Shown here one piece after another: positions 1 through 64,000 of a stretch of 64,000 nt of DNA. The notes under the pieces were generated by a model. The model searched no databases and was not told the origin of the DNA. It saw only the letters and a list, made by a program, of their open reading frames with translations. Both the position numbers and the translations under genes were made by a program. This DNA is from Tubulanus polymorphus (lineage: Eukaryota > Nemertea > Palaeonemertea > Tubulaniformes > Tubulanidae). Each line of letters opens with the position of its first letter. The stretch's first letter is position 1. Location of the stretch: NCBI RefSeq assembly GCF_964204645.1, contig NC_134027.1, positions 24,044,485 to 24,108,484 of the forward strand, in the 5' to 3' direction.

Positions 1-539
1 AACAAAATGAAAAATTCGTCTGATTCAAGAATCTTTTATCGCATTCGAATTAGTGTGGGTTAACACTAAATGACTTATCAGAGGCCATGTACTGAATTAT
101 CCGGGTCCAACTGCAGTCCAGGTCACCTTTTCACGGTGTAGTGTGCGGCTAGCATTTAGGCCTGATTACTAATTAGAGGTTAGGCCTACATAACCACTAG
201 GGAGACCTATACATTTACTGACTAAAAAACTGCAGTCCTTGTGTCTAAAACTCCATTCCCTTTCCAATTAAATGCCTATGATAAACGGTAGTGCAGTGAT
301 TGACCAAGCAGTCCGGTTAATATTATAGGCCTAAACACAATCCGGTTACTGACAAACTACTATCACTGGCAAACAAACTGCATTCTGTTTCTGGTTACTT
401 GAATGAACTGCTGTCCGTTATTGACAATGCAAGGGTTGCAATTGGCTTACTGTCTAAACCACAGGTTATAATCAGACCTTGATACCGGTACCTTAGTGAG
501 CTTAGGCCTAATTGAATGTCATATATACAATCATTTCAG
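1..539. other. Non-coding start of window, probably a BOP1 intron
   Basis: No coding exon is recognised. The stretch ends in a splice acceptor (tcatttcag) just before the first visible BOP1 exon, so it is most simply intron. The exon carrying the BOP1 start codon was not found here. Confidence 0.5.
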
Positions 540-3500
540 GGTGACTTGTTTTTGAATGCTGCTAATGATGATGAAGACGATGAAGATTACGACGCTTCAG
601 ATGACGAATCAGATAATGATACGACCGATTCGGAGGATAGCGTTTATTCCGATTTGGAGGAAGAAGAAGATGACAGCGATGATGAACAATCCGTTGACTC
701 TTTTGACGTATGTTGTCGATTTTTTTTTCGTGGTTTCCCAAATTAATGGGCTAAAATGGCCACTTCGCCTTGCTAAACATCAGGGGCCAGTTGCTCAAAA
801 GTTGGTTAAAGATAACCGGCCGTTGAATACCATAGTAATTTTAATTGTCACCATTTCAACTATCCACTGGTTAACTGTAACCAACTTTTGAGCAACCTGC
901 CCCTGATGGTTAATTCTATTTTAGTAATAGATTGCATTCAAATTCCCATTCATCAGGCTTACTGTCTGCTACTGGAATGCCTCAATTTCTCTTCCAGACA
1001 TTTAATGTTTAAAATGCTAATGGTATAAAAATTTTGCTAAATTCAGGGGTTTTGTTTTTAGCGTATTTGCTGCTGACTCGTTGATTCTTTGAAAACTCAT
1101 CAAAATTTTGAAAAGTGATATTCAACGTCTTTGAAATTAAGAAACTAAGTGGGCCGAATGTCTTGGACTTAGGGAAAGCCATGAATGAAACAAGTTGTCA
1201 ATGTATTTCGGTAAATGACGATATTAAATGATTTTTCCTGGCCCACAGGAAAACTCGGGGAATTTCACAAATTTTACCAAAAACTCGAAAAAGTCAGGGA
1301 ATTCCGATAATGCTATTGACCACGTGTTTCTTTATCAGTACGTACCCGGGGGCTTACTCAATTAATTTCCAGTCAAGTTAACCCCCGGGTTAAAGATAAT
1401 ACCAGTCTATAAAACCGGGCCCGGGGGATTAGCAAATGGGCGGAAAATGACCGCCCTGTTTTTCTGGGACCGAATGTCATAATCGTCGTTTTAGGAGGTG
1501 AACGACAGCGACGTCGAAGATTTCGATATGAAGAAGTTGACGATCACGTCGACACCGGCCGCAGCCGGTCGTCGAAATAAAAACGACGTAAAGCCATCGA
1601 AAACAGTAGCGGATAATGACGCTAGCGCGACGAATGGTAAAAAGGGCAAAGGCAAAGGAAAACGGTCGACAACAGAGAAGGATAAGGCAGCAACCGGCGA
1701 GGTGAAGTTGGATAATCAACCGCCGAAGAAGATGGATAATGATGTTAACGATGATAACGATGATTTGAATAAGAATCCTGTCGTCGACGAGTATGAATTC
1801 GACACGTCAGATGAAGAGGTAAGAGTTGTTTAAACTGCGTATCTGTTGCGATTTGTTGCGCCGTCCAAGACAACTTTTCCCGTGTTACGGGCAAATTGAT
1901 TTATTGCGAGGCGTTGCTGTGGTCAGCACTGAAAAACTGACGAAAATTTTAATCAACCATAGCAGATTTTAACTTGAGCTAGAAACTGTTTTACGTAGTT
2001 GAGCCTTTTTTGGTTTTTCAAAAAAATGAATATTACCGGTAAAATGAAATTCGATTCATGGTAAATGATGTCTAAATTGGATTATCGGATTATTGGAATG
2101 GGCGTGAAGTTCGGAATTTTACCTTTCATTTTCTTGGTGCGTCCAGAAAAGTTGCTAAATCTGATTTGTTTATAGTCGGATTTTCTCTGAGTCGGACATA
2201 TTTTGCTAGTCCCGAGTTATCCAACATAACGACGTTAGTATTACTGTTACGTAAATAATAAGCCGTGATGAGGCGCTGAAAACTTGTTTCAAATTCAGAT
2301 GGTGTTATTTTGTTAATTTCTTTTAAGGATATACGGAACACTGTTGGTAACATACCGATGGAATGGTATCGCGACTACGCACACATCGGATACGACGTCG
2401 AAGGCCGCAAAATCATCAAACCGAAACAAGGCGATGAACTGGACGAATTTCTCGAGAAAATGGACAACCCTAATTACTGGTATGTATCTCAATTTAATGA
2501 CATTACATTTAATATTAGTATACTGGTACGCGACATTGTGAAATAGGGCTTTATGAACCTGATGGTGCCATTAGTCTTGAAGCTGCAATCCTCCCTCACA
2601 CAGATTTAAACCTGGATTTAAAGGTTTCTGTTGTTTCTTGATTCCATTTTCCCATGGTTTCAATTAATTGCCATTCATGACTCACTTTTCAAAAAAAATT
2701 CTGCCCAGCCTGGTGCTGCCATGGTTGTTTTGAATGAAGACCCTCGCAACATCTAATGGATATCAGGCAAAAGAAACAACAGTGAGGTCGTACAATTACT
2801 CTAAAAAAAGAAACGCCCAAAACCTTTAAAAGGTTGACCTGATGGTATGAGGAGACTTGGCCACGTTCCTCCTACACAAGGATTTAAACCTGATGACATT
2901 TCGAGACTCTTCCTCTGACCGGACATGGGTTTGAATCTGGCATCGTGAGACTCGGGAGACATTGGGGATCATTCATTTATTTCGTACGCATAAGATTTGA
3001 AATGTTCAACCCCCCCTCCCCCTCTGTATGTACGCAAAATCAGCCATTTTTTCGTATACATTAAGCATTACAGTACGCAATTCAATGACCCCTCCCCCTC
3101 CCCTAATGCGTACGTTATAAATGAATGAACCCTTGCTCAAAATTGATTACAAAAACCATGCCTCGATAAGCCGTATGTTCTCATTTCGGATTTTAGGAGA
3201 ACGGTGAAAGATAAAATGACCGGTCAGAACGTCGTGTTGACCGACCAAGATATCGATACAATCGAACGCGTGAAACGTGGAAAATACCCGGATCCTACTT
3301 TTAATCCTTACGAGGTTTGTGAGATTCTTGCGAATTTTCGATTTCCTGATCTGTGTAAAAACCCCGGCTCGAAGAGGAAAAAAACCTATCGATCTCTTCA
3401 ACGATTTTCTGTTTTCGATTTCAGCCGTGGATCGACTTCTTCACGCATGAAACGATGATTCACCCCGTAACGAATCAAGCCGCGCACAAACGCAGTTTCA

Positions 3501-6500
3501 TCCCATCTCACTTGGAAAGATTACAGGTACGTAACATAGAATTTCGATTCGATGTCGGCTTGAAAAATTAGAAAATTGGGAAACCAGTGCCAATGTGTGA
3601 AAAATTTGAGGAAATTTCTAGATATTTTTTGAAAATAATGGATGTCTCAGGCAGGCTAAAAAGCCAATTCTTAGTATTTGAAAAACGTGAAAATTCCAGG
3701 GATCATCAATCGGACAGATGTAAATGATGTTCAATTGCATTTCTACGAATATCTAGGTCGGTAAATACGTGCACGCGATCAAAATGGGTTGGATGAAGCC
3801 GCGCCCGCCGCCGTCGAAATCAGATGAAAACGACGAGGAAAACAGGCAGTATTACATGTTATGGAGTAACGACGATCAGTCGGACGCTTCGAAGAGAATG
3901 ATGATGCACATACCGGCGCCGAAAATGAAATTGCCGGGCCACGCCGAGAGTTATAATCCTCCCCCGGAATATCTATTCACAGAAGAGGAGGTCAGTTTAT
4001 ATTACTACATGAATGAATGCCTTAAATCTGTTGAGTCATCTTTAGTGATGATTCGATGTGTTGCTGAAAATGAAATAACCGGTATCGGGAATTGTGATTT
4101 CACTATCGCTATTGTAAATGGTCGCACTTTGATCTGGAGCAAGGGTTTTTGTTTTTTCTGAGGCTCACAACGCCATCAGGGGTCAGTTGCACAGTTGTGA
4201 CTTAAGTCCAAATGTAGTCTTAAATCTTAAGACTGGTCTTATATTGTTAGATTGGCTATAGAACTAAGTTGGTCTTAGACTGGTCTTAAGTCTTAAGCCA
4301 TGACTATGCAACCGGCCCCAGGTTCAAATTCTTGCGAGGGATGAAAAGTGGCTGTCGCGGGTCATCGTGAAAGAGGAGTTTGGCTCATGATGCCATCAGG
4401 TTTAAATCCCTGCGAGGGAAGAATGTGGCAGTCTTATGATGCCATCCGGTTTAAATCCCAGTTAGGAATGCAGCAGAGTTTCGCAATGTAATCAGGTTAA
4501 AATCTCTGCGAGGAAGGAATGTGGCAGTCTGTCTTATGATGCCATCCGGTTTAAATCCTTGTGAGAAATGCGGCAGAGTTTCGCAATGTTATCAGGTTAA
4601 AATCTGCGAGAGAGGGATGAAGAAGTCAAATGATGCCATCCGGTTCAAATCCCTGTTAGGAATGCAGCAGAGTTTCGCAATGTAATCAGGTTAAAATCTC
4701 TGCGAGGGAGGAATGCGGTAGTCGAATGTTGCCATCGGGTTTAAATCCCGGTAAAATCGGAATTGGCTGACAGTCTTACGTCCTTGCACCAGGCGATGAA
4801 ATGTGTGTATGGCTTGACAATGTTTTACGTTTCGGCAGGAGTTGGCTTGGAAGAATCAAGAACCGGAAGATCGAAGAATGAATTTCATTCCGCGGAAGTA
4901 TTCGTCGTTACGTCTGGTACCGAGCTATAAACAATTCATCACTGAACGATTCGAACGATGTTTAGATCTGTATTTGTGTCCGAGACAGAGAAGAACCCGG
5001 GTAAGTCATCTCCAGGTTTAGTTTATTAGCGAAATGTAACAACTTGAGTATTATGGTACCTTGTTTCTGCTAATGGCCGGGTCATTTTGTAAACTGCAAT
5101 GAAATTTGCAACCAGTTCATTGCTATAACTGCTGAGTCTGTTATTATTAGCTTGACCATGATTTTGTACCTTGTTTAGCTAGTCCATGCTCATTTTGGTT
5201 CTATCGCCAATCTAACAACTTTAAAACCAAAGCTCATTTTCGTTCCTCGAGAGAGATTTGAGTGTCTGAAATGTTATTCTTTTAGATGCACGTGAATCCG
5301 GATGATTTGATTCCGAAACTTCCGAAGCCGAGAGACTTACAGCCGTTCCCTACAGCTCAGGCTCTGGTCTATCGCGGACACACCGGCCTCGTACGTAGCA
5401 TTTCGGTCGACCCAAGCGGACAGTGGTTAGCTTCAGGTAAGGAACAATCCCTACCACTCCTTGAATCTTTAAAAGCTCCTTCTAAACATGAAATACTTTT
5501 AAAGGTACTTGAAACTCCTTCGATTTGAGCAAAATGTCAGAAACACCTTCAATTTTGAGAAACAGGCAAACGATACTTATGAAGTTCTAGATTAGACTAC
5601 GTCTAAATCAGTACAATAGAACTAGAATTTATTTGTTACCCAATTCTATTAGGCAGTTACCAAATTAGCAGCCAAGTTTGGTTAGTGTCAAAACCACCAA
5701 ATTAACAGTTTACTGAGATACACTGTATTGATTTAGGAGGAGTCGAGTGTAATTGGGATATGGCGGTAAAAGTGATGCAGACGCTTCCTTGAAATATGAA
5801 ATTTTAAACTCCTTGAAAAAAACCCTTATATCCAAGAATGGCTGATCTGTATGGACCATTTTTATCGAATCAACAATATTTTGGACTGGACTTGAGCTCA
5901 TATGCCTTATTCAGTTCATATGAAATAAAAAGCTTGATCAATTCATTTGAGATAATTTTCATTTGACTTCTTTTCTAGGCTCAGATGATAAGACTGTGAA
6001 ATTCTGGGAGGTCGCCACCGGGCGTTGCATGCGAACGATAAAAACAGAAAATGTTGTTAAGAACATCGCGTGGAATCCAAACCCGTCTGTTTGTTTAGTT
6101 GCATTTGTCGTGTAAGTAATTCATCTGAGTACAGAGTTGAACGATTGCTTATGAAATTGTGTTGATATTATGCCTTATTTCTGGTATGTTCACATGTGGT
6201 TTATTCTCAATGAAAAGTATCTCATGTGATTAAGTTCTGAACACATGTGAAGTGTGAAAGTTCAAAAATTGGAAAGAACACAATAAAGGATATCACATAT
6301 CTGAGTGGGTGCAGATTGACAAATCAAGTTCGAATTCGATATTTTTTCTAGGGATGATAATGTAGTTATCGCGAATCCTCGTTTGGCCGATAAATTGGTC
6401 GTATCTTCGACAGATAATATGATTAACAGTTTTAATCGCGATGAAGATGGCGAATCAAGTAAGTTCGGGTTGAACCTAATAGCATCACAAGAGTACATTG

Positions 6501-9500
6501 TTGCCTGGCAGGGATTTGAACCTTCCATGAGACTGCCACATTCCTCCTATGTAAGGATTTTAATGTGGTGGTATTGCTAGACTCTGCCGCGGTCCGTCCT
6601 GGCATGGATTTGAGCCTGATGGCATCATGAGACTCTGCTTGCTACATTCCTCCATTGTTGGGATTTGTACCCGATTGCATCATGAGACTGCCACATTCCT
6701 CCTTCACAGGGATTTGAATGTGATGGTATTGCGAGACTCTGCCACGGTCCTACCTGGCAGGGATTTGAATTTGATGGCACCGTGAGACCACTACATTCCT
6801 ACCTCCGGAATTTGGACCTTGAAAGCAGTTTCACCCTATTGCTAAAACAAATATCCGCTACAAAACATTTTATTTTCTCCAAATTAACGTTGATGCAAAT
6901 GCGAATATATATTTCTTAATAGGTTTAAAAGTACCAGTTGAATGGAATATGTGTTCGCAAACAGAGCGAGACGACGGCATGTACCTTCGTATTAAACATC
7001 CAAAGGTTTGTTCGATTTGAAAAATGCTCCTCTGCCAGAAATTTTGGCCAAGTTATTGATAGAAATTAAAGATCCGATTAATGATGATGTGATTGGCAAT
7101 TATTGATAAGTTGGTATTTTGCTTTAGTTCTTTCATGAATAAAGCTGTCCTTAGGCAATAAAGAGGGAAAATACCAATAAGTACTGGTCATATGCGGATC
7201 CAGCTTACTGCCATTACCACTTTTTTCAAGACACCAAACGCCTGAGCAAATTTATTTTCGCAGTGTTTTGGATTGACGTGCGAAAAATGTACTGTTACGT
7301 CCTCGCAAACGCTCATAATCCATCTGGAGGTGATAGAAATCGGAAATCATCTTGCGGATAACTCCCACACCCCCTCATGGTCCATTGAAAATGTCTTGAA
7401 ACAGTATTCAGGATCCGCCCCTGCTGGTATAACTATTTCAGATTTTGCCTAAATGATTCTCACTGTGTATTTTGAATTTGTCGATATGTATTTTGTAGGC
7501 TTTGAGTCAGGTGACGTGGCACGCGAAGGGCGACTATTTCTCGGTCGTGATGCCGCAGGGTGAGAAAATGTCGGTGATAATTCATCAGCTGTCGAAACGA
7601 CGCTCGCAAAACCCGTTCAAGAAACTGAAGGGTCTCGTACAGAAAGTGCTGTTCCATCCGACGAAACCGTTCTTCTTCGTGGCGGTAAGTTTTATTTTCA
7701 GTTTCTACAGCTCCAGCGCCGACATTTGATTAAATGATTTCTACCAAAATTGTTCGAAAAAACACATAAATCGATTGATTAATACTTGACCTAGAAATTA
7801 TGGGTTTGAATTCTGGTGTCAGCGGTTAGTTGGTCTTTCGCGTACGGGTCTTATCAAATCATGGGTTCTAATCCTTTCTTGGTCAAAGTTTCTCTGGCCT
7901 GACTCCTATATGAGGGTGAAAATAAACTCATACCTCCTAATAATGAGTTGTACTCAGTGGGTTGAGGAGGAAAGAAACCTCAAACCTCTTGAGTGGCGCT
8001 CAGTGGCTCGATGGGATAGAGAACCCACTAATGAATAAAGTAAATAGATTAAGACTCTTTATACAATGGTGGTTATCCATTGGTCTCTCATCCTTGGGTT
8101 TGCGTCCAGCAAGGGATAACAATTTCTTGAATCTACTGATAAAAGAACAGGTTGATGAAGTGAAGTAATTCATGAAATTAAAACCCCTTGAATATCGAAA
8201 TCGTTTTATCTCCTTTCAGACGCAGCGTTTCGTGCGCGTGTACAATTTAGTCAAACAAGAACTGATGAAGAAACTGTTGACGAACTGTAAATGGGTGTCG
8301 AGTCTAGCCGTACACCCCGGCGGCGACAACGTCATCATCGGCAGCTACGACTGCCGATTGAGCTGGTTCGATTTGGATCTGTCGACGAAACCGTATCAGA
8401 CGCTGCGACATCACAAGAAAGCTATTCGCCAGGTCACGTACCACAGTAGATACCCGTTGTTCGCGTCGGCGTCCGACGATGGCACGGTCATCGTCTGCCA
8501 TGGCATGGTTTACAAGTAAGTTGTCCTTTTACGCCTATTTAACTGTCTGGCTTGAATCCGTTGTTCAATGATTGTTTTACATATGCTACAAGCCTGTATA
8601 TGTTTTGGCTGCAGAAATGCTTATTTGATTTGTCTAGTTTGTACAGAAATATGAAAGTACTTACTCTGAGGGTCTTACCCTCCTCGTACTGAATACAGTC
8701 AACCCCCGATAACCCGCCCACATTGGTGCAGAACAATTTTGGCGGTGTAGAGAGTATGGCGGTATATCGGGAGTGTTATACTGCGTATTTGTATATAGAT
8801 GTACATTGAGAAAACCTGGCGGTAGGCAGGGGGACGGTAAATCGGGTTGACATTGTAGTTTAAACAGAAGCATGGAAGGTGTCACTATAGCCGCGATCAC
8901 ACGGAGAAGATTTGGTCGGGGCCAAATTGAGCTGCAAATTTGGCCCTTGCCTAATTAGAGAATGCGTTCACACGCAAACCATTCACTTGATACTCAACAA
9001 TGCTCAAACAAAGCGAAGTGGATCATTTCCGGTGCCAGTTGCAATTCAAACGCAGTCATTTGTCTCGTGCTAAAATTAGGCTCGGGCCTGGTCCGATGTT
9101 TTTGGTCGGGCCAAATTTGGCCAAACAGGCTCGGGCCCATTTGGCATCCGTGTGAACAAGTGTTCCGGGCCAAAAATGCTCGTGTGATCGCGGCTTATGA
9201 GAGTTGTTACTGAGGGCCTTGATAACTCATCAATTTATACAGACATATGAAAGGTGTTACTGGAGGGTCAAACTTCCATCGTTTACTGATTTATTTGAAC
9301 AGAAATGTGAAATGTGTTACTGAGGGTCTGACCCACATTAATTCAAACTGATTAACTGTATTCTAATTCATTTGAAATGATTACTGATCAGAGTTCGTAG
9401 TAAAGATCGGTCTTTGTTAGTTTTGCTTGAGGTTATGGTCATATCAAGGCTTGATTTAGTACTGTACAGGCTAGAAAAGGGGTTCATTACTTTGGCTACC

Positions 9501-9690
9501 GGAGTCTCATTTTACTTTCTCGATTAATTTTTCCAGTGATTTACTGCAGAACCCGTTGATCGTACCGGTGAAAATACTGCGCGGCCACGAACCGACGAAA
9601 GATTTAGGAGTTTTAGATTGTCAGTTTCACCCGACTCAACCGTGGCTGTTCTCGAGCGGATCCGATTCTACTATCAGGCTATTCACGTAG
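540..9690 (+). CDS. BOP1: Ribosome biogenesis protein BOP1 (5' end missing)
   Basis: BOP1 is the scaffold of the PeBoW complex (PES1-BOP1-WDR12), which acts in the nucleolus in 27S/32S pre-rRNA processing and 60S subunit maturation. Exons: 540-707, 1495-1818, 2328-2479, 3197-3314, 3425-3526, 3757-3990, 4839-5000, 5286-5436, 5979-6111, 6352-6458, 6923-7005, 7499-7684, 8220-8515, 9537-9690. All junctions are GT-AG and phases agree, giving 789 codons plus TAG. An acidic D/E/S-rich N-terminus (about residues 1-165) is followed by the BOP1NT domain (about 165-420; blocks such as [26 protein letters not shown] and [15 protein letters not shown]) and then a C-terminal WD40 propeller ([51 protein letters not shown]). 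Similarity to animal BOP1 is continuous over the whole length. The first exon was not found; an ATG at 516 would read through the acceptor and is not a credible start. Confidence 0.95.
778..908. mobile_element. MITE, CAGGGGCCAGTTGC family
   Basis: Inverted termini of about 35 bp begin CATCAGGGGCCAGTTGCTC and end with the complement GAGCAACCTGCCCCTGATG, flanking a short AT-rich centre inside BOP1 intron 1. Related termini occur at 4177-4322, 20169-20298, about 21233-21607 and about 22505-22621. Confidence 0.7.
1350..1425. mobile_element. Partial MITE, CCCGGGTTAAAGATAATACC family
   Basis: The segment around 1380-1425 matches the right end of the element at 55342-55460 (GGGTTAAAGATAATACCAGT, then AAAACCGGGCCC). 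It sits in a BOP1 intron. Confidence 0.5.
4177..4322. mobile_element. MITE, CAGGGGYCAGTTGCAC family
   Basis: The left end CAGGGGTCAGTTGCACAGT is mirrored by a right end reading ATGCAACCGGCCCCAGG. The interior holds the GGTCTTAAG / TTAGATTGGCTATAGAAC unit that is tandemly expanded elsewhere in the window. Confidence 0.65.
4320..4770 (+). repeat. Irregular tandem repeat with B-box-like motifs
   Basis: Nine successive copies of a motif close to GGTTTAAATCCCTGCGAGG recur every 45-70 bp, most followed by GAATG(T/C)GGCAG or GCAGAGTTTCGCAATG. Several copies (for example near 4641) match the RNA polymerase III B-box core GGTTCAAATCC. The same family appears in reverse orientation at 6490-6815, around 2840-2960 and at the window end (63940-64000). 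Confidence 0.7.
6490..6815 (-). repeat. Inverted copy of the B-box-like tandem repeat
   Basis: Repeated blocks of the type GGGATTTGAACCTGATGGCAT followed by GAGACTCTGCCAC, spaced about 55-65 bp, are the reverse complement of the array at 4320-4770. It lies in a BOP1 intron. Confidence 0.65.
8889..9195. mobile_element. MITE with 15 bp termini and TAT flanks
   Basis: Terminal inverted repeats AGCCGCGATCACACG and CGTGTGATCGCGGCT are exact, and both sides are flanked by TAT. The interior has repeated GGGCCAAATTTGG blocks. A right-end fragment occurs at about 25645-25705. It sits in the last BOP1 intron. Confidence 0.75.
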
Positions 9691-9737
9691 CATCGTTAAG
9701 GGCATGAAATGAATAAACTTGTATAGATTTACCGCGC

Positions 9738-9743
9738 AATAAA
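9738..9743 (+). other. BOP1 polyadenylation signal
   Basis: AATAAA lies 48 nt after the BOP1 stop codon; a second AATAAA lies at 9712-9717. Either would give a very short 3' UTR. Confidence 0.6.
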
Positions 9744-10711
9744 CCTGATGAAATGATTCAAACAAACTGGTTCTCGTTTCTGCTTTAACGTGTTTGGCCT
9801 TTATTTATTGATGAGCTGTAAGTTGATCCGACCGGCCGCCTATATCCACCCTCTATATTGCTTTTTAATGGAGATTTGGAGATCGGAATTGTATTTTCGA
9901 ATTGCAATCCACTTTTGGTGTTAACATATTACTGATGTACATATGGCGCTGTCCGTATGAGATGCCCGAACAAGGGGGAGGTCATAAATTCTGGATTTTG
10001 GTGGGCAAGAAGGATGAAATGGTGTGGACATTCTTAGAGACATGGGAAAGTGGTCCATAATTGGACATATTTTATGGATAAAAAGTTCAGCCTATTGGGC
10101 TAGAACATCTTCACCCGTCAAGGGATTCGAACCCACTACGCTAAAGCTGTTGCTCGTGGAAGCGAGTTCGGGAGTGATACTGGACCCCTGGCAAGCGAGG
10201 ATGGGCTAGAATGATCAAGTGCAGAGATACTTCTCAACTCTAGTATCATCTGCGCATGATAATTTCCATTGATTGTGTCTATAGGAACTTATTGGCTGTT
10301 TCAAATAATAATATTCTGTATACATGTAATAGAGTGTTCCAAAACATACGTTGTTTTAGTTGCTTAGGTTTTCCGATCGAAGTGGGGTTCGTGGTTTGTG
10401 GATTATGGGGGAGGGGGGTACAAAAGATGCCAAATTTCCGCGCACGTCTTAATCGACAGCCCATTCTCTATCGATCCTAATTCCTGCTGATTAACTTTTT
10501 TCAGGATTATGACTCGATATGCGTTCAATAAATCACAGATATCAAATTCGTAGATAATCAATTGCTTGTGAGTGCCTGAACGCCTGGACACGGTTCTTTC
10601 GTTCGGACCCGTGGTCGAAAATTGGTTTCGACCTGTAATAGATACGTTATCATAGTTCAATATTAGAATCACTAAGCGATTAAGTAATCGGTTGATGGAA
10701 TAAGTAGTATT
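9744..10711. other. Intergenic region BOP1 to methyltransferase
   Basis: No gene is seen. It contains a fragment near 9815-9850 resembling the interior of the Harbinger-like elements (GACCGGCCGCCTAT), the tRNA-like element at 10106-10202, and the promoter of the next gene at its right end. Confidence 0.5.
10106..10202 (-). mobile_element. Short tRNA-like non-autonomous element
   Basis: The 97 bp between CATCTTCACCC and GCGAGGATG are flanked by direct repeats GGGCTAGAA (10097-10105 and 10203-10211). On the minus strand it carries the B-box-like GGGTTCGAATCCC. It is an internally shortened version of the 326 bp element at 46555-46880, which shares both ends. Confidence 0.7.
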
Positions 10712-10719
10712 TATATATA
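10712..10719 (+). promoter_or_regulatory. TATA box of the methyltransferase gene
   Basis: TATATATA lies 56-63 bp upstream of the ATG at 10775. Transcription would be expected to start near 10742-10748, which excludes the in-frame ATG at 10730 from the mRNA and favours 10775 as start. Confidence 0.5.
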
Positions 10720-10774
10720 GTTCTTGTTAATGATCAAGTATTTACTCATCGCAGTACTGTCAAGATCGAGCATC

Positions 10775-11662
10775 ATGAATGACAAAATATACAGCAACGC
10801 TTTCGCTGGTTTCCAAAAAATTTGTAGTGATTTTGGAAATTCGGACTTGTCGATACCAATCATCTTAGCGAAAACGTTCCGTGCTTGTTATGCGGAATGT
10901 GCCGTTAAAGAAGAAAGAGGATTGAGAGTTTTGATAGTAGGCCCTGCTCACGGGTACACGCTAGAAAGCACGTTACATGCAATTGGAGGAGGTGTTTACA
11001 TTGATCGGATCGATTGCGTGGAACCCAATACTCAAATGGTGGTTGAGCTGAAGGAAAGGATGGGTTTACTGGCCAGTAAGTTCAACTTCGCTTACAATAT
11101 TCACAACCAATCATTTTCGAAAGACAGTGGATCATTTCTGCCGAACAATTTCTACGATCTATTGTTGTTTTCGCATGTTCTGTACTACTTCAACGACCCC
11201 GTCGTTATCCTGGAGCAATCGCTTTTTCAACTCGCTCACAAAAATGGTCGATCTTTCATTGCACTCGATACGGCCAAAGTTCATGTCACTATTCGCGATG
11301 AGATAGAAAGCGCTCTCAAGAACGCCGACAGCAAATCGCGTACCCGTAGCGTAAAATTCATCAACATTCACGACGTTCTAGCAAAAACTAAAACTCGGAC
11401 GCTTTCCCACACAGTCGGTCAAGTCGGAGCAGTAGCCAACATGATCCTGATGCCCAGTCGACCGTGTATCAGCGAAGGGGATAAACACGTGAGTAAATTG
11501 ATCGACGAGACGCTAACGTTCTTCGCGGAAACGGATGTCAGTAAACTAACGGACGACGAACGCTTGACGATACAGAATATCATTCGTAAGCATACTGTTG
11601 AAATATATGGGATTTCTATAATGCCATACTGTACTGAAACCTTCGTCATTGCTAGAAAGTAA
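10775..11662 (+). CDS. Histamine N-methyltransferase-like SAM methyltransferase, intronless
   Basis: A class I SAM-dependent methyltransferase of 295 residues, close to the 292 of human HNMT, which transfers a methyl group to histamine in the cytosol. Family landmarks appear in order: an N-terminal YSNAFAGFQK helix (compare YVESFRRF in HNMT), motif I VLIVGPAHG (52-60), acidic CVEPN at the end of strand 2 (81-85, E83), FYDLLLFSHVLYYF (126-139), an INIHDVL segment and a C-terminal LIDETLTFF...LTDDERLTIQ helix pair. The whole gene is one exon, with a TATA box upstream and AATAAA at 12315. The start at 10775 was preferred because of the TATA position; 10730 is in frame. Family assignment is strong, but the substrate is inferred: invertebrates carry many HNMT-like genes of unknown substrate. 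Confidence 0.8.
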   Translation: MNDKIYSNAFAGFQKICSDFGNSDLSIPIILAKTFRACYAECAVKEERGLRVLIVGPAHGYTLESTLHAIGGGVYIDRIDCVEPNTQMVVELKERMGLLASKFNFAYNIHNQSFSKDSGSFLPNNFYDLLLFSHVLYYFNDPVVILEQSLFQLAHKNGRSFIALDTAKVHVTIRDEIESALKNADSKSRTRSVKFINIHDVLAKTKTRTLSHTVGQVGAVANMILMPSRPCISEGDKHVSKLIDETLTFFAETDVSKLTDDERLTIQNIIRKHTVEIYGISIMPYCTETFVIARK

Positions 11663-12314
11663 TTGAGTAGTATTTGTATGATAATGTAGTAGATTAATAC
11701 TTAATCTTCATTTTGGGGTTTTCTCTAGTATTACTACTGCAACACGTGCTTTGAAGGCAGGGTTTGAAATGAATTTTGCCTGATTAATAATCGCAGCTAC
11801 GTATCGAGCGTATAGTTTGTGATGTGTGAAAAAGAAAAAGAGCGCATTTCGTAATATAAAGTCTGCTTGTGAAAAACCATATTATAGATATTATTGAAAT
11901 ATTACACGATTAATGATACTAATGATGAATAAGATATGTTTAGTTCTTGTGAAGATAACGTATAAGCGATATTAACCTAAATTTGAGAATTTGAATATCA
12001 TTTGTTCATGGAAAATGATTACGGTTTATGTGGTTTCCAGCCTTACCATTTTAGACCAGGTCTTATAACCACATTTTTCATTCAAGCTTTTGGTTAGCCA
12101 GACTTTGATTGTAGTACGAATGTTTTATTAGGTGCATTAGAGCATTATTTCATTGAATAAGGCTCCAAATATGGTAAATACCTAACAATAATGATATCGA
12201 ATTACAAGGACAGGGAATTAATGAGTTGTAATGATATTATATATTAATATTACTTATGTTATCGTAACGTTCAAACATAAATTATCGATGAAATGTGCAT
12301 GATTTTTACCCAGA

Positions 12315-12320
12315 AATAAA
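12315..12320 (+). other. Possible polyadenylation signal of the HNMT-like gene
   Basis: AATAAA lies 653 nt after the stop codon and is the first canonical signal seen, implying a long AT-rich 3' UTR. The stretch 11663-12314 holds nothing else recognisable. Confidence 0.4.
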
Positions 12321-13034
12321 GCAATCAAGAAATTAACACGTATTTCACTTGTTATTTCCATAACGTGGACTGGGAGGAACTCGCGGCGATCGAGTCGATC
12401 CGATTCTAAATCAAATCGCTGACGCATTTTCTATCAAAAGTGGCTTGATTAAACAACTGGTTCAAGCTTGAATAAACTTTAGCGTTGAGTAAATTACAGG
12501 TATTAGTTGGAATGGACATGTGTGATGCAATCCTACACGGTAAGAAGGAATATCGACATAGTGAAAAGGAATATCGACGTACATTTTATCAAATAATCAA
12601 AATTTTGACCGTTAAGAGCTGGCCCCTATAGTACATACCGTTGACTGCGAATATGATGAAATGCAGGTCCGTAGCCAGTAGAGAAATTTAGTTCCGAAGT
12701 TTTCAATACTGTCCGTGCAGAAGCCCGAACCGTGCCGTCCAGTCCCATGCAAATTAAGAAATTAATCAACTCAATTCCTCGTGCTAGGGGCTGATACATA
12801 CTAGGTTTACAGAAGACGTCGTTGCTGGATCTTTCAAATCTAAAGTTTTAAAACTGTCTTCGTTTCTATCTAAACGAGGATCCATGGACTAGCCATAACC
12901 ACCGCAAGCCCAGCTTGGTGACATTCAGGAAACTGCTTCCTTGTGAGGCAGCAAAGGAGCGGATAGCGGATTGGAAATGACTCTTGTACGGAAAAAAATG
13001 GACAAGATTTTGACTTAGTGTCTAATATGTTTGT
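12321..13034. other. Intergenic region between convergent genes
   Basis: No exon, RNA gene or clear repeat was seen between the HNMT-like gene (+) and the 3' end of the astacin gene (-). Confidence 0.4.
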
Positions 13035-13040
13035 TTTATT
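13035..13040 (-). other. Astacin gene polyadenylation signal
   Basis: AATAAA on the minus strand, about 80 nt after the stop codon. Confidence 0.65.
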
Positions 13041-13120
13041 ATCATACATAACTCCTAATGGATTAATATTTGGAATTCAAAGATTATAGTCTATATGCGT
13101 TGTATTTTCAAGATTCGTCA

Positions 13121-16100
13121 TTAGTTCCAAGGTGAACATCTTTTGATTTCGATGTTTCCATCAGCACCAATAACCTGAAAGTATATAACATTGAGCAATA
13201 TTGGCAATCGGTGCATGCAACAACGAGGTTCAAATTGCTCTTCACTAGATCATGGTGAAATTATAGTTTAGTGCGCTGAAACTGCTTGACGCTGTTAATT
13301 TTCATAAATAGATATACCTTGAATTCGTATTGGCTACACGGCCGCGTTTGTCGTACTACTCCTCGCCTTCGCTCCTGGGTTCCTTTACCACACGTTGCGC
13401 TGCAAGCTGTCCACGCTCCCCAATTTCCAGCTAAGAGTATAAGATATGATTTGATGCCTGCTGACGAACGGTACAATACGTTGGAAACAAAAAAGGTATA
13501 CAGAATATTTCTCACTAACCTCCTGGAGTTGTAACTGGTGTTGTAATTGGTCTCGAAGTGACGGGAGAAGCAGTTGTAACTGGTGGTGTAATTGGCCCCG
13601 AAGTGACAGGAGAAACAGTTGTAACTGGCATCGATGTGGTTGGAAAAACAGTTGTTACAGGTGGAGATGACGCACATCCAGAAAAACTGATATCATCAAG
13701 AGCCATATCCGATTTATAAGAATCCCCACGTGTTGCGACAAATTCGATCTGAAAATGTGTTAATACGATGGATATAGTAAACTCGCCTAACCCGGAGGAC
13801 AAACAGGGAGCGGCAAAATTGGTCCGAGGTATTAGGCGAAGTCTGAGTTAAGGATTGGAAAAAGGAAATACATTAGGAAGTCAAGGAAATTGTTCTGTTT
13901 TTGCTTAGAGTTAGTCAAAAGAAAGTCGAGTTGGCAATATCCGAGTAATGCAAGGTTTACTGTTACAGGGGTGTAATAACATTTTAGATTAATCACACGT
14001 ACATTCATATCATGGCCTTTTCCGATCGTAACTGACGCAGCTTTCCAGTTATCTCCTTGATTACCAGATTTTTCAAAGAGAACGCTTCCGTTAACTGTTA
14101 CTTGCAGTTTACCCATTGAAGAACCATACATGTGATAATTAAAGTCCATTTGGCAGGAGTCCGATACGGAGTTGATCTTGGCATCAAGATAGGCCTGCTG
14201 GCCACGGCTGGCAGGATAAGAAGACTCGACGTAAACATACGTGCCTGGAAACATACTCATTATTACAAAACAAATTTACTCTATCTACACAATGCTTCGT
14301 GATATTTGAAGGACGCCTACCTGTTCCTGTTGTATGATCGCCGCTAGGTCCAGTGTAGCTTGATGGAGTTGTTCCGGATCGTCTGGTCCATTGCAAAGTT
14401 CCGTGCGTTGTCCACATTCCATTATCGTTCTCGAAGTTAGTATCCAGTTTAACTATGAAACAATTTTACCCATTTTACTTGATATATTCCCAGTGAATAC
14501 CAATGAATTGAATGGAGATTTATGTAGAGACGAAACGAATTTGTGCAAATATGAATATCAACTACAGGCTACATCCAAATAAACCCTCAGAAAAAATATT
14601 TGTGATGATAGTGATTTTCAATGAGCAGCACTGACTTTCGGCGATTAACCGTTTACTCATATGAGGCAAGGTTTGAGAATATACCCAATTCGACTAATTT
14701 TATTTTAGTAAGTAAGAACATGGATTTGTTTTTGAGTCCATAATAGAATGATATTTTTTATAGAAAGGGCATCGAGATTGCAAACCAGGTGAGAAAAACA
14801 TTCTTATTCGGGAACATGTTTATCATCAGCAAAACGAACGTTTTAGAAGCAGTAAAAAAAGTAAGTTTTAGGGAAAGTAAACAAGCAGAAAAGAAAGATG
14901 AACTGAATTGCTAGCTGTATATGGTTTGAGAACATTGTTTATGAAAAAAAAACATCTACCTAATTTACTCTCGGTACTCTCGACTGGAGTCTAACAACTT
15001 ACCTCCTGGTGTCGTAACTGGTGGTGTAATTGGCCCCGAAGTCACAGGAGAAGCAGTTGTAACTGGTGGTGTAATTGGTCCCGAAGTGACAGGAGCAACA
15101 GTTGTAACTGGCATCAAGGTGGTTGGAAAAGCAGTCGTTCCAGCTGGAGATGACGCACATCCAATAAAGCTGATGTCATCAAGAGCCATATCCGATCTAA
15201 AACAATACCCACGTGTTGCGACAAATTCGATCTGGAAATATAGCAGTTACTCTTCGTGATTCTTAAGAACGAACACAACTGATAGCTACAGTAAAACTCG
15301 CCTAACTTGGAGGACAAACTGCAGGGAGCGGCTAAATTGCTCCCGGGCAAACGAAGTCTAAGTTTAGGATAGGAAAGATTGAATACATAACTACAAGTCA
15401 AGAAATTTATTTCGTTTTTCTCGAGTTTGACAAATTTCAACTTGAGGAAGCAAGGTTTACTGTAACAAAGATGTAATAACATTTTGGAGAAATCACACGT
15501 ACATCGATGTTATGGCCTTTTCCGATCGTAACTGACGCAGCTTTCCAGTTATTTCCTTGATTACCAGACTTTTCAAATAGAACGCTTCCGTCAACTTTCA
15601 CTTGCAGTTTACCCATTGAAGAACCATACATGTGATAATTAAAGTTCATTTGGCAGGAGTCTGATGTGGAGTTAATTGTCGCATCAAGATAGGCCTGCTG
15701 GCCACGGCTGGCAGGAGAAGAAGTCTCGACGTAAACATACGTGCCTGGAAAAATACTCATTATTACAAAACAAATTTACTCTATTTACAAAATGCTTCAT
15801 GATATTTGAAGGACGCCTACCTGTTCCTGTTGTATGATCGCCGTTAGGTCCAGTGGAACTTGATGGAGTTGTTCCAGATCGTCTGGTCCATTGCAAAGTT
15901 CCATGCGTTGTCCACATTCCATAATCATTATCGAAATTAGTATCCAGTTTACCTATAAAATTTTGCTACCTATTTTACTTTAACAATTTCAGCAGACCCA
16001 GTAAGTCATAAGCAATGAATTGAAATGTATCTGACACACAAACGCATAAGTACCATAGTAATTACATAGACTCACAAGAATTCACCCTTAAGCCTGACAG

Positions 16101-19100
16101 GCTGTCTATTAGAATATGGACTCTAATTGTTTTTAGTCCATAATGGTTAGAATGGTGTTCTCTATAGAAAGGCAATCAAGATGCATGGCAAACCGGACGA
16201 AAATGAATTTCGAACTCGGTAGCTTTTTTATGATCAGTTAAACGAACGTTTTAAAGGACACGAAATTAAACAAGAAGAAGAACGATAAATTGGATTGCTT
16301 TCTTATGGTTGTTGTAAGAATACGCTTGAGAACATTGTGGAACGGTTTTACGAAAAATGTACCTAATGTACACGTGACACTGTGGACACACTGCGCAGAC
16401 TCTACCGAGATTCCCGGACAGCTATTTCCGCCGTGTTTGGGTGCGGGGTTGTCACACTGACGAGTTCTCTGTTGCGTTCCGGTGCCGCAAGACGTACTAC
16501 ACGCCCCATAGGTTGACCATTGACCCCAATGTCCGTCGATCTTAGCTGAATTTAGAAAAAACGAAAGCTCTTACTAGCAACTTTTTGTGTGCAAAATCGT
16601 ACAACATGAAACATGATTGGCGGATCCAGGCTACTTCGCATGACTCACGTGAGGCACTCATAAAAAATCTTAATTTCCCGTTGAATGAAGGCAAAATTCA
16701 AAAAGACTTTGAAAAAGTTTAAAAAGTTTCATGACGAAACTGTCCTGAGTGAATTTCCAAGTACACTAGATTCGATGAGTTTTTGGGTGGGGTCTGAGGG
16801 TGTGCCCTGTCTCCCTAAACATCCATATATTGTAGTCTGGTTTCTTACCAAAAAATAATAATAACATTTAAAGTGACCTATCAATACACTGCGATTTAAG
16901 GATGATTCCGATAATGTGCCTTTTTGAAAAAATGCACTTTTGGTGGTCAAAATTGTTAACCTGGTTTTGCCCCTTGTATTCCAGAAATTATCGTATTTAC
17001 CCTGGCATTCGCTCGATGAACAGTTTTGCGTTTCGACGTCAATTCCTTTATCGTTGGCGTTTGGACATTCGGTTTTCGACGCGCAAAATCTGTTTCTGGT
17101 TTTTACGCACCTATCATTACAGTTGCTCCACAGTGACCACTGCGTAGTGTTTGTTCCGGGAACTATAAAATTGTAGACATTCCCTTCAGCTCAATTGTTA
17201 GTCAAAAGTATCTCTCAGCGAACAGTCATAATAGAAGAAGTCCCGCAATTCGAATTTTTATACGATGAAATTCATCAAAAGAGAAACCACAACGTTTCGG
17301 CTGTTGACTAACAGCCATCATCAGGTGGTATGAACTGGCGGTGCGGACCAATTCTTAACCAACAGAAAGTAAGAGGGACAATCCGTATATCAAGATCATT
17401 CCACCTGATGACGGCAGTTGGCCAACAGCCGAAACGTTGTGGTTTTGTTTTGATAAAATTGAATCGTAACAAATTCGATTTGTGGGACTTTTGGATAGAA
17501 TGTATTATTCGACTACTATCAAACAACGATATCAATCGTTTACCTGTAGGGCATCCGTAAAGTATATTTATACCGGTGATATCAAGTGCACTCGGTCCGT
17601 TTCGTTGTCCGAAGGTTTGACTGCCCTTAAGAGCTACAATCGTCGGTTGTCCGTTTTTCGTGAAGGCCCGACTGCCGTAATGCATGACGCTACCGTAATC
17701 ATAATTCAAACCTTGTTTATCCGTATTATCCCGCCTTTGGTGGAAATTTGAGGCCCTGCCTGACGAAAGTAAGAATGAAAGATATTAACTTCGATAATAT
17801 TCCAGTATTCCATCGACCACCGGTTCAAGCTGGATCGTCAGATGGTCGTTTGAATTCACATATGTAATGTTTGTTTAAGTCGACGGAAAAAACTTTTCCG
17901 GTCTTTTTATAGTTCAGAAAATATGATAAACTGCTTACTAAAAACAGACACTTACAAAGTTGATAATCGGGCTACCTTCGTTATTTTGGTTCACTCCGTT
18001 TTGAACTAGGAATGGTATGAATTCGACTGACCTGTACTTCGATTTCCGATTTTAAAATCAGACCCGGCCCTGTTTCGTTGGCGACAGGTGTGGTAGGTTT
18101 GTAAGGGACACCAATAAATCGAATAAGTAACAGGGACAATCCTTATATCAAGATCAAACATCCAGTCATACACATATATGTTTAAGCGTGTATGGGGGGG
18201 GGGGAACACTTACCATCCAAGATATTTTCAAACATTATCCTAACATATAGATCCCGATCCGGTCTACTGTGCTCGTGATGGAATCCTGAAAATTCAAAGA
18301 AGTTTCATATATAGTAATTTATTTCTAGCGCTGGTCAGTTGAGTAAGTCATGAACATAATATTTGTTCATATAATCATAATAATGATCTTTAAAGTCATA
18401 AAATCAAATGTAAGAAATATCAAGAGTATCTCTTTTATCAAAAAAAAAATGATCATGAAAATAGATACAGATTATACATATGACGAGGGACAAACAAATA
18501 AGAAGTGATAAGAAATTCACAAATTTATTTTGAAACTACAAATTGACTGACCCATACTCGATTTCAACATTCAAAAGAAACAAGTGGAGGATATATTGCC
18601 TGTCAGCGCACATTGTTATAGATATTTGGGTCGTGCAAAACATTTTGTGGGATGTCTCGCACGTTCGTCGGTATACGAAGGCCAAATTACCAGGACATGA
18701 TGCTCATTTTCGACAACATTAGACTGCAGATTTTGTACATGCTTTCGTGAAAGGGTAGGACAGGACGTAACCAATAGTTGATTTACTTGGATTCATTCTA
18801 TCTATACTAACCCAGAGCGTGCATGATCTCGTGTGTGATAACTCCGTGGTGTTCGCAGCCAGTACCAATTGAAATTGGTTGTGCACCCGTTATGGCTTTA
18901 CCGATATAAGAATAACACCTACAATTGAATAAGATGTAAGTACTCCACATTCCGACTACCAAGTGTACCTTCAAATCTACCGGTATACATTTTGAAAAAG
19001 TTACGTTGGTCCTTACCCTTGACCTCGGAAGAATCTAAGCCAGCTCTGGTCACCGGTCTTCTTCAAGCGGAATTTCAAGCACGTTTTACTCTCAAGACCG

Positions 19101-20770
19101 GCAATTGCTTGCGGAATTAGCGCTTTTCCACCTGGAGATAATGGTTATCAACATAGAAATAAAGTTTCTGCTCAATCTTTTCGGATCTTCCGCGTTGTTC
19201 TTTGTTTTTAGCAAAGCGGTAATCGCACTTACTTGAGCTAAGAGAGCTGTCTAGAACGTATGGAATGTCTTTAACGGGCCACAGTTTGCCGTTTTTGATA
19301 GCTGAACGTTTGTCGACTTCATTTTCCTCATCCTCGTCCTCGCTTATCAATATGTCACCCTCGAGCAATGGAATATCTACAATTTGAAATCCAAACAACC
19401 ATTTTTAGGAAATACGTAAATATCAAAACATAAGAAATGAAATATACCGCTTTCTGCCTAAACATACCTTAACAAAAATAACTTGTTGCGCCAACAATCT
19501 GCCGGTGTTGAGCATGATTTATTTCTATATCAATTTTAGACTTTTATTGAAAGATCTAATCAACCCCATTTAACATTGTATTTGAATGTATTTTTAAATG
19601 CTATGTGTGGCGAAATATCAAACTTCCCCAGACCCACTGCGCGCATGCTTGCCTAACAGTATGCCCTTTTTATTGATTTGGGCTCCTGTCAATTTCTGTC
19701 GCCCATAGATCCATCCTTCACCAAGAACCTTAGTGTATGATGTATCACAGGCAGTTGTGTGTGCACTGGGGGATCGTAGAGCGACCACTCCCAGGACTGG
19801 GTGAAGATCCGTCCCTGATTTCATTTGCATTCACGATAATCACCGAACTAAATTGACTAAATTGTAGTCACAATGAAATTGGGAGGCAAAGGAAAATCGA
19901 AACGCACCTTGGTTGACTCGATTGATTCCGTCGTCTGCCGTCTCGTCTTCATTGTCGTCGAATTGATCCCGTTTTGCCCGTCGTTCGGCCATCTCATTCA
20001 CCTTCAAGATGCGGTCCAGAACGTTGTATTCTTCCTCCTCGGCTGCTGAAGATAGCAAAATTCGGATTACACATGCTCATCAACGCGCCATATGAAAATG
20101 ATTGTTAAGCAGGTTTCGATTGGTCTCTACCGATTCAGGAATCTCTTCTGGCGCGTGCTCGTTTCATTCAGGGGCCAGTTGCACAGTTGTGACTGAAGTC
20201 CATAAGTGGTCTTAAATCTTAAGACTGGCCATATAACTAATTTGGTCTTAGACTGGTACGTCTTAAGTCTAAACCATGACTATGCAACCGTACCCCGGAT
20301 ACAAGTTCAACCTATTCTGGAATAGCATGATCAATAAACATGATAGAAGCGGCTGGTAGAAAGGGCTGGTAGCCGTTTGTTAGGTTTCGATTCTACCGAT
20401 TCCGGAATCTTTTCCGGCGCGTTCGCTTTGTCCAGAATAAGCTTAACTTATTCCGGACTGCATATCTAATGACTTGTAAGAAGCGGCCGATTAGTTTTCA
20501 ATTTCATTTATTTGACAAACCTATGATAATTTATAATACAAAGACAACAGGTTATAACGTTATAACATACGTTTGTCAGGGGATTCAAAAAATCCGTTAG
20601 AGAGTTTGTAATACGGAATAATTGCTATTCGTAAACCAGATTACGTTCAATCGAAATCTGCTTAAAAACGTGTATACATTGGGATACTGTTTACCTCGAG
20701 AAATCAGATTTCCGAAAGCGCCGATGACGAAAAGTATCACCACAGCGAAAAACAATCTTCTGCTATGCAT
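13121..20770 (-). CDS. Secreted astacin metalloprotease with TSP1-TSP1-MAM-MAM-TSP1
   Basis: Coding exons: 20770-20695, 20045-19908, 19376-19233, 19131-19017, 18918-18812, 18285-18214, 17759-17544, 17162-17001, 16545-16363, 15952-15821, 15744-15503, 15231-15003, 14452-14321, 14244-14003, 13748-13520, 13430-13318, 13174-13121 (2586 nt, 861 residues plus TAA). A signal peptide (about 1-21) and an acidic propeptide with an aspartate-switch-like EGD (LLEGDILIS) end at a dibasic KR before SAIKNGKLWP. The zinc protease domain has HEIMHALGFHH (187-197; H187, H191, H197, catalytic E188) and the Met-turn SVMHY (241-245). TSP1 modules lie at about 290-343 and 344-404 (WGQWSTYGACSTSCGTG), MAM at 405-554 and 606-755, each followed by a Thr/Pro-rich linker, and a last TSP1 at 807-861. 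It probably cleaves extracellular-matrix or secreted substrates; the substrate is unknown. The two MAM units are near-identical. Confidence 0.92.
13520..15952 (-). repeat. Tandem duplication of three MAM/linker exons
   Basis: Exons 15952-15821, 15744-15503 and 15231-15003 reappear as 14452-14321, 14244-14003 and 13748-13520, with identical lengths (132, 242, 229 nt), near-identical sequence and similar introns. The offset is exactly 1500 bp for the first two exons and 1483 bp for the third. Intron sequence upstream (about 16130-16260 and 14710-14860, for example AAACGAACGTTTTA) is also shared, so the unit was copied as genomic DNA. Confidence 0.9.
17287..17328 (-). ncRNA. Hammerhead ribozyme-like motif (minus copy)
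   Basis: Read on the minus strand: CCAC (stem I), CTGATGA (CUGANGA core), a 7 bp stem II (GGCTGTT / AACAGCC), then GAAAC, GTT (NUH cleavage triplet) and GTGG closing stem I. All three conserved blocks are present. Stem III has no loop: the ACGT between GAAA and the NUH base is self-complementary, so activity would need pairing of two copies. Confidence 0.5.
17401..17442 (+). ncRNA. Hammerhead ribozyme-like motif (plus copy)
   Basis: CCAC, CTGATGA, a stem II region closed by GGC/GCC, GAAAC, GTT, GTGG: the same 42-nt architecture as the minus-strand copy at 17287-17328. Stem I is CCAC/GTGG. Confidence 0.5.
20169..20298. mobile_element. MITE, CAGGGGCCAGTTGCAC family
   Basis: The left end CAGGGGCCAGTTGCACAGT is mirrored by ACTATGCAACCGTACCCCGG at the right. 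The interior GGTCTTAAATCTTAAGACTG block is shared with 4177-4322. It lies in the first coding intron of the astacin gene. Confidence 0.65.
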
Positions 20771-20778
20771 ATTCTATC

Positions 20779-20879
20779 GCTAAAAACTAATAAATAAAAC
20801 ATTTTGATCGAGCGTCTGCTTTTCAAGCGATTAGAAACGTCTCTGAAGAAGAAGAATAAGAAGAAATGCTGTACTTACT
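20779..20879 (-). other. Intron in the astacin 5' UTR
   Basis: On the minus strand a donor (ACAAA|GTAAGT, exon edge 20879) and an acceptor (TTTTTAG|CGATAG, exon edge 20779) define an intron of about 99 nt a few bases before the ATG at 20770. Confidence 0.5.
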
Positions 20880-20958
20880 TTGTTTTACCGTAATTTGTTT
20901 GAAACGCTTGAATCCGTTCCGCTCAAATGATTGATGAACATGCGATCGAAGGAACGCA

Positions 20959-20966
20959 TTTTTATA
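20959..20966 (-). promoter_or_regulatory. TATA box of the astacin gene
   Basis: TATAAAAA on the minus strand predicts a start near 20930, giving a short leader that is spliced at 20879/20779 before the ATG. Confidence 0.5.
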
Positions 20967-22727
20967 CAATTCTAGCCATCCCCGAGAAGCCCCAGCTCAT
21001 CAAATATAACTAAATTACTTTCACAGATGTACAACTATTAATTACTGGCGTACGGATCACGAACTCCCAGGACTGTCCACCTGCAAGCGCGTTACTGCAA
21101 AAGCAGCGTGAGATCAGTGTCATCTATTTACGAATCTTGTACTTCGTGAACTTCGCCTCGGCATCGCATTGTATCGTATCAAATGGTTAGAGCATTTCCC
21201 GGACAGGTGGCAATAATTAAAGTTCCAGAGTTCGGGGCCAGTTGCACAAACGTTGGTTGAGTTTACCAGGGGCAGGCTTTGACAGGAGAAAGAAAATGAA
21301 AAGAGTATATAATACTGAAAAATTGCCTAGTCCACGCCGTTAAAAAACAAGGGTCTGGATCATGGAAAGCTTTTTTATATCTTAGTGAATTTTTTACTTC
21401 CAGGGGACTTGAAGGGATCTTCGCTGCAGAATGCTGCCTTATTAATAGCGGGTGGAAATTGTGCCCTGAAAAATATTGTCATTGTATTTTCAAAAGGGCA
21501 CCGGAAAATTGCGACAGCGGGACACATGCTCAGTCTATTTGGACCGACGCAGTTCATAGTTACCGCCAGTTATCTTAAACCAACTTTTGAGCAACTTGTC
21601 CCAGATGTTTAGAAATAACCGCATGCATAACAAAAGTATCTCTGCAACACGCAATGAATTATTTAAGAACTTCGTTGTCCTTTTCCGGCGTGCGGCCCAC
21701 GACATCAATTATAGGATAGTACGATCTTTGACGATACTTAGCATAACTGATTTCGGGTTGTTGATGTGGAGACTTCGAAGACTTCCGGTTCGCTTGCCTG
21801 GAGCAGAAATCTTTTAGGAGCTATTATATCATAATTCCCGAGTTCGAGGTAGAAATTTATTCTCGTAGGAAGAATTGCGATTTGCATTCACAATTTCCGT
21901 ATTGTAATGACAATATCTATATTTTGAAGGCGCCGAAATAACAAATTCGGAAAGGCGATTCAATAGCAATTCACTTTATTCCATTCAAAAAGGCTTAATA
22001 TTATAATAATACGTTATCATACCTATATTTTCCTACTTATTCCTGCTCATAATTGTGTAGTAGACATAGGGAGAGGTAGAGTGACCTTTTTAGTTAGCTG
22101 CCGAATCGAATATAGGCCTCTAAGGCTTAAAGTGATTTTTTATAGGCTTTTATTATTCAGCTTTTTTTGAAATATCGCAATTGGTAAAGAAAACCACTAA
22201 CAGGTTACCGACTTGGTAAGATTCAAGAATAGGGGACTAGTGGTTAGGATTAGGGTTAGGATTAGGGTTAGGGTTAGGTTTAGTTTCCTAATCATCATTA
22301 ATTACTATATACATTACTATAATTATTATATATCATCATTATCAATTACTAATATTATTACTTAATTGATTACTATCACTACATATATATTGCAATAGTC
22401 CCCTATTCTTGAATCGCACCGTTTGGGTCACCTATCCACTGGGTGGCGCTAGTGTTATTAAAGAATAGTGTTATGGTTAGGTTAGGTACATAACCATTAG
22501 TGACACCTAAACTACAGTCATACCCAATTTAGTTCTATAGCCAATCTAACAACTTAAGACTGGTCTTAAGATTTAAGACCTCTTTTTGACTTAAGTCACG
22601 ACTGTGCAACTTTCCCTGGGGTTCAGGTTATAGACTGAATTTAATGTACTTTATGAGCTGCAGATTAGGTGTAGTGGCAGCGCAGGACGAACACCGCTCC
22701 AAGTGAGATAAAATCAAGAGTTAAAAA
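20967..22727. other. Intergenic region with inverted-repeat elements
   Basis: No gene is recognised between the divergent astacin (-) and PSME3IP1 (+) genes. Contents: a long CAGGGGCCAGTTGC-type element from about 21233 (GGGGCCAGTTGCACAAACG) to about 21607 (CAACTTTTGAGCAACTTGTC), the telomere-repeat element at 22220-22415, and another family member at about 22505-22621 close to the PSME3IP1 promoter. Confidence 0.5.
22220..22415. mobile_element. MITE with internal TTAGGG repeats
   Basis: Perfect 20 bp inverted termini (GATTCAAGAATAGGGGACTA and its complement at 22396-22415) enclose an interstitial telomere-like run of GGTTAG/GGATTAG units (about 22242-22291) and an AT-rich ATTACTAT-type tract. 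No convincing target-site duplication was seen. Confidence 0.75.
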
Positions 22728-22777
22728 ACCGAATGACTGATAAGGGTTCTCAGATATTTTTTTTTCTTCATTCAGAG

Positions 22778-25466
22778 ATGAGTTTTACGAACACGGAAAC
22801 CACGACGACGGCCGGCGCCAGTAAAGCGGCGGTCCCCGCTTTTAAGAAGTTCGTATCCGAAGATGAGATCGTCGAGAAACGCCGACAGCGTCAAGAGGAA
22901 TGGGAAAAAGTACGAAACGCCGATGACCCGGTCGGTAAGTTATTTCCGCTCTGCGTTTAATTTCTGGGTTACAATTTTCAAGGACAGTCCCTGAAAATGC
23001 CTAACTAACCCTGGACTGGGTTTCATAGATATGGAAGAAATATAGTCCCTGGGAACATTTTGAAATTTGCCAGTAATAACCATGGTTTCTCATTGTTACT
23101 ATGATGGTTATCAACCAGATTGAGGATTTATCCCTAGGGATAATTTTGATACTCAGTCTATGAAACCGGACCCTGGTGTTTTTCTTATGCTATAGAAAAT
23201 TTGTTGCTGTCCCTAAAACATTATCCATTGTCCCTCTAAGAAATGTTCCATTTCTTAATTTTTCCTTTGTGTCCCTGATGTGGTAACTGATAGGTTTGCA
23301 GGTCTGCCAGGGTGTCAGATTTCGATAAGAGTGATTGCACGCACTGCCAGTTTAAATTCATCAATTAGGCTTCCTATAATCACCAGGGCTCGTATCAGAG
23401 TAGTAGGTAATGTCTGTAGTATATATAAAATAATATATCATATATACTATATATATTGGAATAACAGATTATCGTTTTTACATTACCTACAACTCTGATG
23501 CGAGCCCCTGTGCCTATCATAGCCCGCCGGAAAATTCAATGATTGCATTTCGGTGTTCGTTTGTTTTTCAGAGGCGCCTGAAGAGGAATATGATCCGCGG
23601 TCGTTGTACGAGCGATTACAAGCTCAAAAAGACGCGAAACAAGAAGAACACGACGAAAAATACAAATTAAGTACGATCCTATTTTCACATATCGCACACA
23701 TGATCGGTAATTGAACTGAAAAAACGATGCATTCTGAACAAAATGATTGCTTTATTCATGAGTTTTAGTGATACCGCGGGAGCCAGAATTTCGTCACTCG
23801 TGTCTACATCCAGTCTAAGCTCATTTTATTACCCGACTTAACGCCGTATCAACTGATTCACTAGCAGAAAGCACGTTTTCTGCTAAACGTTTTGAAGAAT
23901 TTATGAAAGTAAAAGGATCATTAATTCGTTTCACTGGCTGCTAAAACCAGTCTTAGCTAGTTCTGGTTTATAGCCAATCTAGTAACTTAAGAGCCCAATC
24001 TAAGCTCATTTTGGTTCTATAGTCGATCTTACAACCAGCACTTAAAATCCAGTCTAAGCTCATTTTGGCTCTATAACGAATCTAACAACTTGAGACCAAT
24101 ATTACAATTCAAGACCACTTGTCTTCTGGATGTAAAGTCATGAGTGTGCAACTGAGCCCCGGTATCAACTAATGCGACACTCTCGGCCCTGATGTTCAAA
24201 ATATCGAACTCTGGGTTTCACTTTTCTTTTTGTTTTCGTAGAAAATCAAGTGAAGGGTTTAGAGTCGGATGAAGTGGAATTTTTAGACTTCGTATCTCAA
24301 CGACAACTCGAGTTAGAAAACCAGAGATTTACAGAAGATGAGGCCATTCTGAGCGAATTTAGAATATCCTTTTAGCTTATCAAATAATCAGAGTTAATTT
24401 TCCAAAGTTGTGTGGGTTAAATTTGACTCTGGATTCAGTTCCACAGTTGTGTGGGTTTAATTTGACCCTGGATACAGTTTCACAGTTGTGTGGGTTTAAT
24501 TTGACTCTGGATCTAGTTCCACAAGTTTTAAAACATTATTACTTTCTAACTGCAGAATCCTGAAATGTTTCTTATGTAAGTTTCCTTAATAAAATATTTA
24601 CAACACAGTTTCATCGACATCAGCAGCGACGACCAGTGCTGCGGATAAAAAGTCTTCCCTCTCCAAGGCACCGGCCGCATCTTCATCAGGAAAAACTTCT
24701 CAGAAATCTTTACTTGCCGGAATTGTCAAACGAAAAAGGTATAAAATGGCGAAAATAATGTCAAAGTTAGTTATAACGCCGCCACCCTTTTTAATTCCAC
24801 ACCTCTCTGACTGCCAACATTTTTCAGTGAAAAAGTTTTTTGCTTGATGCAACTCAAATTCAATGATAATACAATTACTTTATTACGCCAAATTAATGTA
24901 ATTAAGTTGAAATTATGAAAATAGTCCCACAAGCACGAAGCCTTTAAAAGTAATGGAAAATTCAGATCTTTGAAAATAAAGATAGATTTAACCTTTCAAT
25001 TTATCAAACTTTTCGGTTTTGCCTTTGTGATCGTGGTGAGACTTGTATTATACTCTTCGCTCGCGACTGAAGTTTTACCTCGTCAAGATGAAATTGTGAA
25101 TATTTTCTTCTATTTTTTTTTTTTTAATGCAGTACAAATAGCGACGAACTAGCGCCGAGCGATAAGAATAAGAAATCGAAAACGACAGACGAAATTGTAG
25201 ATAAATCGGAAATCGAACCTAGCGAAAAACAGTTGATGGCTACGGCAGCAGCGGCAGCGGCTGGGCGTAAAGCGATCGCGATATTACCGGGTATCGGCGA
25301 GTACACGGACAGTAGCGCCGAAAATACGGACGATTCGTCGTCGGAATCGGACGGCGAATTGGGCGGTTTGGGACTGATGTCGGATCACAACGGCGCCGTG
25401 GTCATACACGCCGAGAACGGGCAGAAAATTGTCGTCAACGGAAACCACGTGTCCGTACAACAATAA
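22778..25466 (+). CDS. PSME3IP1: PSME3-interacting protein (FAM192A/NIP30) homologue
   Basis: A nuclear protein that binds the proteasome activator PA28-gamma (PSME3) in mammals. Exons: 22778-22934, 23572-23670, 24242-24363, 24602-24738, 25133-25466. The N-terminus has the NIP30 signature ([22 protein letters not shown], then [18 protein letters not shown]), followed by a [10 protein letters not shown] block and a C-terminal [12 protein letters not shown]...DSSSESDGE stretch like the acidic PSME3-binding tail. Total 849 nt, 282 residues, or 281 if exon 4 starts at 24605. A TTCATTCAG acceptor two bases before the ATG implies a 5' UTR intron. Intron 3 is U12-type AT-AC (see 24364-24604). The variant ATTAAA at 25532 is the nearest polyadenylation-like signal. 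Confidence 0.92.
23943..24170. repeat. Array of the 45 bp TCTAAGCTCATTTTGG unit
   Basis: About four to five degenerate units of the type TCTAAGCTCATTTTGGTTCT followed by ATAGCCAATCTAACAACTTAAG, ending in a GTGCAACTGAGCCCCGG element terminus. The same unit forms arrays at 35755-36055 and 59680-60000 and scattered copies near 5095-5235. Confidence 0.7.
24364..24604 (+). other. U12-type AT-AC intron of PSME3IP1
   Basis: The donor ATATCCTTTT at 24364 matches the minor-spliceosome AT-AC consensus, with no usable GT nearby. A branch-site match TTTCCTTAAT lies at 24581-24590, 12-16 nt before AC acceptors ending at 24601 or 24604. Both AC acceptors keep phase 0; the nearby AG at 24607-24608 would shift frame into a stop. 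Confidence 0.85.
24400..24530 (+). repeat. Short tandem repeat in the AT-AC intron
   Basis: Three copies of a block of about 52 bp centred on TCCACAGTTGTGTGGGTTTA and TTTGACTCTGGAT, lying inside intron 3 of PSME3IP1. Confidence 0.75.
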
Positions 25467-25992
25467 TAGATCGTTACTGGACCGTATGAATATTCATTTA
25501 TGTAAATTTTTGTTTGTTTATAAGAAAAGGAATTAAATTTGATTAATTATTGATCGAGAACTGATTTTGTTATAACTCGAGGGCTACTTAGAATTATGGT
25601 AGCGATGAAGGGACGCTTCTTCCCGTGTACACTAGTCGAAATTGACAATTCGGCACCTGTGTGAACAGTTGTTCCGCGCCAGAAATGCTCGTGTGATCGC
25701 GGCTTATATTACGCATATCATAAGTCGGTAATGAAAGGGCTAGTCATACGGAACCACTCATCGGAATGGTTGTTCTAGTGATTTCTGAATTCATCACTTA
25801 CAAACCATTAGGATCGTGCTCTTAGCGATGAATAATAGCTTTTATATGAGAAGAATCAATAGTTTTTAAAGGTAAAACAAATCGGCTGTTCATGTGCGTG
25901 GATTCATTCCACTTTACACTGATATGTTCCAATATTCACGAGGAGAAAGTCATACTGTCTGTCACAGTCGAACACTGTGAATCGTCATCACG
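25467..25992. other. Intergenic region PSME3IP1 to GPCR
   Basis: Holds an end fragment (about 25645-25705) of the element seen at 8889-9195 (CTCGTGTGATCGCGGCTTAT). No gene seen; the rest would carry the GPCR promoter and leader. Confidence 0.45.
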
Positions 25993-26940
25993 ATGAATGC
26001 TACTCACGAGGAGTTCGGTCGACCTCATAGCAGTTACATAGTCGTCATGTCTGTCGCGCACAAATCTGGAATCTACCGTATTGTCTTATCGGTCGTGCTG
26101 ATAATCGCGTTCTTGTTAGGAGCGTTCGGAAATTCGGCTACGTTCCTGATAATGACAAGTCGTAGATTCCGCGGTTTATCTTACGCTAACTATCTGATCG
26201 TTTTATCGATCAGTGATTTTCTGGCTGTCATCAACTGCGCGCTGATGCCCGTCTTACAGTTCGTTCTCTTGCATGTTGACGCCGGTCCGATACTGACGGT
26301 GAATTCTCTGATCGGTTGTCAAATATACGAATCAGTGATGAACGCTATGGGCGCTTTCAGTTCGTGGTTGATAGTAGCCATATCTCTAGAACGTGCGGCA
26401 GTTGTGCTCTTCCCGTTCACATCTCGTTTCATATGTACACCTAGATTCGCTAGATGTGTCATTATTGTCATCTTCACAATAAACGTACTGGCGACAGGAA
26501 TTCGCCCAGCAACGATTATGCAGTTTTCTCACAAATTGACCACGGGCTGCTATTACGAACTTGACGACCAATTCATACTTTTTATCGTATTTGTTGTCTT
26601 TGCTTTTATAATACCTTTAACGCTGATAATAACATCGAATGCTGTCATAATAATTCAGTTATTCAGAGGTTCAAAAATGGTCACGTCCGATCGGAAAACT
26701 ACAAAATCAAAACGTACAACGATAATGCTTGTAACAGTTTCACTAGCATTCGCGATATTCACACTTCCAACCACTGTTACTTCGTTTCTACCGATCTCGA
26801 CGGAACGTAGAGATTTTCTTTTTGACGCATTCACTCATTTTCTATTGTGTAACTATTCGATAAATTTCTACATATACCTTTTATTGGGACGAGAAATTCG
26901 TGAATATTTCTGTACTAAGATTTCCTGCATAACTCGCTAA
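25993..26940 (+). CDS. Intronless rhodopsin-type GPCR, copy 1
   Basis: A 315-residue receptor with seven hydrophobic segments at about 26-54, 63-91, 104-134, 150-170, 193-224, 240-267 and 278-299. Class A marks: GN in TM1 (N47), D75 in TM2, conserved Cys109-Cys186 pair, ERA (E133-R134) in place of DRY, and NFYIY (291-295) in place of NPxxY, then a short helix-8-like REIREYF tail ending in cysteines. N2 is a possible glycosylation site. It is closely related to the receptor at 62295-63257. The general pattern resembles invertebrate peptide-receptor-like orphan GPCRs; no ligand can be named. An AATAAA lies at 27251-27256. Confidence 0.85.
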   Translation: MNATHEEFGRPHSSYIVVMSVAHKSGIYRIVLSVVLIIAFLLGAFGNSATFLIMTSRRFRGLSYANYLIVLSISDFLAVINCALMPVLQFVLLHVDAGPILTVNSLIGCQIYESVMNAMGAFSSWLIVAISLERAAVVLFPFTSRFICTPRFARCVIIVIFTINVLATGIRPATIMQFSHKLTTGCYYELDDQFILFIVFVVFAFIIPLTLIITSNAVIIIQLFRGSKMVTSDRKTTKSKRTTIMLVTVSLAFAIFTLPTTVTSFLPISTERRDFLFDAFTHFLLCNYSINFYIYLLLGREIREYFCTKISCITR

Positions 26941-27342
26941 ATTCACGTTCTGCTGACAATCAATCGCTCAAACTTTAAGTTCCAGATCGCATATCGTAAA
27001 ACCTATCTATTGGCATCTTGCCTGCTGTGCTATCATCTTGTAGCAAGTGTAGACCTTCACACTGTCCGGAGCTACGGTGTGGGCTAGTGGAGACCAGTAC
27101 ACTGTCCGATGCTGCAGTGCGGGCTAGTGGAAACCAGTAAACTACCCGGAGCTGCAGTGTGGGCTAGTGGGAATTTGTGTGGTCGTAAGCGGAAAAATCA
27201 ACTCATCATAATGGATTTCCCAAAAGAACTGACAACAAGACACATTTTAGAATAAAACAATGATGATATCATTTCCCCTTGAAAGCTTTTTTTATAACTA
27301 TGACTTACACATTTATCGAAAATAAACAAAAGAAATATTTCG
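26941..27342. other. Intergenic region with short tandem repeat
   Basis: Between about 27040 and 27180 there are three copies of a block of about 50 bp containing GTGTGGGCTAGTGG and ACTGTCCG(G/A)(A/T)GCT. No gene was seen. Confidence 0.55.
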
Positions 27343-30300
27343 TCAGGTCAGTCTTCTTATACAGATAGCCGTTGACACGTTTCGAGGGCAGACGAATCCG
27401 TGCGGTTTCCTGAGCAAAAAGAAGACAAGAAATGATGTATTTAAATGTAGATAAGAAAAATGATTAAACCGGACTTGAAGAAGCATTTGTTTTAAAATTG
27501 CATTCATTCCAAGCGCTTTCTATTGATACGAGGCAAATGCCAGTTTTTTTTAACTGTTTTCCGGAGAAGAACACAATTACAGTCGCTTACGTCACGTACC
27601 CTTGACAGGGATCGGTTAGTCTATTGATAATGGCGTCGTTCACTAGTACTGTCGACGAGCCACCTCCGTCTATATTCACCGCGTTCACGGCACCGAATCT
27701 GACCATCAAATCCGCCATCTCGTAAACATTTAATCTACAATCATTATCAGAAATACGGTTTTGTAACGAGTTGTTCAATTGAGCCAAGTGTTTTAGTTCG
27801 ACAGTGCGATCAGTTCTTTTACGTTGTTGCTAAAACTTGTTGTTTCTACAAACAAGGATCCAACAATGGTATAAGGAGGATGTGTCCCCTTTCTATGCTT
27901 CGTGTCTGAAGAAAATGATAATAATACCTGATGTACATCCTACAATGATTCGGTATCAAAAAAGGATATTATTCATTCTAATTTTCTCTTTCATTTGATC
28001 CTTTACCGGTTGTGAGTTTGTTTTTGCTTTAACGTCGCTCGGACCATGCTTTCCCGAGATTAATTCTACTGGATTGTTGATTAAGCCTTTCTACGGGACG
28101 ACCCATGGAATGGTGTCGGCACACTGTAAGAGCCACCAAGACCCGAACCTGCTTGTCACTTACCACTGGAGGTGAATGCAGCATCGGTCCTTCCCGCTGC
28201 GAGACTGGGGCAAGTAGAGTTAAAATGGGTCAATTTTCAAGGTTTTAACTCTTAAGAGTCAGATTTAGTTTTGAACTGTGGAATTAGATCCTGAATTTTC
28301 TAACGGAGTCGCTGAAAATGCCACTTTACGGACTACTGGGGGAATTCAAACATCATTTCACTGTTATTTTTCCCGTCTTACCCGTGTTTGAATGATCTGC
28401 CGTCAGCGTGCACGATCATCACCCGACCGTCGCGATCGTGACCGATAGCGTTTCGTGCCGATGACGTCATCGTGAAGTCCCACCAATTTTCTAGCAACGA
28501 GAAACATGGAAACTAACATGAAAGTTTACTGACGCCTTGAAAAATAGCATTAAATAGAAATTAAAAAATTCAATTAATCACGAAATAAACGCCAATTTTG
28601 ACGATGATATTTCGATAATTGTGATTTTTAAACGCCAATCGATGACGTAGTACGCATCAACTCACATGATGCAAAGTAGTTATCAAAATATTATCACATA
28701 TTTTTTACTACGTCAAAAATATACATCATATGATATGTTATATGTTATGTTATATGTTACTTATATGTTCTAATTCATATTGACCATAGGTTCATTATAT
28801 GTACCATTTCTAATGGCGGATCTATACTTTTAAATTGAAGACAGCCTCACAATTAGAAGAAAAACGCAAATGACGTATCAACTGAAGTGGCTTGTGTCTT
28901 CAATAAGCCTTTAACAGTTAAACTGTAAAAGGCTTATTGAGTAGAACATACACAGTTTATTGTCAATGAAAACCAACGCTTTTTAAAGGTTTTGCCAACA
29001 CGAAATGAAATTCTCGAATTCGCCCAGTAATTCTAATGTTATATAATCAACACTATTGCGGGAACAATAGGACCAATGCGCTACCAAGCCGACCAAACCC
29101 GTTTCTATGAGCGTGTATATAAAAAACGTCCTGAACCGGTTCCAGAATTTTAAGTTTATTTTTGAACATTTGAATATATGAAACCAGACCGACAATAGGG
29201 CCATTCGAAAATTAACAGTAATTCATGTTTATCAATCTGACGTTTTGGGAAGAGTGCTTCAACACCTATCTTCAGAGACTTATTTGAAATCCAAATTTCG
29301 TCTTGACCCACCCCGTTTGAACTGGTTGCAGTTTCTCACGGAACAGTTGAGCATTTGATAAAAGTTCCAGGACTTAGGTATTCAAATTTGAACATACACA
29401 CGTACTTGCTTGTGATGATTTGTAGGTCTCGATTTTCATACTTTCGTCGACGAACGGGACTCCGTTTCTGACCAACCAAATCACACCTCCGATAAGATTC
29501 TGAAATTGTGGCAGTTGACGCGAATCATTCAGATACCTGTTCGATACAAAAATAACATGTTATATCTGTGAAAAAACGAAAACACGTATCTCGAAAATTG
29601 ATGATCTCGGTAAACCCGTATTGACATTATTTCTATTATTGAACAGTAAATTTGATGAAAAATGGATTCGAACCCGGAGAATATTTTGTTGTCTTTCGTC
29701 AAACCGAAATGCGCGTTGGTCACGTGGGTGTTGTCGGTTACTATTCGGCCGTCCGATATCACGTTTCCTTATTGTGAAAAAAATGACAACAAAGCGAAAA
29801 ATGTAATTTCAACTTCTGTCAACGAAAAGACACGGAAATATTGTTCTTACGGGTCCCATAGATTACATCAACAAACTGCACGGCCGCGACCATCTTCTGG
29901 TGAAATTGAATAGTTCTGATGAAGGCGACCCCTTTACTGACTGGAATGGACTGTATAACTTCTCTCATGAAGTTACAGCAATGAACGACCTCTATTGTAA
30001 CTAAGAAAATGGACATGCAGAAATCCAGAAAGGCTAGTCCTATACATGGTCCATGCTAAAGAATACGAAAGGCATGGGTGTTCCATAGCGAAGTGAATGC
30101 CGAAGCATCAGTGACCTCTGTATACTCCAGATTGCAAATAACTCTTCCGATAGCTAAAGTAAAAGCGACCCTTGTTACTAATTAACAGGCATATTGTCAT
30201 ATAGACTATTGGTAAACTCCCAAGAGCACCTGAACTAACCGACTATGAGACACTTGGTGAACGCCCCTCGTCTGTGACGAGAGGGAGGACTACTCTGAAG

Positions 30301-30898
30301 CGGAACGCGGATGTACTATCACATACCTTGTTACTGGCTACTCACAGTTACAGCGGACCTACAGACACGGTAGAAAGAATTTCCAGGATTTACGATATGA
30401 AATATGAATAAATTTACCGAGACAGGAATGGTCGACCAGGTCAAAAAAGCCAGCATTGATCGCCGCCGCGCATCCTTTCGTAGTGATGGGTGTCGTCTGC
30501 ACAGCTTTCTGTCGGCATCCTCCCGCTCCTCCAGGCTCCACTACAGATACAGCCCTCAACGGATCGCTGACCACGATCACGTGACCGGTGACGATCTTCG
30601 AATTGTAGTACGGTCCGAAAGCGACGCGAAAATAGTTCGTTTCGACCGGCGGCGGTAAGTCGGCTGCTGCAGTAGCGGTAACGTGCGCCTCGAACAGCTC
30701 GAAATCGTTGGTCATCGGAGTTATCGGAAATGTTTCTATTCTCCTGTCGAAACAAGCCGATGATTCGTTCCTGGTATTTCCTAATCGATCGCAAACGGAG
30801 ACCGCGAAGACAATTCCAGCAGCGCACGTAGTTAGAAAAACCGATAAAACGATCATGATTTGAAGAGCACAATTATCGGAGATAGTTTTCGAGAACAT
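27343..30898 (-). CDS. NAGPA: NAGPA-like phosphodiester glycosidase, membrane-anchored
   Basis: Related to N-acetylglucosamine-1-phosphodiester alpha-N-acetylglucosaminidase, the uncovering enzyme that exposes mannose-6-phosphate on lysosomal hydrolases in the trans-Golgi. Exons: 30898-30418, 29767-29674, 29536-29406, 28490-28382, 27734-27600, 27409-27343 (1017 nt, 338 residues plus TGA). Family blocks: VTGHVIVVSDPLRAVSVVEP with GGAGGC (104-128), AAINAGFF (145-152), HVTNAHFGLTKD, IGGVIWLVRNG, ARNAIGHDRDG with HADGRSF, and NIDGGGSSTV (292-301, the catalytic DGGGS). There is an N-terminal hydrophobic anchor at about 14-35. The protein ends at CPRNVSTAICIRRLT, just where vertebrate NAGPA continues into an EGF-like and C-terminal TM region, so the membrane topology would be type II or secreted. 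The exon 2 donor (GG|GTTCGA) is weak but keeps frame. Confidence 0.88.
28900..28940. repeat. Near-perfect palindrome
   Basis: 20 bp arms beginning TCAATAAGCCTTTAACAGTT around a single base (28920), one indel-like mismatch, in a NAGPA-like intron. No function assigned. Confidence 0.7.
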
Positions 30899-33005
30899 TT
30901 TCAGGCTATGGTAATACCGGGAGAGTGAAAGTATGTCAATTGTATATACAAATTAATGACTGCATATAGTCCTATATGTTTTGTTTGAAAAAAAATAACA
31001 AGCGCATTAAGAACACTCGTCTGGAATCCCGCGACACTGACAAAGGCCCGCCTCGGCGCTAAAAATCATCGACAAGTCCGAGCGCACTTCGAATGCGTGA
31101 ACTACTCATTTATAATCGAATAGTTAGTTGACACGGTCGACAGTGAGCCAAGCGGCGGCCTTTCTCGGTGTTGATATATCTATACTTATTATTCTTTGTC
31201 ACAAAGGTTGTAACAACTGAAGGCCGACCCCGCGCTCAGGATATACATACATAGACTAGACAATTAAGTATAACGCAAAGAATGTTAGATCTCAAATCTA
31301 ATTCGAGCGAAACTATCGACGTGTTACGTTTTCTTAGGAATAATGTATAAAGTTCCATTGCGACAGTCACAAACAAATAATTTTGTCCCATTACTTTTTC
31401 GCAGTTGTTTCTGCATGATATAAGGTTAGACACATAATTACGTTGCCTGATTGAAATAGACTCATTCACGAGTAGGTGATGTAATTTGAACTGGATATCG
31501 ATTTTAAGAGCTGTTTTTTTTTTATTTCTATGCATTTGTAAACATTGATCTGATGTCCCTGGAGGGTCAGTATAATATAGCTGATGCGGGTTAGAGGATG
31601 AACAGGTGTATCCCAGGTTCGAACCCGACCGCAAGTGGCCTTGATGCTGAACAACAAATCAAGGGCTTCCCAGGTTCGAACCCGGTATATTGGTAGTTAT
31701 TCTGGACGGCGGCTGGTGTGTCGATGGTCCAAGCGAGCGCTGCGCTCAGCGCGGGGCATAGTTTTGAAAAGATGAAAGCGTCGCCCGCTCTCATGATGTC
31801 ATCCATCCACTAGATTCGGGACGGGACGTCGGGGCATTAAATGTGCCACTCGTTCAATTCGATAAGCAAAAAGAAAAGAAATCAAAAACTCTTTCCATTA
31901 GGTATTACCAATAAGAGGATCGACGTGTATAGGGTTATCAGTTCGCTGGGAATCCACCAGAGGGTGCTTTAGTTTAAAGGCGTCGGGAAAGTAACAAAAC
32001 CTCCCGAAATGAAATGAAAAAAATAACAGTGCTTAGAATTGCCGATATCTAATAATGAATTCTCCTAGAAATACAAACTAGGTTCTATCGAAAATCATTC
32101 ACTGCTAGCGCTCCCTTTGAGTTGTAGTTGATTCAAACGACTGGAAGACATCAAGAGAGTATGTTGATACCGTTAAAGCTGCCAGGTTCGACTAGTTCGC
32201 CATCTAGTGGAAATTAGATTATGAGGCCGCTGACAACGGCCGACGTGTGTCCGTATTACGTAGTCAGCTATTCGCTGACCTAGACAAATAACGAGATAAT
32301 ACGGAAACCTAGGTCCCAGGTTTGAATCCAGAACTAGTATTGCGGTCCTGTTTACGCCGATTAGAAGATAGATGGGGGGCGTCGTATGTTCAATCCTATT
32401 CCGGATCTCTTAAAATCGAACCTGTTTCCTGATCATTCTGCATCCTCGGTGGATAAATATTTATGAACGGGAACTATTTTCACTCCGTACTGAACTGAAC
32501 TAATAGACGCATATTTTTTTAAACAAAAATGTATGTATTCATTCCAAATCAACAATATTACACGATTAATAATCATCATAAAATGCTTTAATTTTCGATT
32601 TTCTAATTTGTGAATGACAGAATGAGGGGTAGATCCTGCATGGAGTTCAGTGGAAAAGGATAGCCTCGGCTTCCAAAAGCAAGACTATATCAATATACAT
32701 ACGAAATTATGTAATTTCGGAGTAGATGAGCGTCTAAAATTGATTGACAATTACTGTCGTTAGTAAAAGGTAACATCAACGGGAAGGCAGGGGTCCGGAC
32801 CCGTGCGGACAGTGAACCGGACAGTCACGGACTGTGGTCGGACCGCGTCGAAAGCCAAACACAACTGTGAAGCTGTTATAAGTGGCTCGGATCTAACCCT
32901 TCTAATGACTGGTGATTATTTCATTGTGACTAGTGATTTTGACTAGTAGTAATTTTGACTAGTGATTTTGACCTATTAATTTTGATTAGTTAATTGAAAG
33001 AGGAG
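30899..33005. other. Intergenic region with tRNA-like repeat fragments
   Basis: No gene seen. At 31605-31690 there are two B-box-like motifs (CAGGTTCGAACCCG), and a third, weaker one near 32313 (CCAGGTTTGAATCC). No cloverleaf can be folded around them, so they look like SINE or repeat remnants. A TATATA on the minus strand near 30945 could serve the NAGPA-like gene. Confidence 0.45.
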
Positions 33006-36000
33006 TTAAATCAAAGTGGCTTTCTGTTGCACGTATTTGAGTAGATGGTCGTATCCCCATTCGTCGTACCAGCGGCAGCTTCCGGTCTTATACTCGTCGC
33101 AGCTAACCTTGGGCGTTCCTTGTTCGCGTACCGGAACGTCGGGATCGGGAGGACGTCGGCCCAACGAATAGAAGCTCTTGTAATAATACCTGAAGAAAAT
33201 TTTGAAAGATTAAATCGAATTTCGAAAGGGTCGTTTTCGTATATTCGCTTTCGTGAGCATTGATGTGTCCAGAATTCATCGAAATCGGCTAAAAAATAAT
33301 GATTTAAAAAAAAATGTCTCGAAATTCTTTCATCTTCATATCTGCGAAAAATTATCTCTAGCATCAGATTTTCATTCCATTTGTGACTAAAACATCTATA
33401 ATAACTTTCATGAATTTGTCACTTTTAACTTTGCCTGACCAACATTTATCATCGCGTGCCAACAATACTGTTCTCACTAAGTCGCCATCACACGAGCGTT
33501 ACGCGCTCTCTAATTAGACACGGGCAGAATTTGACTCAAGCCTGATCCGTGCTGATTTGGAACAAGATGCCGGCCGAGCTCAAGTAATTGTCAGCCGGTA
33601 TGGAAGTGCGCACTTCTATGCAGCCGGTTAGCTAGCATCCATAATCATCGACCTTCGAGAGGTGATTTACAAACTGTATTCAGTATCGACCCATCGTCCT
33701 TTAGAGAGAGTCCGGCACGATTTAACTAACCATGGACTTAAAACTAGATACAGCTGTTTTATTGAGTCTATAAAATTGAATAACACTCCACACTACGGAC
33801 AATCATCCCAACAATTGCTCGTAGCTCCAACTGAGACCACAGTCCCGAGTTGAATTAAACTATTGACCAGGTGCCCTGTGGATTAAAACTTTCAGCTGTC
33901 GATTCCATTTAAATCCAGTTCTTCAGTAGAATTAAACTGGACAGGTGCCGAGTACAACTTAATTTTACACTCAGTGACAGTTACAATATTCACGAACTAA
34001 CACACAGAGGAAATAACAATAGAATTTCTGCAACTCTAAATAGATGGGATACCAAGGCGATTACAAGCGGTTTGAAATGAAAGGGAACAGGGAAAAACAA
34101 AACAAAAATTTCATTATAACATGTCGGGACTGCAGCTGAAACTGATAAAAAGAGTGGAAATCATTTGAATTCAATCAATAAAGAATTGAAGAAAAATAAC
34201 TTTTTGCAAATTATTTGATCTAAAAATAGGACGAAAATATCAAGAGACAAGTTTTTTCGATGAAAACGGAACGGAGGACTATTTGAGAAAATATCTATAC
34301 GATTTTTGATGAAATTCAAACGGTGGAATCGAGCTCCGAGCAATTGAATAAACGCCCCTTACCATCGCTGTAAGATGTATTTCTTTCCGTTCGTTACTGA
34401 CGCCGAGAAGTGTTCCGATTCCTCCTCGCACCGACCGTCGGCGTTCATATTCGTCCACATTAGCATACGACCTTTCTTCGGACGAACCCAGATTCCGAGT
34501 TCTACAGAGAAAGAAATTAAGAATCAAAAACCAGAGACGGATTGAGCCCCTCCCCCCCCCTCCAACGACTCCAGTCCATCACATTGCATGGTAGTTCAGT
34601 TTTAGAATCATTGTTGATGCTAATAAAATAAAATAATCAACTCTTATCAAGTTTTCGTGCAGGAGGGCCCCAAACCCCATTGATAGGCTTCGCGCCTTCA
34701 GTGTACACTAATATGCAATAACCCCCCCGCACTCCTATTTCTAAATTCCTGGATCCGCTTATGATTTCTTCCAAGTCGGTTCTTGGCAGCGGCATTTCAT
34801 TTGCTTACTAGGAAACTTAGTTTCTCCGCCCTCGGCGACATCGTCTAGGTAAACGAGAACAGTGGCGTAACGATCTCTCTTCTCGTCCGAATTCAAATTA
34901 CAATCAGTGTGGTTTTTGTAGCCTGCGAAAAAACGGAATGTTTAAATAGAAAAAAAACATCAACTAGAAATCGACGACACAATTTCATAAATCGAGGTCA
35001 ACTTTATTTGACGCATGAAATAGACGCAGTTTGATGAAGAGGTCAGGTTGTTGACACTGATGAAAATCTGGCACTCTGGTGTAAAATATCAGGATTTTTC
35101 AAATTTTTTCAGCATAATTTTGCCATATTTTTTCACATTTTTTCCACGTCGAGGTTCGTACGATCATAAGTAACTTATCCCATTACATTTAACGCATTTT
35201 GTGCATAAATTCTAATCCCCGCGGTGTATACCATAAAGAGGAAATCAAAATACACTGTATGTTGGTAGACATTCTTAAATTTTTCACATATTATCGTGAC
35301 TTTTTCATATTTTCAAATTTGTCTATTTTGTTTATGGAGGCGTCACCCATCATCCAGAATTGTTCGCATTTCTAAAATCAACCCACCGCCGCATTTTATT
35401 CTGATTAATACCTATTCCTTTTGAGTATGATGTAATCTGGAATTTGCCTCCGTTCGCCGGTCGAAGGCCCGTCGTCCGTTCCACTCGGTTCTCGAATATC
35501 TTCGTGAAGCGACTTTCTCCCGGGTAAAACGCCGTGCTGTAACTCCAGTTGGCGTGAATCCACGATTTGAATTGAGTGGACATCGTTTTGTTCAAACAAG
35601 TCGTACCTTCAAGAGAAGTGGACAGTTTTGTATAAAATGTAATTACATTTTTGCAGATAACGAAGAACTTTTCAGGTATCCATCCCATGGACCTCATGAT
35701 CTCTAATGGATGATTGCAAATTCAAAGCATTCTATTTATTTGAAGCTAGTTAAAAGTTCAAGTTGGTTCTATAACCGATCTTCGCAAATTGTGACCTCTA
35801 ACGGTTCTATAACCAATCTAAGAAATTAAGACCAGTCTAAGCTCATTTTGGTTCTATAACCAATCTGAAAAGTTAAGACCAGTCTAAGCTCTTTTTGGTT
35901 CTATGGCCATCTCTAACAACTTAAGACCAGTCTAAACTCAGGTTTCTATAGAAAATTAATTTAAGATCAGTCTAAAATCATTTTGGTTCTATAGCCACCA

Positions 36001-38822
36001 TCACAAATTAAGACCAGTCTAAGCTCATTTCGCCAATCTAACAACTTTCTAGACTACGGTGCGAAATACGATTTACCTTCGCTGAAATCTCGAGGTGAAA
36101 TTTTCACATTGTTGATTCCGGCGTCGCGGAGGTGCGCGCGCAACGTCTTCACGGAATCGAAGCAGACGATAGGCTCGATTTTACTCGATTCGGTCACGTA
36201 TTTATCGTGTACCTGCCGCAACCCGTCGCATTCTCTTTCCGATAAGAAATCGTCGAATAGATAAACTCTAAAAATATGAGTTACATAGTTTTAAATCACC
36301 CGAAGAACACAAGAAAGTTATTGAAACGGTTTTTTTTTCGCGAAAATCAAAGTAGAAGTATGATAGGGTGCAAGCTGTTCCGCGATCAAATATTTTGACT
36401 ACTAAATATTTTCACATCACTTTTTCTAATCACTTGAAGCGCGGATCGACCGCCATAAATATTATCAAAAGAAAAACATTCTTCGTCATTTGTTGTCGTA
36501 ATTTTCAAATGCGCATGTTAAAAAGATGTGTGGTCATGGGTCATGGTGTCACTTTCATTCTTCCCTTGCTCCTGTCTACTTCAAATGAACATTAAGGCTA
36601 AAAAAAGATTCCTTGTTTCTCATTTCCGCTGAGCATAAAGGTTGACCCGACCGGCAGCCTATCTACCCTATACATTACTATTTCTAAAATCATGATCAGG
36701 CTTACCATAATAGACCAGACAGCTATAGAAATAAACTGATTACAAATTTTATTGCAGTTTACAAAATGACCCGGCCGATTAGGAGAAACATGGTATTTTG
36801 GTTTAGCCAAATAGAAAAATTTGTTTCCCTTCGCCCCTCCAATTTTTCATCGGGAAAATCCATACTCACAGTAATTGAGAGGCCGGGACAATAACATCGA
36901 AATGGGGGTCTCGAGTGAAATAAGTAAATACTTACTGGACGGTACTATTGTTTTCGTTGATATGTAGTAAGTTCATGGGTGGAATCCTGCGCCCGCCGTC
37001 GAAGATCTTTTTCGGTGTGATCGAATTCTGAATGGTGACTTTGTGAGCTTTAACCTGTTTCATCAACTCGTCGTCTTTAGCAGACGATGCCGTTGTTGTT
37101 GGCGGCGGCTTCGGTTGTCGTTTCTGATTTTTTACATTTTTTCCTGCCGTCGATTTTTCGTTTATCTTTTTCCCCGGTTTCTGTTCGGGTGACTTTTTCG
37201 CTTTTGTCGGTTTCGGTTTGACCGATTGTTCGTCGACACTTTCCGTTTTTCTCCGGGCGGATTTTTCCTGTTTTTTATCTGTACTTTTACCTTTTCGTTC
37301 TTCGTCCACTGTCTCATCTTCGGTTTTGGGCGGTTTTTCAACTGTTTTCATTTTCTGCTCGTCTCTATTTTCATCACCCGTTCTTTTAATTTCTTTAACC
37401 GTTTCTATTTTCTCTCGCTGTCCGTTTTGACTCGGTGGACGAAGTTCTTCTCGTCCCGAAGTCTTCGCATTTTGAAGTAGTTTATCCTGCGCGGATATCG
37501 CGTCAGATCCTCCCGTACTCACGCTATTTAAACTGTCGTCTGCTGTTCGCACGTCGGCCGTTTTCTCCGACGCCACATTTTCGGCGACCGTTTGAAAAAC
37601 GTCGCCCGACACCCCAGTCGCCGGTGCGGGTTTACAAAGTTTACTCTCTCGCACGTATTCCAAAAGCGAATCTGAATTTGAGTATATCGCCACACCGAAT
37701 GCAGTACCGACTACGAAGCCTAACAACAGACCCAGCGTTAGCAGAAGGCTTTCTCCACCAGTTCGCTCTCGTTTTTTGGCGTTTTCATGCTTATCTTTTT
37801 GCTGGGATTTTGATTGCATATCAACAAGATTCGCAGATCCCTCGGAATTAGTCTGAAATCGGCAATGATAAATGGTCTAATTAAAACAAAAACCGTTTTT
37901 TTAGTTTCATACTGGCCTGCACCTAAGGCTAAAAATTGATACCTTGTTTCTCCACTCTGCTGAACTTAAAAGTTGACCCGACCGGCCGCCTATCTACCCT
38001 GTACATTACTTTTTTAATTGAAAATCTTTATCAGGCTAACCATAACACCCGGCAGCTATAATGAACTGGTTACAAATTTTATTGGAGTTTACAAAAGTGA
38101 CCCGGCCGCTGCAGAGAAAGAAAGTATCCTTTTTAGGCTAATCCTTGATTTTTACAGTATAATCATCAGTAGTTCTAGATAAGTTTACCAATTATAATTA
38201 GTAACCGTATAAACCATTATGATCTTTCATGTATTTCAACTCAAAACTCGCTGTTAATCAATGAAAATGAGCAATTCAGACGCCGTTGGTCTCGAAAAAT
38301 GACACGATGAAAATCGAATCCACCCCTTTCGCACCCGACGAATATTTTTTTGAGGCTGTAACAAAAAAGTGCCCGCCCGCGTTCATAGACGCAATATAGC
38401 TGCTGACCTTTTTCATTTCAAATCAAAACTTTCACGATCCAAATTCCATGCACACAAGATTTTGATTCGGACGTTAGAAAACCTTTTTTTACGAAAAAGT
38501 AAATTATCTTTTATTTACTAATCATCATCAATTACAACAAATTAGCTTATAATAGAGACTCATCTTCCAGTCCGATTGGCTTTCGAACCGGCAAATTTAA
38601 TGGCGCTAAAATATATATAAGTCTGGCCAAATAACAAGATACCAATTTGTCTGAATAAAGTCAATAGCCTACTTCTATATAATAGAACTACTTAGGTAAA
38701 GTTCTATGATAAGCCGCCGTATTTTACATTAGGTTCGATCGTCGTAATTACCCAAACCTTTCGCAGGTTGCTGATAATTTATGACAACTTATGAACTTGA
38801 TGCCTACCTTTTTTCTTTGCAT
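33006..38822 (-). CDS. Membrane-anchored prolyl-4-hydroxylase-like 2OG-Fe(II) oxygenase
   Basis: Exons: 38822-38808, 37852-36936, 36267-36077, 35606-35412, 34922-34809, 34501-34363, 33189-33006 (1755 nt, 584 residues plus TAA). A transmembrane segment at about 39-61 (SLLLTLGLLLGFVVGTAFGV) is followed by a stalk of about 230 residues rich in Lys, Glu, Thr and Pro, then the catalytic domain. Fe(II) ligands fit the prolyl-4-hydroxylase pattern: H444-x-D446 (YKNHTDC), distal H508 (EHFSA), and K518 ten residues later for 2-oxoglutarate, the same H-to-K spacing as P4HA. GGETKFP also matches. The C-terminus carries a Cys-containing DEYKTGSCRWYDEWGY tail. It is likely a type II ER/Golgi protein acting on peptidyl proline; the substrate is unknown. 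The 15-nt first coding exon (MQRKK) is inferred from an ATG, a good donor and an open acceptor at 37852; without it the protein starts at 37819 (568 residues). Confidence 0.82.
35755..36055. repeat. Array of the 45 bp AGACCAGTCTAAGCTCATTT unit
   Basis: About six units built on AAGACCAGTCTAAGCTCATTT and GGTTCTATA(A/G)CCAATCTAA, in an intron of the P4H-like gene, in the same orientation as 23943-24170. Confidence 0.75.
36596..36808. mobile_element. Harbinger-like MITE, copy 1
   Basis: Starts GGCTAAAAAAAGATTCCTTG and ends with the inverse TATTTTGGTTTAGCC. The interior (GGTTGACCCGACCGGC... GACCCGGCCG) matches 37927-38138. Preceded by TAA; the right flank is AAA. Lies in a P4H-like gene intron. 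Confidence 0.7.
37927..38138. mobile_element. Harbinger-like MITE, copy 2
   Basis: Termini GGCTAAAAATTGATACC and GTATCCTTTTTAGGC are inverted, and TAA directly flanks both sides. A 3 bp TAA/TTA duplication is the habit of PIF/Harbinger elements. A third, degraded relative starts near 41456 (GGCTAAATAAAAAATGGTTC). Confidence 0.75.
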
Positions 38823-39991
38823 TTTAGCTAATCCTTCGATGGGCAGTGGCAACACCGGCTGTATAGAAACTACTGCACAGTACAGCGAGGTCTGAAACCA
38901 TGAGTCGGCGCTAGATTTGTACGGACATGAACGATCATGTGACTGATAAGGATGACCGACATGCGGCTTCACATTCGCTTTTCACATGCGTCACATGCGC
39001 CCCGAACACTGGCGTCGATTTTGAGGATATTTCGCATCGCGGAACCTATTTGACAAGCATAGATTAAATTTCATGAAGACAAGACTAATTTCTAACAAAT
39101 TTCGAACTATTTTCGACGCTGAATTGGATTCAAATTCAATTAAATTTATTGCCGGCCCACTAGCACATGTGGCACGCATGTTCGGCACATGCGGAAATGA
39201 TTTTCCGATAACAATATTTGGAAATTGTCAAATTTAGCTAGAAGGTATGTCTTTCAAGCGGAATTTTCACTTTTCTTGGCATTCATTTGCTCGACTGAAT
39301 CGATTTTGATGTTGCAAAATTTTGAAAATCTCTGTAAAATCCGATAAACTGAAATAATGTGCCTTTCATTCGCGATCAATACAAATCTAAATTAAGTATA
39401 TTAATTATTATTTATTTCAGTTACGCTATCGGCGATATTTTGATAATCCGTTTGAGATATCAAGATATTCCTATTCGCTCTTGGTTAGATAATAAGTAGG
39501 CCTAACGGGACTGTGGTTTAGTTAGTATTCCAGTACTCACAGTAAGTAGTAGTAACCACTGTTAACGGACTGTCCGTGCCGGACTACTACGGTTTAACCT
39601 CAGGTGACCTAGCTCGGTCATTTTGGATGCTGATAAAAGTCTTATTAGGACCAGAAAGCACTGATCTAGGCCACCTGATGTGCTGTCAAGTCAAGTTGAA
39701 ATAGACAGTCAGTTACCAAACTGCAGTTAAATTTAAACTGCAGTTAAATTAATAAGAATATTATACTGAAAAAATGAAAATTATACTATAATTTTCACTT
39801 TTTTTAAGACCCTCGTCCCACTGAGGGCATTATTAGCGGGGAATCTTAATAGTATCTTAGTAGGGTTTTTCTGAGATGAAAACTAAGCGGCGGAGTTCTT
39901 CTACAAGTTATTTTTTAATTTAGGAGCTGTAGTTATGAGAAATATCGTCTATTTCCAGGTCAGAAGTGGTTTTTAGTGAATCGACTTTACG
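38823..39991. other. Divergent intergenic region
   Basis: Lies between the proposed 5' exon of the P4H-like gene (-) and the C18orf21 homologue (+) and would hold both promoters. No further gene or clear repeat was recognised. Confidence 0.4.
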
Positions 39992-41298
39992 ATGACGACT
40001 GAAGATTCGGGACTGAGAGCTCGAAACGTGCATAAACTTCATCAACTGTCGCAGTATTACCAGAGCGAATGTCCGCCCCTAGGACGTTTCTATTCATCGT
40101 GTATTCTTACTAAAAGTGTGGTGGAAAATATCTCGACGGATAACACCAGGTACGGTTATTCCTGTGCGCAGGTATTCATCTGATTCTGCAGCCTGGAACT
40201 TTCCCCGTAGACAATCAACACTTCAGTGCAATGCCAAGATGATTTGCTCGTAAAATGACATTGTTCTGGAGTAAGTGATCACGTCAATTAAAAGTCAGAG
40301 TACATGTGAAGTGTAGATTATCAGTTTTCGAAAAAATATGGTGATAAAATGTCTCGTATTTGTAGTTCATGTTCGATCTAAAATGACTCGGTGAAGTCCT
40401 GAACACGTGAAGTGTGGATGATCACTTTTTGAAAATGTGCTGATAAAATGTCTAATGTCTGGTGTTTTTAGTGCATTTTCAATTAAATACGTCTCAGGTG
40501 AAGCACTGAACGCATGTGAAGTGTGGATGAGGAGTTTTTTGAAGTATTGACTATGATTGCATCACATTATTGCTAATCCGCACTCAGTTGGACCTACTGG
40601 ACCCATGGTCCCTTGTTAAATTTTACAATTTTGTTATTTTCAGACAGATACCCACGTCATGCTTGTATTGTCACAATCCGTTTTGGCCGAACGGGTGTCG
40701 GATGGTCCTGCGCGCGAAAATGCCGGCGAACGAACGCACGCGAAAACTGTCGAAACGCGCGAGCGTGCGTGGGACGAATGCGTTGAGCGGAAAACACCGG
40801 CACGTCGTCGAAAAGTTCGAACGCAGTTGTAGCCGCGTGAAGATTACCTGTAATCTGTGCGGTAAACATCAGCTGGTCGACGGTCGGTCGCGCGCCGATT
40901 TAGACGCCAAGAACGCGGCGGCCAGCGCGGCTCGCGCAGCCGAGCGCGAGGTGCCCGCCGAACCGCTAACGAAAGCCCAAAAGAAACGAAAGAAGAAAAA
41001 GGAGCGTTACGAATCTAAGAACTCGGCGGCGCAGATATCAGCAGCCGTATCGACCGCTAATCGACCGGAAACCGCAATTAGGACGGACGATAGAGTTCGG
41101 TCCGCGAAGTTCGGCGCTCGGAAACATCGCGATCGAGTCGTCGAAGCGGTGAATTCTCGACCAGCGTCCAGCGCGAGTTCATCAAAATCGGGCAATCGAA
41201 AAAAGGAGGGAAAACTGCAGAAATTGTTACTCGATTCGAAAAGACAATCAGGCAAACCGACCGGTTCGAGTTTGCAGGATTTCTTATCAAGTTTGTGA
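39992..41298 (+). CDS. C18orf21: C18orf21 (UPF0711) family protein
   Basis: Two coding exons, 39992-40149 and 40644-41298 (813 nt, 270 residues plus TGA). A helical N-terminus (HKLHQLSQYYQSECPPLGRFY) precedes a split zinc-ribbon: TSCLYCHNPF and ITCNLCGKHQLVDGRSR, spaced by a basic segment. Then comes a Lys/Arg/Ser-rich low-complexity region, ending in LQKLLLDSKRQ and a terminal LQDFLSSL, which matches the conserved C-terminal DFxxFLSSL of the human protein. From memory, the human protein has recently been described as an RNase MRP subunit (RMP24); that role is transferred only by homology. Exon 2 is much more GC-rich than its surroundings. AATAAA follows at 41312-41317. Confidence 0.82.
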
Positions 41299-41311
41299 AA
41301 ATAGGGGTCTG

Positions 41312-41317
41312 AATAAA
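41312..41317 (+). other. C18orf21 polyadenylation signal
   Basis: AATAAA 14 nt after the stop codon. Confidence 0.6.
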
Positions 41318-43845
41318 TATCACGCATTGTTTCTTAAAGGAATTCTTTTGAATATTTTTTGTTTATAGCTCTCGGGATCTATTTCCTCAACTCGGAGATG
41401 AGAATTGTACAGGATGTCTCTGAAAATGTGTTATCCGAAGCTTTAACTTTGATGAGGCTAAATAAAAAATGGTTCTCTGCAGCGGCCAGGTCGCTTATGT
41501 CTCCAACAAATTGTAATTGGTTCATTCATTTCTATAGCTGCACGGTCATCTCAAGTGGTCATGGTGTCCCTGGATCTCTAATTCAATTTTTTCATCATCC
41601 GGCAGAGGTGAATATAACATTTAAAAAGATTTTTGCTAATTTTCTCACAGAATTCGGAAAAATTTATATTTGACTTTTATTCAAATTTCGAAGGCGGTTC
41701 CCGTAAACTCGGCTACATTATTAAGAAAAAGCCCTAAGCTTGAATCTCATGAACGCGCCTCTAAGTCCGGCATCGGTGGAGAAACAGCCCGTCATCCGGG
41801 TTTGTAATCCGAGATTTAGTCAACACCAGAAAAACGGAAAAAGAAAGCCCTCCATCAACTCGACTCGTCCCTGATTATTGTAAATAAACGAACGCACGTG
41901 CTTTTCATGGAGCTTTTACCTTAAATACTGACATTCACCGGCCTGGAAAATAACATTACTTGAAGTAAATCGGACCATTCACGAACACATGGACTCGTAT
42001 CAGAGTTGTAGGTACGGTAGCCGCCCGTGACAACTTGAACTTGAACTTGAACTTTAAAGGGTAACTGACACTTTTTAAAAGATTTTCTACTTTTTACACT
42101 AAACGATATGTTATAGTATACAATAAGGCTAGGTGATTTCATAATTGGACAAATCTTTTCAATCTAGTCAGAATTGATGATTTTGATGTTCGCGCACCTG
42201 TTCAGTGTATACATTGCTTCTGCTGAACGCGTGGTACTGTGTCTATTAATAGAACTACGTCACTAAAGTAACGGCTCGGAAATGATGTCTATAGAAATGA
42301 ATAGGAAATAAGCTACAAGAGCAATTCAACTTAATTTTATACCTATTTGGCATTCGAATTGAGACAAAATGCCTCTTGATTTTGAAAGTCTACATATTAA
42401 TGATTATACTTAACTGTTGAATGGACCATATCCGTTCCAACTAAGCGCAAAAATAGGATTTGAATAGCAATCCATGGCATTTTCTAGTAGACAGCAGGGA
42501 ACACGGATGTTTAAATCATCGTTTTGTAATATCATTTAGTGATAGTAAGTAAGATCATGGTTAGATCTAAGAATATTTTGACTAATGAACTGATGATGAA
42601 ACTTAGACAGAATTAGCCGCAAGAATAATTTCAATTCTTTTCTTGAAATATACCTCGTATTGGTAGCGGCTTTGGTCACAAAATAAGAATATTTCCTCAT
42701 CCATCCTATTTTAAAACTTAGAAATAACATTTGTGAAAGATTTGTGATGTAATCTATCAAAACTCTTCTGCAGCGTGAAACTTTAATCGAAAAACATTAT
42801 TCTTTGAATATTTGTTGTAAAGCTGTAGAAATTTATGAAAGTTTTTGTAGAGTTTTGAAGTGTTAGTTTTAAAACTAGGCCTACTTAGTCTTAAATGACT
42901 TTGAAAAATAGTAAACGAATATGAATCTATTTATTCTTTAGCGAGATCGAAATCTGTGATTACATAAGACACTGTAGTATGCTTGTGGTGCTGAACTATA
43001 GGTGAACTATGGAGCAGCAGTAACAGTGCTGAGAGCTTAGCATAGTGTACTTTAAAATAGCTTCATAGCAGCGGATTGAAATCTGCATCTTCAATTTGAT
43101 CGATTTAGCCTATTCAAATTACTCATTGATTCTTTGAAATAGGTTTATGCAATAGACAATAGATCCTTTTAACTCCCTGGCCAGTTTCAAAGCTGTAAAA
43201 CAATCTGGCATTGAGATATAACAGAAAATACACGCAGTTTCCTCAAAATTCAACACATTTCTATAGACGCTATTTCTCAGCTCTGCCTGTAATGACGTTG
43301 CAGCGCGCACCTGCTGATTTAGCCGACGCTGAACAGTAAGCGATGTAAACAACGAAATGAGGTCAAAAATCTTGTTACAAAATCACAAATTGCGCGTTAA
43401 CTAAACATTTTGGAACAGAACGGTTGAAGATGAGTGTATAGATCAATAGAATACATCATATTTTGAAATTAAAAAAAAAGTGTCAGTTACCCTTTAATTT
43501 TATTGCTCCAAATACAAGTTACATAGGAAATGACATGCAATAAAATATTAACATCAAAACACAGGGAAAACAGTACAAGAGTGGACATTCAGGTGACAGA
43601 ATGCAACATCCAGTCAGTTGCCGTTGTTGGATTCAGGCGATTTCGTCGGCCGACTAAATCGCCGAAGGCGATCGCCCGGACACACAGGCCACTGGGCGAT
43701 TTTAATGGCGATTTCGTCGACAAAATCGTCCAGTGTGTCCAGGCCTTACTTTTCATGAAGTCATTTAGTTTAATTAAGCATACCAGTACATCTCAGAACC
43801 CTAGGACTAAAATGCGTGCATCCCTTTCTGGAATATGAATAATAA

Positions 43846-43881
43846 CAAAAATTCATAAAGACTAGTCTTTATGAATTTTTG
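43846..43881. repeat. 36 bp perfect palindrome
   Basis: CAAAAATTCATAAAGACT is followed directly by its reverse complement, with ATAAT-type flanks on both sides. This may be the joined termini of a deleted element; no function assigned. Confidence 0.8.
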
Positions 43882-44036
43882 ATAATAATCATAATAATTT
43901 ATTTTTCATTTAACTTAAAGTACAAGATATAATAACGACAATAGTGAAGAGAAATAACAGTTAAATGAAGGAAGCAGTCAAAGCCTAGAAGCTGTACACG
44001 TCACTGCACTTGAAAAAATTATAATGATTATAGAAG

Positions 44037-44088
44037 TAATAATAATAATAATAATAATATTAATATTAATAATAATAATTATAATATG
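44037..44088. repeat. AAT microsatellite
   Basis: A run of AAT/AATATT units, just upstream of HEMK1. Confidence 0.85.
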
Positions 44089-44140
44089 AAGAAATATATT
44101 TGTCTTAATCTTAGGGCTCTCACACGTCACAACGGATGAA

Positions 44141-47100
44141 ATGATCGCCCGAATGATTTACCGCGGAGCCTCCAGTGAAACGATCGTAGCTAAAGGAAAT
44201 CGATTATCGAATGCGCTCATATCAAACAGTCGATCATGTGCTATCGGGACTAGTTGCGCTTTGACTAAAGTCGGAGATATGTGTTCGAAATGGCGGGAGA
44301 AGTTTAGCGCGATGAACGTTCCGGAACCCAGACAGTCGGTAGAATCAATAGTTGCTCATGTGCTCAATAGAAAAACGGTAAGTAGCAAGGGCCCTACGAC
44401 TTCTTGATTCTCCTTCTGAACTAAAAATGTTTTTAAAGGTGCTTGAAACTCCTTTGATTTGAGCGAAATTCCCGAACCTGCTTTAAAACTCCTCCAATTT
44501 TGAGGAATAGGCAATTAGAAATTTTGTCTCCTAGTAATGCAAAAGACTATTTCGGAGGAAATTATGTTTTGGCTTACATCTATTTCCAAATCGGACGCAA
44601 GGAAGTGGATATTTTGCCATTGGCATTATTCTAATGAACAGTATTTTGCCTAATAATGAATTCAAGGCCGTACCTAACAATTTGAATGTTGTGGGGGGGA
44701 CCATAACAAGGGCAGTTATTTCAATTCAAATGCTGATATGATTCTTCCACAGGGGTTTGGCGATGGGCTTGGATTTTATTTCCGGGTTGTTGATAATCTC
44801 GCGAGAATGGCGCTAAATATGAACTGCGAATAAATTCAAAATATCACGGAAATACCTTGTGTTTATATTGTTTATTTATCCGCTATAAAGTTTTGATAAA
44901 CAATTGGTTGTTAAGAATCATTATCAGACGGTCGTCACGCTTTACTATATAAAATCAACTGTTCTTTTATATAGTAGCGTGACGACCGTCTGATAATGAT
45001 TCTTAACGACCAATTGTTTATCGAAACTTTATAGCGGATAAATAAACAATATAAACACAAGGTATTTCCGTGATATTTTGAATTTATTCGCAATTCATAT
45101 TTAGCGCCATTCTCGCGAGATTATCAACAACCCGGAAATAAAATCCAAGCCCATCGCCAAACCCCTGTGGATTCTTCTTGTAAAAATTCTGTTGGACCTT
45201 TATCATATGCTTGTCAGTCCGCGTTGAATTTTTATTTAATAACAATTTAACATTTCATACACTTAAAAAAATCATGTTTGCCCTAAATTCAACGCGGAAA
45301 CAAGGTCTTTGAAAAGGGCACAAGCAGCTATGCTATTTTTTTTAAATCACGCTTCCACGAAAATTTAAGTACTGTAAGCTGAACGTGTCCTGAAAGTATA
45401 TAATTACATTAATTGTGATTATAATTAGAATCATAGCCTACAATAAGAAATCACGATCTTCAATTAGGGCGAGAAAAAGAGTCTGAAAAAGATTTTGTGG
45501 TTATTGTTAGGTTTAGGCTTTCGATTAAAGCATTAAGGGAATATTTAGGTGGGTTCAGATTTTGCACTCATTTTTCATTGTTGCCTTCTTGGACGTCCAG
45601 CATCTTTTTTCAGCTACCAATCAGAATGAGCTTCAGGCAAACCAGCATTTTACAATTCCTTTGTATTCAAAGAAAAAATTATTTTCGGTATATGATTTCA
45701 GTTATTTGGTATTGAATATTCTGTCGAACTAAATGATAAACAGAAAGAAACTGTTGATCAGTTATGCATGAAAAGATTAGAAAGGTACGCGCTAGTTAAG
45801 TCTCATTTAAGAAATAATGATTGAGATGGCAAAAAGGGCTTATTACTGAAGTCATCTGAATCCTGTTCGAATAGAATGATTAAAATATTTGATTGAAACT
45901 ATATTTCAAGAATGCCGGTGCAGTACATAATTGGAGAATGGGACTTTTTGGATTACACGTTCATTTTGAAACCACCAGTACTGATTCCTCGACCAGAAAC
46001 TGAGGTAGGCCTATTTCAGATGATCATCTTATGCCTACATGCGTCTGTCCATCAATCCATCCATCGATCCATCCATATATAGATGGAATTTAGTTATTTT
46101 GACAAATTATGGAAAGATCATGATGGATTGTCTTGATATTTGACTTAGACATGTATCTACCCAAGACACATCTGCGCCCAAAACCTAACCCGATCAGAAT
46201 CAAGATGGCCGACTAGCGGTACATTGGTTATTTTCAATATCGAGAGCTATCTCTTGGTTTTCATAGACTGTGCATATTTTAATTGAAGAAAAACCTGACA
46301 AGAGTAAATACTTTTAGTTCAAAAAGTTAGTTCAAATGCAAGTCATTTTATTTAAACTCAACCTTTCAGTCTAACTGAAGTGCTGGAGAAAGAAATATTC
46401 CCCCTCCACCCCATTGTGATATATAACGGGCATAGTGCACCTACAATGTGGTGCGGTGTATTGGTAGTTACTGATACATGTTTGACAGGTGCTGCCATTT
46501 TTCAATAGAGATAAAAACTTATTGCTAATTTACTCCACATTGCAGTGTATTAATCATCCTCGCTTGCCAGGGGTCCAGTATCACTCCCAAACTCGCTTCC
46601 ACCAGCCCCCTGACCTCACGAAGCGTGATTTCATTACTGGCGCTGTTGAGAATGACGTCATATATTGATTTGCGAAATACTTCCTTGTTCGGTAAAACGT
46701 TCGCTGATTGGTCCATTTAACGCGAAAACCAACAGAAGTCTACTGTCGGTTTGTTACAAGCGCTGTGATTGGTACGACCGGATTCTGGTCGGCTAGTAAC
46801 GACTCCAACGACTCGTGAGGTCAAGGGGTTCGGGGAACAGCTTTAGCGTAGTGGGTTCGAATCCCTTGACGGGTGAAGATGTGTATTAATGTAATTTAAT
46901 TACATTAATACACTGCAATGCGGAGTAGGCCTACTAGCGTACAGTCCATTACTGGTACCGCCATGCAGCGTAGACGCACTGAAAGGGCTACGTGAAATTC
47001 AGTCTCAGTCCGGCATCAATTCTCCGAGAATGTTTCAAAAACTGTTCTTCTACTCATCGCAGGAACTGGTTTTGTTCGCCGAGAAAGATATCCGCGGCGC

Positions 47101-50100
47101 AGGAATGAAATTTTTAGAGATCGGCTCTGGAAGTGGCTGCGTTTCGATTTCTCTTCTGAAGAGACACGAAACGGTAAGAACTTTTTCATAAAAAATGTTT
47201 TGTTGAAAGAACGATGACCACACTCAAACATGGTGAACGGATGGTGAGGGCAAACACTAATTATTTACTCACTCACCAATTTACTCAATTAACCTGTCCT
47301 CCTTGTATATATACCCCTGTTTTTAGTCTATTTCTCACACCTGACGATGATCTCTAGGGTGAGATCGAAACGTCGTGTCTTTTATATATTTTAGATTTAA
47401 TAAATAAATTCTGGTTTTTAATTTCTTTTAATCTGTAAATAGTGGGATTTTATCTTATTGTTTTGTTGAAACTTTGGGTAGTTTTGGTTGATCCATCTTA
47501 CGATATACAACACATGCACACAAAGCTATTCGAAAAATAAAAATCTGAAAAGGGCGCGCTGTAAAACAGGGAAGGGTATGATTCTGTTGGTCTTAATATT
47601 CGGGTAAAGGGTATTTTCCCTGTCAAAAGGGCACCACTGCGAGAATGCCCCTTTCTAATGAATAAGCATCAAAAGATTTGGAGACATTTTAAACCAGGAA
47701 ATATCTCCTTTCACCTGCTGCAGACACTTGGGGAATTTTGTGTCATAACATGGAAAAATCAGGGAAAATTCAGGGAATTTGTAAATGCGTGGAAACAAGA
47801 ATTCATGAATATTCTGTGGAAATTATTAGACAAAAACAAAAAAAAATCGTAATTGTACTGACATATTCAAATATTATTCCATTTTGGGGTTATTTGAATA
47901 TGATAATGATAAAATATGCTTTTATATAGCGCTATTTTCTAAAAGGACTCATTGCGCTTTACATAAAACACTAATTTAACCCCAATAGAAAACACTGTAG
48001 AATTCCTCTAAGAATTAAAAGCATTAGGAACCATGACAGCTTTTAAAAGCAGGAATTGTAGGACTATCCCTTATATGTTTTGTTAAAAGGTTCCCTAAAA
48101 AGGTGCCCTTCAACTAAAAAATATCCGTCTAAATTTCGAATTTTCAGATAAGCGGCGTTGCAGTGGATATGAGCTCGGAAGCATGCTCTCTCACGACGCT
48201 GAATGCCGGCAAACTAGGAGTCTCGAATCGTTTGGAAATACATCGTCACGAGATACTCGCGAACTCGGCTTCGAATGAACTGTTTAAAGGCGTCTCGTTT
48301 GATTTGATAGTCAGCAATCCGCCGTACATACCGACCGCCGATATGCAGCATTTACCGGACGAAATCAGGTTAGGTTCTATTTCTTATTTATTCATTATCA
48401 GGCCTGTAGAATGGTGGGGGGGGGGGTAGTTGGGGTAGGGCTTTGAACTAGTTGCAGGGTCTCTAAAACTCCTTGATTCCTTAATAAAAACACCTTCTAA
48501 ATGGAAATGCTTTTAAGGGTGTTAGAAACTACTTTAATTTGAGCAAAATGTGAGAAACTTCTTTAATGGTTTGCCGCGAAAAGCATTAGCAATTTAAGAG
48601 TTTACTGTAATTAGGATATAGATTAAGTGATGCATATGCTTCCTCGAATTATGAAAATCCTTTGATAATAGTTATAACAGTGGAACCTCGTTACAACAAG
48701 CTCATATACAAGGATTCATCCGATAGTAGAAATTAGAATTTGGTCCCAAGTAAGATAATATGATTAATTTCATCCTGGATATAATGAACAATCGGTTATA
48801 ACGAACATATATTCTAGTCCCATGAAGTTCGCTGTACGGAGGTTCCACTGTATCTAGGCTTGGAGTAATCGATTACTCCAAAATCTCGGAATATCTGATC
48901 TGTACGACCCTGAGTTAGTTCCACTCATTTTTTAATTCGATACAGTTGGGACTTGGATTTATTCTAAACCTAATTCGGCGGTGTTTACAGAATTAGAAAG
49001 TTGAGTATTCTACAAATTGTGTACTTTCAATGCTTTAAAAATCTAACTTAATTGGATTATACACAGATGAACATATTCCATGTCTGTATTTATTAATACA
49101 TCAAAAACAAAAACAATGCCAGTATTCGTATTGATTTTCATTTAATATCAGTCAGTAAAACTTTGTATTTCAATTTTAAACCAACACATCAACAGCTGCT
49201 AGCTTATAGTGCACAGTGTATGAATGAATGCCGTATTTGACGCAAGCAGAGTATGTGTGGCCTGTTGGTCTAGGGGTATGATTCTCGCTTTGGGTGCGAG
49301 AGGTCCCGGGTTCAAATCCCGGACAGGCCCAGAATTATTTTTGCATGATTACTCGCCCGTTTCAATTTTTAAAACGTTGGAAATACTCGATTTTGTAGAA
49401 AACTGCTGAGCAGAGCTTTCGATCCAAATCCATGGATGGTCGTCAACGTACTACGCGTGCACGTGCACACGCAATATATTGTCCCGAACATGAGGGATTT
49501 GGTATCAACCCCCATCCAGTAGAGTGGGGCGGTGGTTCGAGATCTGTTTGGCTTCCTCCTTATTTGTCTTTTGAACCAGTTTGGTTGCCTATAGAACACC
49601 GACACATCTCAAGTGTCCTTCATAAGCAAAAGTCGGCTCGATGATCCCAGTAACTTTTTTTTTTGTCTCTGTTTTAATTTGTTGCCAAGTCAATTAAAGA
49701 ACCCTCTAAATACTTTTCAGTGTTCATCATGGGTATTTAAAAGGGAATACCTAGCACAGAATTGAGAAAATCCTTTTAAGACCTGGAATAGCAATGAAAT
49801 AGCAAAACGAAAATGGATATGGACAAAGTAATGGGGCTGGTTGTTTGTTTATTGATTGAGAAAGTTGTTTGAGTTAAAGATACACGTTTTGAACGCTCGA
49901 ATTGGTTGAATAACTATGAATCTTCATGGAGAACATTGAAAATGATGATAGGACATTGGAAATTGAAGAGGCAATCAAATTAGTGACAGTTTGAATACTC
50001 ATTGGTACTAGATGCAGTTTCATAATTGGTTGAATTTTAAATGGTTTTGTTTTAGTTGTCGATGTGTTTGAAGTAACCCAGTAGCATACGTACAGTCCAA

Positions 50101-51704
50101 ATGTGAGGTTTCGTTGTAATTTGGCAACAATTATAGGGGCAGATTTAAGGGATGGTCTTCCCTTTTCGTCAAGTGAAAGATCTTTTGAATCTGCAAATTT
50201 GACACTCATACATTTGGAAATTGCATATTTTTTCCGACTCATTTCTTCAGAAATATCAAATAATGTGGGTGGAACCTAGCAGCCTATTAAAATGCCTTTT
50301 CATCTTATCGTCTAGACCCCGACCTTCCAAATTTCCTACATCCGCCCCTGGATTATGATATTTCGCATCTACACAGTCAAATATTAGCGACTAATCCAAA
50401 AATCTCGATGGGTTTTTCATGAGAAATGCGCTCTGTGTCTCGGAATGTTTGAAATAGTCAAAAAGATATCTATTAATCTAGCTTCTTTTAGAACGAAATT
50501 TATTCTTGTGCTTAAACAATTAAGCCCTGTAGTAATATCGAATAGATGATGATGCTTTCATATTATTTTTTAGTAAATTTGAAGATAGCGCAGCACTTCA
50601 TGGTGGTTCTGATGGACTCGATGTCGTTAGAAATATCTTGAAATTTTCAAGCGAGCTATTGAAGCCGAATGGGTGAGTAAAAAAGTCAAAAAATTATGCG
50701 GAAAAAATATTTGGGCCTGTCCGGGATTTGAACCCGGGACCTCTCGCACCCAAAGCGAGAATCATACCCCTAGACCAACAGGCCGCACATACTATCTCTA
50801 CGTCGAATACGGCATTCATTCATACACTATGTAAAGCTACCAGCTGTTAATGTAATGGCTGGGATATACACTGTGCCGATGCATTGTAATATGATAACTG
50901 GCATCGCGATGAATAGATAAGATAATAGCGTACACCACAGTCTGACGTTGAGAATAGATTTAAACTTAGAACCTGCTATTATGAAATTATGATGATTTAG
51001 AATGAAATTTATTACTCAAGAATAAAAGATAATAGAAATGACATTTCGAACTTTCTCTAGAGTGGTCAGAATAGTAATACCTGACGATGGTTTGATGAGT
51101 CTGAAACGCTGCGCGGTTGTGTCTTTTATTTTTGATACCCGAGTAATATACTTTTGTTTTAAATCGTATGAATTTGTATACAGCATGTTTTAAAATTAAG
51201 ATTGCCGAAATTGAGGTCATCAATTGATACAGATGATAAGATACTTCAATAAATTGTTTAAAAAGTTGATTATCTTAATTTTAACGTACACATTGTATAC
51301 TGATAGGCATGTATGAAGTAGGAGATGCAAAATGTTATTTCACAAGAACAGAAAGAGTTGCTGATTATTCCGATAATAACTTTGATTTGATTAAGAATGA
51401 ATCATGAAGGAACAATTTTTTGAACAATGCTTTTGAATGTTTTCACAATTTTCGAGTTGATTAGTCAAATACTCATTAATTTCAATAGCTTTTATCAATT
51501 ACGAACATCTTCGATTGCTTGATGATTAAGTACTCATCAATAAACCACGGATGGGAGTGTAATTTTTCGAACTGATATTTAAGGGTGTTATGGATGGAGT
51601 TGGACAGGACTCACCCGAGTCAAATACAGCACGTTCTGAGGCAGTTAAAACTTGACGGTGAATTTGGCGACTTACGAACGGAAATTGACTTCATGAAATG
51701 GTAA
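44141..51704 (+). CDS. HEMK1: HEMK1 release-factor glutamine methyltransferase
   Basis: N5-glutamine methyltransferase of the HemK/PrmC family, which methylates the GGQ glutamine of mitochondrial release factors. Exons: 44141-44377, 45702-45784, 45911-46004, 47063-47173, 48148-48368, 50574-50672, 51584-51704 (966 nt, 321 residues plus TAA). The N-terminus is basic and suits mitochondrial import. Landmarks: [13 protein letters not shown] (family substrate-side motif), [16 protein letters not shown] motif [11 protein letters not shown] (155-164), and the catalytic NPPY in [11 protein letters not shown] (232-235). The C-terminus ends ...RTEIDFMKW, without the usual GRxRF end; it may be diverged or continue in an unrecognised exon (AAATG|GTAATT could be a donor). 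The introns carry a fold-back element, nested MITEs, a hammerhead-like motif and two tRNA-Pro genes. Confidence 0.92.
44747..45170. mobile_element. 424 bp fold-back element
   Basis: Two arms of about 207 bp (44747-44954 and 44965-45170) are almost exact inverse copies around a 10 bp loop. The element begins CCACAGGGGTTTGGCGATGG and ends with the complement. ATTCTT occurs directly on both sides (44741-44746, 45171-45176) and looks like a target-site duplication. It sits in HEMK1 intron 1. Confidence 0.9.
46555..46880 (+). mobile_element. tRNA-like non-autonomous element, full copy
   Basis: 326 bp flanked by GTGTATTAAT on both sides (46545-46554, 46881-46890), or TGTATTAAT if the ends are CATCC...GATG. 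Near its right end it has GTGGGTTCGAATCCC (B-box match) enclosed by the complementary pair GTCAAGGG / CCCTTGAC. It shares both ends with the 97 bp element at 10106-10202. SINE or MULE-like; the class is not certain. Confidence 0.75.
46881..46913. repeat. 33 bp AT-rich palindrome
   Basis: GTGTATTAATGTAATT, one central base, then its reverse complement. It overlaps the right target-site duplication of the preceding element. Confidence 0.75.
47337..47378 (+). ncRNA. Hammerhead ribozyme-like motif, third copy
   Basis: ACAC (stem I), CTGACGA (CUGANGA), stem II GATCTC/GAGATC with loop TAGGGT, GAAAC, GTC (canonical NUH triplet), GTGT closing stem I. Same 42-nt length as the pair in the astacin intron but different stem sequences, so the pairing has been kept by covariation. 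Followed by a TTTTATATATTTTAG tail. Confidence 0.55.
49259..49330 (+). tRNA. tRNA-Pro (UGG)
   Basis: 72 nt folding as a standard cloverleaf: acceptor GGCCTGT/ACAGGCC, D arm with TCTAGGGGTA, anticodon stem CTCGC/GCGAG with loop TTTGGGT (anticodon TGG at 49291-49293), T arm CCGGG TTCAAAT CCCGG, discriminator C. No encoded CCA. A TTTTT terminator follows at 49338-49342. It lies in HEMK1 intron 5. Confidence 0.97.
50713..50784 (-). tRNA. tRNA-Pro (UGG), inverted second copy
   Basis: The same 72-nt tRNA sequence as at 49259-49330 on the opposite strand, with a T6 terminator (50702-50707 on the plus strand read in reverse). It lies in HEMK1 intron 6. About 65 bp of 5' flank is also conserved between copies (for example GTGTATGAATGAATGCCGTA). 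Confidence 0.97.
51081..51123 (+). ncRNA. Degenerate hammerhead-like motif
   Basis: CTGACGA, a poorly paired stem II, then GAAAC, GCTGCGCG, GTT, GTGTC. Here a loop sits between GAAAC and GTT, so a small stem III could close in cis. The same TCTTTTAT-type tail as the third copy follows. Weak. Confidence 0.3.
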
Positions 51705-53849
51705 TTTTAAACGATCATTTTCATCATTTCATTCAATCATCGATCATTTTATTTTTTCATCAGTAATCAATTTCAGAGGTTCCGCTGTGGGCCAATATCG
51801 CATATTGTACTATCCGATAGGGTAAATAGATTGTCCAAAATGGATGTCCAGATATTTTGTTCCTCTTAGTAAACTTTTCTTACAAAGTCTTACTTGACCC
51901 GGGTATCCAAATGATGAAAATTTTTTTTTTGTTATGGGAAAATGATAAAAACTGGTCCATCCAAATTATTCCGATTGTTGACATAGCCAGGGACAAGTTT
52001 CACAGAATGACTTAAAACTGATGAAACTTCGATAATGAAATGCTTAGTGAAACAGCTCCCATCATCATCAATCACATTGAATATCTTTACTCCAAAATAT
52101 CAGAATTATTAAATTCTTTTAGTCTAAAAGCCCAAAAATCTTATATCGATATAATTTTCCCCTGGCAAAAAATCATTACCCTCGATGAATATCTAATCGG
52201 TATAGATATTCACCATGATATCCTATCGTCTTTCAGTCCTAGGTTTTGCCGCCTGGTAAAATTAACACCACCGAATACGTAGCAGCGCTGATCACCTGTA
52301 GCCTCCTCGGGCTATTTAAGGTTCAAGAATAGTCGGGCAGAGTTTCGGGAAGCCGAGTTCTGAAGAACTGCGGTCAAAATCGTCAGACCAATTATTCGGC
52401 GAAGTTGAGACTGGTGAAATTCTAGAGAAGTCAGTGAAATCGTGGACGTTTAGATAAGTTATAAATCCATGGTGAAATACAGCGGACTATGTTGTATCTT
52501 GCCTCCTCAGTTCCTGATGGAAGTACAGTGAAAATTGTATACCGCTTCATGATTATTGATTATTGAATGACTTCGCTAAATACAGCTGACATGACTTAAA
52601 GATGGCCAAACATGACTGGGTGTAGTCGAGAAATACAGTTGATTCTGTCTTACCCCAGAACAGATGGGACCTGAATGGAACCTCGTAAATATGAATCTTG
52701 TGGACGAAAGTGAAATTGTCATATTAAACTGATTTCGTATTATCTAATTTTTGATATAAATACCTTAGCTGTGACATTTTCATAATTTAACAGGTTCAGC
52801 TGTAATTGTTTAGCTAATTACTGATCAGTTGAGAAATACAGAAGAGTCCAGGTGGGTTCCGAGGGATCTGGAATACCATTGGGCTTTGTCCTCGTTTGGC
52901 ATGATTTGGCATATAGAAAGTGCCCCTGAAAACCACAAGTTTAATGTTAAATGCCTTTTTTGCCATGATTTGACATAGAAAGTGCCCACCCCATAATAGT
53001 CAGTGCCCTTATACAACTCAGAATCCCCTCGAGATAGGGCCCTAGATCTGCCCCTGCAGTTAGACTGTTTGATGTATAGTTAGGACTGGGTAGCATGGAT
53101 CGGATCGAGAGTCACTATATTATTATGTACTTCCGCTGTCAGAACAACTGTGAATAAATAAACGAGAAAAACAAATTTACCGAAGACAAAACTATGTTTT
53201 TATTCATTATTAATTGCATTGATAACAGGTCACTGTGTGGTATTTCATTTTAACAATAAAAATATACTGGATACAGTACAACAATTCCAACAAACAAGAC
53301 CCCGCGCGAACCCCATCCCGGCCCCCAGTAAACCCCTCTCAAACCGCCTGGTTAGTGGCGGTTCGACCCAAATCCCTTCTTATACTTAACAATCGGGACC
53401 CAGTTCCGGTTATGGGTTAAAATAAGTTCATTTACAATCAATTCTTATTTCAGAACTGTGGAATTACCTCCCTTAACTTCCACTCTTTCGTCATTTTAAA
53501 ATAAGCTAATTTCAGATGATTTAGCCTAGAATCAAATTTGAACCATTGAACAATCTTAGAGTAACTAGGTCCATTATTTTTCATTCTTTCGTATATAACT
53601 ACAAATTCGCTGCGGCCTAACACCTTGTCATTAGTATTCTAAGTAACACGTTCAATACCGCCATGTTTCCTCTTAATTGTCACTACGAGTTATTTCGTAG
53701 CTAGCAATGGATCTATCAGATAGTCGGCCATTGTTCAAAATTGGCCAATGAGCATTGAGAATGAAGCAGAGATGGTTTAGGTTCACATTGCCAGCCAATC
53801 TGGAACTGTGTTATTCTCGTGTGCCAGAGAATGTGTTTCAAGAATTGGA

Positions 53850-54073
53850 ACTACGAGATAACTCATAGTGACAATGATGGCTGAACTGTAACTACGAGAT
53901 AACTCATAGTGGCAATGATGGCTGAACTGATACTACGAGATAACTCGGAGTAACAATGATGGCTGTACTGTAACTACGAGATAACTCATAGTGGCAATGA
54001 TAATAGAATCGGAACTATGAGATAACTCGTAGTAGCAATGATGGCTGAACCGGAACTACAAGATAACTCGTTA
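53850..54073. repeat. 41 bp minisatellite
   Basis: Five and a half copies start at 53850, 53891, 53932, 53973, 54014 and 54055. Unit consensus ACTACGAGATAACTCATAGT followed by GGCAATGATGGCTGAACTG. A single inverted relative (CACTACGAGTTATTTCGTAG) lies at about 53682-53701. Confidence 0.9.
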
Positions 54074-55341
54074 ATAAATACCTCTAAATATCATACATAC
54101 TAAATCATTTTACATCGTCGATTGGAGGCTAAAGGGTTAGAACTAAATGCAATATATACTATTGTCATGAAGGCAGCAACTAAAAACGAACTGGACACAA
54201 GAAAGCTGGTAATATTTCAGCTTGATCATAAATATCATTTGTGAGGAGGAAAAAACCTCACGAGGAATTCACGTGTCATCTGATTTCAGGGCTGTTCAAC
54301 CACTGAAAATGCAACCAGATATGATATTTTTCAGGAACATTTCATTTCAAATACGAAAGTAAATGTCCAAATTAATCGGTTATCGATGATTAGCTTCTCG
54401 GTAACATCTTTCACATTTCTGTACGCGTTAAATCAAATCAATATTTCACAGGACAAAAATACATGCAGTTAACCTCGCATAACTCGGACAAACTGGGAAT
54501 CACCAATAATTGAGTTAAGCGAAATCAGAGTTAAAAGATCGGAAAATGATTTCGTTTTTTGTCCCGAGTTAGTCGAAAGTCGGAGTAAGGCGAGATTTAC
54601 TGCGTTAACAAATTACTGAAAATCAGCGACGGCTATTTCACCACTAATGAAGATAATGCTTTGTTATTTATATGTACATGCACGTATAACTTACACTCAC
54701 ACACATGGTATAAATACGCTGCCATCAAATTGAATTATATAGTTGGAATGATCTAATTTTACTTATTTTTTTTTTTTAACTGACCACACAAGGTATTACT
54801 GACCACTCGCCAGGGCTCGAATGCCTCCGAACCGTGGCGAGTGAGGACGACTACGAAATGGAGCTGATTTAAAGATAAGAACAGGCCTTTCAATACAAAC
54901 TTATTTTCGTTGAAGGAATTATCTATCATCAATGAACAGCCTGGACCCCGCACCCCTTCAGAGATCATACGCTCTTCATCCGAGGCATTTTCTAACGAAA
55001 ATGAACTACAAACACCAGACATCCTTTAAAGTTTCGATTGTCCAGGCCTCACCAGATATTTATTTTATTGAAAATGAACTAACGAACACCAAAAATTAGA
55101 CATCAACCAGCACACTGAAAAACTATTAGTTACTAATCATCACATTGTTCGGTATTCGCCAGAGATATTTTTGATTGAAAATGAGCAATCAACATTAGGC
55201 ATTTCATCAGTTCATTTTCAAAAACTGATCATCCACACTTCACAACATAATGGTTTATATCCGAATGAAGGGCTGGTTCCAGGCTGCTCACTAGTACCTA
55301 CATTATCAATTCCATCGGTTTATGTCGAAAATCATTTCAGT

Positions 55342-55460
55342 ACCTGGGGCCGGTTCTATAGACTGGTATTAACTTTAACCTTGCGGCTAACTTAATTCAT
55401 TTTCAATTGAGTTAGCCCCCGGGTTAAAGATAATACCAGTCGATAAAACCGGGCCCTGGT
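55342..55460. mobile_element. MITE, GGGCCGGTTCTATAGACTGG family
   Basis: Inverted termini of about 38 bp: ACCTGGGGCCGGTTCTATAG...TTAACC and GGGTTAAAGATAATACCAGT...GGGCCCTGGT. A partial copy lies at 1350-1425. Confidence 0.7.
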
Positions 55461-56074
55461 ATTTAACAATCGACACTGTACGCGAATCGAAAGGTTTTGA
55501 TGAAGAACCGTCTGACTACGCGACGATCGATATGTAAATTTGGTATATTCTATCCATGCATAGTTTGACAATACCTACCTATATATACATACGTTACGAT
55601 AGAAAAAACTAACAACACTTTTTCTTCATCGGCAAAATTTCTAAACGACACAGTCGTAGTAAGTTGAATTGAACATGAACTAACGTCGACCTTTTCAACG
55701 ACGACATCTAAAGAATTCCGCCCTAGTTTTCCCGGTACACGTACATCGATAAAATAAGATCACTAGTTAAAACAATTTTCGAGCGAATAAAAAATTCCAC
55801 TAGTTTCAACGTATAAAGGGCTCACTTTTCAATACAATTTGCAGTTTTCAAAGTTTCAAAGTCCATGTATTTTGTTCAGTCAAATTGGCATTGGTCGTTC
55901 TAGAGTTTCTACACATGTAGTACATTGTATAATAATCATAACAACATAAGCTAACAATAGTTTGAATGATTCATCTGAACAGTTAGTTAGTTTGAACTGG
56001 CATGCTGCAGCTGGTTTTAAATTTATTTCAGGCCGAGGGGTTTAGTCTTTGAAATGAAGGCATTCAACACACCT

Positions 56075-56540
56075 CAGTGCTGGTTTTAGTCAGTATAGAG
56101 GCTGAGTGCTGGTTCAAGTAAGTCCAACTTCAGTGCTAGTTTAAATCAGCATCAGGGCCGAGTTAGTCCCCAGCAGTGCTGGTTTTGGTCAGCATAAGGG
56201 CTCAGTTAGTCCAGCCTCAGTGCTGGTTTTAGTCAGCATCAAGGCTGAGTTAGTCCCCAGCAGTGCTGGTTTTGGAGAGCATCGGGGCTCAGTTAGTGCA
56301 CCCTCAGTGCTGGTTTTAGTTAACACACAGTCTGAGTTAGTCCCCAAAAGTGCTGGTTTAAGTCAATATACAGAATGAGTTAGTCCCAAGCAGTGATTTT
56401 AGTCAGCATACGGGCTGAGCTAGTCCCTAGCACTGCTGGTTTTAGTCAGTATATAGGCTGAGCTAGTCCCTAGCAGTGCTGGTTTTAGTCAGTATACAGG
56501 CTGAGTTCGTCTGCCCTCAGCCCTGGTTCTAGTCGGTATA
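56075..56540. repeat. Minisatellite with two alternating unit types
   Basis: About ten units of roughly 46 bp: CAGTGCTGGTTTTAGTCAGC followed by AT..(A/G)GGCTGAGTTAGTCC. Units preceded by CCTCAG and by CCCAGCAG alternate in the middle part, suggesting a dimeric higher-order repeat. Confidence 0.85.
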
Positions 56541-58190
56541 TCTAGTGCTCTATTCAAACTATGATCTATAGCTAACTAGATTTCTAACTTCGCACAACTA
56601 GAAGATCAGCGAATCTTGATGCGTGATACAGTTTCACTTGTCGTATAAAGAGTCTTTTTTGATAACTTCGTCGTCAAAACTTTCTAATCACTAAATTATA
56701 ATTGATAATAGGGCCTGGTTTCATCGAACATTGTGCTCCTATTTTCGATGAATTCAACCATCGAAATCAATTGTTGTACAGTAGACTCAACTCGAGTCAG
56801 ATCAACCTATCAACTCCGATAACTGTTCAATGCTGGATGTTTGATGAAATATTTTTGGGACACTATGAAATACAAACATCCAACTCGGACAGATTTTAAT
56901 TATCCCAAAAGGTCCGACTTGAGCGGCGTCAACTGTGGCGAAAACTCTATAGCGGAGTCAAAATCGGAACTCGCAACTTCGCGATAATTGAATCCAGAAA
57001 CAGATGAAATTATCAGGTTTTTGATAGAATATGGATATTGTTTGGAATGTTTCATTAATCATAAATGCGTCATGCGTCGTAGCACAGAAAAAACGGCGAC
57101 AATTTCATTTTGGTTTTAACCCGGTCAGATTTGTGTTATTTCTAAAATTGATTTTCAGCTGAACGAAAGATGGGTCGAATTCGAACAGTTTCACCAACCC
57201 ATCTAACTCATGCTGCAAGTATAGACCAGTAGCCCGCACCCGCGCAGAACGACGGTGCCAGATGGCAGATGGACACTTTTACAGAACGTTTGGAACCCTT
57301 TGTCCCTTTAAAAACGAACAATTCAATCATTGCTTTAAAATGTTCCTAGGGGAAGCTAGCTATTCATGAAGTACACACACTAATGCCAATAGGGCGAAGG
57401 TCTTTCCCTCATACACGCTTTAAACGCCGCGCCCTTCATGTAGAACAAACTGAGGCCTGTAGCGCAAGGAATATTTGGGTGGGTTCGAACGGCGGTCCAA
57501 GTTATAAGCGTAACGTTTCTGCTTAATATTTTCTTTTGAATTGGAAACGAGTGCAACTTAATTTTCGATGTCATTCAAAACCCGCAACGCGACAGGCCTG
57601 CTTGCCTTTTCCACAAAATCTTAAGCATTACGTTGATAGGGAGAAGTAGCCAATTTTCCACCGTCCCTTGTAGATAGGTAGGTACTTCATGAATAACAGC
57701 CCCTCGCGCCGGATTCTTACAGACTTCCAAAACTTTTCCATACGGTTTTACCCAAATTAAAGATTTTTCATACCCCTAACTCAAACATTGCCTAGAATAG
57801 GGAGTGTAGACCCATTCAAGATAAATAAGTGCCAATTATCAATGACAAGGTAATTTCAAAAAGTTTGTCATCAAATGGGTCACAAGACATTTAGGCATAT
57901 AAGTTAGCCTAAAATTCAAATTAGGAGGAAAATTTTATTTCAAGACCCTTTTCCATAGCCAAAGAGAAGAAAACAAAATGTCCATAGCTTTCCAGGCGAT
58001 GGAAAACAAATTCCCATTTTCCAAAACTTTCCAAGACCCGTAAGAACCTCGCTCACGAGTATTAACCAGGAATGACGATAAGATTGCGTAATTAACGGCC
58101 AAATTCGATACAGATTTCGAGCCAAGTTACGTTCAACATAAATCTCAACGTAAATCAAATCGATAAAAAGACGTTAATTCATCGGCGGCT

Positions 58191-58196
58191 TTTATT
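58191..58196 (-). other. AATAAA overlapping the NUAK stop codon
   Basis: On the minus strand the stop reads AAATAAAAG, so the TAA is part of an AATAAA hexamer. Whether it is used is unknown; no better signal was found just downstream. Confidence 0.3.
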
Positions 58197-61100
58197 TAGT
58201 ATCGACGGCTCGATCGCGAATCAGCTTCGCTTGTCGGTAAACATCGGACGCCTCATCCAAATCGATATCCTCGTCGCCGGCGCCGTTCTCGACGCGACGC
58301 GCGGCGGACGCCGGCGACCCCGCGCACATGCTCAGAAACATTCGCTCGCCGTCCATGCTGTCGTACGAGAAGTCCAAAATATCGCCCGACGAATTCGAGC
58401 CGACGCTTCCGTAGCTGTATCGCTTCGTCGGGTCGTCGCCGGAGAATTTGCTCTTCTTCTTCAGAATTCCGCGCAGCTTGACGCCGCTGATGTAACTCGG
58501 CGGCGACGTCGACGCGACGTGTCCGTCTGCCATCCGTTCGGCGGGGATCCCCGACGGCGGCGACATCGAATCGAAACCGTCGAGCGCGGCGTCGATGTCG
58601 CGCAGGTCGAAGAAATCGCCGCCGTTACGCGCCGGAGACGATTGCTCGTCGTCCTCGGCGGTGGCGCCACCGCGCTGATTCACCTGCTCGGCGTCGAGTA
58701 TCACGCAGCCGCTGTCGCCGCTGCGGTATTTCTGCCGGCGTTCGAAGTTGTTTTTCAGGATGCCGCGTATCGGTTTACTCTCGGTCGGTTTCTTACGTTC
58801 GAGCGACGACGGTTTACGACGCGTCGGTTTCTCGTCGGACGCGCGTCGACCATTCGCCGCCGACGACCCATCGACCGTCGACTCGTCGTCGTTATCGCTG
58901 TCCGATGAATACGCGAACGAGCCGTCGACGTGGCGACATCGCGTCGTCATGTTGTACGATCGATCGCTGATGAGACCCTGTTCGATCGCCGAGTAAGTGT
59001 AACCCACGTTTATCCACCAATGATCACAGATATCTTCGATTGTCGCTCGTTTCGCCGGATCAACGGCTAACAGCTGACGTATTAGACTAGATGCATCTAC
59101 AATATACAAATACATCCACAGATCAGCTTAAACTAGTCTGCATTTGTTAAATTAGGCTTAAACTAGTCTTAATTCATTGATTAGGCTTAGACTAGTCTTA
59201 ATTCATTGATTAGGCTTAATCCTTTCAGTGCATCTACACCGCCGTGCGGTGTATGAATCGGTGATGGATTTTGCGAGTACATCGCACTGCGGCGTATTGA
59301 TTTAATTAGAATTTAGTAATTATCTCTCTTGAAAAATGGCAGCACCTGTCAAACATAGTGAAATACTAGTAACTAATGATACACTGCGCTGCGGTGTAGA
59401 CGCACTATAGTGGTATTCCCGTTATTCAACACACTAGGGCGGAATTTTTCAAAATTTTCATATTATCTCCAGCACTATAGGGTATTGATTAGTCAGCACT
59501 GAAAGGGTAAAACTAGTCTTAATTCATTGATTAGGCTTAAACTAGTCTCAATTTATTGATTAGGCTTAAACTTGTCTTGGTTTGTTGAATTACATAAGCA
59601 CTGACCGGTCTTAATCTATTGAATAAAGCGTAGCCTAGATAAACTGGGTTATAAAATTAAAACGAGACTTTAGACTGGTTTTAAAGCGATTGATAGGCTC
59701 ATTCTGGTTTTAAGTTGTTGAAACTAGTCTTATATTGTTACATCGGTTTTAATATAGAACGAAAATGAGCTTAGACTGGTATCATAGTTGTTAGATCGGC
59801 TAGGGAAACAGATTGAGCTTATGTTGTTAGATTGGCTATAGAACCCAATCGAATTGAGCTTAGACTGGTCTTAAGTTGTTAAATTGAGGGTCATACTGGT
59901 TTTAGTCATGAAGTAGTCTTTCAGTGGCTTTAGAACCAAAATGAGCTTATACTGGTCTAAAATTGTTAGATTGGCTTTACTCAGGTTAGGCTGGATTGGG
60001 CTTTTGTCTCGTTCGGGGCTTGGACTGCTGTTGAATTGTCTCAGGGTAATTTACCTACATACCTGAAGGGTTTGCCGGTTCGTAGAAGTCGCCTTCAGTA
60101 ATTTGCTTTTTGAGTTTTTTGAAATCACTGCCGTCGAACGGCATAGCACCATAAACTAGCGTGTACAATAATACACCTAAACTCCAACAATCAACCTGAA
60201 CAAAAACAATCAACCGTCAAAGATTTTGTTTTCAAAAGAAAAAAAAGATCAATTCAGATCTTTTTGCACTGTAAAAATCTGTCTCTTGAAATCCAAATTG
60301 AATAGTTAATAGTATACAGTATATCCTGTTGAAGTCATTATTTCCGGCACAGGTATTTTCTCTGAATTTAAGCAGGATTGACTGTACTTCATATTATAGT
60401 CAGAAACATATTTCAACAAATATCCTAGTTAAAATATTTGAATCGATCGGACTGAATTGACCAAAATCTACGGTATCGAAGTGAATAATTGTGAAAAAAG
60501 TTTTCAAGATTGATCTTCAAATCCAGCAGAGAGTTAATTCTTTCAGTGTGTCTACTTCACAGTGCTGTGTATAAATCTTGATGAACTTTGCTAGTACACC
60601 GCATCACAATGCAGTGATGCTATAAGTACTTAGTTATTCTCAATTATAAAATGGCATCACCTGTCAAACATAGTTAGATATATGTAACTAACGATACACC
60701 GCGCCACGGTGTAGATACATATACTATCTCTGAAAGATGGCAGCACGGTCTAATGCTATAAGTACTTAGTTATTCTCAATTATAAAATGGCAGCACCTGT
60801 CAAACATAGTTAGATATAAGTAACTAACGATACACCGTACCACGGTGTAGATACATTATACTATCTCTGAAAGATGGCAGCACCGTCAAAAATTGTGAAA
60901 TATTAGTAACTAATGATACACCGCGCTGTGGTGAAGACCCACTAAGCGGTATGCCCGTTATTCAACACACACTGGGTCGGAACGTTTTAATATTTTCAAA
61001 TTATCTCCAGCACTTTCGGGTATCGATTAGTCAGCACTGAAAAGGGATACACGTTTCGACCGTTAATTTGAATTACACCAGCGTACCTCCGGTCCGTTGT

Positions 61101-61206
61101 ACGGCAGTCCGTTGACTATCTCGGGTGAAGCGTAAAGAGGACTCCCGCAGTACGTTTTCAACATGTCTTTATCGTTGAATTCGTTCGATAAACCGAAATC
61201 AGCGAT
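58192..61206 (-). CDS. NUAK: NUAK-family AMPK-related kinase (3' exons only)
   Basis: NUAK kinases are LKB1-activated AMPK relatives that regulate myosin phosphatase, adhesion and polarity. Visible coding exons: 61206-61087, 60195-60063, 59096-58192 (385 residues plus TAA, all in phase). The first begins in the DFG loop: [10 protein letters not shown], then the T-loop [18 protein letters not shown] (T18 of this fragment is the LKB1 site), [20 protein letters not shown], and lobe end [17 protein letters not shown]. The C-terminal tail is acidic and Ser-rich and carries two GILK motifs (about 196-199 and 294-297), the docking sites for PP1-beta in human NUAK1, which has three. Exons for the N-lobe are expected at higher coordinates and were not found before the window end, so the gene is partial here. 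Confidence 0.9.
59140..59215 (-). repeat. 30 bp tandem repeat in a NUAK intron
   Basis: Copies of GATTAGGCTTAAACTAGTCT followed by TAATTCATT. Two further copies lie on the far side of the MITE at about 59508-59580, so the MITE inserted into this array. Confidence 0.75.
59220..59507 (+). mobile_element. piggyBac-like MITE, copy in NUAK intron
   Basis: TTAA|TCCTTTCAGTGCATCTAC at the left and AGTCAGCACTGAAAGGG|TAAA at the right. The interior GCACCTGTCAAACATAGTGA and CACTGCGCTGCGGTGTAGAC match the 61990 copy. Confidence 0.8.
59680..60000 (-). repeat. Array of the 45 bp unit, opposite orientation
   Basis: Units of the type GAGCTTAGACTGGTCTTAAG with TTGTTAGATTGGCTATAGAA, the reverse complement of the arrays at 23943-24170 and 35755-36055. 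Confidence 0.7.
60538..61046 (+). mobile_element. piggyBac-like MITE with internal duplication
   Basis: TTAA precedes TTCTTTCAGTGTGTCTAC, and the right end is AGTCAGCACTGAAAAGGG. The interior block GCTATAAGTACTTAGTTATT through CTCTGAAAGATGGCAGCAC is present twice in tandem, making this copy 509 bp against about 280 for the others. Confidence 0.75.
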
Positions 61207-62294
61207 CTGAAATTACAACGACAACCACGTCAAGTCGACTATTGATTCCGTAGATCCCCGATATTGATGACGTAGCGCACATCCATTCAGAATTCGTAAT
61301 CGAAAAGATTAGGAAAATTAATCAATGAGAAAATATTCGTATAAAATGAATTCCAAAATTCACAATTGTATATAATTGTTATTTTGAAACGCCAGTAGTA
61401 CACATCGACTCACACAGAACCCCTTAAACCACACATAGCAGTCATCAATTTACATAAACATCATTGTAACAAGTATATGATCCAAAATTTTGAGTCAGTG
61501 CTGAGGCTTATCTCTCGTTCAGGGAAACATATATTAGTTTTTCAATTTTATCGTCACATATTTCTTTTAGATTTTCAGCCATGTTTACTGGATGAGTTTA
61601 TGAAATAGGGTCAACCAGTAGAGGGCAATTCAACGATATCATAGGAAGGTTTATAGAAACTTTAGAAATTTAGAAACTTTATAAACTATTAGCAGGGGTG
61701 GAGCCAGGGGGACTGACGAGACTTGTACAAGTCCAACAATATCTTTTTAAGTGCCCTTTTTTATTTTGTCTACGAAGATACTTGGTGCATATCAGTCAAG
61801 GAATACTTCATGGACATCAAAATGCCTTTTTGGGATGTAAAAAGTTCTTCAGACCTGGCCCCTCAGTGCGGGAGTGCACAAAATGTTGCCTTCCTGGACA
61901 TCAAAGTGCCCTTTTGGGATGTGCCAAAACAATCAAAATCGGCCTCTGGATCCACCCCTGATTAGAGTTACATAGAGGTAATAAGTTAACCCTTTCAGTG
62001 CGTCTACACTGCAGTGCGGTGTATAAATTGGTTATTGACTTTGTTAATACACCGCACTGCGGTGTATTGATGTTATTTGTAAACATCTTTATCTCTAATG
62101 AAAGATGGCAGCAACTGTCAAACACAGTAAGATAAAAGTAATTAACGATACACTGCGCCGGGTTGTAGACTCATAATAGCTGATGCCTGTTTATTTGATG
62201 CACTGGACTGGAATTTTTCAAATTATCTCCCGCACTTTAGGGTATTAATTAGTCAGCACCGAAAGGGTTAAAACTTGAAACTTTAAATCAATGG
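61207..62294. other. Presumed NUAK intron, left of the second GPCR
   Basis: Apart from the MITE at 61990-62267 there is a short internal duplication at about 61800-61925 (GGACATCAAAATGCCTTTTT and GGACATCAAAGTGCCCTTTT). No kinase N-lobe exon recognised. Confidence 0.4.
61990..62267 (+). mobile_element. piggyBac-like MITE, best-preserved copy
   Basis: Exact TTAA on both sides (61986-61989 and 62268-62271). Termini CCCTTTCAGTGCGTC and CAGCACCGAAAGGG are inverted. 278 bp with no open reading frame. TTAA plus a CCCTTT start is the piggyBac habit. Confidence 0.85.
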
Positions 62295-63257
62295 CTACCC
62301 GTATTTCACCAAATTTCTACAGCGTGTTTTCGCGCAGAAATATTCGCGAATTTCTCGTCCCAGCAAAAGATACACGTAGAAATTCACGACATAGTTAAAC
62401 ATCAGGGAATGAGTAAACATGTCTAAAATGAACTCCAGATTCGCCGTCGAATTCGGCAGAAACGCCGCGAAAGACGACGGAAACGTGAATATCGCGAACA
62501 CGATCGAAACCGTCACGAGCATCACCGTCGTGCGTTTCGATTTCGTCGTTTTGCGATCGCACGCGACCATTTTCGAACCGGTGAACAACCGAGCGATTAT
62601 AACCGAATTCGACGTCATTATCAAAACTAACGGCACGATGTAAACGTACGCGACGTACGATATATAATATACCGATTCGTCGTAGACCTGGTAGTAACAT
62701 CCGAAAAACTGGTCGGAAAACTTCACCGTCAATCCCGGGTAACCGCCGATCGCAAACGCGTTGAATACGAAAATACAAACGACGGCGCATCGGGCGAAAC
62801 GCGGCGTGCATAGCAGACGCGACGCGAACGGGAAGAGCACGACCGCCGCGCGTTCTAGCGATATCGCTACCAACAACCACGAACTGCACGCGCTCATCGA
62901 CGCCACGAGAAACTCGTTGATCGCGCAACCGATCGGCGAGTTGATCGCGAAATAACGCGCGTCGCTCAGACGCACGATCGCGAACTGTAAAACGGGCATC
63001 AGCGTTGAATTGAGGCAGACGACGAAATCGCTCACCGACAACGCGATCAAATAGTTGGCGTAGGACAAACGCCGGAATCGCCGGCTGATCATGATCAGGA
63101 CGGTCGCCGAATTGCCGAACGCTCCCAACAGGAACACGATCGTCAGGACGACCAATAACGTCGTGCGGTAGACGACCGATTTGTTATTCAACGACAAAAG
63201 ACCCGTGTAGTTGTAAGGCCTGATAACGAAAATGGGCGTTACGTCGGTAGAATTCAT
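62295..63257 (-). CDS. Intronless rhodopsin-type GPCR, copy 2
   Basis: 320 residues, single exon, clearly paralogous to the receptor at 25993-26940. Long identical runs include LLGAFGNSAT, SYANYLI, LMPVLQF, AISLERAAVVLFPF, CTPRFARC, DRKTTKSKRTT and YLLLGREIREYFC. It has three N-terminal glycosylation sequons (N2, N16, N25), the Cys111-Cys187 pair, an ERA (E135-R136) DRY variant and NFYVY replacing NPxxY. It is noticeably richer in CG-ending codons than copy 1. It lies on the same strand as the NUAK exons and upstream of them, so if NUAK continues beyond the window this receptor is nested in a NUAK intron. The ligand is unknown. Confidence 0.87.
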   Translation of the reverse strand: MNSTDVTPIFVIRPYNYTGLLSLNNKSVVYRTTLLVVLTIVFLLGAFGNSATVLIMISRRFRRLSYANYLIALSVSDFVVCLNSTLMPVLQFAIVRLSDARYFAINSPIGCAINEFLVASMSACSSWLLVAISLERAAVVLFPFASRLLCTPRFARCAVVCIFVFNAFAIGGYPGLTVKFSDQFFGCYYQVYDESVYYISYVAYVYIVPLVLIMTSNSVIIARLFTGSKMVACDRKTTKSKRTTVMLVTVSIVFAIFTFPSSFAAFLPNSTANLEFILDMFTHSLMFNYVVNFYVYLLLGREIREYFCAKTRCRNLVKYG

Positions 63258-64000
63258 GATGGTTTCAACATCTGGCGTTCGGACTGACTGACTCCCGACT
63301 CATATCATCAGCTTAGTTTGCAAATGAATGGACACATTCACATTTCAAATGAAGTCTAATTCGTTCATCGTTTTTTAGAAATGAAACTATTGTTGACAGC
63401 GTATTATATCAATTCTTGGCAATTTACTGCGATTTGCGAAAATATATTCAGTAAATTGAAATAGCTGTACCCGATCGAATTAAGTGAGAATTGAATTAGC
63501 GATTTCTATGGACGAATTAAGTGTGAATTGAATTAGCGGAAACCTCCACTGAACGGGTTACACAAACATAAGTTCTATAGATAAAGCAAGTATGAAAGCA
63601 AATGAAGAACAGCTCAATTCCTTTATGTTCAACAGGGTGAGCACTTTGCACCTGTTTACGAATTCCATGATTCTTTCATGTCATGACACAGAATTCCCCG
63701 AGTAATTCTGCAGCGGGTGAATGCAGAAATTCCTCGGTTTACACTGTAACGATCTATCAATTTTTCATGGCAATAGCACATCCAAATTCCACGATTTTTC
63801 CAGGTTTTTTTTCAAAATCTCTCAAATTCCCTTTTCTAAATTTTTATTAAGTCCGTGAGTTTGTCCAGGTCAGTGGCCACCCTGTTCATATCAGCAACTT
63901 CAGCCAAGCCCTGACATAGTTCATTACAATGTCTGTTACAAAAAGGCTGGCCGACATCCTCCCCGGCAGGGATTCAACCTGATGGCATTGCTACACTCAG
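63258..64000. other. Upstream region of GPCR copy 2 to window end
   Basis: No exon recognised. The last 60 bases (from about 63940) carry the CCCGGCAGGGATTCAACCTG block of the B-box-like repeat family found in the BOP1 introns. Confidence 0.45.

What the first reader, a model, noticed from the sequence alone, without database searches (positions are those of the whole stretch)
17287..17442. Loopless hammerhead ribozyme-like motifs, an inverted pair
Seen: two 42-nt motifs on opposite strands (17287-17328 minus, 17401-17442 plus), each with CTGATGA, a stem II, GAAAC, GTT and a CCAC/GTGG stem I, in the order of a type I hammerhead. Stem III lacks a loop; the ACGT joining GAAA to the cleavage triplet is self-complementary, so two copies could form a shared stem III. 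Known: Penelope-like elements and retrozymes of animals carry minimal hammerheads. Inference: these are end fragments of such elements, here arranged so one transcript could contain both a motif and its antisense.
Basis: partly seen in the sequence, partly recalled or inferred. Interest (0 to 1): 0.75.

Follow-up and report, generated by a model that had tools for sequence, protein, structure and literature searches.

The report
Penelope retroelement hammerhead ribozyme fossils
Two mirror-image copies of a small self-cutting RNA motif are the remains of one Penelope-like retrotransposon insertion, a kind already known in animals and present here in thousands of copies; the one less familiar detail is that the motif sits right at the point where the element's own transcript appears to start.

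Summary
In detail: two hammerhead-type motifs, minus 17287-17328 and plus 17401-17442, lie in a 92-nt inverted repeat. A covariance model built only from other families of this genome finds both (E 6e-13 and 4e-6) and a third, unreported copy at 47333-47383. Stems I and II covary across five families. The motif lies downstream of a YVDD reverse transcriptase and a GIY-YIG endonuclease, so these are Penelope-like elements (PLEs). It is common: 4,253 pattern matches in 268 Mb, about one per 64 kb. The inverted pair is the PLE head-to-head arrangement (10 of 10 close inverted pairs; about 300 genome-wide), best read as priming of both target strands. Qualifications: a conserved extra nucleotide lies between CUGANGA and stem II; the right motif is decayed; a transcript of the pair would fold into a long hairpin burying both motifs. 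New detail: a TATA-like box exactly 29 nt upstream of a TCA initiator in four families puts the ribozyme at the transcript's 5' end, and insertion ends cluster there, not at the cleavage site.

The parts
17228..17333 (-). left arm: 5'-truncated PLE pseudo-LTR (HHR-like motif followed by 3' tail reading leftward), F1 family
   Evidence: 85% to F1 arm positions 121-230; 91% to closest copy
17287..17328 (-). minimal hammerhead motif, intact: CCAC-CUGAUGA-U-GGCUGUU/AACAGCC-GAAACGUU-GUGG; predicted cleavage between 17291 and 17290 on the minus strand
   Evidence: covariance model from other families E 6.4e-13
17334..17395 (.). filler between the arms; 17367-17398 is a fragment of another dispersed repeat also present at 18125-18156
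17396..17521 (+). right arm: second PLE pseudo-LTR, with the optional tail extension and an internal deletion
   Evidence: 79% to F1 arm 121-220; 85% match over 17424-17521 elsewhere; alignment
17401..17442 (+). minimal hammerhead motif, decayed: C in place of the conserved U after CUGAUGA and an A.A mismatch in stem II; predicted cleavage between 17438 and 17439
   Evidence: E 4.2e-6
47306..47313 (+). TATATATA, 29 nt upstream of the TCA of TCACAC (putative core promoter of the F3-family PLE)
   Evidence: same spacing in three other families
47333..47383 (+). third PLE hammerhead motif in the window (F3 family), not in the finding; followed by the PLE tail ending about 47459 (GTGGGATTTTATCTTATT)
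   Evidence: E 5.3e-15; sequence

Best explanation
The inverted pair is one old, ORF-less Penelope-like insertion: two pseudo-LTRs joined head to head, tails outward. The element's transcript starts at a TATA-initiator promoter a few nucleotides before the hammerhead, so each RNA begins with the ribozyme. On insertion, both target strands are cut and each primes reverse transcription from the RNA's tail; the two cDNAs run toward each other, stop at or near the RNA's 5' end (just before stem I), and are joined by microhomology or filler, leaving a hammerhead on the inner side of each arm. Shown: motif, covariation, RT and endonuclease, head-to-head bias, TATA spacing, clustering of 5' ends. Inferred: transcription start, two-strand priming here, ribozyme activity. 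The copies in the window are decayed and probably inert.
For: RT and GIY-YIG upstream of the motif. Ten of ten inverted pairs under 1 kb are minus-then-plus; head-to-head pattern 241+255 matches against 1 and 0 in reversed controls at gaps 0-30 and 64+67 against 0 at 30-60, while a tail-to-tail pattern gave 38 places, mostly without the motif. 17 of 44 truncated F1 arm ends fall at positions 120-123, 2 near the cleavage site. TATA-like box 29 nt before TCA in F1, F2, F3 and F5; 2,364 matches against 42 in the control. Left-right arm identity of 75% is about what two copies each 79-85% like the family would give. Literature: a purified PLE protein cuts and extends both strands (PMC11167929); head-to-head pLTRs with TATA and Inr in rotifer Penelope (PMC3846280).
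Against: No RNA or 5'-end data. Target-site duplications of the window insertion were not resolved. The loci were chosen by similarity to a query holding the motif, so arms ending near it are over-sampled. Self-priming on an antisense template (proposed in PMC3846280) also gives head-to-head pairs. Many TATA matches are copies of the same few families, and some are overlapping counts of one TA run.
Confidence: 0.75

Rival explanations
1. Two independent 5'-truncated PLE insertions landed close together in opposite orientation.
For: Different decay of the two arms (85% and 79% to the family) and 62 nt of foreign filler between them, partly another repeat.
Against: Minus-then-plus order in 10 of 10 close inverted pairs and about 300 head-to-head junctions genome-wide; filler also occurs in other pairs.
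Confidence: 0.12
2. The head-to-head form arises by fold-back self-priming of one cDNA or on an antisense template, rather than by priming from both target strands.
For: Palindromic junctions and extra motif fragments at junctions; proposed for rotifer Penelope (PMC3846280).
Against: Simple fold-back predicts matching truncation points on both arms; arms often end at different points. A PLE protein extends both target strands in vitro (PMC11167929).
Confidence: 0.3
3. The conserved motif is not a hammerhead but a plain hairpin (stem I extended by GAUG/CGUU, then stem II), for example a protein-binding site for the RT.
For: This is the predicted minimum-energy fold of single motifs, -17.7 against -15.5 kcal/mol for the hammerhead helices; an extra nucleotide precedes stem II in every family.
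Against: As tested, the inner helix of the alternative paired in only 28.9% of cells and had no two-sided change (the brackets given there were one column off the fold, and by inspection the F2 family has an A.G mismatch in it). Across families position 7 is a variable position, as in hammerheads. A PLE hammerhead was shown to cleave and to depend on C3 and G8 (PMC11167929).
Confidence: 0.15
4. Non-autonomous retrozyme of the animal type.
For: Type I hammerhead, short repeats, no ORF in the window pair.
Against: The same family has RT and endonuclease; no stem III loop; not in head-to-tail arrays of about 300 bp, except short tandem copies.
Confidence: 0.03

Closest known systems
Poseidon PLE of Anolis carolinensis (PAc) and its hammerhead (PMC11167929)
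   Same: [quoted passage not shown] optional 30-40 nt tail; both strands cut and extended in vitro.
   Different: In PAc the ORF starts at stem II; in F1, F2, F4 and F5 here the ATG at that place runs into an early stop (sequence). PAc elements are described as tandem; here head-to-head ends are prominent.
Penelope families of the rotifer Adineta vaga (PMC3846280)
   Same: Inverted 5' pLTR head to head, palindromes at the junction, 31-bp tail, TATATATA 20 bp before an Inr-like TCACT.
   Different: No hammerhead is mentioned in that paper; here the motif lies directly after a TATA-Inr pair of nearly the same spacing.
Minimal PLE and Terminon hammerheads (Cervera and de la Pena 2014, not held; reviewed in PMC6155905, PMC7229834)
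   Same: Type I, minimal, lacking helix III; over 6000 minimal or canonical motifs in the coral Acropora.
   Different: Whether those also carry the extra nucleotide before stem II could not be checked in the held papers.

Membership tests
Penelope-like element | telomerase-like RT with YVDD | tested here: met
   RYVDD in loci of the family; RVT_1 E 0.0034, below the Pfam cut-off; 150 places, frames to 841 aa. Not in the window copy itself.
Penelope-like element | C-terminal GIY-YIG endonuclease | tested here: met
   PF01541 25.6 bits over cut-off 22.6 in L016
Penelope-like element | pLTRs in tandem or inverted head-to-head order with optional tail | tested here: met
Hammerhead ribozyme, type I | core CUGANGA ... 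GAAA ... UH in type I order | tested here: met
   the core was fixed by the search pattern except N7
Hammerhead ribozyme, type I | stem II directly after A9 (10.1-11.1 pair) | tested here: not met
   one unpaired nucleotide, U in 18 of 19 sequences, precedes stem II
Hammerhead ribozyme, type I | helices I and II kept by compensatory change | tested here: met
   11 of 12 pairs with changes on both sides; 0 of 500 shuffles reach the score
Hammerhead ribozyme, type I | stem III closed by a loop | tested here: not met
   ACGU only; self-complementary, so available only between two copies
Hammerhead ribozyme, type I | self-cleavage | not testable with these tools
   needs in vitro transcription
Rfam RF00163 Hammerhead_1 | score above gathering threshold | tested here: inconclusive
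   no match, but controls did not ring either

The most novel reading that the evidence does not exclude
In these PLEs the hammerhead is the first structure of the promoter-started transcript, and genomic 5' ends show that insertions are copied mainly from uncleaved RNA by priming at both ends, so the ribozyme does not define the template for insertion and may instead act on read-through (multimeric) RNA, where two copies can share stem III.
Probability: 0.5. Interest if true: 0.5.

Novelty: new member of a known kind. Interest (0 to 1): 0.35.

Why it matters
Hammerheads in Penelope-like elements are known but what they do is not. This genome offers several hundred junctions and several families with a fixed promoter-ribozyme distance, so the questions of whether cleaved or uncleaved RNA is copied, and whether both target strands are primed, become testable by comparing insertion ends with RNA ends.

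Tried and rejected
Rfam hammerhead models: no match even at E 10, and controls silent, so uninformative; the sub-threshold MIR1428 and mir-552 matches are the inverted-repeat hairpin. The 32-bp direct repeat 17367-17398 / 18125-18156 was considered as a target-site duplication and rejected: it is the end of a dispersed repeat whose other part is present only at the right copy. A 6-bp ATAGAA on both sides was dropped because the right one lies inside the tail. GAUG/CGUU alternative fold: no covariation seen (tested one column off register). Plasmid search: nothing. First Pfam and NCBIfam scans of PLE frames gave nothing at strict limits.

Full report
What is there. The two motifs are real and lie in opposite arms of an imperfect inverted repeat (17256-17347 and 17382-17473, 75% over 92 nt). 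Each has the order of a type I hammerhead: CCAC, CUGAUGA, stem II, GAAACGUU, GUGG. The minus copy is intact, with a 7-bp stem II; the plus copy has one mismatch in stem II and C for U just before it.

Is it more than chance? CTGATGA-N{4,30}-GAAAC is found three times in the window against 0.31 expected. In the genome (267.8 Mb) CTGANGA-N{10,32}-GAAACGTY has 4,253 matches against 47 for the reversed pattern. They fall into at least five families that differ in position 7 and in stem II. On 19 sequences, 11 of 12 pairs of stems I and II have changes on both sides and 80.3% of cells pair, against 64.0% for shuffles and at most 50.4% for slid structures. A covariance model from eleven sequences of the other families, with the window's family left out, finds the two window motifs at E 6.4e-13 and 4.2e-6, and a third at 47333-47383 plus (E 5.3e-15). 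At about one exact match per 64 kb, such motifs are ordinary in this genome.

What it belongs to. Copies of the family continue upstream into a reading frame with RYVDD and then a GIY-YIG domain (PF01541, 25.6 bits, over the cut-off), the motif coming about 500 nt after the YIGET signature. The RT fragment matches 150 places with frames up to 841 aa, many of equal score, so some families look young. About 70-80 nt after the motif most families end in a shared GTGGGATT-like tail, and F1 has an optional extension of about 32 nt. These are the marks of endonuclease-bearing Penelope-like elements (PMC3846280, PMC11167929).

Why inverted. Among 99 consecutive matches on one contig, ten inverted pairs lie within 1 kb and all are minus-then-plus, that is with the 5' sides facing and tails outward. 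Genome-wide the head-to-head pattern has 241+255 matches at gaps 0-30 and 64+67 at 30-60, with controls of at most 1; most pairs are counted once on each strand, so this is roughly 300 pairs. A tail-to-tail pattern gave 38 places, mostly without the motif. Head-to-head pLTRs are described for rotifer Penelope, and a purified PLE protein cuts and extends both strands of its target. Priming from both ends is the simplest reading; fold-back is the main rival.

Where the copies end. In 27 F1 insertions, 17 of 44 truncated arm ends fall at arm positions 120-123, the TCA just before stem I, and 2 near the cleavage site at 163|164. The choice of loci favours arms that hold the motif, so this is indicative. 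In the head-to-head junctions of all families, at least one arm reaches the full leader in 40 of 63. At the same point there is a promoter-like arrangement: a TATA-like box begins exactly 29 nt before the TCA in F1 (TTTATATG), F2 (TATATATA), F3 (TATATATA, in the window at 47306) and F5 (TATAAATA); the looser pattern has 2,364 matches against 42, with some overlapping counts. I infer that transcripts start there, with the ribozyme first, and that copies are made mostly from uncleaved RNA. This agrees with the finding that hammerhead mutants of PAc still insert in vitro.

What the window pair can do. A transcript of the whole pair is predicted to fold into one hairpin of -130.7 kcal/mol, shuffles averaging -57.4, in which both motifs are paired with each other's complement. 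A single motif prefers a fold that closes the core. So cleavage from this locus is unlikely; in living elements a second copy in tandem could supply stem III, as for newt and axolotl hammerheads. This is inference.

Verdict. Observation confirmed, interpretation supported, kind already known. The added points are the third copy, the extra nucleotide conserved across families, the strict head-to-head order, and the promoter-like signal directly before the ribozyme.

Noticed in passing
window 47333-47383 (+), with TATATATA at 47306: A third PLE hammerhead motif of a different family (F3), with its promoter-like upstream region and tail to about 47459; no inverted partner nearby.
   Followed up: yes
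window 49259-49330 (+) and 50713-50784 (-): Two tRNA-Pro (TGG) genes in opposite orientation with the same covariance score, about 1.4 kb apart.
   Followed up: no
window 18032-18158 and 17367-17398: A short dispersed repeat with dozens of copies at 73-89% identity; its last 32 nt also occur as filler between the two PLE arms.
   Followed up: partly
window 25981-26937 (+) and 62298-63299 (-): Two rhodopsin-family GPCR reading frames (PF00001); 40543-41295 matches DUF4674.
   Followed up: no
L016:2-1277 (+): Next to the PLE tail in L016, frames on the other strand look like a LINE-type reverse transcriptase C-terminus (YADYTIILAESKEQL).
   Followed up: no
G000, junctions listed: Many head-to-head junctions carry extra short pieces of the motif, as if the polymerase had jumped or folded back at the stem II hairpin.
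   Followed up: partly
loops of stem II, alignment A1 columns 24-25: AG in the loop of stem II is nearly invariant across families although the stem itself changes.
   Followed up: no
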